In this document: piece after piece, positions 1-33,642 of the stretch
How positions within the stretch are numbered: position 1 is the first letter of the stretch
Layout: each line of letters opens with the position of its first letter
NCBI GenBank assembly: GCA_016872675.1
Contig: VGZG01000032.1
Coordinates: 1 to 33,642 of the forward strand
DNA: 33,642 bases
Direction: 5' to 3'
Source of the DNA: Planctomycetota bacterium
GTDB lineage: Bacteria > Planctomycetota > UBA1135 > UBA2386
Position numbers and translations under genes: made by a program
The notes under the pieces: model-generated
Told to the model about the DNA's origin: nothing
The model's input: the letters and a program-made list of their open reading frames with translations, nothing else
The model's database searches: none

Positions 1-728
1 TCGTCATCAACGGCGACAACCCGGCATCCACGACAGCGGACACCGACTTTGGCGTTTCATCGCCGGGCGGCGGCGGCTCCGGCGGCTCGATCCTGCTGCA
101 GTCGGGCCGCAATCTGACCGTGCAGGGTCTGCTCAACGCCAGCGGCAGCGCGGGCAGCCGCGTCTCCAACGTCAGCGTCTTCTCATCGGCGCCAACACAG
201 CTCAACGTCATTGCCCAAGCCGGGACCGGCGCTGACGGCTTCTACCGGCTGGAGGCGCCGACGCCGCCGACCTTCAGCGGCCCGATCACGACGGTCCCGA
301 CCTACAACCCGGCGATCAACAGCGGCCCGCTGACCGACCGCGACAGCCGCTCGGGCGATGTGTCGAAGTGGATCGGCACCGGCTTGATCTTCCCGCCGAC
401 GTGGCAGTTTTACGAACTCGACGTCGATCCGGATGGCAGCGGCCCGTTGCCCATCACGACCTACACGGACACCGGCGCGGCCGGCACGGCGAAGGCGAAC
501 GACCCCGCCGGTCCGGTCACCATCCAGTTCCAGGGCGCGCGCCTTGGTCAGGACGGCGTGACGCCGATCGAGGGCACGCTGAAGGCGTGGCGCGACGGCG
601 TCGGCACCGGCGCTGGCCCCGGCATCCAGCAGGACTCGGTCACCGGCTTCCGCTTCCAGTTGCTCTACAACGGCGCTGCCTTCCCGAACGTCGTCGTCAG
701 GGCGCTGCGCGTCCGCGCGATTTCGTGA
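1..728 (+). CDS. C-terminal part of a secreted glycine-rich surface-type protein (5' end outside window)
   Basis: The reading frame is open from base 3 to the TGA at 726-728, so the gene enters from the left and only about 241 C-terminal residues are visible. A GTG at 120 is internal. The visible start is a Gly/Ser-rich stretch (PGGGGSGGSILLQS at bases 60-105) followed by alternating hydrophobic/polar strands (NLTVQGLLNASG). This is the look of a parallel beta-helix or glycine-rich surface protein. The rest is Thr/Pro/Gly/Asp-rich with no transmembrane helix and few Lys, which fits an exported protein. The stop overlaps the next start (GTGA, 725-728). Beta-helix folding and export are inferred, because the signal peptide would lie outside the window. 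I do not recognise a specific family. Confidence 0.7.
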   Translation, partial: VINGDNPASTTADTDFGVSSPGGGGSGGSILLQSGRNLTVQGLLNASGSAGSRVSNVSVFSSAPTQLNVIAQAGTGADGFYRLEAPTPPTFSGPITTVPTYNPAINSGPLTDRDSRSGDVSKWIGTGLIFPPTWQFYELDVDPDGSGPLPITTYTDTGAAGTAKANDPAGPVTIQFQGARLGQDGVTPIEGTLKAWRDGVGTGAGPGIQQDSVTGFRFQLLYNGAAFPNVVVRALRVRAIS

Positions 729-1924
729 CCGAAGCGCCGACGGGCGGCGGCTGCGTTGCCGCCCGTCACGTGGCGATCGCCCCGGACCGTTGGCTCGCCT
801 GCCGCGAGCTCGTCTGGGATCGCGGCGGGCGCATCGTCGCGCTGCGCCGCGCCACTGGTCGCGTGGCCGACGTCGCCGTGCTGCCCGGGCTGGTTGACGC
901 CCACGCGCACCTGCAGATCGAGCCGCTGTCGCGCGCCGAGCGCGCCTTCGTGCCGTGGGTCGGCGCGGTCATGACGGCGCGCGCGGCGATTTCGCCGGCG
1001 CGCGAACGCGCGGCGCTGCGCGCCGGCCTCGCGCAACTGCTCGCCGGCGGCGCTACGGCGGTGGGCGACATCGACGCCACGGGCGCGGCGACGGCCGCGC
1101 TGGCAGCCGCGGCGGTGCGGTCACGCGCGTACCGCGAGCTGACCGGCTTCCATCTCGACGCCCCGGCGGCGCGCGCGCTCGTGCGCGAACGACTGGTGCG
1201 CGCGCGCGGCGCGCTGGCGCCCGGCCTGTCGCCGCACGCGCCGTACTCGGTCTCGCCGGCGTTGTTCCGCGCCGCGGCGGCGCGGGCGCGCTGGCTCGCG
1301 ATACACTGCGCCGAGCTGCCAGAGGAGCAGGAGTTCCTGCGGCGGGGGACTGGCCCGTTCCGCGCGCTGCTCGAGCGCCTGGGCCGCTTGCCGGCCGGCT
1401 TCCGCGCGCCGGGCGTCGGCGCGGTGCGTTGGCTCGAGCGACTCGGCGTGCTGCGGCCAGGCACGCAGCTGGTGCACTGCCAGGAACTCGAGCGCGGCGA
1501 TGCGGCGCGCGTCGCCGCGGCGGGCGCTTCGATCGCCGTCTGTCCGGGCGCCATCGCGTGGTTCCGACGGGAAGCGCCCGACGTCGTCGGTTGGCGGGCG
1601 CGCGGCATTCCGGTCGCGCTCGGCACCGACTCGCGCGCCGGCAACGCCGACGGACTGTCGATGCGCGCCGCGCTGGCGAAAGCCGCTGCGCTGTGGCCTT
1701 CGCTCGCGCCCGCCGAGTTGTTGGCGATGGCGACGACCGACGCGGCGGCAAGCATTGGTCTGCCGGGCGCGGGTCGCCTTGCCGTCGGCGGCCGCGCCGA
1801 CTTCATCGTCGTCGACGCGGCCGTCGACGCGGCGGCGACGCTGCGCGGCTTCGTGCAAGGGGAACTGCCGTTGCGGACGGTGGTGTGCGCCGGACGGACG
1901 CGCCGCTTCGCCCCCGGTCGTTGA
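725..1924 (+). CDS. Amidohydrolase of the ATZ/TRZ-cytosine deaminase group (aminodeoxyfutalosine/SAH-deaminase-like)
   Basis: A 399-residue metal-dependent hydrolase. The start is GTG at 725, overlapping the previous stop; the frame is open further upstream, but that part is the shadow of the preceding gene. Metal-site motifs are visible: PGLVDAHAHL (His60, His62), HCAE (His194), VHCQE (His251) and LGTDS (Asp302), in the order of the one-metal deaminase branch of amidohydrolases. The segment SPHAPYSVSP is typical of the methylthioadenosine/S-adenosylhomocysteine deaminase and aminodeoxyfutalosine deaminase (MqnX) branch. Deamination of a purine nucleoside or a related amine is therefore the best guess. 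The menaquinone role is only a possibility, as no other mqn gene is in the window. The protein is cytoplasmic, with no signal peptide. Confidence 0.85.
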   Translation: MTEAPTGGGCVAARHVAIAPDRWLACRELVWDRGGRIVALRRATGRVADVAVLPGLVDAHAHLQIEPLSRAERAFVPWVGAVMTARAAISPARERAALRAGLAQLLAGGATAVGDIDATGAATAALAAAAVRSRAYRELTGFHLDAPAARALVRERLVRARGALAPGLSPHAPYSVSPALFRAAAARARWLAIHCAELPEEQEFLRRGTGPFRALLERLGRLPAGFRAPGVGAVRWLERLGVLRPGTQLVHCQELERGDAARVAAAGASIAVCPGAIAWFRREAPDVVGWRARGIPVALGTDSRAGNADGLSMRAALAKAAALWPSLAPAELLAMATTDAAASIGLPGAGRLAVGGRADFIVVDAAVDAAATLRGFVQGELPLRTVVCAGRTRRFAPGR

Positions 1925-1949
1925 GCCTCGTCGTCGCTGGCAATAGAGT
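1921..1949 (+). promoter_or_regulatory. Candidate promoter for the DHH phosphoesterase gene, near-leaderless
   Basis: TTGAGC (1921-1926), a 17-bp spacer, then TAGAGT (1944-1949). Each box matches four of six sigma-70 consensus positions. The expected transcription start is only a few bases before the TTG start codon at 1959, and no Shine-Dalgarno sequence precedes that codon. The element lies on and just after the stop of the amidohydrolase gene, so the rest of the cluster could be transcribed separately. Confidence 0.5.
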
Positions 1950-1958
1950 CGGCGCAGC

Positions 1959-2945
1959 TTGGCCACGTTTCCCGACTTCCTCCGCCAGAAGCAGCGCTTC
2001 CTGCTCACCGGACACGAGAATCCGGACGGCGACTGCCTCGGCGCCCAGACGGCGCTGTATCACCTGCTGACGGCACTCGGCCAGCAGGTCGTGATCGTCA
2101 ACCCCGACCCGATCGGTCGGTCGTTCGACTTCCTCACCCGGCACACGCCGTTTGGTCACGCCCGCGCCGAGGACCCGTTGCCGGAGTTCGATACGGTGGT
2201 GCTGCTCGACTGCAACCAGATGTCGCGGGTCGGGCAGCTCGGCCAGCGGCTGCTGCAGAAGCGGCCGACGGTGGCGGTCGTCGACCATCACATCGGCGGC
2301 GACGCCGGCGACGGCATGGTGCACTACGTCGACGTCAAGGCGGCGGCGACCGGCGCGCTGGTGCGCCGGCTGTACCGCGAACTCGGCGTGCCGCTCGGCG
2401 CCGCCGCGGCCGAGGGCGTGTTCCTGTCGCTCGTCGCCGACACCGGCTGGTTCCGCTACAGCAACGCCGACGCCGAGGTCTTCGCCATGGCCGGCGAACT
2501 GATCGCGTCCGGCGTCGACGGCAGCCGCATCTACGACGCGCTCTACCGCCGCAACCACCCCGACTCCGCCGGCGTGCTGGCCGACGCGCTCGCGCGCCAT
2601 CAGCTCAAGCTCGGCGGCCGACTGGCGATGGCCGCGCTCGACAAGACGCTGATGGAGCGCGCCACGCGCGCCGACTTCGACACCGACGCGGTGCTCGACC
2701 CGCTGCGCTCCATCGAGGGCGTCGAGGTGGTGGCGCTGCTCAAGGAGCGCTACGACGGCGCCGTGAAGTGCTCGCTGCGCGCCCGCGGCGACGTCGACGT
2801 GCAGGCGATCGTCGCCCAGTTCGGCGGCGGCGGGCACAAGAAGGCCGCTGGCGCGACGATGAAGATGCCGCTGGCCGCCGCCGAGGCGGCGATCGAAGGC
2901 GCCGTCCAGCAGGCCCTTCTGGCGCAGGCGGCGCGGCTGACGTGA
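1959..2945 (+). CDS. nrnA: DHH/DHHA1 phosphoesterase, NrnA-type oligoribonuclease / pAp phosphatase
   Basis: 328 residues, close to the usual size of bifunctional NanoRNase/pAp phosphatases. DHH-domain motifs appear in order: GHENPDGD (residues 18-25), LLDCN (Asp84), VDHHIGG (Asp109-His110-His111) and ADTGWFRYS near residue 162. The DHHA1 domain ends with the GGGGHKKAAGA substrate-binding motif. These are the Mn-binding and substrate residues of NrnA-like enzymes, which degrade 2-5 nt RNAs and dephosphorylate 3'-phosphoadenosine 5'-phosphate. The start is a TTG; no ATG lies near the conserved N-terminus. The stop overlaps the next gene's GTG (2942-2945), so translational coupling is likely. 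NrnA rather than another DHHA1 subfamily is inferred from length and motif layout. Confidence 0.9.
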   Translation: MATFPDFLRQKQRFLLTGHENPDGDCLGAQTALYHLLTALGQQVVIVNPDPIGRSFDFLTRHTPFGHARAEDPLPEFDTVVLLDCNQMSRVGQLGQRLLQKRPTVAVVDHHIGGDAGDGMVHYVDVKAAATGALVRRLYRELGVPLGAAAAEGVFLSLVADTGWFRYSNADAEVFAMAGELIASGVDGSRIYDALYRRNHPDSAGVLADALARHQLKLGGRLAMAALDKTLMERATRADFDTDAVLDPLRSIEGVEVVALLKERYDGAVKCSLRARGDVDVQAIVAQFGGGGHKKAAGATMKMPLAAAEAAIEGAVQQALLAQAARLT

Positions 2946-3697
2946 CCCCGTTCGCGATCGTCTCCGACCTGCACGCCAACCTCGAAGCCGTCGAGGCGGT
3001 GTTCGCCCGCATCGACCAGCTGGGCGTTCGCGAGACGGTCTGCCTCGGCGACGTCGTCGGCTACGGGCCCGATCCGCTGCCGGTCGCGCGCCTCGTGATG
3101 GCGCGCTGCAAGTGGACGCTGCGCGGCAACCACGACTGGGGGCTGTTCCACGCCAACGAACTCGACGACTTCAGCCGGCAGGCGCGCGAGGCGCTGCGCT
3201 ACTCGCGGGCAAAGCTCAAGCCGTCGCTGTTCCACCCCGGCCGGCGCAAGGTCTGGGAATGGCTGCGCGGCTTGCCTGAGCGGCAGGAAGACTCCGGCTG
3301 CATGTTCTTCCACGGCTCGCCGCGCGATCCCGTGATGGAGTACGTGATGAAGAGCGACGGCTACCAGGCGCCGGAGAAGATGCGCCAGCTGTTCGCGCTC
3401 GTCGATCGTCCGTGCTTCATCGGCCACACGCACTGGCCGGGCATGCATTACCCCGACTACCACTTCGTGCAGGCGACCGACGAGCACCCGCGCTTCCCGC
3501 TGGCAGGTCCGTGCATCGTCAACGTCGGCAGCGTCGGCCAGCCGCGCGACCTCGACCCCCGCGCGTCGTTCGCCGTCGTCGCCGATGGCGCCGTGACGAT
3601 CCACCGCGTCGCCTACGACTTCCGCCGCACGCAGGCCAAGATCCTGGCGAGCGGCCTCGACCCGTTGCTCGCCGAACGGCTGGCGAGGGGGCGCTGA
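2942..3697 (+). CDS. Calcineurin-like metallophosphoesterase (YfcE/ApaH-like family)
   Basis: 251 residues from the GTG at 2942, overlapping the preceding stop by 4 bases. Five metallophosphoesterase motifs are present in order: SDLHAN near residue 8, CLGDVVGYGPDP near 35, RGNHDW near 60, FFHGSP near 121 and GHTHW near 160. They supply the Asp/His/Asn ligands of a binuclear metal site. GDVVGYGPDP is typical of the small single-domain phosphodiesterases annotated as the YfcE/MJ0936 group. The substrate is unknown. Coupling to the NrnA-like gene suggests nucleotide or short-RNA turnover, but that is inference. No signal peptide, so cytoplasmic. The stop TGA and the next ATG overlap as TGATG. 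Confidence 0.88.
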   Translation: MTPFAIVSDLHANLEAVEAVFARIDQLGVRETVCLGDVVGYGPDPLPVARLVMARCKWTLRGNHDWGLFHANELDDFSRQAREALRYSRAKLKPSLFHPGRRKVWEWLRGLPERQEDSGCMFFHGSPRDPVMEYVMKSDGYQAPEKMRQLFALVDRPCFIGHTHWPGMHYPDYHFVQATDEHPRFPLAGPCIVNVGSVGQPRDLDPRASFAVVADGAVTIHRVAYDFRRTQAKILASGLDPLLAERLARGR

Positions 3698-4047
3698 TGG
3701 CCGCCGCCGTCGTCGTGCTCTGCACCGCGCCGGCGAGCACCGACCGGGCCGGGCGGCTCGGCGCGCACGAACTCGCCCGCGCCGTCGTCGACGAACGGCT
3801 GTGCGCGTGCGTCAACGTGCTGCCCGGCGTGCGTTCGTACTTCCGCTGGCAGGGCCGCGTCGACGCCGCCGACGAGTTGCTGCTGGTCGCCAAGACCACC
3901 GCCGCCGCCGCGCCGGCGCTGCGCGCGCGGCTCGTCGCCCTGCATCCGTACGACGTGCCCGAGGCACTCGAACTCGCCGTCGCCGACGGCCTGCCGGCGT
4001 ATCTGCGTTGGCTCGGCGACGCGGTCGCCCCGGCGGAGGCGCCGTGA
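3697..4047 (+). CDS. cutA: CutA1-family divalent-cation tolerance protein
   Basis: 116 residues, the normal length for CutA. The characteristic core is visible: VLCTAPAS at the N-terminus, LCACVNVLPGVRSYFRWQG in the middle, then LLLVAKTT, HPYDVPEALEL and the YLRWL C-terminal segment. CutA proteins form very stable trimers with a ferredoxin-like fold. They were linked to copper and divalent-metal tolerance, though the molecular role is debated. ATG at 3697 shares a base with the previous stop, and its own stop overlaps the GTG of the transporter gene (4044-4047). The gene is thus in the middle of a coupled chain. Context does not clarify the function. Confidence 0.9.
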   Translation: MAAAVVVLCTAPASTDRAGRLGAHELARAVVDERLCACVNVLPGVRSYFRWQGRVDAADELLLVAKTTAAAAPALRARLVALHPYDVPEALELAVADGLPAYLRWLGDAVAPAEAP

Positions 4048-5627
4048 GCGACGCCGCCCCGGCCGGCGGCGCGCCTGCGCGCGAGGTGTTTCCGGCGCGC
4101 ATTGTCGCGGCGCTAGTGATCGGCCTGCTCTGCTGGTGGGCGGGGCGCTTACTGCCGTTCCGGCCAGAGGCCGACGTCGGCGTCGCCTGTCGCGCGCTGT
4201 TCGTCACCGGCTTCACGACGTCGTGCTGGCTGCTGATGGCGATGCCGATCGCGGCGGCGGCGTTGATCCCGCTGGCGCTCTACCCGCTGTTCGGCGTTGC
4301 GTCGACCACCGACACCACGCGCGGCTATGGCGACCCGATCCTCTGGCTGTTCGGCGGCGGCTTCGTGCTGGCGCAGGCGGTCGAACGCTGCGGCCTGCAC
4401 CGGCGGCTCGCGCTCGGCGTGATCTTGCGGCTTGGCGCGCAGCCGCGGCGGCTGGTGCTCGGCTTCTTCCTGGCTGCCACCGTCATTTCGACGTGGATCA
4501 ACAACACGTCTGTGGCCTTGTTGCTGCTGCCGATCGGCACGGTGCTCGTGCAGCGCATGGCGGCGCTCGGCGAGCTGCCGCCGCGGGCGTTGTCCAACTT
4601 CGGCGCCGGCATCATGTGCGCGATCGCCTATGGCGCGTCGATAGGCGGCGTCGGCTCGCCGATCGGCACCGCGCCCAACGCGATCTTCTACGGCGCCTAC
4701 GAGCCGCTGGTCGCCGCCGGCGCGCGGCAGGTGTCGTTCCTCGGCTGGGTGCTGGCCTTCCTGCCGTTCGCGCTGCTGCTGGCGGTTGCCGCGAGCTTCT
4801 GCCTGACGCGCTTCGCGCTGCCGCTGCCGGCGGCGCCGTTGCGCGGCCAGGACGGCCTGCTGCGCGAAGCGCGCGAACTCGGCCGGTGGTCGACCGCCGA
4901 GAAGCGCACCGCCGCGCTGTTCGGGCTCGCGGTGCTGCTGTGGATCACGCGCGGCGACGTGCAACTCGGCGCCGGCGAGACAATCCGCGGCTGGGCGTCG
5001 TGCCTCGTGCCGGCGGGCGAGCGCGACAGCTTCGTCGCCGACGGCAGCGTCGCCGTGCTGGTGGCGATCCTTGCCTTCCTAGTGCCGGCGGGCACGCCGG
5101 ACGGCCGCCGGCTCACCGACTGGGAGACGGCGCGCCGGATGCCGTTCGACCTGCTGCTGCTGCTCGGCGCGGGCGTCGCGATGGCGAATGCCTTCGGGCC
5201 GACCGGCCTGTCGGCGGCGTTCGGCGAGGCGCTGCGGCCGCTGGTCGGCAGCGTGCATCCGGCCTTGCTGTTGCTCGTGCTGGTGCTGGCGATCACGCTG
5301 CTGTCCGAGATCGCCAGCAACGTCGCCGTCGCCTCACTGCTGATGCCGATCCTGCGCGACGGCGCCAAGGCCGCCGGCCTCGATCCCCTGGTGCTGATGC
5401 TGCCGGCGGTGATCGCGGCGTCGTGCGGTTTCATGCTGCCGATCGCGACGCCGCCGAACACCATCGTGTTCAGTTCGCGCATGATCACCTTCGGCCAGAT
5501 GGCCCGCGCCGGCATCGTCGTCGACGTGCTAGCGGCGTTGCTGCTGCTGCCGGTGCTGTGGTTCTGGGCCCTGCCGCTGCTCGGCGTCGATCCGGCCCAG
5601 CTCGCGGGTCCGGGAGGCCCCCGATGA
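4044..5627 (+). CDS. SLC13/DASS-type sodium-coupled anion transporter
   Basis: 527 residues with about 11-12 hydrophobic segments after a short cytoplasmic leader. DASS-family signatures occur in both inverted halves: WINNTSVALLLLPI near residues 150-163 and SPIGTAPN near 208-214 in the first; SEIASNVAVASLLMPI near 418-433 and PIATPPNTIVFSS near 465-477 in the second. The last resembles the SLC13 family signature. Known members move Na+ with sulfate, succinate, citrate or other divalent anions across the inner membrane. The second-half tip reads Ser-Asn-Val rather than Ser-Asn-Thr, so I do not assign a substrate. The GTG start at 4044 overlaps the cutA stop; the same frame is open upstream but is shadow there. 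Confidence 0.88.
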   Translation: MSDAAPAGGAPAREVFPARIVAALVIGLLCWWAGRLLPFRPEADVGVACRALFVTGFTTSCWLLMAMPIAAAALIPLALYPLFGVASTTDTTRGYGDPILWLFGGGFVLAQAVERCGLHRRLALGVILRLGAQPRRLVLGFFLAATVISTWINNTSVALLLLPIGTVLVQRMAALGELPPRALSNFGAGIMCAIAYGASIGGVGSPIGTAPNAIFYGAYEPLVAAGARQVSFLGWVLAFLPFALLLAVAASFCLTRFALPLPAAPLRGQDGLLREARELGRWSTAEKRTAALFGLAVLLWITRGDVQLGAGETIRGWASCLVPAGERDSFVADGSVAVLVAILAFLVPAGTPDGRRLTDWETARRMPFDLLLLLGAGVAMANAFGPTGLSAAFGEALRPLVGSVHPALLLLVLVLAITLLSEIASNVAVASLLMPILRDGAKAAGLDPLVLMLPAVIAASCGFMLPIATPPNTIVFSSRMITFGQMARAGIVVDVLAALLLLPVLWFWALPLLGVDPAQLAGPGGPR

Positions 5628-7315
5628 GCGGCGACGCGCGTCTGTTGCGGCGGCTGTGGCTCGTCGTGTTCCTGCTGTTCGCGACGGTCGCGCACGGCAA
5701 CTTCGAGACCGAGGACGCCGGCTTCACCATGCAGGCGGCGCGCAGCCTGTGGCGGCGCGGCGACAGCGGCCTGCTGCGCGCCGACCAGGGCGGCGACTCG
5801 CTCGGCGAGGCGCTCGGCGCCGCGTACATCCAGCAGCAGCGCACCTGCGGCAAGCTCGGCAGCAACGGCGTCGCCTACACGTGGTTCCCGATCGGGCACG
5901 TCTACCTGCTCGTTCCCTTCGTCGCCGTCGGCGAAGCGCTCGCCGGGCCGTCGGCGCGCGCCGACGCCGCCTTCCGCGCGGCGGCGGCGCCTGGCCTGTT
6001 CGGTGACGCGCTGGCGCAGTCGCCGTCGTACGTGCGTGGCTCGCCGGTCCTGACGCAGGGCCTGATCAGCCTCGTCGTGCCGCCGGCCTGCGCCGCCTGC
6101 GTGGCCGTGCTGCTGTTCCTGCTGGCGCGGGCGCTCGGCAGCGCGCCGCGTGGGGCCATCGGCACGGCGCTGGCGATCCTCTGCTGCACGCAGGCGTTCG
6201 CCTGCGGCCGCGAGCAGTTGTCGGACGGTCCAGGCCTCGCGCTGTTGCTGGCGACGCTGCTCACCGTCGTCGTCGTCTGCCAGGGCCGCGGCACGGCGCG
6301 CACGGCGCTGCTGGGCGGCCTGTGCGGCGGCGCTGCCGTGCTGTTGCGCTACCAGAACGCCGCGCTGCTGGTCGCGATCGGCCTCGCGCTGCTGGTCGCG
6401 TGCGCGCGGCAGCGGCGGTGGCCACTCGTGCTGGCGTTCGCGCTCGGCGCGTTGCCGGCCGCAGGCTTGCTGCTCGGCGTCGACCTCGCGCGCTTCGGTG
6501 ATCCGTTCGACACCGGCTACCCGAAGACCGAGGACTGGCTCGACCAGCCGATCTGGCTCGGCGCGCTGAAGATCCTGTTCGGCGCCGGTCGCGGCGCGAT
6601 GTGGTTCTCACCGCTGCTGTGGTTGGCGCTGCCAGCGGCGTTGCGCGCGGCGACGACGCCGAAACTGCGGTGGCTGGCATGGGCGCTGTTCCTGTTTCCG
6701 CTGCTGTTCTTCGCCCAGGCGCGCGGCTGGCAGGGCGGTCAGTGCTGGGCGGCCCGCTACCAGACGCACGGTCTCGTCGCGCTGCTGGCGATCGTGCTGC
6801 CGCAGGCTGAGCCGTGGCGGCGCTGGCCGAAGGCGTGGTGGACGGCCGTGGCGTGCGGCGCGCTGGTCAGCTTGACCAGCGTGGTCGCGCCGGTGCGCGG
6901 CGTGCTGCAACTCGGCGCTCAGGCCGTCGCCGCGGTCGGCGCGCCGGGTGACCCGGCCGACCTCACTGGCTGGCAGCCGCGCTACACGCCGCTGCTCGCC
7001 AACTGGCGCTACGCCGTCGCTGCTGCGACCGGCGTGTTCGAAATCGACAGGGCCGCGCCGGTGGCCCGTAGCTTCGCACCGTATGCGGTCCAGACGGTGT
7101 TCGGAGTGGATCCGCAGGACGACGCGCAGAAGTTGCCGCCGATGCGGTGGGAGGACCGCGGCTTCCGGCACCTATGGTGGCGGTTCTGGGCCGATCTCGC
7201 TGGCGTGGCGTCCTGGCTACTGCTGGCGCCAATCGTCGTCGCCTTGGCATGGGCGGCGGCGCGGCTCCGTTCCGGCCTGGGACCGGCGGCGTCGGATTCT
7301 CCGACGCCCCGGTAA
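5624..7315 (+). CDS. Polytopic membrane protein, probable GT-C-fold glycosyltransferase (dolichyl-P-mannose transferase-like)
   Basis: 563 residues from the ATG at 5624, which overlaps the transporter stop (ATGA). An N-terminal membrane segment (residues 11-24) is followed by a loop with acidic residues Glu28, Glu30 and Asp31 (HGNFETEDAGFTMQAARSLW). This matches GT-C enzymes of the ArnT/PMT type, where an acidic residue in the first external loop is catalytic. About ten further hydrophobic helices follow. The segment between residues about 430 and 520 is largely polar with aromatic residues, fitting an external loop, and a last membrane helix lies near the C-terminus. A role in lipid-linked sugar transfer to protein or envelope lipid is inferred from topology. 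I see no diagnostic subfamily motif. Confidence 0.6.
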   Translation: MSGDARLLRRLWLVVFLLFATVAHGNFETEDAGFTMQAARSLWRRGDSGLLRADQGGDSLGEALGAAYIQQQRTCGKLGSNGVAYTWFPIGHVYLLVPFVAVGEALAGPSARADAAFRAAAAPGLFGDALAQSPSYVRGSPVLTQGLISLVVPPACAACVAVLLFLLARALGSAPRGAIGTALAILCCTQAFACGREQLSDGPGLALLLATLLTVVVVCQGRGTARTALLGGLCGGAAVLLRYQNAALLVAIGLALLVACARQRRWPLVLAFALGALPAAGLLLGVDLARFGDPFDTGYPKTEDWLDQPIWLGALKILFGAGRGAMWFSPLLWLALPAALRAATTPKLRWLAWALFLFPLLFFAQARGWQGGQCWAARYQTHGLVALLAIVLPQAEPWRRWPKAWWTAVACGALVSLTSVVAPVRGVLQLGAQAVAAVGAPGDPADLTGWQPRYTPLLANWRYAVAAATGVFEIDRAAPVARSFAPYAVQTVFGVDPQDDAQKLPPMRWEDRGFRHLWWRFWADLAGVASWLLLAPIVVALAWAAARLRSGLGPAASDSPTPR

Positions 7316-7364
7316 AGCCGATCCCATCGGCGGTTCGATACGCCGTAGCGGAGGATCGCACGGG

Positions 7365-8912
7365 ATGACCCTGCTCGGCCTGCTGTTGATTGCCTGCTGC
7401 CAGGACCCTGCGCCGAGCGCGCCGGTCCCGACGCCGCTCGACGTGGTCGAACTCAAGAACGGCGACGTCCTGCACGGTCGCGTGCTGGTCGCGATCGACG
7501 GTTTCGTCGAGATCGAGATCGAGGCCGGCGCGCGCGTCGGCTTCCCGTCGGCGCAGGTCGCTGCCATTCGCCGCGGCGCCGCCGTGGCGCCGTCGGTGCA
7601 GACCATCGTCGCGCCCCGCCGCGAGTGGTTCGTCGTGCACGACGCCGCTGGCGTCGCCGTCGGCTGGCTCGCCAGCGCGGTCGTGCATCGGCCGGACGGA
7701 GGCTTCGCCGTGCAGGAAGAGTACGAGTTTCACGCCGGCGAACGCCGCTTCCAGGTCACGTCGCTGGCGACCGCCGACAGCGGCGGCGCGCCGGTCAGCG
7801 CCTATTTCCGTGAGCGCGTCACCGAGCCGACGCTCGGCGCCGTGCCACTCGCCGGCGGCGACTTCGCCGGTCAACAAGTGCGCGTCGTCGACGAACGTAT
7901 CGTCGAAGCCGAGTGCCGCGGCGACGCCTTGGTCGTGACGCGCCTCGATCGCCATGGCCGCCGCGAACGCACGCTGCCGTGGTCGACGGCGAACAGTTTC
8001 CCGTTGCTGGCGCGCACGCTGGCGCGTGCTCGCCGCGGCAGCGTCGCGCGGGCCGAGTTGTTCGATCCGGCCACCGAGGAACTGGTCCGCCGCAGCTACG
8101 ACGGCCGCCGCCAGCGCTCGATCGCGCAGGACGGCAAGATCGTGCAGATCACCGAACTCACCGAGACGGGCGGCGGCCCGCGCAACCACGAATGGGTCGA
8201 CGCCAACGCCCGCACACTGCGGCGCGAACTCGCGGGCCCAGCGCTCGTTGCCGTGCCTGCCAACGCCGCGTCGGCGGTCGCTGTCTGCGGCGCCGTTGCG
8301 CCCGCGCTCGTCAGCGACGCCGGCAACGCCTTCGGCCTGTGGCTGCCCAATCCGGCGTGGACGCCGGTCGCCGACCTGCCAGCCGGCAACCTTGCGCTGC
8401 AGTGCGAGGCGCATGGCGCGTCGGTCACGCTGACCCAGATCGATCACCTCGAGCCGGACGCTTCGCTGGAGAGCGCCGTCGACGCCGTGGCCAACGCCTT
8501 CCGCCTCGTGCATCCGGGCGCGCGCATCGTCGAGCGCCGGCACGGGCGACTGCGCGACTGCGCCAGCGCTCAGTTGGCGGTGATCTGGAAGCAGGGCAAG
8601 GAGCCGATGCGCGCGACGCTCGACGTCACCGCGCTCGGCGACGCGCACGTCGTGTTCAACTGCGCGGCTCCAGAGCGCGCGTGGGAGGAGCTCGCCGCCG
8701 ACTTCGACTTCCTGCGCGCCGGCGTCGAGTTCGCGCCGCAGGCGCTGCAGCCGCGGCTGCAGGGGCCGCTGGCCAAGAAGGGCGCCGGCAAGGCCGCGCC
8801 CGCCAAGGACGCCGCGCCGGCCGCGGCCGAGCGGCCGCTGCCGCTGCCGGCGACGCCGGCCGGCGAGAGCGCGCCGCGCGCCAAGACCGTTCGTATCCCG
8901 ACCGGCGGCTGA
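7365..8912 (+). CDS. Large predicted lipoprotein of unknown function
   Basis: 515 residues. ATG at 7365 is preceded by GCGGAGG (near 7348-7354), an acceptable Shine-Dalgarno at about 10 nt. The N-terminus MTLLGLLLIACC has a lipobox-like LIAC with Cys11, so it is probably a lipoprotein, though the n-region lacks a positive charge. A segment at about residues 25-65 (VELKNGDVLHGRV ... FVEIEIEAGARVGFP) resembles small beta-barrel motifs often seen at the start of planctomycete exported proteins. The middle is a mixed alpha/beta region I cannot assign. The last 50 residues are an Ala/Pro/Lys-rich low-complexity tail. It follows the GT-C gene by 49 bp, a gap holding a small GCCGAT/ATCGGC hairpin (7317-7331) directly after the stop. 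Confidence 0.7.
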   Translation: MTLLGLLLIACCQDPAPSAPVPTPLDVVELKNGDVLHGRVLVAIDGFVEIEIEAGARVGFPSAQVAAIRRGAAVAPSVQTIVAPRREWFVVHDAAGVAVGWLASAVVHRPDGGFAVQEEYEFHAGERRFQVTSLATADSGGAPVSAYFRERVTEPTLGAVPLAGGDFAGQQVRVVDERIVEAECRGDALVVTRLDRHGRRERTLPWSTANSFPLLARTLARARRGSVARAELFDPATEELVRRSYDGRRQRSIAQDGKIVQITELTETGGGPRNHEWVDANARTLRRELAGPALVAVPANAASAVAVCGAVAPALVSDAGNAFGLWLPNPAWTPVADLPAGNLALQCEAHGASVTLTQIDHLEPDASLESAVDAVANAFRLVHPGARIVERRHGRLRDCASAQLAVIWKQGKEPMRATLDVTALGDAHVVFNCAAPERAWEELAADFDFLRAGVEFAPQALQPRLQGPLAKKGAGKAAPAKDAAPAAAERPLPLPATPAGESAPRAKTVRIPTGG

Positions 8913-8936
8913 TCTGGATGCCGAACCGCGCGCGGC

Positions 8937-10472
8937 TCACGCCAGTGCGCCCGCCGGCGCGAAGCCGCGCAGGTTCGCCGCTTCCAGCACGTCGACGTCG
9001 TCGACCTGGTCGCGGTCGTCGAGGTCGGCGAGCGTGCGCGCGAGCCGCAGCAGCCGCACGCGCCCGCGCGCCGACTGTTGGCAGCGCCGCATCACCTCGT
9101 CGACGCCGGCGAGCGCCGCCTCGGTGCAGGCGCACGCGCGCAGCAGCATGCGGTCGACGAGCCGGCCATTGGGCGTGAAGACGCCGTCGAAGGTCTGGCG
9201 GCGCAGCTGCCGCGCGTGCGCCGCGAGCACGCGCTCGCGCAGCGCCGCCGTGCCGGCGGCGGGATCCTCGGGCGCGCGCAGCTCGGCCGCGGTCAGCGCT
9301 GGCACCTCGACCTGCAGGTCGAGGCGGTCGAGCAACGGGCCCGACAACCGCTGCCGGTAGCGCGCCACCGCGCCGGGCGTGCACGCGCACGGCCGCTGGC
9401 GGTGGCCGCGGAAGCCGCAGGGGCACGGGTTCATCGCCGCGACCAGCAGGAACTGCGCCGGCATCGTCACCGTCTGGCGGGCGCGGCCGACGGTGATCGT
9501 CGCGTCTTCGAGCGGTTGCCTCAGCGCCTCGAGCACGTCGCGGCGGAACTCCGGCAGCTCGTCGAGGAACAGCACGCCGTGGTGGGCGAGCGTGACCTCG
9601 CCGGGGCGCACGTCGGCGCCGCCGCCCAGCACGCTCGCCGCCGAGCTGGTGTGGTGCGGCGCGCGCAGCGGCCGCCGTTCGCCAGGCAGCGACAGGCCGG
9701 CGGCGGCGTGCGCCTGTAGCACGGCGAGGCGCTCGCGCGGGCCGAGCGGTGGCAGGATACCGGGCAGCCGGCGCAGCAGCGCGCTCTTGCCCGACCCCGG
9801 TGGCCCGACGAACAGCAGGTTGTGGCCGCCGGCGGCGGCGACGGCGAGCGCGCGCTTGGGCGTCTGGTGACCGCGCAGATCGGCGAGGTCGGCGACCGCG
9901 TCGGGCGGCGCGGGCGGCCGCGGTGGTGGTGGTTGCAGTTCGCGCCGGCCCGCCAGCCAGAACACCGCGTCGGCGAGTGTCGCGGCGCCGTACAGCGGCA
10001 GGCCGTCGACGGCAGCGCACAACGACGCGTCGGCCGGCGAGCACAACATCGCCTGCGCGCCGTTCTGCGCGGCGGCGAGCGCCACGCTGACGGCGCCGCG
10101 CGCCGGCAGGATCTCGCCGCGGAGGCTCACTTCGCCGAAGGCGAAAAGGCCGCGGCTGCGTTCGGGCGGGAACAGGCCGGCGGCGCCGGCGAGCGCCAGC
10201 GCCAGCGGCAGGTCGAAGCCCGAGCCGTGCTTGCGCAGCTCGGCGGGCGCGAAGTTGACCGTCGTGACGCCGCGCGGCGGCGGCAGGTCGAGCGCGAAGA
10301 ACGCCTGCAGCACGCGGTGGTAGGCCTCGCGCACGCAGGCGTCGACGAGGCCGAGCAGCCGCGGCGTGCCGTCGCCGGCGTGGCGCGCCGTCGCTTCTAC
10401 CTGCACGGGCACGGCGTCGACGCCTTGCACCAGCCCGCAGCCGACCGTGATGGTGGGGACCTGCACGTCCAC
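8937..10472 (-). CDS. comM: ComM/YifB-type Mg-chelatase-like AAA+ ATPase
   Basis: About 511 residues. An N-terminal Lon-protease-like S5 domain (about residues 1-175) precedes the AAA+ magnesium-chelatase domain, with Walker A GPPGSGKS at about 223-230, the APHHTSSAAS motif, Walker B GVLFLDELPEF and the four-Cys MNPCPCGFRGH...CAC element. A C-terminal Mg-chelatase domain ends the protein. ComM is a branch-migration helicase that promotes integration of transforming DNA in Vibrio and Haemophilus. The frame is open to a GTG at 10538, but family proteins start just before the first strand (here VPTITVG), so I chose GTG at 10472; 10466 is also possible. There is no clear Shine-Dalgarno at any candidate. 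It converges with the lipoprotein gene, 24 bp apart. Confidence 0.9.
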   Translation of the reverse strand: MDVQVPTITVGCGLVQGVDAVPVQVEATARHAGDGTPRLLGLVDACVREAYHRVLQAFFALDLPPPRGVTTVNFAPAELRKHGSGFDLPLALALAGAAGLFPPERSRGLFAFGEVSLRGEILPARGAVSVALAAAQNGAQAMLCSPADASLCAAVDGLPLYGAATLADAVFWLAGRRELQPPPPRPPAPPDAVADLADLRGHQTPKRALAVAAAGGHNLLFVGPPGSGKSALLRRLPGILPPLGPRERLAVLQAHAAAGLSLPGERRPLRAPHHTSSAASVLGGGADVRPGEVTLAHHGVLFLDELPEFRRDVLEALRQPLEDATITVGRARQTVTMPAQFLLVAAMNPCPCGFRGHRQRPCACTPGAVARYRQRLSGPLLDRLDLQVEVPALTAAELRAPEDPAAGTAALRERVLAAHARQLRRQTFDGVFTPNGRLVDRMLLRACACTEAALAGVDEVMRRCQQSARGRVRLLRLARTLADLDDRDQVDDVDVLEAANLRGFAPAGALA

Positions 10473-10576
10473 AATGGGGCTTGTGGCGGCGAGGCGGTCG
10501 CACGATCTCCGGGATTCGCGGTTCGACCGTTGTCTCACGTCCGCGCCGCCGGCGCGGCGCCGTCAGCGATCGGCGT

Positions 10577-12154
10577 TCACCACGTCGCCGCCGCCGCCAC
10601 GCCGGCGCGCTCGACGATGCCGCGAGCGAGCGCCCGCGCGTCGGCGAGCAGCAGGTCGGGGATGCGCGTCGGCGAGCCGCCGGCGACGAACACCGTCAGG
10701 CTGGCGAGGCCGAGCGCCTGTTCGACCGGGCCCTGGCGCACGATCACGGCCTGCACCTTGCCGAGCGGCAGCCACGCCGTCGTGCGGCCGAGCACGCCGT
10801 GGCGCAGGGCCAGGAAGTCGGCGCCCAGTGCGAAGCCGAGGTTGCGCCAGACCAGCGCGCCGAGCAGCGCCCACAGCGGCAGCAGCGCGAGCGCGCCCAG
10901 CGCCGCAGCGCCATTGGCCGGCCACAGCGAAGCGCTCGCCGCCGCCGCCAGGATGGCGCCCTGCGCGGTCATGCGCAGCACCAGCCGCTGGCTGCCGCGC
11001 TGCCAGGTGAAGGGTTCGTGCTCGAGCCCCGCCAGCAGCGCCGGCAGCAGCGCGTGCGCGGCGGCGTCCCGCGCCAGTGGCACGACGACGTCCCAGCCGC
11101 CGACGGTGTCCTCGCCCTCGGTGCGGCTGCCGCCGGCGGAGTCGGCCTTGACCACGCCGCAGCCGAGCAGACGACGCAGCCACGTCTGTTCGTAGGTCAC
11201 GCGCTGCACGCGCGCTCGCGGCAGCGTCTTCTGGCGCGTGGTCAGCAGGCCGTAGCGGCGCTGCAGCACGTCGCCGCGCAGCGTCAGCGCGAAGCCGTGG
11301 AAGGTGACGAGGTTGCCGAGCACCGCCGTGCCGACGCCGAACGCCATGACGATGAACAGCACGCCGACGAGGATCATGGCGACGACGTGCGGCGGGAAGC
11401 GGCGCAGCCATTCCTGCGCGTCGCGCGCGACGCCGGCAACGCGCACCGCAAGGCCGAAGGTGTCGGCGAACTGCAGCGCGGCGTAGCCGGTGACCACGAT
11501 CGCCGACAGCCGCAGGTCGGACAGGCCGCGCAGCGTCAGTTCGCCGGCCGTGCTGCGATGCACCAGCCACTCCGGTTGCGGCGTCGGCGGCGCGGGCGGG
11601 CTTGCCGGCATGGCGGCGTCGACCGTGCCGTCGGCCGCGGCCGCAGTCGGCGCCGCGGCGCGCCCGCACGCCGCCGCACGCGCCGCCAGCAGGGTCTCGC
11701 GCAAGTGTTCGGCGTCGCGCCGCGCCAGCGCATCGAGCCGTGCTTCGACGCCTTGGCCGGACGCGGTCTCGACCAGCACCACGGACAGCCCGAGCGCGCG
11801 GCGCAGCAGCGACGACTCGAAGCCGAGGTCCTGGATGCGATCGAGGGGGATGCGGCGTTCCTGCCGTTCGAGCAGGCCTTCGCGCACGCGCAACTCGTCG
11901 CTGGTCAGCGTGAACTCGAGCGTGATGTAGCGCGCGAGCGCGTAGCCGAGCCGCAGCACGAACGCGACGATGCCGAAGCCGACGAACCACCAAGATTGCA
12001 GCAGCAGACCGGCGGCGACGGGGACCGCCGCCTGGCGCAGCGCGTCGAGCAGCCGCAGCAGCAGGATGCCGGGATGCAGGTGCCCGCGCATGAGCACGGG
12101 CGCAGCGGCAATGGGCGGCGCGGCGGGCGCCGGCGGCGCGTCAGATGCGTCCAT
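10577..12154 (-). CDS. ydbT: YdbT-like membrane protein with bacterial PH (bPH2/DUF304) domains
   Basis: 525 residues with paired membrane helices separated by soluble segments. The segment TLTSDELRVREGLLERQERRIPLDRIQDLGFESSLLRRALGL (split over residues about 78-120) is the first bPH2 domain. Similar patterns recur (RYGLLTTRQKTLPRARVQRV near 300 and LRHGVLGRTTAWLPLGKVQAV near 450), so three copies are visible, as in Bacillus YdbT. The N-terminus is Ala/Pro-rich. The ATG at 12154 lies inside the end of the upstream ydbS-like gene (14-bp overlap). In Bacillus, YdbS and YdbT together are reported to counter certain bacteriocins. Elsewhere the role is unknown; membrane location is clear, function is not. 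Confidence 0.85.
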   Translation of the reverse strand: MDASDAPPAPAAPPIAAAPVLMRGHLHPGILLLRLLDALRQAAVPVAAGLLLQSWWFVGFGIVAFVLRLGYALARYITLEFTLTSDELRVREGLLERQERRIPLDRIQDLGFESSLLRRALGLSVVLVETASGQGVEARLDALARRDAEHLRETLLAARAAACGRAAAPTAAAADGTVDAAMPASPPAPPTPQPEWLVHRSTAGELTLRGLSDLRLSAIVVTGYAALQFADTFGLAVRVAGVARDAQEWLRRFPPHVVAMILVGVLFIVMAFGVGTAVLGNLVTFHGFALTLRGDVLQRRYGLLTTRQKTLPRARVQRVTYEQTWLRRLLGCGVVKADSAGGSRTEGEDTVGGWDVVVPLARDAAAHALLPALLAGLEHEPFTWQRGSQRLVLRMTAQGAILAAAASASLWPANGAAALGALALLPLWALLGALVWRNLGFALGADFLALRHGVLGRTTAWLPLGKVQAVIVRQGPVEQALGLASLTVFVAGGSPTRIPDLLLADARALARGIVERAGVAAAATW

Positions 12155-12638
12155 CGCCGCGGGCTTGCAGGATGCGGTCGCGCATCGCCTGGGCGACGTC
12201 GGTGCGTAGGCCGGGCACGCGGAAGGCCGAGCCTTCGTTGCCGGCGGTGAACACGACGAGCGTGGCGAGGCCGAACAGCCGTTCGATCGGGCCGCGCACG
12301 AGGTCGACGTGCTGCATGCGCTTGACCGGGACGGCGCGCTCTTCGACGAACAGGATGCCGTAGCGCAGCAGCAGCAGGTCGCCGAGGTAGGCGTAGCGCC
12401 AGCGCGCGAACGACAGCGGCGGCACGACGAAGGCCAGCAGGAGCAGGCCGGCGATGCCGCCGAGCAACACGTGCTCCCAGGCCGACGACCACTTGTCCCA
12501 GTGCTCGTCCAAGAACGGTCGCGCCACGAACCACGCCAGCGCGCCGAGCACGCCGGAGGTCAGCAGGTCGCCGAGGATCCAGTAGCCGACGACGCGGCGC
12601 TCGAGTCGTTCGGTCGCCGTGGCGGGGGCCGATGCCAT
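12141..12638 (-). CDS. ydbS: YdbS-like bacterial PH-domain membrane protein
   Basis: 165 residues from the ATG at 12638. Two membrane helices (about residues 20-37 and 55-75) are followed by one bPH2 domain with the typical LRYGILFVEERAVPVKRMQHVD and ERLFGLATLVVFTAG segments. The frame stays open to an ATG at 12719, but that start would overlap the divergent gene at 12718 and adds an atypical Arg/Gly-rich leader. The promoter-like boxes at 12645-12673 also fit the shorter form. It is co-transcribed with the ydbT-like gene, overlapping it by 14 bp. The pairing of one single-domain and one multi-domain bPH2 protein is conserved across many bacteria. Confidence 0.87.
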   Translation of the reverse strand: MASAPATATERLERRVVGYWILGDLLTSGVLGALAWFVARPFLDEHWDKWSSAWEHVLLGGIAGLLLLAFVVPPLSFARWRYAYLGDLLLLRYGILFVEERAVPVKRMQHVDLVRGPIERLFGLATLVVFTAGNEGSAFRVPGLRTDVAQAMRDRILQARGDGRI

Positions 12639-12644
12639 GGCGAC

Positions 12645-12673
12645 AGCGTCGCCGCTCGCGTCGGTCGGCGCAA
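12645..12673 (-). promoter_or_regulatory. Candidate leaderless promoter of the ydbS-ydbT pair
   Basis: Read on the minus strand: TTGCGC (12668-12673), 17 bp, GACGCT (12645-12650), then six bases to the ATG at 12638. The -10 is weak, keeping only A2 and T6 of TAnnnT. However, the geometry equals that at hutH, hutU and the 32915 gene. No Shine-Dalgarno sequence is present. Confidence 0.4.
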
Positions 12674-12705
12674 CCGTCGCGTGGCGGCCGGTGGCGCCGC
12701 CGCGA

Positions 12706-12711
12706 TAGGCT
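12706..12711 (+). promoter_or_regulatory. Candidate -10 box of the LACTB-like gene, leaderless
   Basis: TAGGCT lies six bases before the ATG at 12718, the same spacing as TAGGTT before hutH. I see no convincing -35 box at 16-18 bp. No Shine-Dalgarno is present in the few bases a leader would contain. Confidence 0.35.
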
Positions 12712-12717
12712 CTGCGC

Positions 12718-13806
12718 ATGACGCTTCACTATCCGACCGTGGAAGCAACCTGCTTCGGCCTCGCCCTCTTCGCCGTGGTCGCTGGCGCGTCCGCCCAGGA
12801 GCCCGCATGGGCCGGCGCTGCGGTCGCCGCGATCGAGGCGCAGTTGCAGCGCGACGGCATCCCCGGCCTGTCGTGCGCGGTCGCCGTCGGCGACGCGCTG
12901 GCGCTGCGCCGCGGCTTCGGCCTCGCCGACGTCGAGAACGACGTGCCGGCGACGCCGCGGACGGTCTACCGCCTCGCCTCGATCAGCAAGCCGATCACCG
13001 CCGTGCTGGCGCTGCAGCTGGCGCGCGACGGCAAGCTCGACCTCGACGCCGACGTCGCGACGCTGACCGATGCATGGCCGGAGAAGGCGTGGCCGGTGAC
13101 GACGCGCCAACTGCTCGGCCACCTCGGCGGCGTGCGCCACTATCGCGGCGAAGCCGAGAGCGTCGAGCCGTTTGCCACGCAGCGCGATGGCCTCGCGCGC
13201 TTCGCGGCCGATCCGCTCGTGCACGCGCCGGGCAGCAAGTACCTGTACAGCACGTACGGCTTCAACCTCGTCGGCGCCGTGCTCGAAGCGCGCGCCGACG
13301 AGCCGTTCGCGGCGCTGGTGCGCGCTCGCATCGCCGAGCCGTGCGGCGCCATGACGCTGCAGGCCGACGACAGCCGGCGGCTGATTCGCGGCCGCGCTCA
13401 GGGCTACGCGCGCGTCGGCGGCGTGCTGCAGAACAGCGCGCCGATGGACAGCAGCTACAAGCTCGCCGGCGGCGGCCTGTGCAGCTCGGCCGAGGACCTC
13501 GCGCGCTTCGGCCAGGCGCTGCTAGCCGGCAAGCTGCTGCCGGCGGAGGCATTGGCGACGATGTGGACGGAACAGCGGACGACCGCCGGCAAGGGCACCG
13601 GCTACGGGCTCGGCTTCAGGCTCGCAACGACGGCTGGCGCGCAGGTGGTCGCGCACAGTGGCAGCCAGGCCCGCGTCAGCACGATGCTCGTGCTGCGCCC
13701 TGATGCCAAGGTCGCCGTCGCCGTGCTGTGCAACCTCGAAGGCTGCAAGCTCGGCCCGCTCGCCGAGCGCATCGCTGCGCTGGCGGCGGGGGAGGCTGAC
13801 AAGTGA
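12718..13806 (+). CDS. Exported serine beta-lactamase-family hydrolase, LACTB-like
   Basis: 362 residues with a signal peptide ending at ASA-Q (about residue 26). The class C beta-lactamase/PBP fold is shown by the Ser88-Ile-Ser-Lys91 nucleophile motif, Tyr177-Ser-Thr-Tyr-Gly in the YxN position, and HSGS (313-316) as the KTG equivalent. The variants YST(Y)G and [11 protein letters not shown] match mitochondrial LACTB-type serine proteases and bacterial esterases more than true beta-lactamases. It is probably a periplasmic peptidase or esterase rather than an antibiotic-resistance enzyme (inference). It starts without a Shine-Dalgarno, divergent from the ydbS-like gene. Its stop overlaps the GTG of the MBL-fold gene (13803-13806). 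Confidence 0.88.
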
Positions 13807-14669
13807 CGCTGCGCCTCTGGTCGGTGCTCGGCAACGCGCAGAAGCTCGACGGCGGCGCGATGTTCGGCAACGCGCCGAAGGCGATGTGGAGCCAGTGGGC
13901 GCCGAGCGACGCGCACAACCGCATCGACCTCGCCTGCCGCTGTCTCGTCGTGCGCGACCGCGACCGCGTGATTCTGTGCGAGGCCGGCATCGGCGCGTTC
14001 TTTCCGCCGGAGCTGCGCGTGCGCTACGGCGTGCAGGAGGACCGGCACGTGCTGCTCGAACAACTGGCGGCGATCGGCGTGGCGCCGGCCGACGTCGACG
14101 TCGTCGTGCTCTCGCACCTGCACTTCGACCACGCCGGCGGCGTGCTGGCGGCGCACGCGCCGGGCCAGCCGCTGGCGCTGGCGTTCCCCAACGCGCGCTA
14201 CGTCGTCGGCCGGCAGGCCTTCGAGCGGGCGCAGCGGCCGCACGCGCGCGACCGCGCCAGCTTCGTGCCGGAGCTGCCGGGCCTGCTGGCCGCGACCGGT
14301 CGGCTCGAGCTCGTCGACGGCGAGGCCAGCGCCGTGCTCGGCCCGCAGTTCCGGTTGCGCGCCAGCGACGGCCACACGCCCGGCATGCGCCTCGTCGAGG
14401 TGCAGGGCAGCCGTGGTCCGTTGCTGTTCTGCGCCGACCTGATCCCCGGCCTGCCGTGGGTGCGGCGCGCGATCACGATGGGCTACGACCGCTTCCCCGA
14501 GCTGCTGATCGACGAGAAGACGGCGCTGCTCGCCGACCTGCAGGCGCGCGACGGCCGGCTGTTCTTCACGCACGACCCGCAGGTCGCCGCGTGCCGGCTC
14601 GGCCGCGACGACAAGGGCAACGTCGTCGGCCGCGAGCCGGTTGCCGCGCTCGCGGGCGCAGTGGCCTGA
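13803..14669 (+). CDS. MBL-fold metallo-hydrolase
   Basis: 288 residues from GTG 13803, overlapping the previous stop as GTGA. The metallo-beta-lactamase signature [11 protein letters not shown] gives His105, His107, Asp109 and His110 for a dinuclear zinc site; further ligands are likely in [13 protein letters not shown] and FFTHDP. No signal peptide is visible, so cytoplasmic. The closest general types are hydrolases annotated as AHL-lactonase/quinoprotein-like MBL proteins, but the substrate is unknown. Translational coupling to an exported LACTB-like hydrolase suggests related substrates on the two sides of the membrane (inference). Confidence 0.87.
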
Positions 14670-14685
14670 CCGCCGCGCGGCTGGC

Positions 14686-15033
14686 ATGCTCGGCGCTTTG
14701 CGCCGCAGCTCGGGAGCGCTGCTCTGTCTGTTGGCCGCCTGCGCGTCGGCGCCGTTTGCGCGCGATGCCGGCTTCTACGTCGACGACCTTGCGACCTTGG
14801 CCGTGGCGGTCGTCAGCCGTCGCTCCGAGGGCGAGCGCACCGAGGCAGCGCTGGCCGCGGCGCCGCCGAGGCGCTCGCGGGCCAACGGCAGGTCGCGATG
14901 GGGTTGCCCTTGCCGGGGATCTTGCTCGCGAGGTGCCGGAGGCCGGGCAGCGGCGCATTTCCGGCGCGGCAGGATGCGGTTGCGGTCGGCCCGACGGCCG
15001 GCAGGATGGCATCCCTGCCTGCGCGCGCCATGA
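14686..15033 (+). pseudogene. Decayed small lipoprotein gene (probable frameshift)
   Basis: ATG at 14686 opens a convincing start: MLGALRRSSGALLCLLAACA, with a lipobox LAAC, then about 40 residues with normal codon use (FARDAGFYVDDLATLAVAVV). After about base 14855 the frame turns into Arg/Gly/Cys/Trp-rich sequence with abnormal codons and runs to a TGA at 15031-15033. In the -1 frame a plausible continuation appears at once (AAEALAGQRQVAMGLPLPGI). This suggests a 1-base change in the GC-rich run near 14855-14870, and further shifts may follow. It lies between the MBL-fold gene and an intact lipoprotein. The alternative is a genuine short lipoprotein with an odd tail. Region 14670-15056 otherwise holds nothing I can support. 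Confidence 0.4.
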
Positions 15034-15056
15034 TTCCCGGTTTCTGGATCCAACCG

Positions 15057-15416
15057 ATGCGCTCCAACCTGCTGTTGTTCGTCCCCGTCCTGCTGTTCGC
15101 CGCGTGCGGCAGCGACCACCCCCTCGCCGGCAACTGGGCCCAGCAGCTCGACGGCGGCAAGAAGGGCATGAGCCTGGGGTTCAAGACGGGCGGCGAGACG
15201 GTCCTGGTCCACACCGCGCCCCGCGAGGACGGCAGCCACGACCACCTGAGGGGCACCTATACCTTCGACCCGGCGAGCAAGGCCGTGACGGTGACGTGCA
15301 AGCTGCTCGGCGACGGCAAGGCCGACACCTGGACCGGTGTGCTGAACGGCAAGGCGCTCGAACTGTCTTCGGCGGACGGCAAGCTGGCCTTCGCCCAAGG
15401 CGGTTCGGCGCACTGA
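15057..15416 (+). CDS. Small lipoprotein of unknown function
   Basis: 119 residues. ATG at 15057 gives a compact lipoprotein signal (MRSNLLLFVPVLLFAACGSD) with lipobox FAAC and Cys17. The frame is open upstream to 14898, but that part is atypical. The mature part has a beta-rich pattern: an LAGNW start, LGFKTGG, HLRGTYTFDPASKAVTV, WTGVLNGKALELSS. This resembles the lipocalin-like or DUF-type small lipoproteins that begin with L.G.W. No family is certain. There is no clear Shine-Dalgarno. Confidence 0.75.
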   Translation: MRSNLLLFVPVLLFAACGSDHPLAGNWAQQLDGGKKGMSLGFKTGGETVLVHTAPREDGSHDHLRGTYTFDPASKAVTVTCKLLGDGKADTWTGVLNGKALELSSADGKLAFAQGGSAH

Positions 15417-15445
15417 GTCCGGGCGCGCCGGCGGCCATCAGCCTC

Positions 15446-15473
15446 TTTTCTGTCGCCGGCGTCGGCCTATCCT
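15446..15473 (+). promoter_or_regulatory. Candidate promoter upstream of apaG
   Basis: A T-rich -35-like TTTTCT (15446-15451) with TATCCT (15468-15473) 16 bp later. The -10 matches four of six consensus bases and stands out in this GC-rich context. Transcription would start near 15480, giving a leader of about 30 nt to the ATG at 15511. A TTG at 15478 could alternatively be a near-leaderless start. Confidence 0.4.
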
Positions 15474-15510
15474 GCACTTGCCCAGTCCACTGGACTCGCC
15501 GCGATTCACC

Positions 15511-15957
15511 ATGGCCACTTCGCCGTACTCCGACATCACCACCGACGGCCTCCGCATCCAGGCGGCGGCCGAGCCGCTGCCGCAGGAACAACTGCCGCCC
15601 GAACTCGCGGGTGACGGCCGGCAGGCGCGGGCCCAGCACGTGTTCCGCTACAAGATCACGATGACCAACGTCGGCGAGCGGTCGGCGCGGCTCCTGTCGC
15701 GCCACTGGATCATCGTCGACGCCAACGGCAAGCGCGAAGACGTGCGCGGCAAGGGCGTGGTCGGCGAGTACCCACAGCTCGCGCCGGGCGAGTCGTACAG
15801 CTACCTCAGCTTCTGCCCGCTGCCGACGACGTGGGGCACGATGGAGGGCAGCTACCAGTTCGAGCGCGATGATGGCTCCCGCTTTGCGGTCGCGATCGGC
15901 CGCTTCTTCCTCGTGCCGAGCGCGCCGCCGCTGCCGCTCGAGTCGACGTCGAACTGA
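15511..15957 (+). CDS. apaG: ApaG-domain protein
   Basis: 148 residues; ApaG proteins are usually 120-135 aa. The core is clear: RYKITMTNVGERSARLLSRHW, then VRGKGVVGEYPQLAPGESY and the TTWGTMEGSYQFE segment. This is the fibronectin-III-like ApaG/DUF525 fold with its GxGxxG-type loop. In enterobacteria apaG is linked to Co2+/Mg2+ phenotypes, but its molecular role is unknown; in eukaryotes the domain occurs in F-box proteins. I prefer the ATG at 15511 because conservation begins soon after it. A TTG at 15478 would add 11 residues. The C-terminal tail is Pro-rich. Confidence 0.88.
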   Translation: MATSPYSDITTDGLRIQAAAEPLPQEQLPPELAGDGRQARAQHVFRYKITMTNVGERSARLLSRHWIIVDANGKREDVRGKGVVGEYPQLAPGESYSYLSFCPLPTTWGTMEGSYQFERDDGSRFAVAIGRFFLVPSAPPLPLESTSN

Positions 15958-16034
15958 GCGCGCGGCCGCGGACAACAGGGCGCTGATTCCGAGTCGCCGA
16001 AGGACATCGAGCGGGCCGCGTGCCCTGCGAACTC

Positions 16035-16706
16035 ATGAACGACGGATCTGACACGGATCGTTCGGACTTGCGGGGTCATGCGATCGAGTTCCGCGTCGCG
16101 AGCGACGGCTCGTTGTGGCTCGCGGACTTCGACGAGCCGACGACGCGCGCCGAGGTGTACGAGGTGGCGAGGGACGAGTAGGGTTGCGAGGGCACGCGGG
16201 AATGCGCGCTCGCGACGTGTCCGCCACTCGCCGCGTTCCTGTGCTCGCACGGCGAGTAGCTGCGGGCAGGCCTCGAGGCGCGCCTGGAGGCGGTGCGAGG
16301 CGCCGGTCCCGATGGCGAGGCGGAAGCGGCGCGCTTGCGTCGTCGTCTCGTCGACATGCCGGAGGACTTCGAGTCGGGACTCGTGGCGTGGCTGGATGAC
16401 ATGGACGACGCGGACTTCGAACGCGACGTCGCCCCGGCCGTCGAGGCGTGGTTCGCGGAGCCGCCGAACTGGGCGATGGAGGACGACTACATCCCTGCCA
16501 GCGCCAACGCGCAGGGCGCGGCGATGCAGCACTTTGAGGACAACTTCTCGCCGGACGAACTCGCTGAACTCGGCGTCGAACTCGTCGAGGGGGACCATCC
16601 CTTCAGCAGCTACTGCGCGGCCGTGCTGCGGCGCAGTGTCGACGAGGCCAACGAGGTGGCATGTTGCAGTGGCCATGGCGTGCGGTTCCTCGCGGCCGGC
16701 GCGTGA
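16035..16706 (+). pseudogene. Gene of unknown function interrupted by two in-frame TAG codons
   Basis: One frame carries coherent, acidic, native-looking protein from the ATG at 16035 to the TGA at 16704-16706 (223 codons before the stop). It contains TAG at 16179-16181 and again at 16257-16259. Up to the first TAG it encodes 48 residues (HAIEFRVASDGSLWLADFDE is typical). Between the TAGs it is a Cys-containing stretch (CEGTRECALATCPPLAAFLC). After the second TAG it resumes as a helical segment (LRAGLEARLEAV) and a Trp/Asp/Glu-rich domain (GLVAWLDDMDDADFERDVAP). Both TAGs follow a GAG codon, and CAG-to-TAG transitions would explain both. No family is recognised. A truncated 137-residue product could restart near 16293. 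Readthrough is less likely. Confidence 0.55.
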
Positions 16707-16822
16707 CGGCCGGACGATCGTCGGTCGCGGCAGGGGCTGGGCGCTGCGCCGGGATCGCCAGCACGTTCGTCGCATAGGACTGTCGGGGTCCGGTTGCCAG
16801 CCGTCGTCGCGGCGCGCATTCC

Positions 16823-16851
16823 TTGCCCGCCTTCGCGGTCGCAGCTAGGTT
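16823..16851 (+). promoter_or_regulatory. Candidate leaderless promoter of hutH
   Basis: TTGCCC (16823-16828), 17 bp, TAGGTT (16846-16851), then six bases to the GTG start at 16858. The transcription start would fall on or next to the start codon. No Shine-Dalgarno sequence is present. Confidence 0.5.
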
Positions 16852-16857
16852 CGCGCC

Positions 16858-18390
16858 GTGCCCACGATCCGACTCGGCGAACCGAACCTTCCGCTCGCGA
16901 CCCTCGTGCAGTTGAGTCGCCCAGGCGCCAAGGCCGCGCTGGCGCCCGCTGCGCTGCAGCGCGTGCGCGCGAGCCGCAAGGTGGTCGAGGACGCGGTCGC
17001 GACCGGTCGCACGATGTACGGCGTCAACACCGGCTTCGGCAAGCTCGCCGGCGTGCGCATCGCCGACGACCAGCTGGCGACGCTGCAGACCAACCTGTTG
17101 CTCAGCCACGCGACCGGCGTCGGCGAGCCGCTGCCGCTCGCGACCAGCCGGCTGGCGTTCGCGCTGCGCATCCACAACCTCGCGCTCGGCTTCTCCGGCG
17201 TGCGGCTCGAGCTGCTGCAGCAGGCGCTGGCGCTGTTCAACGCCGGCTTCGCGCCGGTGATCCCGTCCCAAGGTTCGGTCGGCGCCAGCGGCGATCTCGC
17301 GCCGCTGAGCCACATGGCGCTGCCGCTGATCGGCCGCGGCGAGATGTTCGCCGCCGACGGCAAGCGCGTGACGGGCGCGCAGGCGCTCGCGGCGGTGCGT
17401 CGCCAGCCGCTGCTGCTGCGCGCGAAGGAAGGCCTCGCGCTGATCAACGGCACGCAGATCATGACCGCGATCGGGTGCCTGGCGGTCGCCGAGGCGATCC
17501 GGCTCGCCAAGGCCGCCGACGTCTGCTGCGCGCTGACGGTCGAGGCGCTGCGCGGCAGCGCGACGCCGTTCCAGGAGCGCATCCACGCCATCCGCCCGCA
17601 GTCGGGCCAACTGGCGACCGCCGCCAACCTGCGCGCGCTGCTGCAAGGCAGCGCCATCCTGCCGAGCCACGTCGACTGCAAGAAGGTGCAGGACGCATAC
17701 TCGCTGCGCTGCGCGCCGCAGGTGCACGGCGCTGCCAAGGACGGCGTGCGCTACGCGCTCGACGTCGTCGTCACCGAGGCCAACTCGGTCACCGACAACC
17801 CGCTGGTGTTTCCCGGCGGTGACGTGCTCAGCGGCGGCAACTTCCACGGCCAGCCGGTCAGCCAGGCGATGGACTTCCTCGCCATCGCGGTCAGCACGCT
17901 CGCGAACATCAGCGAGCGGCGCATCGAGCAGATGGTCAACCCGGACATCTCCGGCCTGCCGCCGTTCCTCGCGCGCGCCGCCGGCGTCGAGAGCGGTTTC
18001 ATGATCCCACAGGTCGTCGCCGCGTCGCTGTGCAGCGAGAACAAGACGCTCGCGCATCCTTCCAGCGTCGACACCATCCCGACGTCGGCGAACCGCGAGG
18101 ACCACGTGTCGATGGGCGTCACCGCCGCGCGCCACGCGCAGCAGGTCGTCGCCAACACCGCGAAGGTGCTGGGCATCGAACTGTTGTGCGCAGCGCAGGC
18201 GCTCGACCTCGGCGAGCCGCTGCGCCCCGGCAAGGGCGCGCACGCCGCGTACAAGGCGCTGCGCCGGACGGTGAAGGGCCTTGACCGCGACCGCTACCTC
18301 GCACCCGACCTCGCCGCCGCCGAGCGCCTGCTGCGCGACGGCACGGTCGTCGGCGCGGCGGAGAAGGCGGTCGGCGCGCTGGCGGTGTGA
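16858..18390 (+). CDS. hutH: Histidine ammonia-lyase
   Basis: 510 residues, the family's normal length. It converts L-histidine to trans-urocanate and ammonia, the first step of histidine degradation, in the cytoplasm. The MIO cofactor triad Ala143-Ser144-Gly145 lies in GSVGASGDLAPLSHM. Other active-site landmarks are MYGVNTGFGKL near residue 53, NGTQ near 196, QDAYSLRCAPQVHG near 278, and ENKTLAHPSSVDTIPTSANREDHVSMG near 395-420 (His and Glu residues that define a histidine rather than phenylalanine lyase). The GTG start is supported by the promoter geometry and by family alignment. hutU follows 156 bp later with its own promoter-like boxes; no hutI, hutG or hutF is in the window. Confidence 0.97.
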   Translation: MPTIRLGEPNLPLATLVQLSRPGAKAALAPAALQRVRASRKVVEDAVATGRTMYGVNTGFGKLAGVRIADDQLATLQTNLLLSHATGVGEPLPLATSRLAFALRIHNLALGFSGVRLELLQQALALFNAGFAPVIPSQGSVGASGDLAPLSHMALPLIGRGEMFAADGKRVTGAQALAAVRRQPLLLRAKEGLALINGTQIMTAIGCLAVAEAIRLAKAADVCCALTVEALRGSATPFQERIHAIRPQSGQLATAANLRALLQGSAILPSHVDCKKVQDAYSLRCAPQVHGAAKDGVRYALDVVVTEANSVTDNPLVFPGGDVLSGGNFHGQPVSQAMDFLAIAVSTLANISERRIEQMVNPDISGLPPFLARAAGVESGFMIPQVVAASLCSENKTLAHPSSVDTIPTSANREDHVSMGVTAARHAQQVVANTAKVLGIELLCAAQALDLGEPLRPGKGAHAAYKALRRTVKGLDRDRYLAPDLAAAERLLRDGTVVGAAEKAVGALAV

Positions 18391-18510
18391 GGCGAGCGCG
18401 CCGGCGAATCGGGCGCCGGTGACGACGACGGTGCGGCGCGGCGGCGGACACCTCGTCACGTCGCCGCGCGCAGTCGCCGGATGCGGGGCAGTCCCCTTCG
18501 TCCGCCCACC

Positions 18511-18539
18511 TTGCGCCTGCCCGCGTCCGTCGCCACGAT
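18511..18539 (+). promoter_or_regulatory. Candidate leaderless promoter of hutU
   Basis: TTGCGC (18511-18516), 17 bp, CACGAT (18534-18539), seven bases to the ATG at 18547. The -10 box is weak but keeps A2 and T6, and the -35 is identical to that before the ydbS-like gene. The leader would be too short for a ribosome binding site. Confidence 0.4.
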
Positions 18540-18546
18540 CGCGCGC

Positions 18547-20187
18547 ATGACGCCGTATCGCGCCCCGCGGGGCAAGCAGCTGACCTGTGCCGATTGGACG
18601 ATCGAAGCCGCGTACCGGATGGTGCAGAACAACCTCGACCGCGACGTCGCCGAGGACCCCGAGCGGCTGATCGTCTACGGCGGCCTCGGCAAGGCGGCGC
18701 GCAACCCTGAGGCGCTGCAGAAGATCCTGGCGACGCTGCGTCGCCTGCGCCCCGACCAGACCATGCTGGTGCAGTCGGGCAAGTGCGCCGGCGTGTTCGA
18801 CACGCATCCGGACGCGCCGCGCGTGCTGCTCGCCAACAGCAACCTCGTCGGCAACTGGGCCAACTGGGACGAGTTCCGCCGCCTCGACAAGCTCGGCCTG
18901 ATCATGTACGGCCAGATGACGGCCGGTTCGTGGATCTACATCGGCACGCAGGGGATCGTGCAGGGCACGTACGAGACCTTCGTCGCCGCCGGCAAGCGCC
19001 ACTTCGGCGGCGACCTCAAGGGCCGCCTCGTCGTCACCGCCGGCCTCGGCGGCATGGGCGGCGCGCAGCCGCTGGCCGTGACCATGGCGGGCGGCGTGTG
19101 CCTGGCCTGTGACGTGGAAGGCTGGCGCATCGACAAGCGGCTGGAGACCAAGTACCTCGACGAGCGCATCGACGACCCCAAGCTGGCGCTGCAGGCAGCG
19201 CTGGCGCGCAAGGTGGCCGGGCAGCCGTGGTCGATCGGCGTCAAGTGCAACGCCACCGAGCTGCTGACAGTCATCCGCGACAGCGGCGTGGTCCCGGACC
19301 TGCTCACCGACCAGACCTCGGCGCACGACATGTTGGTCGGCTACGTGCCCGACGGCATGACGGTGGAGAAGGCGCGCGAACTGCGCGAGCGGGATCCCAA
19401 GGGGTACCTCGAGCAGGCCTACCGCACCGTCTGCAAGCACGTCGGCCTGATGCTCGACCTGCAGGAGCGCGGCGCGATCACGTTCGACTACGGCAACAAC
19501 ATCCGCACCGAGGCGCGCGACCACGGCATCGCCGAGGCGTTCCGCATCAAGGGCTTCATCCCCGAGTACATCCGGCCGCTGTTCTGTGAGGGCCGCGGGC
19601 CGTTCCGCTGGGTCGCGCTCAGCGGCAACCCGGCCGACATCGCGCGCACCGACGAGCTCGCGCTCGCGATGTTCGGCGACAACCCGGCGATCCGCACGTG
19701 GATCGAGAAGGCGCGCCAGAAGATCGCCTTCCAGGGCCTGCCGGCGCGCATCCTGTGGCTCGGCTACGGCGAGCGCGCGCGCTTCGGCCTCGCCGTCAAC
19801 GAACTGGTCCGCAAGGGCGAACTGGAAGCGCCGGTGGTGTTCGGCCGCGACCACCTCGACTGCGGCTCGGTGGCCTCGCCGTACCGCGAGACCGAGGCCA
19901 TGCTCGACGGCAGCGACGCGATCGCCGACTGGCCGCTGCTCAACGCCATGCTCAACGTCGCGTCGGGTGCGACGTGGGTGTCGCTGCACCACGGCGGCGG
20001 TGTCGGCATGGGCAAGTCGATCCACAGCGGCCAGGTCACCGTCGCCGACGGCACCGACGCGGCCGCGCGCCGCATCCGCCGCGTGCTGACCTGCGATCCG
20101 GGCACCGGCGTGATGCGCCACGCTGACGCCGGCTACCCGGCGGCGCAGACGTTCGCCAAGCAGGCGGGCGTGGACCTCGGCGGCTGA
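18547..20187 (+). CDS. hutU: Urocanate hydratase with Leu at the usual catalytic-Cys position
   Basis: 546 residues, near the usual 550-560. Urocanase uses tightly bound NAD+ to convert urocanate to imidazolone-5-propionate. Family landmarks are all present: [32 protein letters not shown], the nucleotide-binding [12 protein letters not shown] near residues 165-176, VTDQTSAHD-like [42 protein letters not shown] and [15 protein letters not shown]. One departure stands out: the signature [10 protein letters not shown], where x is normally the active-site Cys (Cys410 in Pseudomonas putida numbering), has Leu403 here (codon CTG, 19753-19755). A Cys occurs nearby at 439 (HLDCGS), where relatives I recall have Ser or Ala. 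Otherwise the gene looks intact and native in codon use. Confidence 0.95.
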
Positions 20188-20519
20188 GGCTGCTCGTAGT
20201 TGCCATGGACTAGCGCCGGACTTCGGCCGTCGCCCGCGGCAACTGGCGCCGCGGCCCGACGCCGTGCGGGCGCGGGTGCGCGGTCTCGACCTGACGCTGC
20301 ATGCGGCCGCCGGCGTGCTGCGCGAGGTCGCCTACCGCGACTCGGCGGGGGGCCGGGTCGCCATCGAGCTGTTGGCGCCACCCCCCGATCCCGTGGGTCC
20401 GCCGTCGCCGGCGCTGCAGCTCGACGAGGACACCGCCGGCGTCGAGCGCCGGCCCAAGCCCGTGGGCAAGTGCGCGGCGCCGCCGCCTTCGCGGTTGCAG
20501 GAACTTGTCGTTTCGACGG

Positions 20520-20547
20520 TTGCAGTCTGCGCCGAGCTGCCTAGGAT
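20520..20547 (+). promoter_or_regulatory. Candidate promoter of the LysM protein gene
   Basis: TTGCAG (20520-20525), 16 bp, TAGGAT (20542-20547). The -10 keeps TA..AT and the -35 keeps TTG. The leader would be about 110 nt and ends in a strong GGGAGG (20655-20660) before the ATG at 20666. The nonamer CGGTTGCAG that includes the -35 is repeated 25 bp upstream (20492-20500 and 20517-20525). Confidence 0.35.
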
Positions 20548-20553
20548 CTCCGC

Positions 20554-20589
20554 CGTCGTCGGGCGGTCATCCCGGCGTCGTCGGGCGGT
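20554..20589 (+). repeat. 14-bp direct repeat, 22-bp period, in the LysM gene leader
   Basis: CGTCGTCGGGCGGT occurs at 20554-20567 and again at 20576-20589 without mismatch. The 22-bp period is close to two helical turns, which suits two protein subunits on one DNA face. The repeat could equally be a chance duplication in GC-rich DNA. Confidence 0.5.
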
Positions 20590-20665
20590 TGTGCGCGATC
20601 CTCGTCACGGCGCGCGCTTCGCCCCTTGCGCTGCAACTCGATGCCTCGGGTTGCGGGAGGGTGTT

Positions 20666-21547
20666 ATGAAGCAGAACGAGCGTTGGTTGGTCTATGCCGT
20701 CTCGGGGTTCCTCAGCCTGATCCTCGTCGTTGCGGTCGTCTTCCGGCCGAAATCGGGCGCGGGCAACGCCGCTATGACGCCGGGTCTCGCGCAGATCCTC
20801 AATCAGGAAGTCGCCGTCAGGGACGCCGACGCGCCGAAGCCGGCGGCCGACGACAAGACGGCGGCCGACGCTTCGCTGCCCGGCGTGCCATCGCCGAGCG
20901 ACGTCGCGCCGCAGCCGCTGTCGGCGCCAGCGCCGAAGCCGATGGTCGCCGCCGACCTCGTTGCGCAGCAACTCGGCATGTCGCACCGCGACCGCAACGT
21001 GCGCTTCGTGCGCGCCAAGCCCAATGACTCGGTCGAGGGCCTCGTGCGCCGCTGGTGCGGCGCGCGCGACCCGTACCTCGCCGAGACGAAGAGCCTCAAC
21101 GAAGAACTCGTCGTGCTCCGCGTCGGCCAGGAGATCGCGGTGCCTTGGGTCGACGACGAGGTGCTCGTCGCGGCGATCGAGGCGAGCAAGCCGAAGGCGC
21201 TGACCGCCGAACTGCCGGCGACGCCGGGCGCGGCGCCGGCCAACGGCCAGGCGGCCCCGAGCTTCGCCACGCCGGCGCCGGCGGCCATCACTAGCGAGAA
21301 CAACATCACTAACGAGAACAAGGCGCCCAGCGCTGGCAGCAGCAGTGGCGTCGCCATCGCCGTCGCCGCTGGCACGAGCTACACGGTCAAGGCCGGTGAC
21401 TCGCTGTGGCGGATCGCCGAGCGCACCTACGGCCGCAAGAACGCCAACAAGATGGTCGCCGCGATCAAGCAGGCCAACCCGGGCCTCGGCGACGGCGTGC
21501 GCGAGGGCCAGAAGCTCGTGCTGCCGCAGGAACCAAAGGCCAACTGA
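20666..21547 (+). CDS. Membrane-anchored LysM-domain protein
   Basis: 293 residues. The ATG at 20666 follows GGGAGG at five bases' distance and opens a signal anchor (residues 7-26), so this start is preferred over the longer open frame. A Pro/Ala/Asp-rich linker (about 50-95) leads to a degenerate LysM-like segment (about 112-161, ending RVGQEIAVPWV). A second linker carries a short Asn/Glu repeat (SENNITNENK near 210-219). The C-terminal LysM domain (239-287: YTVKAGDSLWRIAERTYG through GQKLVLP) is canonical. LysM binds N-acetylglucosamine-containing glycans, so the protein probably sits in the inner membrane and reaches into the peptidoglycan or S-layer space. No catalytic domain is visible. 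Confidence 0.85.
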   Translation: MKQNERWLVYAVSGFLSLILVVAVVFRPKSGAGNAAMTPGLAQILNQEVAVRDADAPKPAADDKTAADASLPGVPSPSDVAPQPLSAPAPKPMVAADLVAQQLGMSHRDRNVRFVRAKPNDSVEGLVRRWCGARDPYLAETKSLNEELVVLRVGQEIAVPWVDDEVLVAAIEASKPKALTAELPATPGAAPANGQAAPSFATPAPAAITSENNITNENKAPSAGSSSGVAIAVAAGTSYTVKAGDSLWRIAERTYGRKNANKMVAAIKQANPGLGDGVREGQKLVLPQEPKAN

Positions 21548-21570
21548 GCGCCGCGCGGATCGATGGACGA

Positions 21571-21600
21571 GCGGCCGCCGCGGATGCCGTGCGCGGCCGC
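21571..21600. terminator. Possible bidirectional hairpin between convergent genes
   Basis: GCGGCCGC at 21571-21578 and again at 21593-21600 can pair as an 8-bp all-GC stem with a 14-nt loop, in the 55-bp gap between the convergent LysM and response-regulator genes. There is no strong T tract on either side, so the terminator function is weakly supported. Each arm is itself palindromic. Confidence 0.3.
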
Positions 21601-21602
21601 GA

Positions 21603-22967
21603 TCATTTCAGGCCGTAGCGCTCGAGCTTCTTGTAGAGATTGCTGCGCATCAGGTCGATGCGCTCGGCGGTGCGCTTGATGTTGCCGCCAAACTCGAGCA
21701 ACTTGCGGCGCAGGAATTCCTTCTCGGTCGCGGCGCGGAAGTCCTCGAGGCGCTCGAAGGCGAACCAGTCCGTGCCGCCGGCGTCGCGCGCGGGCGCCGG
21801 CGTTAGCGCCGTCTGCAGGTCGGCGCAGCCGATCTCCTCGCCATCGGCGAGCGCCGCGGCGGCTTCGACGACGTTGCGCAGTTGGCGGACGTTGCCCGGC
21901 CATGGCTGCGCCTGCAGCCAGCCGATCGCGTCGGCGTGCAGGCGCCGCGGCGGCAGCCCGTGGCGGGCGCGCGCGCCGGCGAGGAAGTGCAGCGCCAGCG
22001 GGCCAATGTCGTCGCGGCGGTCGCGCAGCGCCGGCAGATGCACGCGCACGCCGTGCAGCCGGTAGTAGAGGTCTTCGCGGAACGCCTCCGCCGCGACCAA
22101 CGCAGCGAGGTCCTGGTTGGTCGCCGCGACGATGCGGACGTCGACGGCGATCTCCTTGGCGCCGCCCAGTCGCTGCACACGTCGCTCCTGCAACACGCGC
22201 AGCAGCTTGGCCTGCATCGGCAGCGGCATGTCGCCGACCTCGTCGAGGAACAGCGTGCCGCCGTGCGCCTGCTCGAAGGCGCCGGCGTGCGCGGCGAGCG
22301 CGCCGGTGAAGGCGCCGCGTTCGTGGCCGAAGAGCTCGCTCTCGACGAGATCGTCGGGGATCGCGGCGCAGTTGCGCGCCACGAACGGACCGTCGCATCG
22401 CCGGCTCTGCAGGTGCAGCTGCCGCACCGCCAATTCCTTGCCGACGCCGTTTTCGCCGGTGACCAGCGCGATGACGTCGGTGGGGGCGATCTTGGCGATC
22501 GTCGCGCGCGCCTGTTGCATCGCGGCGCTGTCGCCGAGCAGCGCATGGTCGCGGGCCAACGCCTGCCGCAGGGCGGCGTTCTCACGGGCGAGGCGGCTGG
22601 CGGCGAGCGCGTTCTGCAGCGACAGCGCCAGCCGGTCCTTGCCGAAGGGCTTCTGCAGGAAGTCGTAGGCGCCGCGGCGGACGGCCAGCACCGCGGTCTC
22701 GAGGTCGCCGTGGCCGCTGATCATCACCACCGGCAGTTCCGGGCGGGCCTCCTTGGCCTTGGCGAGCACCTCCAGGCCGTCCATGCCGGGCAACTTGACG
22801 TCCAGCACCAGCAGGTCGACGGCGGGGTCGAGCGCCATCTGCAGGCCGGACGGCCCGTCGGGGGCCTCGCGGGCCAGATAGCCGTCGAAGGTCAGCTGGA
22901 AGACGAGTTCCTCGCGGACGGCGCGGTGGTCGTCGACGATCAGGATGACGGCGGGGGCGGTCGGCAT
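21603..22967 (-). CDS. NtrC-family sigma-54-dependent response regulator (NtrX-like)
   Basis: 454 residues. The receiver domain (1-120) has the acidic pair Asp12-Asp13, phosphoacceptor Asp56 (LVLDVKLPG) and Lys106 (LQKPF). The AAA+ domain (about 145-380) has Walker A GENGVGKE (171-178), the sigma-54 contact loop GAFTGA (218-223), Walker B LFLDE (239-243), and REDLYYRL and PWPGNVRQLRN further on. The C-terminal Fis-type helix-turn-helix ends in RSNLYKKLERYGLK, the pattern typical of NtrX. No sensor kinase is adjacent, so it is an orphan in this window. It is divergent from the exported HEAT-repeat gene, 240 bp apart, which makes that gene a possible target (inference). No good Shine-Dalgarno precedes the ATG. 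Confidence 0.93.
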   Translation of the reverse strand: MPTAPAVILIVDDHRAVREELVFQLTFDGYLAREAPDGPSGLQMALDPAVDLLVLDVKLPGMDGLEVLAKAKEARPELPVVMISGHGDLETAVLAVRRGAYDFLQKPFGKDRLALSLQNALAASRLARENAALRQALARDHALLGDSAAMQQARATIAKIAPTDVIALVTGENGVGKELAVRQLHLQSRRCDGPFVARNCAAIPDDLVESELFGHERGAFTGALAAHAGAFEQAHGGTLFLDEVGDMPLPMQAKLLRVLQERRVQRLGGAKEIAVDVRIVAATNQDLAALVAAEAFREDLYYRLHGVRVHLPALRDRRDDIGPLALHFLAGARARHGLPPRRLHADAIGWLQAQPWPGNVRQLRNVVEAAAALADGEEIGCADLQTALTPAPARDAGGTDWFAFERLEDFRAATEKEFLRRKLLEFGGNIKRTAERIDLMRSNLYKKLERYGLK

Positions 22968-23037
22968 GGCGGCGGGGCGGCGGTTTTAGGCGGCGCGGGG
23001 GCCGTCGGACGGGTCGGCTGTGCGGCTCGTCCGGCGG

Positions 23038-23079
23038 GGCGAATGCTTGACCCCCAGGCGTCCGAACATAGCATTCGCC
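23038..23079 (+). promoter_or_regulatory. Promoter embraced by a perfect 9-bp inverted repeat (HEAT-repeat gene)
   Basis: TTGACC (23047-23052), 16 bp, TAGCAT (23069-23074) is the best sigma-70-like promoter in the window. GGCGAATGC (23038-23046) ends exactly at the -35 box. Its reverse complement GCATTCGCC (23071-23079) overlaps the -10 box. The arms are separated by 24 bp. Such an arrangement suits a dimeric or looping repressor. The leader to the ATG at 23208 would be about 127 nt. Confidence 0.55.
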
Positions 23080-23108
23080 AGCCCTTTCCGGCCTCGCCCG
23101 GACGGAGG

Positions 23109-23140
23109 GCGGCGGTGCACACCCGTCCAGTGCACGCCGC
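23109..23140 (+). repeat. Hairpin in the 5' leader of the HEAT-repeat gene
   Basis: GCGGCGGTGCAC (23109-23120) can pair with GTGCACGCCGC (23130-23140), with one bulged G and a 9-nt loop. It lies between the candidate promoter and the Shine-Dalgarno AAGGAG at 23193-23198. It could stabilise the leader or act as a regulatory stem. Confidence 0.4.
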
Positions 23141-23207
23141 GCTCGCTGCTTCGCGCTGCCCTCCCTCAGACCCCATCTGCACCCGACCCCCCAAGGAGTC
23201 CCGTTTC

Positions 23208-25331
23208 ATGGCTCGCTCCCTCTCCCAATCCCTGCTCGCGGTGGCCGTCGCCGCGGTCATCGGTGGCGCCGCGCTGGCGCAGGATACGCCGCTGCAGGAG
23301 GCCGCCACGCTGCTCCGCCTGAACCAGAAGGAGGAGGCGACCGCGAAGCTGCGCGAGATCCTTGCTGGCGATCCGTCGAACGCGGACGCGATGCAGATGT
23401 ACCGCTCGATCTCGCAGGACGAGTGGTACCTGCTGATGACGCAGAAGGACGCCGACGGCAACCCAGGCGAGATCCAGAAGATCGCCATCGCGATCCTCGA
23501 CCGCGCCAAGGCCGAGAAGAAGGTCCGTTCGCGCGACGGCGCTGCGATTGACGGCCTCGTCGCCACGGCCACGGCCAAGGACAGCGACTACGGCGCCCGC
23601 CAGTCGGCGGTCAACTCGCTGGTCGCGGAGCACGGTGAGTTCGCCGTGCCGGCGCTGGTCGCCAAGCTCGGCAACAACGACGACGCCGATGGCCAGATCC
23701 AAGCCGTCGCCGCGCTGTCGCAATTGCGCTCGCACGCCGTCTTGCCGCTGCTCGCCGCGCTCGGCAGCAGCAACCTCGAGGTCGTGCAGAACGCCGCCGC
23801 GGCGCTCAAGATGATTGGCGACGACCGCGCGACGCCGGCGATGCTGCATCTCAAGAACGACGAGCGCGCCAGCGTCCGTGACATCGCCACCAAGTTCGTC
23901 GCCCAAAAGGGCGGCGGCGGCTCGGCCGTCGACGGCTACCTGGCGCAGGCTGGCCAATATCTCAAGGGCAACGTCGCCGCTGGCGCCTGGAGCGACGTCG
24001 TCTGGTCGCTCGCCGACGACAAACTCGTCGCCGCCGACGTGCCGGCCCTGCTGTACCCGGCCGAACTGGCCAAGGGCTGCGCCATGGCCGCCCTGCGCAT
24101 CGCCCCGTCGAACGCCGAGGCGCGCAGCGCGTTCGCCCAGGCCTGTCTTGCGCAGGCCAATCTCATCGACCAGGGCGTCGCCGGCGGCGACGAGACGATG
24201 AAGGCCCTCGAGGCCACGTCGGCCGACCTGAAGGCGGTCGCCTTGGCGTCGGGCCTCGACGCCGTCCGCGTGGCCCTCGAGGTCGGCATGACGACCGGTC
24301 TCGCGCCGGTCGCCATGGGTGCGATTGGCGCCCTCGCGACGGCCGAGAGCGCCGTGACGGTGGGGCGCTCGACGCTGGCCAACGCCCTGGGCAGCGGCGA
24401 CAAGCGTGTCCGCTACGCCGCGGCCGAGGCCTTGGTCAAGGTGACGAACGGCGTCAACGTGCCGTCGTCGGGCGCGGTGGTCGATGTGCTCGCGGCTGCA
24501 GTCGTCGAGCAGGCGGTCCACACGGTCCACGTCATCGCGCCGCTCAGCGACGCCAACGCCGCGGTGGCCGAACTGTCGGCCAAGCGCGGCTTCGCGGTCA
24601 GCCACAGCGGCGACGCCCTTACGGGCATGGCTGCGTTGCTGACCAACCCGAACGTCGACTTCCTGGTCGTCAGCGACATCCTGCCGGATCGTCTGCCGCA
24701 GGACGTGATCGGCAACGTCAAGAAGGACCCGCGCATGGCGAACACCAAGATCGCCATCCTGTGCAAGGACGAGGATGCCGCCAGGGCCAAGCTCGGTGAC
24801 GGCTACAGTTACATCAAGGCACCGCTGACCGGCGAGGCGCTCGGCGCGGCCGCCGCCGCTGCCCTGGAGGGTTCCAACGATCCGGCCAAGGCGCGCGCGG
24901 AGGCCTATGCGGCCAATGCCAGCGCCAGCCTCGCGGCGCTGGCCGCAGGCGGGGGCGACATCGGCGGCGCCGTGACGGCGCTCGCCGGCCAGCTCGACCG
25001 CGCCGATGCGGTGTCGGTCGCAGCGGCGAAGGCCCTCGGCCTTGGCGGCGGCGAGGGGGCCCTGGCGGCCCTCGCCGGCGCTCTCGCGGGCGGCGGCAGC
25101 ATCGACCTGAAGCGCGCGACGGCGACGGCGATCGGCAACATCCTGGCCCGCGGCGGCAAGTCGGACGAGGCTGTCGCGGCGCTGCGCGCGGCGATGGACA
25201 CGGCGACCGACACCGGTCTGCGCGTCGACCTCGGCGCGGCGCTCGGCAAGGCCGGGCTGTCGCCGGAGGCGACGCTGGAGGCGCTGCAGAAGTACACCCG
25301 CACCGCGTCGACGCCGAAGTCGGAAGGCTGA
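23208..25331 (+). CDS. Exported HEAT-repeat protein with an embedded receiver-like domain
   Basis: 707 residues. The start is fixed by AAGGAG nine bases upstream and by a clear signal peptide cut after AALA (about residue 24). A TPR-like pair of helices follows (LQEAATLLRLNQKEEATAKL), then HEAT-type repeats from about residue 110 to 235 and more alpha-helical repeats to 440 (for example VRYAAAEALVKVTNGVNVP). Residues about 440-552 have the alternating strand/helix pattern of a CheY receiver: VHVIAPLSDAN, LSAKRGFAVSHSGDAL, PNVDFLVVSDILPDRLPQDV, NTKIAILCK, YSYIKAPL. The acidic pair is missing. Asp490 sits near the phospho-Asp position but one residue out of register, and Lys537 near the conserved Lys. 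It ends with Gly/Ala-rich repeats. It is probably a periplasmic scaffold; its function is unknown. Confidence 0.85.
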   Translation: MARSLSQSLLAVAVAAVIGGAALAQDTPLQEAATLLRLNQKEEATAKLREILAGDPSNADAMQMYRSISQDEWYLLMTQKDADGNPGEIQKIAIAILDRAKAEKKVRSRDGAAIDGLVATATAKDSDYGARQSAVNSLVAEHGEFAVPALVAKLGNNDDADGQIQAVAALSQLRSHAVLPLLAALGSSNLEVVQNAAAALKMIGDDRATPAMLHLKNDERASVRDIATKFVAQKGGGGSAVDGYLAQAGQYLKGNVAAGAWSDVVWSLADDKLVAADVPALLYPAELAKGCAMAALRIAPSNAEARSAFAQACLAQANLIDQGVAGGDETMKALEATSADLKAVALASGLDAVRVALEVGMTTGLAPVAMGAIGALATAESAVTVGRSTLANALGSGDKRVRYAAAEALVKVTNGVNVPSSGAVVDVLAAAVVEQAVHTVHVIAPLSDANAAVAELSAKRGFAVSHSGDALTGMAALLTNPNVDFLVVSDILPDRLPQDVIGNVKKDPRMANTKIAILCKDEDAARAKLGDGYSYIKAPLTGEALGAAAAAALEGSNDPAKARAEAYAANASASLAALAAGGGDIGGAVTALAGQLDRADAVSVAAAKALGLGGGEGALAALAGALAGGGSIDLKRATATAIGNILARGGKSDEAVAALRAAMDTATDTGLRVDLGAALGKAGLSPEATLEALQKYTRTASTPKSEG

Positions 25332-25362
25332 GCACGCAGCGTCCCGTTTGCGGACGACTCCA

Positions 25363-25396
25363 CCGGCCACTTCGACGTTTGCGCCGAGGTGGCCGG
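25363..25396 (+). terminator. Hairpin after the HEAT-repeat gene
   Basis: CCGGCCACTTCG (25363-25374) pairs with CGAGGTGGCCGG (25385-25396), a 12-bp stem with one G-U pair and a 10-nt loop. It begins 31 bases after the stop codon. There is no U tract after it, so it may need Rho or act only as a 3' stabiliser. Confidence 0.45.
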
Positions 25397-25453
25397 GTGG
25401 CGTTGGTGGCCGAGTCGGCCGTCCCGATTCGGGGCGAAGGCGGCCCAGGATGC

Positions 25454-25482
25454 TGGACCACGCGGGAATAGCTCGCTACTCT
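25454..25482 (+). promoter_or_regulatory. Candidate promoter of tRNA-Thr
   Basis: TGGACC (25454-25459), 17 bp, TACTCT (25477-25482), ending 17 bases before the mature tRNA 5' end. The -35 matches four of six consensus bases and the -10 keeps TA...T. Confidence 0.45.
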
Positions 25483-25499
25483 CCCCCGCCCTGCTGCGC

Positions 25500-25575
25500 G
25501 CCGATGTAGCTCAGCTGGTAGAGCAATGCTTTCGTAAAGCATAGGTCGCGGGTTCGAGTCCCACCATCGGCTCCA
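25500..25575 (+). tRNA. tRNA-Thr, anticodon CGT, CCA encoded
   Basis: A 76-nt cloverleaf can be folded by eye. The acceptor stem is GCCGATG with CATCGGC and the D arm is GCTC-AGCTGGTA-GAGC. The anticodon stem ATGCT/AGCAT has loop TTCGTAA, placing CGT at positions 34-36 (reads ACG). The variable loop is AGGTC, the T loop TTCGAGT, and CCA is encoded at 25573-25575. Two oddities: the T stem GCGGG/CCCAC has one C-A mismatch, and the discriminator base is U rather than the A common in bacterial tRNA-Thr. It stands alone, followed by its own terminator. Confidence 0.95.
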
Positions 25576-25581
25576 CTACCG

Positions 25582-25610
25582 ACGCCCGCCGTGCCCTGCA
25601 CGGCGGGCGT
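25582..25610 (+). terminator. Intrinsic terminator of tRNA-Thr
   Basis: ACGCCCGCCGTG (25582-25593) and CACGGCGGGCGT (25599-25610) form a perfect 12-bp stem with a 5-nt loop, starting seven bases after the tRNA CCA. The following TGTCGTTTCG is moderately T-rich. Position and strength make termination likely. Confidence 0.75.
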
Positions 25611-25758
25611 TGTCGTTTCGAGTCCAAGTCGCCGTGGCCAAAGGTTCTCGCGGTCCGGCAGGCGGAGCATGGAGCCTGCGGCGCGCCGGCGTATGGTTGG
25701 CGTGGCGACGCGGCGGGTGCCGCGTGCCGATTCCTCGTTAGCACACAGGAAGCCAGAC

Positions 25759-26295
25759 ATGAAGATCGCCTTGGCAGTGGGAGTTCTCGCAATGGCGTTG
25801 GCGTCGTGCACGACGCCGCCGCCGAAGTCGTGGCTGCGTTTTGTGCCCAACGGCGCGCACGACTGGGCGATGGGCCCGCAAGGCGTTTGGGTGACGCGCA
25901 TGCACGGGGTCGACTTCTCGCTCGACCTGCAGCGCGAGCAGGCGCGCATCCAGGTCATCGTCGAGAATCGTTCGCCCGAGCCGCTGGTGATCCGCATGGG
26001 GCCGGAGGGCTCGATGACGACGAACGCGATCGGCGAAGTGCTCCTGCGGCCGATCGAGAGCCCGCCCGGCCACGGCGGCCCGGAGATGGAGCCATACGTC
26101 AACCTCAAGCGCATCACGGTCGCTGCCAACTGGCGAGGCACGTTCTACATCGACTCGCCGCTCGGTCGCGACATCGGGCTCGGCACCTTCTTGGTGTTCA
26201 CCGTGGAGGCGCACGACACGAAGGGTGACATCGAACGCCGCAAGATGCCGCTGCTGGCGACCAACGCCGGCGCGCCGGCGCGCGACGGCACTTGA
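25759..26295 (+). CDS. Lipoprotein of unknown function
   Basis: 178 residues. ATG 25759 follows an AGGAAG Shine-Dalgarno (25747-25752) and gives a classic lipoprotein signal, MKIALAVGVLAMALASCTTP, with lipobox LASC (Cys17). The mature part has a beta-rich pattern (VDFSLDLQREQARIQVIVENRS, then EPLVIRMGPEG) like an immunoglobulin-like fold in which an ENRS/NxS loop joins strands; this resembles proteins that describe interface with 'DUF'-type periplasmic domains, but I cannot name it. The start lies 148 bases after the tRNA terminator. The stop overlaps the next gene's ATG (TGATG at 26293-26297), so the two are coupled. Confidence 0.78.
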   Translation: MKIALAVGVLAMALASCTTPPPKSWLRFVPNGAHDWAMGPQGVWVTRMHGVDFSLDLQREQARIQVIVENRSPEPLVIRMGPEGSMTTNAIGEVLLRPIESPPGHGGPEMEPYVNLKRITVAANWRGTFYIDSPLGRDIGLGTFLVFTVEAHDTKGDIERRKMPLLATNAGAPARDGT

Positions 26296-27758
26296 TGGCT
26301 GGCGCCGCGGCGATCGCGTTCGCGGTGAGCCCGGCGGCCGACTCGTGGAGCGCGCTGCTGTTCGCGTTGACGCTCTTCGGCGAGTTGTTGGCGGTGCTGT
26401 TCGTCTATCGCGTGCTGGTGCGCGGCGGCTCGCCGGCCTCAACGCTGCTCTGGGTGGCGGTGATCCTGGCGGTGCCGTGGTTCGGCCTGCTGCTGTACTA
26501 CCTCTTCCCGCGGCAGTTGCAGATCCGCCGCTTGCGGCGCGTGCGGAAGCGCGGCGTCCGGCTGCGCGAGGCGCGTGGCCGCAGCGATCGCGGCCGACGC
26601 CCCGCGCGCGGCGGCGGCCTCGCCGCGCTGCTCAGCGGCGACGATGGTGGCGGCCTGCTCGATGGCAACCAACTGGCCTGGCTGCCCGATGGGGAGCAGT
26701 TCTTCGCCGCCGCCGCCTCTGCAATCGATGGCGCGCGCCGGCACGTGCACCTCGTCGTCTACATCTTCCGGCCGGACGGGACTGGCCTGCGCTGCCTCGC
26801 GCTGCTCGAACAGGCCGCCCGCCGCGGCGTGCTGGTGCGGCTGCTCTACGACTCGTTTGGCAGCTTCGGGCTGACCGCCGCGCACTTGGCGCCGCTGCGG
26901 GCCGCGGGCGGCCGCGCCGAGGCCTTTCTGCCGGTGTTGTGGAAGCGCCGGCCGTTCACGCTCAACCTGCGCAACCACCGCAAGCTGCTCGTCGTCGACG
27001 GCGAGGTCGGCTTCCTCGGTGGCCGCAACATCGCCGACGAGTACGCGACCGACCGGTTCGGCGCGCAGCGCCGCTGGCGCGACGCCATGGTCGCGGTGCG
27101 CGGTCCGGCGGTCGATCGGCTGCAGGACGTGTTCGTCGAGGACTGGTGCACGGCGACCGACGAGGTGCTCGCCGACGTCTTCACCGCGCCGCAGCCGATC
27201 GGCGACCGCAAGCTCGGCGTCGTCTGTTCGGGGCCCGATCGCGAGCTGTCGGACCTGTGGCTCGCGGTCGTGCAGGCGATCGGCGAGGCGAAGGAGTCCG
27301 TCGAGCTGAGTTCGCCGTACCTGCTGCCGCCGCCCGAGCTGTTGTTCGCGCTACAGCTGGCGTCGCGTCGCGGCGTGCGCGTGCGCTTGCACACCAACGG
27401 CGCGAAGACGGAGACCTGGGTCCTGCACCATGCGCAGCGCAGCCAGTACCGGCGCTTCCTGGCCGCCGGCATCGAGATCCATGAGTCGACCGAGGACTAC
27501 AACCACGCCAAGGCGCTGGTCGTCGACGGCCGGGTCGTGATCGTCGGCAGCGCCAACATGGATCTGCGCAGCGCCAACCTCAACTTCGAACTAGCTGTCG
27601 TCGCCGTCGATGCGCCCGACCTCGCGCGCGATGTGCTGACGACGATCGAGGCGCGGCGCGCGGCAGATGGTCGGCGTATCACCGAGGCGGATCTGCCGAC
27701 GCGGGCGCTGCCGCGGCTGCTCGACGCCGCCTGCGGGCTGCTGTCGCCGGTGCTCTGA
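26295..27758 (+). CDS. cls: Cardiolipin synthase-like phospholipase D family protein
   Basis: 487 residues, the size of bacterial Cls enzymes. Two N-terminal membrane helices (about 20-42 and 50-72, ending LLLYYLFPRQ) precede a basic linker. Two PLD catalytic motifs follow: NHRKLLVVDGEVGFLGGRN (His228, Lys230, Asp235) and YNHAKALVVDGRVVIVGSAN (His404, Lys406, Asp411). Cls condenses two phosphatidylglycerols into cardiolipin and glycerol at the inner membrane. The Arg/Gly-rich insert at 76-110 is longer than I expect. ATG 26295 is used, though a TTG sits directly before it. Coupling to a lipoprotein suggests a shared envelope function (inference). Confidence 0.9.
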   Translation: MAGAAAIAFAVSPAADSWSALLFALTLFGELLAVLFVYRVLVRGGSPASTLLWVAVILAVPWFGLLLYYLFPRQLQIRRLRRVRKRGVRLREARGRSDRGRRPARGGGLAALLSGDDGGGLLDGNQLAWLPDGEQFFAAAASAIDGARRHVHLVVYIFRPDGTGLRCLALLEQAARRGVLVRLLYDSFGSFGLTAAHLAPLRAAGGRAEAFLPVLWKRRPFTLNLRNHRKLLVVDGEVGFLGGRNIADEYATDRFGAQRRWRDAMVAVRGPAVDRLQDVFVEDWCTATDEVLADVFTAPQPIGDRKLGVVCSGPDRELSDLWLAVVQAIGEAKESVELSSPYLLPPPELLFALQLASRRGVRVRLHTNGAKTETWVLHHAQRSQYRRFLAAGIEIHESTEDYNHAKALVVDGRVVIVGSANMDLRSANLNFELAVVAVDAPDLARDVLTTIEARRAADGRRITEADLPTRALPRLLDAACGLLSPVL

Positions 27759-27776
27759 GCCGGCGGCGCTCTCCCT

Positions 27777-28343
27777 TCAGCCGCGGACGACTTCCCAGAT
27801 GTCGGCGCCGAGGAAGTCCCACGGCAGCCGGCCCTCGTCGCACTCCTTGGGGTCGGCCGAGAATTGCACGTCGACGAGGTAGATGATGCGGCCGCGCGTC
27901 GCCGCGAGGTTGCGCGTGCCGTGCGCGACGCCCGGCGGGATGCGCACGAGCCGGTCCTTGCCGTCGCCCATGACGAGGCGCATGGTCGCGCCTACGGTCG
28001 GCGAGCCCTGGCGGCAATCGTGCAGCACCAGCAGCAGCTTGTCGCACGGCGGCACGTACCACACATCGGTCTGACGGTGGTGCATGTGGTAGGCCTTGAT
28101 CGCGCCCGGCTCGAGTTCCGAGTAGTTGACCTGCTTGACCTCGAAGCCGGCCAGTTGGCCGTGCATCCCGGCGGTGAGTCGGCCGAGTTCGGTGATCGCG
28201 CCGCCGTCGTCGTTGAAGCGCTTCAGTTCGACGATCTGCACGCCGTCGATCGGCGGGCGCGGCGCGTAGTTCTGGACCGATAACGCCGCCTTGGCCTTGT
28301 CGGTAATGCGGACCTTGGCGGCGGGATGCTTGTCGGCGCTCAC
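27777..28343 (-). CDS. RmlC-like cupin (dTDP-4-dehydrorhamnose 3,5-epimerase-related)
   Basis: 188 residues. The GTG start at 28343 is chosen because AGAGGAG precedes it by about five bases; the longer open frame upstream is Arg/Pro-rich shadow. The double-stranded beta-helix pattern is clear: LEPGAIKAYHMHHRQTDVWY (metal or substrate His), KLLLVLHDCR, LVRIPPGVAHGTRNLA, IIYLVDVQFS, and the RmlC-like end EGRLPWDFLGADIWE. RmlC epimerises dTDP-4-keto-6-deoxyglucose in rhamnose synthesis. The HMHHRQTD loop differs from the usual RGLHYQ, so the exact substrate is uncertain. It lies 94 bp downstream of the FGE-like gene on the same strand and converges with cls. Confidence 0.8.
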   Translation of the reverse strand: MSADKHPAAKVRITDKAKAALSVQNYAPRPPIDGVQIVELKRFNDDGGAITELGRLTAGMHGQLAGFEVKQVNYSELEPGAIKAYHMHHRQTDVWYVPPCDKLLLVLHDCRQGSPTVGATMRLVMGDGKDRLVRIPPGVAHGTRNLAATRGRIIYLVDVQFSADPKECDEGRLPWDFLGADIWEVVRG

Positions 28344-28437
28344 GGGTTCTCCTCTGGGCAACGTCGGGTCGGCGTGGGGCAGTTGGACGATACGCTCTGC
28401 CGACGCGGTTGGCAGCCGCGCACCGGCCGGCGGCGGC

Positions 28438-30444
28438 TCACTTGCCGCTGCCGGGGGCGGCTGCCGCCGGCAGGCGCCACGGCTTGTCGGCGCTTGGCGC
28501 GTCGCGGTCGAGCGTGACATGCATCTGGACGTCGGCGAACTTCTTGCCGTTGCCTAGCGTCAGTGGCGTGCCGAAGCGCACCTTGACGAGGGCCTTGCCC
28601 TTGTCGTTGGCCTCGAGCGACATGCTCTGGATCGCCTCCGGTGTGGCCGCCGGCTTGGCGTTCGGCACCGGCCACGCGGCGATGATCTTGCCCTCGTTGC
28701 CGTGCAGCAGGAACACGTCCTCGGTGATCGGGACCTCACGGCCGTCGATGCGCAGGAACTTCAGGTTGCCGTTGGCGGCTTCCTTGCTCAATACCTCCTC
28801 GTCGGTGACGCCAAAGCGGCTGACGATGTCGCGCCACGGCTTCTTCTTGTCCTTCTTCTTGTCGTCCTCCTTCTTGTCGTCCTCGCCCTCGGGCTTGTCG
28901 GCGGGCTTGTTCTTCTGCGCGGCGACGAGCTCCTTGTGGCCGGCCTTGACGGCCTCGACCAGCTCGCGCGGCGCGCCGGCCTTGCGGTAGAGCACGGAGT
29001 ACAGGCCGGCCGGGGCCGCCGGGACGGCCAGCGGCGAGGTCGTCATCAGCGCGCCGAGCAGCATCGGCGTCGTCTGGCTCTGCTCGAGCAGCTTGCCGAC
29101 TTCGGGGCTCTTGTCCTTCGACAGGAAGTTGACCGGCGCGAACGTGATCGTCGCGTAGCTGGTCGGGAAACCGTTGGTGTCGAGCTCGTAGCGCTCGGCG
29201 CCGACCTGCGACCCGAGGTCGACCTGTTGGTCGACGGCGAAGGGGTTCTTGTTGAACGTGCCGCGCAGCGCCGAGTACAGCGCGTCGTAGCCCGGCTTCA
29301 TGCTCTTGGCGAGGCGGAAGCCGACGCTCTCGAGCACGTCGACCGTCTGCATCGGCGCGCGCGCGTCGATCAGCAGTTGGATCGGCTCGTTGCTCGCCAG
29401 GAAGCTGCCGCCCTTGGCGAGCACGTTCTCGTCCTTCCACGCCGGCGGCGACTTGAGCGCCATGGCAGCCTTGTCCTTCATCAGGCTCTTCCACTCGGCT
29501 TCGAACGCGTCGCGGCCGTTGATCGGCTGGAACCCCTGCTCGCCGAGCAGCTGCCAGACCTGGCCGAACATGTCCATGTGGCCGAAGGCGCCCGCCGCCG
29601 TCGCGACGGTGCCGATCGGCTTGTTCGCCTTGTCGGCCGACGAAGCGAGGCGCAGGTCCTTCAGCAACTGCTCGGTGTAGCGGTCGGTGGCGGGGTCGTC
29701 GGCCTTGGCCGTCGGCCAGGTCGCCTTGCCGTCGCCGCGCGCGGCGCGCGTCCACTCGGCTTCGTTCGGCAAGCGCATGCCCAGCCACGCGGCGAAGTCG
29801 TTCGCGGCGCGCCAGCTGACGAAGGTCACCGGCTGGTCGCCGATCGACTTGCCCTTGTCGTCGCAGACCTTGTACGGCAGCTCGCCGCCGTAGCGGTCCC
29901 AGAAGTTGAGCGGGCCCTCATTGTCCTTCGGGAACTCCTTGTTGATCTGCTCGATCTTGGCGTTGTAGTCATCGCTGCGGCCGTAGCGCCACCAGTGGAA
30001 CGGCGCGTGGTACTTGCCGTCCTTACGACGCGCGGCGACGAACGCTTCGTACTGCGCGTTGGTGACCGGGAACTTGCCAAGCAAGAACGCCGGTACCTCG
30101 GTCTTCTTGCGGCCGAGGATCGACGTCGAGCGGCGCATCGCCGTGTTGAGCACCGCTGGGGCGATCCTGAGCGCGTTCTCCGGCTTCGTCGGCATGGCCA
30201 CCTGGCTGGCGGCCTGCACGAGGGTCGCGGCGTCGAGGCCCATCTCGACAATGCCGCCGGGCACCGTCAGCAAGAACGACGGCAAGCCGTCGGTGTTCTG
30301 GCCGTCGAGCCTGACGCCGTTCAACGTCGCCGAAGCGGGCGCTGCGGCGGCTGCCGACTTGTTGGCCGCGGCGCCTTGGGCGCCGGCGGACGCGATCAGG
30401 GTCAGGAACACGAGCGCGGGCGCTCGCAGCGAAGAGGGGTTCAT
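28438..30444 (-). CDS. Exported FGE-sulfatase (SUMF1)-domain protein, probably non-catalytic
   Basis: 668 residues with a signal peptide cut near ASAGA-Q (about residue 23). The FGE fold is visible: FLLGKFPVTNAQYEAFVAA, QPVTFVSWRAANDFAAWLGM, RLPNEAEWTRAARGDGK, FGHMDMFGQVWQ in place of DMxGNVWEW, AKGGSFLASN and ESVGFRLAK. The segment where formylglycine-generating enzymes have their catalytic Cys pair contains no Cys; the only one visible is in YKVCDDKGK. A non-catalytic binding role is therefore likely. About 270 residues follow the domain, including an Asp/Glu/Lys-rich linker (DKPEGEDDKKEDDKKKDKKK) and a beta-rich end. ATG 30444 is set by the signal peptide; the same frame is open upstream to 31710 but is shadow. 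Confidence 0.82.
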   Translation of the reverse strand: MNPSSLRAPALVFLTLIASAGAQGAAANKSAAAAAPASATLNGVRLDGQNTDGLPSFLLTVPGGIVEMGLDAATLVQAASQVAMPTKPENALRIAPAVLNTAMRRSTSILGRKKTEVPAFLLGKFPVTNAQYEAFVAARRKDGKYHAPFHWWRYGRSDDYNAKIEQINKEFPKDNEGPLNFWDRYGGELPYKVCDDKGKSIGDQPVTFVSWRAANDFAAWLGMRLPNEAEWTRAARGDGKATWPTAKADDPATDRYTEQLLKDLRLASSADKANKPIGTVATAAGAFGHMDMFGQVWQLLGEQGFQPINGRDAFEAEWKSLMKDKAAMALKSPPAWKDENVLAKGGSFLASNEPIQLLIDARAPMQTVDVLESVGFRLAKSMKPGYDALYSALRGTFNKNPFAVDQQVDLGSQVGAERYELDTNGFPTSYATITFAPVNFLSKDKSPEVGKLLEQSQTTPMLLGALMTTSPLAVPAAPAGLYSVLYRKAGAPRELVEAVKAGHKELVAAQKNKPADKPEGEDDKKEDDKKKDKKKPWRDIVSRFGVTDEEVLSKEAANGNLKFLRIDGREVPITEDVFLLHGNEGKIIAAWPVPNAKPAATPEAIQSMSLEANDKGKALVKVRFGTPLTLGNGKKFADVQMHVTLDRDAPSADKPWRLPAAAAPGSGK

Positions 30445-30512
30445 CGTGCGCTGGGAACGGAATCGTCGCTGGTCGCCGCGGAGCGTCGGCAGCCAGAGCA
30501 GAGGGGGTGCGG

Positions 30513-30540
30513 ATCGTAGCCCGCGCCCTCTCAGCCTCAA
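30513..30540 (-). promoter_or_regulatory. Candidate promoter of the FGE-domain gene
   Basis: On the minus strand TTGAGG (30535-30540), 16 bp, TACGAT (30513-30518). Both boxes match four or more consensus positions. The leader to the ATG at 30444 would be about 60 nt. It lies in the 155-bp gap after the HD-GYP gene, so the two minus-strand genes need not be co-transcribed. Confidence 0.5.
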
Positions 30541-30599
30541 CGATTGTCTCATCCGCGTCGCGGCTGCCAACCCCCTGTCGAGCGGCGGTTTGCCGCGGA

Positions 30600-31670
30600 C
30601 TAGAAGAGCAGGCCCTGGCTCGCGGCGAAGAACCGACCGCCCATTTTCTCGAGGCCGTCGGCGACGAGGTGGGCGAGGTCCGGGTCGAAGTGTTTGCCGG
30701 CCTGTTCGCGGAACAGCGCGACGATCTTCTCGACCGGCCAGGCCGGCTTGTAACTGCGCTCTTCCGCCAAGGCGTCGTAGACCTCGGCCAGGATCAGGAT
30801 ACGCCCTGGCAAGGCGACTTCCTCGCCGCGCAGGCCGTTGGGGTAGCCCTTGCCGTCCCAGCGCTCGTGGTGCTGGTAGACCCAGGTGCGGACATCGTCG
30901 TGGCCGTCGAGGCCGGCGAGCACCTCGTAGCCCATCGCCGGGTGGCGCTTGATGACCTCGAACTCGTCGGCGGTCAGGGCGCCCGGCTTCTGCAGGATCT
31001 GGTCGGGGATGCCGATCTTGCCGATGTCGTGCAGCAGGGCGGCGAGGCGCAGCGAGCCGCGGTCCTCTTCCGCCACGCCGCACCGGTGCGCGAGCACGTC
31101 CGTGTAGCCGATGACGCGCGCGGCGTGGCCGCTGGTCGTCGGGTCCTTGATCTCGATCGTGCGCGGCAGCACGGTCGTCAGAACGCAATTGACCGACTCG
31201 AGTTCGGCATTGCGGCGCGCGAGTTCGGTGTCGTGGATCACGCGGCGGCAGGTCGCCAGCAGCGCCTGCGGATCGACCGGCTTCACCACCATGTCGGCGA
31301 CGTTCTTGCGCAGCGCATCCTGGGCGGCGTCGAAGGTGGGGCGGCCGGTCAGGACGACGACCGGCGTGTGCGGTCGGCGTTCGCGCGCGACTTCGGCGAT
31401 CTGCACGCCGAGATCCGACGCGCCAAGGTACAGGTCGGTCAGCACCAACTGGAAGCGCTCGCGGCGCATGGTCGCAGCCGCTTGCGCCAGCGAGGTCGCA
31501 CACGTCACCCGGTAGCCGGCCGATTCGAGGACACGGCGCAGACCGAGCAGCACATCGGCTTCGTCGTCGACGAGCAGCACGCGCTGGCCAGTGTGGGTCT
31601 GACGAGGCAGGTGCGGCAGCGCCGTTGGGGCGCGGTCCGGAGCGGTTTCGAGGCCGTCGGTCGAGGTCAT
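30600..31670 (-). CDS. Response regulator with HD-GYP output domain
   Basis: 356 residues. The receiver (about 29-145) has Asp35-Asp36, phospho-Asp79 (LVLTDLYLG) and Lys130 (VVKPV). The HD-GYP domain (about 165-350) has EIKDPTTSGHA, LLHDIGKIGIPD (His214-Asp215), HHERWDGKGYPNGL (HHE at 267-269, GYP at 275-277) and a C-terminal YDAL motif. HD-GYP proteins hydrolyse cyclic di-GMP or 3'3'-cGAMP, lowering second-messenger levels. The usual ADVYDAL reads AEVYDAL, with Glu296 in place of an Asp likely to bind metal. That is a conservative change that may keep activity. It ends with a TAG codon, showing TAG is a working stop here. ATG 31670 lies before a 28-residue unstructured leader. Confidence 0.93.
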   Translation of the reverse strand: MTSTDGLETAPDRAPTALPHLPRQTHTGQRVLLVDDEADVLLGLRRVLESAGYRVTCATSLAQAAATMRRERFQLVLTDLYLGASDLGVQIAEVARERRPHTPVVVLTGRPTFDAAQDALRKNVADMVVKPVDPQALLATCRRVIHDTELARRNAELESVNCVLTTVLPRTIEIKDPTTSGHAARVIGYTDVLAHRCGVAEEDRGSLRLAALLHDIGKIGIPDQILQKPGALTADEFEVIKRHPAMGYEVLAGLDGHDDVRTWVYQHHERWDGKGYPNGLRGEEVALPGRILILAEVYDALAEERSYKPAWPVEKIVALFREQAGKHFDPDLAHLVADGLEKMGGRFFAASQGLLF

Positions 31671-31695
31671 TGCATCTGCCGCGGCGCATGCCGCA

Positions 31696-31728
31696 GCCTC
31701 CCAAGCCCACCTCCCGCAGTTGGGAGGC
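31696..31728. repeat. 9-bp inverted repeat in the divergent HD-GYP/rluA intergenic region
   Basis: GCCTCCCAA (31696-31704) and TTGGGAGGC (31720-31728) are perfect complements with a 15-bp spacer. A further CTCCC in the spacer could pair competitively with the right arm. It sits 26 bases before the HD-GYP start codon, in its leader or operator region. A second pair, GTTGCA (31739-31744) and TGCAAC (31768-31773), follows. Hairpin or operator function is undecided. Confidence 0.5.
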
Positions 31729-31869
31729 GTATCGCTAGGTTGCAAGGTGCCGGTCGGTGCGCCAACCTGCAACTTCCTTCCGTGGAATTGTGGAAAAGGG
31801 TCCAAGCTGGGCGATCCGCCACGGTTGTTTTCGACCCGTCGCGCATCGGCCCGCCGAGCGGCGCGACTA

Positions 31870-31898
31870 TTTCGCCGGCTCGCGTCGGCGGCTAAGCA
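31870..31898 (+). promoter_or_regulatory. Candidate leaderless promoter of the rluA-family gene
   Basis: TTTCGC (31870-31875), 17 bp, TAAGCA (31893-31898), six bases to the ATG at 31905. The boxes are weak, but the geometry repeats that of hutH. No Shine-Dalgarno is present; AGG at 31898-31900 is too close. Confidence 0.35.
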
Positions 31899-31904
31899 GG
31901 GCGC

Positions 31905-32876
31905 ATGCTGCCGACCTTCCTGCGCGTGGCGACCGCGAGCGACCTCGGCCAGCGCGTCGACGCGTTCCTCGCCGCCCAGCCGGAAGTGGGCTCGCGGTCG
32001 GCGGCGCGGCGGTTGCTCGACGCGGGGCTGGTCACCGTTTCCGGCATGCGCGCTAAGCCGGCGACCACGCTGGTCGTCGGCGATGAGGTCGCCTTCCGCG
32101 TGCTCGTCGACGCGCTGCGCGACCCGTTGGCGCCCGACCTGCCGTTGCCCGAGGTGCGCGTCCTGTTCGACGACGCGGCGGTGTGCGTCATCGACAAGCC
32201 CGCCGGACTCGCCGCGCATCCGCCCGAGGATCCGTCGGTGGTGGCGCACACGGTGGCGAGCTGGGCGCGCGCGCGCCTGGGCGACCTGCCGAGTCCGCCC
32301 GACGTCGATCGGCCCGGCATCGTGCACCGGCTCGACCGCGACACCACCGGCGTGATGGTCGTCGCCAAGACCGCGGTCGCGATGGAAGCGCTGCGGCAGC
32401 AGTGGAAGGACCGCCTCGTCGAGAAGGAGTACCGCTGCGTCGTCTACGGCGAGCCGCGCTTCCAGAGCGATTGGATCGAGCGCGCGATCGCGCCCGACCC
32501 GCGCCACCCCGACCGCATGACCACCGTCGAAGAAGGCGGCCGCGAGTCGTCGACGTACTACGAAGTGGTCGAGCGCTTCGGCGGCTTCGCGCACGTGCGC
32601 TGCCAGCCGAAGACCGGCCGCACGCACCAGATCCGCGTGCACATGACCGCGATCGGGCACTCGCTCGTCGGCGACAAGGTCTACCGCTCGGCCAAGCGGC
32701 AGCACGACCGCCTGCCGCCGGGCGCGCCGGCAATGGCGCGACAGGCGCTGCACGCGCAGTCGCTCGCGTTCACGCATCCGGTGACGCAAGAACGGCTGCG
32801 CCTCGAGGCGCCCTTGCCCGAGGATATGCAGCGGTTGCTCGCCTGGCTGCGCGCGCAGGCTGGCGCCGATCGCTGA
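31905..32876 (+). CDS. RluA-family pseudouridine synthase (RluD-like)
   Basis: 323 residues. An N-terminal S4 RNA-binding domain (about 15-75, LGQRVDAFLAAQPEVGSRSA and DAGLVTVSGMRAK) precedes the catalytic domain. The catalytic motif GIVHRLDRDTTGVMVVAK holds the conserved Asp (in RLDRDT). KTGRTHQIRVHM and the GDKVY motif are also family hallmarks. RluC/RluD-type enzymes convert uridines in 23S rRNA to pseudouridine during ribosome assembly. RluD is favoured because of the S4 domain and the length, but RluC-like specificity cannot be excluded. It is divergent from the HD-GYP gene. Confidence 0.93.
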   Translation: MLPTFLRVATASDLGQRVDAFLAAQPEVGSRSAARRLLDAGLVTVSGMRAKPATTLVVGDEVAFRVLVDALRDPLAPDLPLPEVRVLFDDAAVCVIDKPAGLAAHPPEDPSVVAHTVASWARARLGDLPSPPDVDRPGIVHRLDRDTTGVMVVAKTAVAMEALRQQWKDRLVEKEYRCVVYGEPRFQSDWIERAIAPDPRHPDRMTTVEEGGRESSTYYEVVERFGGFAHVRCQPKTGRTHQIRVHMTAIGHSLVGDKVYRSAKRQHDRLPPGAPAMARQALHAQSLAFTHPVTQERLRLEAPLPEDMQRLLAWLRAQAGADR

Positions 32877-32879
32877 GAG

Positions 32880-32908
32880 GTGCGCGGCGGCCACCGGTGG
32901 CGTACCGT
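32880..32908 (+). promoter_or_regulatory. Candidate leaderless promoter of the class II aldolase-type gene
   Basis: GTGCGC (32880-32885), 17 bp, TACCGT (32903-32908), six bases to the ATG at 32915. The -10 fits TAnnnT and the -35 is one base from the TTGCGC seen before hutU and the ydbS-like gene. Confidence 0.4.
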
Positions 32909-32914
32909 CGCGGC

Positions 32915-33642
32915 ATGCAGAACCGTTGGAACGATGCCGAGGCCCAGGCGTTCTGCGACCGCTACCGCGCGCATGGCGAGGCCATGGCGCTGCGCGTCTA
33001 CGCCTCGCGCCTGCTCGGAGCCGACCCGGCGCTGGTGCTGCACGGCGGCGGCAACACCTCGGTCAAGACGACGGCGAAGGACCTGCTCGGCCGCACGATC
33101 GACGTGCTGTGCGTCAAGGGCAGCGGCAGCGACCTCGCCGCCGTCGAGCCCGCCGGCCTGCCGGCGGTGCGGCTCTCGCCGCTGCGCGAATTGCGCGCGC
33201 TTCCGTCGCTCGGCGACCAGGCGATGGTCGACGCCGTGCGCGGCGCGCTGCTCGACAGCAAGGCGCCGAACCCCTCGGTGGAGACGCTGCTGCACGCCTT
33301 CCTGCCGCACGCCTTCGTCGACCACACGCACGCCGACGCCATCCTGGCGCTGACCGACCAGCCCGACGGCGAGGCGCTGGTGCGCGCCTGCTTTCACGAC
33401 GACGTCGTGTCGCTGCCGTGGATCATGCCGGGCTTCCCGCTGGCGAAGGCGGTCGCCGATGCGTTCGAGCGCGCGCCCGGGTGCCAGGGCATCGTGCTGC
33501 GCCAGCACGGCCTGTTCACCTTCGGCGCGACGGCGCGCGCGAGCTACGAACGCACGATCGCGCTGGTCGATCGCGCCGAGCGCTTCGTGCGCCAGCGCGT
33601 CGGCGACGCGCCGGCAATGCTGCGCGGCGCGCCGGCGCCACT
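32915..33642 (+). CDS. Class II aldolase/adducin-family protein, N-terminal part (runs off window)
   Basis: ATG 32915 opens a frame that stays open to the end of the window (about 242 residues visible). The motifs are those of the aldolase part of bifunctional class II aldolase/short-chain dehydrogenases (RhaD/YuxG type): VLHGGGNTSVK, VLCVKGSGSDLA, SVETLLHAFLP, FVDHTHADAIL with two zinc-ligand His, and GIVLRQHGLFTFG. Such proteins cleave sugar phosphates such as rhamnulose-1-phosphate, with a dehydrogenase fused at the C-terminus. Whether the fusion exists here cannot be seen. It follows the rluA-family gene by 38 bp, with its own promoter-like boxes. Confidence 0.88.
   Translation, partial: MQNRWNDAEAQAFCDRYRAHGEAMALRVYASRLLGADPALVLHGGGNTSVKTTAKDLLGRTIDVLCVKGSGSDLAAVEPAGLPAVRLSPLRELRALPSLGDQAMVDAVRGALLDSKAPNPSVETLLHAFLPHAFVDHTHADAILALTDQPDGEALVRACFHDDVVSLPWIMPGFPLAKAVADAFERAPGCQGIVLRQHGLFTFGATARASYERTIALVDRAERFVRQRVGDAPAMLRGAPAP

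Follow-up and report, generated by a model that had tools for sequence, protein, structure and literature searches.

A protein of a Planctomycetota bacterium (GTDB lineage Bacteria; Planctomycetota; UBA1135; UBA2386), predicted to be exported, carries a degenerate receiver domain between two stretches of a HEAT-repeat solenoid. It is encoded by a 707-residue open reading frame at positions 23208-25331 of the plus strand (ATG start, stop codon included) in the window, the whole stretch of 33,642 nucleotides analyzed here (contig VGZG01000032.1), and its N-terminus reads MARSLSQSLLAVAVAAVIGGAALA/QD, the slash marking the predicted cleavage site. Receivers are usually regarded as working with kinases in the cytoplasm. 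One that is retained in the cell envelope across most of a phylum, as predicted here, cannot depend on kinase phosphorylation in the ordinary manner. The protein is moderately likely to be a periplasmic scaffold tied to cell-wall turnover, in which the pseudo-receiver acts as a docking module independent of phosphorylation.

The full-length AlphaFold2 model, computed from a 64-row family alignment, has a mean pLDDT of 92.3 and a pTM of 0.86 and is laid out as a TPR-like start, a HEAT solenoid containing a hairpin, a receiver and further HEAT helices. The TPR-like helices span residues 28-67 (23289-23408; this and all other features of the protein lie on the plus strand), and the family profile matches TPR consensus proteins over residues 33-66. 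The first solenoid (residues 88-432; 23469-24503) is helical in the model and includes a HEAT_2 match at residues 147-227 (E=8.8e-13). HEAT_2 scores 48.8 bits in the window protein against a curated cut-off of 27.7, which places it among HEAT-repeat proteins, and the match recurs in all 64 family members. The second solenoid (residues 559-696; 24882-25295), likewise drawn from model helices, follows directly after residue 435 in relatives that have no receiver. Within the first solenoid, strands 264-269 and 272-277 form a beta-hairpin (residues 264-277; 23997-24038). Asp205 of the solenoid and Trp266 of the hairpin are both invariant over the 64 family rows, and the hairpin region around Trp266 may be where the real functional core lies.

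The receiver domain (residues 438-552; 24519-24863) consists of five beta-alpha units, in which strands 438-443, 462-467, 485-489, 514-519 and 534-537 alternate with helices 446-457, 470-479, 497-506, 522-529 and 542-552. A preliminary description of the window had recognized the fold from strand and helix order and from the motifs DFLVVSDILPD and YIKAPL, which are indeed present at residues 484-494 and 535-540. Its placement of the domain at 24528-24866 (residues 441-553) was sound, with boundaries that prove slightly wider. The predicted structure and a search of known folds both return a receiver. The segment has a pLDDT of mostly about 90-95 per block in the full-length model, and the domain adopts the same fold when predicted in isolation (pLDDT 84.6). 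Searched against the PDB with Foldseek, the isolated domain has only receivers among its top 50 matches, including CheY, PhoB, DivK and FrzS (for example CheY 1udr, E=1.1e-6; 4hnr, TM 0.81/0.84; FrzS 2i6f). The same search with the full-length model is dominated by HEAT/ARM proteins and is uninformative on the receiver domain.

The domain is homologous to receivers, beyond likeness of fold, because the relationship is also recovered by sequence alone: a profile of 80 family domains matches receivers of known structure (E=2.5e-14), PleD and FrzS ranking among its best hits, and 38 of the 80 member domains individually match Pfam Response_reg (PF00072). The window's own domain yields nothing above cut-off in Pfam or NCBIfam. 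Pfam is blank over this segment of 120 residues, and in NCBIfam the sole, weak hint of a receiver is EpsW (E=0.013).

The phosphorylation chemistry has been lost. The five catalytic positions of the window protein are occupied by Ala444, Pro445, Ser489, Cys519 and Lys537, so that the set expected of a phosphorylatable receiver (an acidic pair, the phospho-Asp, Thr/Ser and Lys) is incomplete. As the preliminary description had noted, the N-terminal acidic pair is absent, replaced by Ala444 and Pro445; the central Asp is one residue out of register, with Ser489 aligned to CheY Asp57 and Asp490 next to it (24672-24677, from the profile alignment to receivers); and Lys537 (24816-24818) aligns with CheY Lys109. 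The degeneration extends to the 93 receiver-bearing homologues. The phospho-Asp column is Asp in four of them, with N, S, A, R, Q and other residues found there; an acidic residue fills the second position of the pair in 12, and 11 have the Lys. None retains more than three of the five catalytic residues, which bears out the label of pseudo-receiver given at the outset. Some distant members have domain starts resembling VIDDNDD, as expected if the family descended from an active receiver. The domain agrees with the residue-loss part of the definition of pseudo-receivers (PsR) in a 2025 review, whose sequence set is restricted to domains recognized by PF00072 (PMC12632262).

Asp490 might be thought to take the phosphoryl group in place of the residue at the D57 position, making this an active receiver in an odd register, and Asp or Glu is common in its column (56/86). 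This is almost certainly not the case, since the window protein has no acidic pair, the Asp490 column varies among homologues and the kinases concerned would be out of reach for an exported domain: in two-component systems, receivers are phosphorylated by cytoplasmic kinases that use ATP.

Export is predicted from a signal peptide at residues 1-24 (23208-23279) that ends in an A-L-A/Q cleavage motif, is kept across homologues and appears in the AlphaFold2 model as a low-pLDDT helix (residues 5-23). The preliminary description had called this signal peptide clear, and homologues keep one: a simple n- and h-region rule (not SignalP) predicts it in 84 of 86. The two exceptions both have a visible signal-like sequence, one being explained by start-codon choice (L079) and the other by a borderline charge (L085). 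Applied to control families, the rule is positive for 1/22 NtrC, 0/15 AnmK and, falsely, 14/15 PyrG proteins. Because of the PyrG misfire, the case for export also draws on the n/h/c pattern and its A-x-A site, both conserved. It is these false positives, and the prediction of the signal by a sequence rule only, that would favor a cytoplasmic protein whose N-terminal hydrophobic stretch is no working signal peptide. Such a protein is very improbable, given that the classical pattern and A-x-A site are retained while the sequence downstream diverges to about 25% identity, and that one homologue (L074) has a lipobox instead.

The family is single-copy in the window's own genome and is found in 59 of 61 near relatives, including all 29 of good quality, mostly at full length. 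The nearest named record comes from a Phycisphaerales MAG, also Planctomycetota (JADCJE010000097.1, 79% identity). When the window protein alone served as query, the genome collection returned one locus only. With the 64-row family profile (cut-off E<=1e-20), applied to Planctomycetota genomes at least 92% complete, members were found in 193 of 247 genomes and 144 of 170 genera. The earlier suggestion of a lineage-specific family thus holds within the Planctomycetota genomes searched, but the lineage is a wide one. No similar exported receiver was seen in the window's genome when the sequence upstream of 30 of its 32 PF00072 hits was inspected by eye; these 30 belong to response regulators and hybrid kinases, and receivers below the Pfam threshold could escape such a survey.

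In six genomes (L136-L141, for example L136:5108-6874) of families f64, f68 and f88, the receiver is cleanly absent and the exported solenoid halves are joined directly, a natural deletion. These relatives form one clade (support 1.0) nested among receiver-bearing members, and the successive nodes that enclose it have supports of 0.39, 0.87, 0.99, 1.00 and 0.93. On the simplest reading of the tree, the receiver would have been inserted early and lost once later. Since this clade lost the receiver and kept the rest, the domain is not essential everywhere.

Where it is present, the domain is under purifying selection, with dN lower than dS in each of the eight pairs compared (0.125 against 0.349 in the nearest pair). 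Conservation is also uneven. Within the window's family it is highest on the beta3-alpha3-beta4 side of the domain (3.3-3.7 bits, against 2.2-3.0 bits for alpha1-beta2-alpha2); phylum-wide, much of the receiver domain is less conserved than the solenoid core. This weaker conservation, like the clean loss with retention of the solenoid, would suit a purely structural insertion that stabilizes or spaces the solenoid and itself binds no partner. We consider that explanation unlikely, as most lineages by far, very diverged ones included, retain the receiver, with dN below dS and one-sided conservation; a mere spacer should have disappeared more often. The selection and the one-sided conservation count in favor of a docking role.

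The genes around the family were compared over 41 loci of about 20 kb each. In most of the neighborhoods that have an NtrC-type regulator, the window's included, it lies upstream on the opposite strand, often adjoining. In the window this is a divergently transcribed sigma-54 response regulator with a canonical receiver (21603-22967, minus strand; Sigma54_activat E=2e-68, Response_reg E=6e-26). Matches to the sigma-54 promoter pattern are fewer than expected by chance, and the intergenic region that separates the window gene from the NtrC gene has none, which gives no support for direct control by the neighboring regulator. Beyond the NtrC gene lies a gene for a LysM-domain protein (20264-21547, plus strand; E=4.4e-8), syntenic in six other loci; a LysM gene nearby is a trait of the window's family. 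On the other side, the window encodes a protein with an FGE-sulfatase (formylglycine-generating enzyme-like) domain (28441-30699, minus strand; E=6.6e-31) and a response regulator with an HD domain (HD-GYP-like; 30603-32000, minus strand; Response_reg E=1.1e-19).

In many neighborhoods, the family gene directly follows one for AnmK (PF03702; E=6e-84 for L120) that has the same orientation, with PyrG further upstream in many. In some loci the two open frames overlap by 4 bp. In three (L107, L120 and L121) the open frames of AnmK and the homologue meet within 4 bp, which suggests that the anhydro-MurNAc kinase and the envelope protein are encoded in one putative operon there. Several loci have a GH3/NagZ-type gene between or near the two. 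By eye count, 16 of the 25 resolvable genomes that have both genes place AnmK no more than about 4 kb upstream, whereas random placement in a 5-Mb genome would give about 0.04. The linkage was not seen in the more distant lineages among the neighborhoods compared. AnmK and NagZ are normally cytoplasmic and act in the recycling of peptidoglycan sugars; as the protein is exported, the linkage may reflect shared regulation only. A requirement of the protein for AnmK is rejected for the window's lineage, where neither the window's genome nor 10 other good genomes of its family yielded an AnmK gene (0/11) and the protein is kept.

Linkage to AnmK and NagZ, together with the LysM neighbor, could also be taken to mean that the degenerate pocket binds a small envelope ligand, such as a peptidoglycan sugar, and thereby alters the scaffold; some pseudo-receivers do bind ligands (PMC12632262). 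Such a sensor is quite improbable here, the pocket residues (as at the D57 position) varying so freely that one shared ligand is not suggested.

Several known proteins resemble parts of the window protein. FrzS of Myxococcus xanthus (PDB 2gkg, 2i6f), among the best matches by both sequence and fold, likewise has an unphosphorylated receiver fold. In contrast to the window protein, with its export signal and HEAT solenoid, FrzS is cytoplasmic and combines its receiver with a C-terminal coiled coil, and the two do not belong to one family. The second receiver of Caulobacter PleD (sequence match E=3e-14) is also degenerate and serves domain contacts, but PleD, unlike the window protein, is a diguanylate cyclase of the cytoplasm whose first receiver is active. 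Receivers of the CheY/PF00072 type share the fold and the strand and helix order, whereas the window domain has lost the catalytic residues, is exported and interrupts a solenoid. HEAT-repeat proteins (PF13646; alphaRep designs) are like the solenoid part, and the matched HEAT families have no receiver insertion. Pseudo-receivers themselves are already known; exported ones had no prior description in the open-licence literature searched, where no papers on periplasmic receivers or response regulators were found either, an absence that is not proof. The 2025 review of bacterial pseudo-receivers makes no mention of the periplasm, secretion or signal peptides (PMC12632262).

Computation gives the receiver fold and homology, the family-wide loss of catalytic residues, the conserved export signal, the spread through the phylum, the single clean loss of the domain and the gene linkages; we infer a docking module and a link to peptidoglycan turnover or its regulation. 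Sec export would deliver to the envelope a scaffold that begins with a brief TPR segment and continues as two stretches of HEAT solenoid, between which an ancient receiver-fold insertion would sit with its phosphotransfer chemistry lost. This pseudo-receiver would offer a fixed docking surface to another envelope protein, as FrzS does in the cytoplasm, and the solenoid with its invariant Trp266 hairpin may hold other partners. The FrzS pseudo-receiver is reported to bind SgmX through its alpha3-beta4-alpha4 face, a side that the better-conserved beta3-alpha3-beta4 region of the window's family overlaps (PMC12632262). The better-conserved face could also just pack on the protein's own solenoid.

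A broader and distinctly more speculative proposal is that the family represents an ancient, phylum-wide class of exported receivers. The fold of two-component receivers would have reached the envelope at an early stage of this phylum and been stripped of its chemistry, to serve as a docking or sensing element in a scaffold through which peptidoglycan turnover is coupled to the NtrC-type regulator of the adjacent gene. The family offers a clean natural case for what pseudo-receivers do, with the receiver-less clade as a built-in comparison. The linkage to anmK and nagZ points to an uncharacterized envelope protein in the Planctomycetota, whose cell wall is a long-standing subject of debate.
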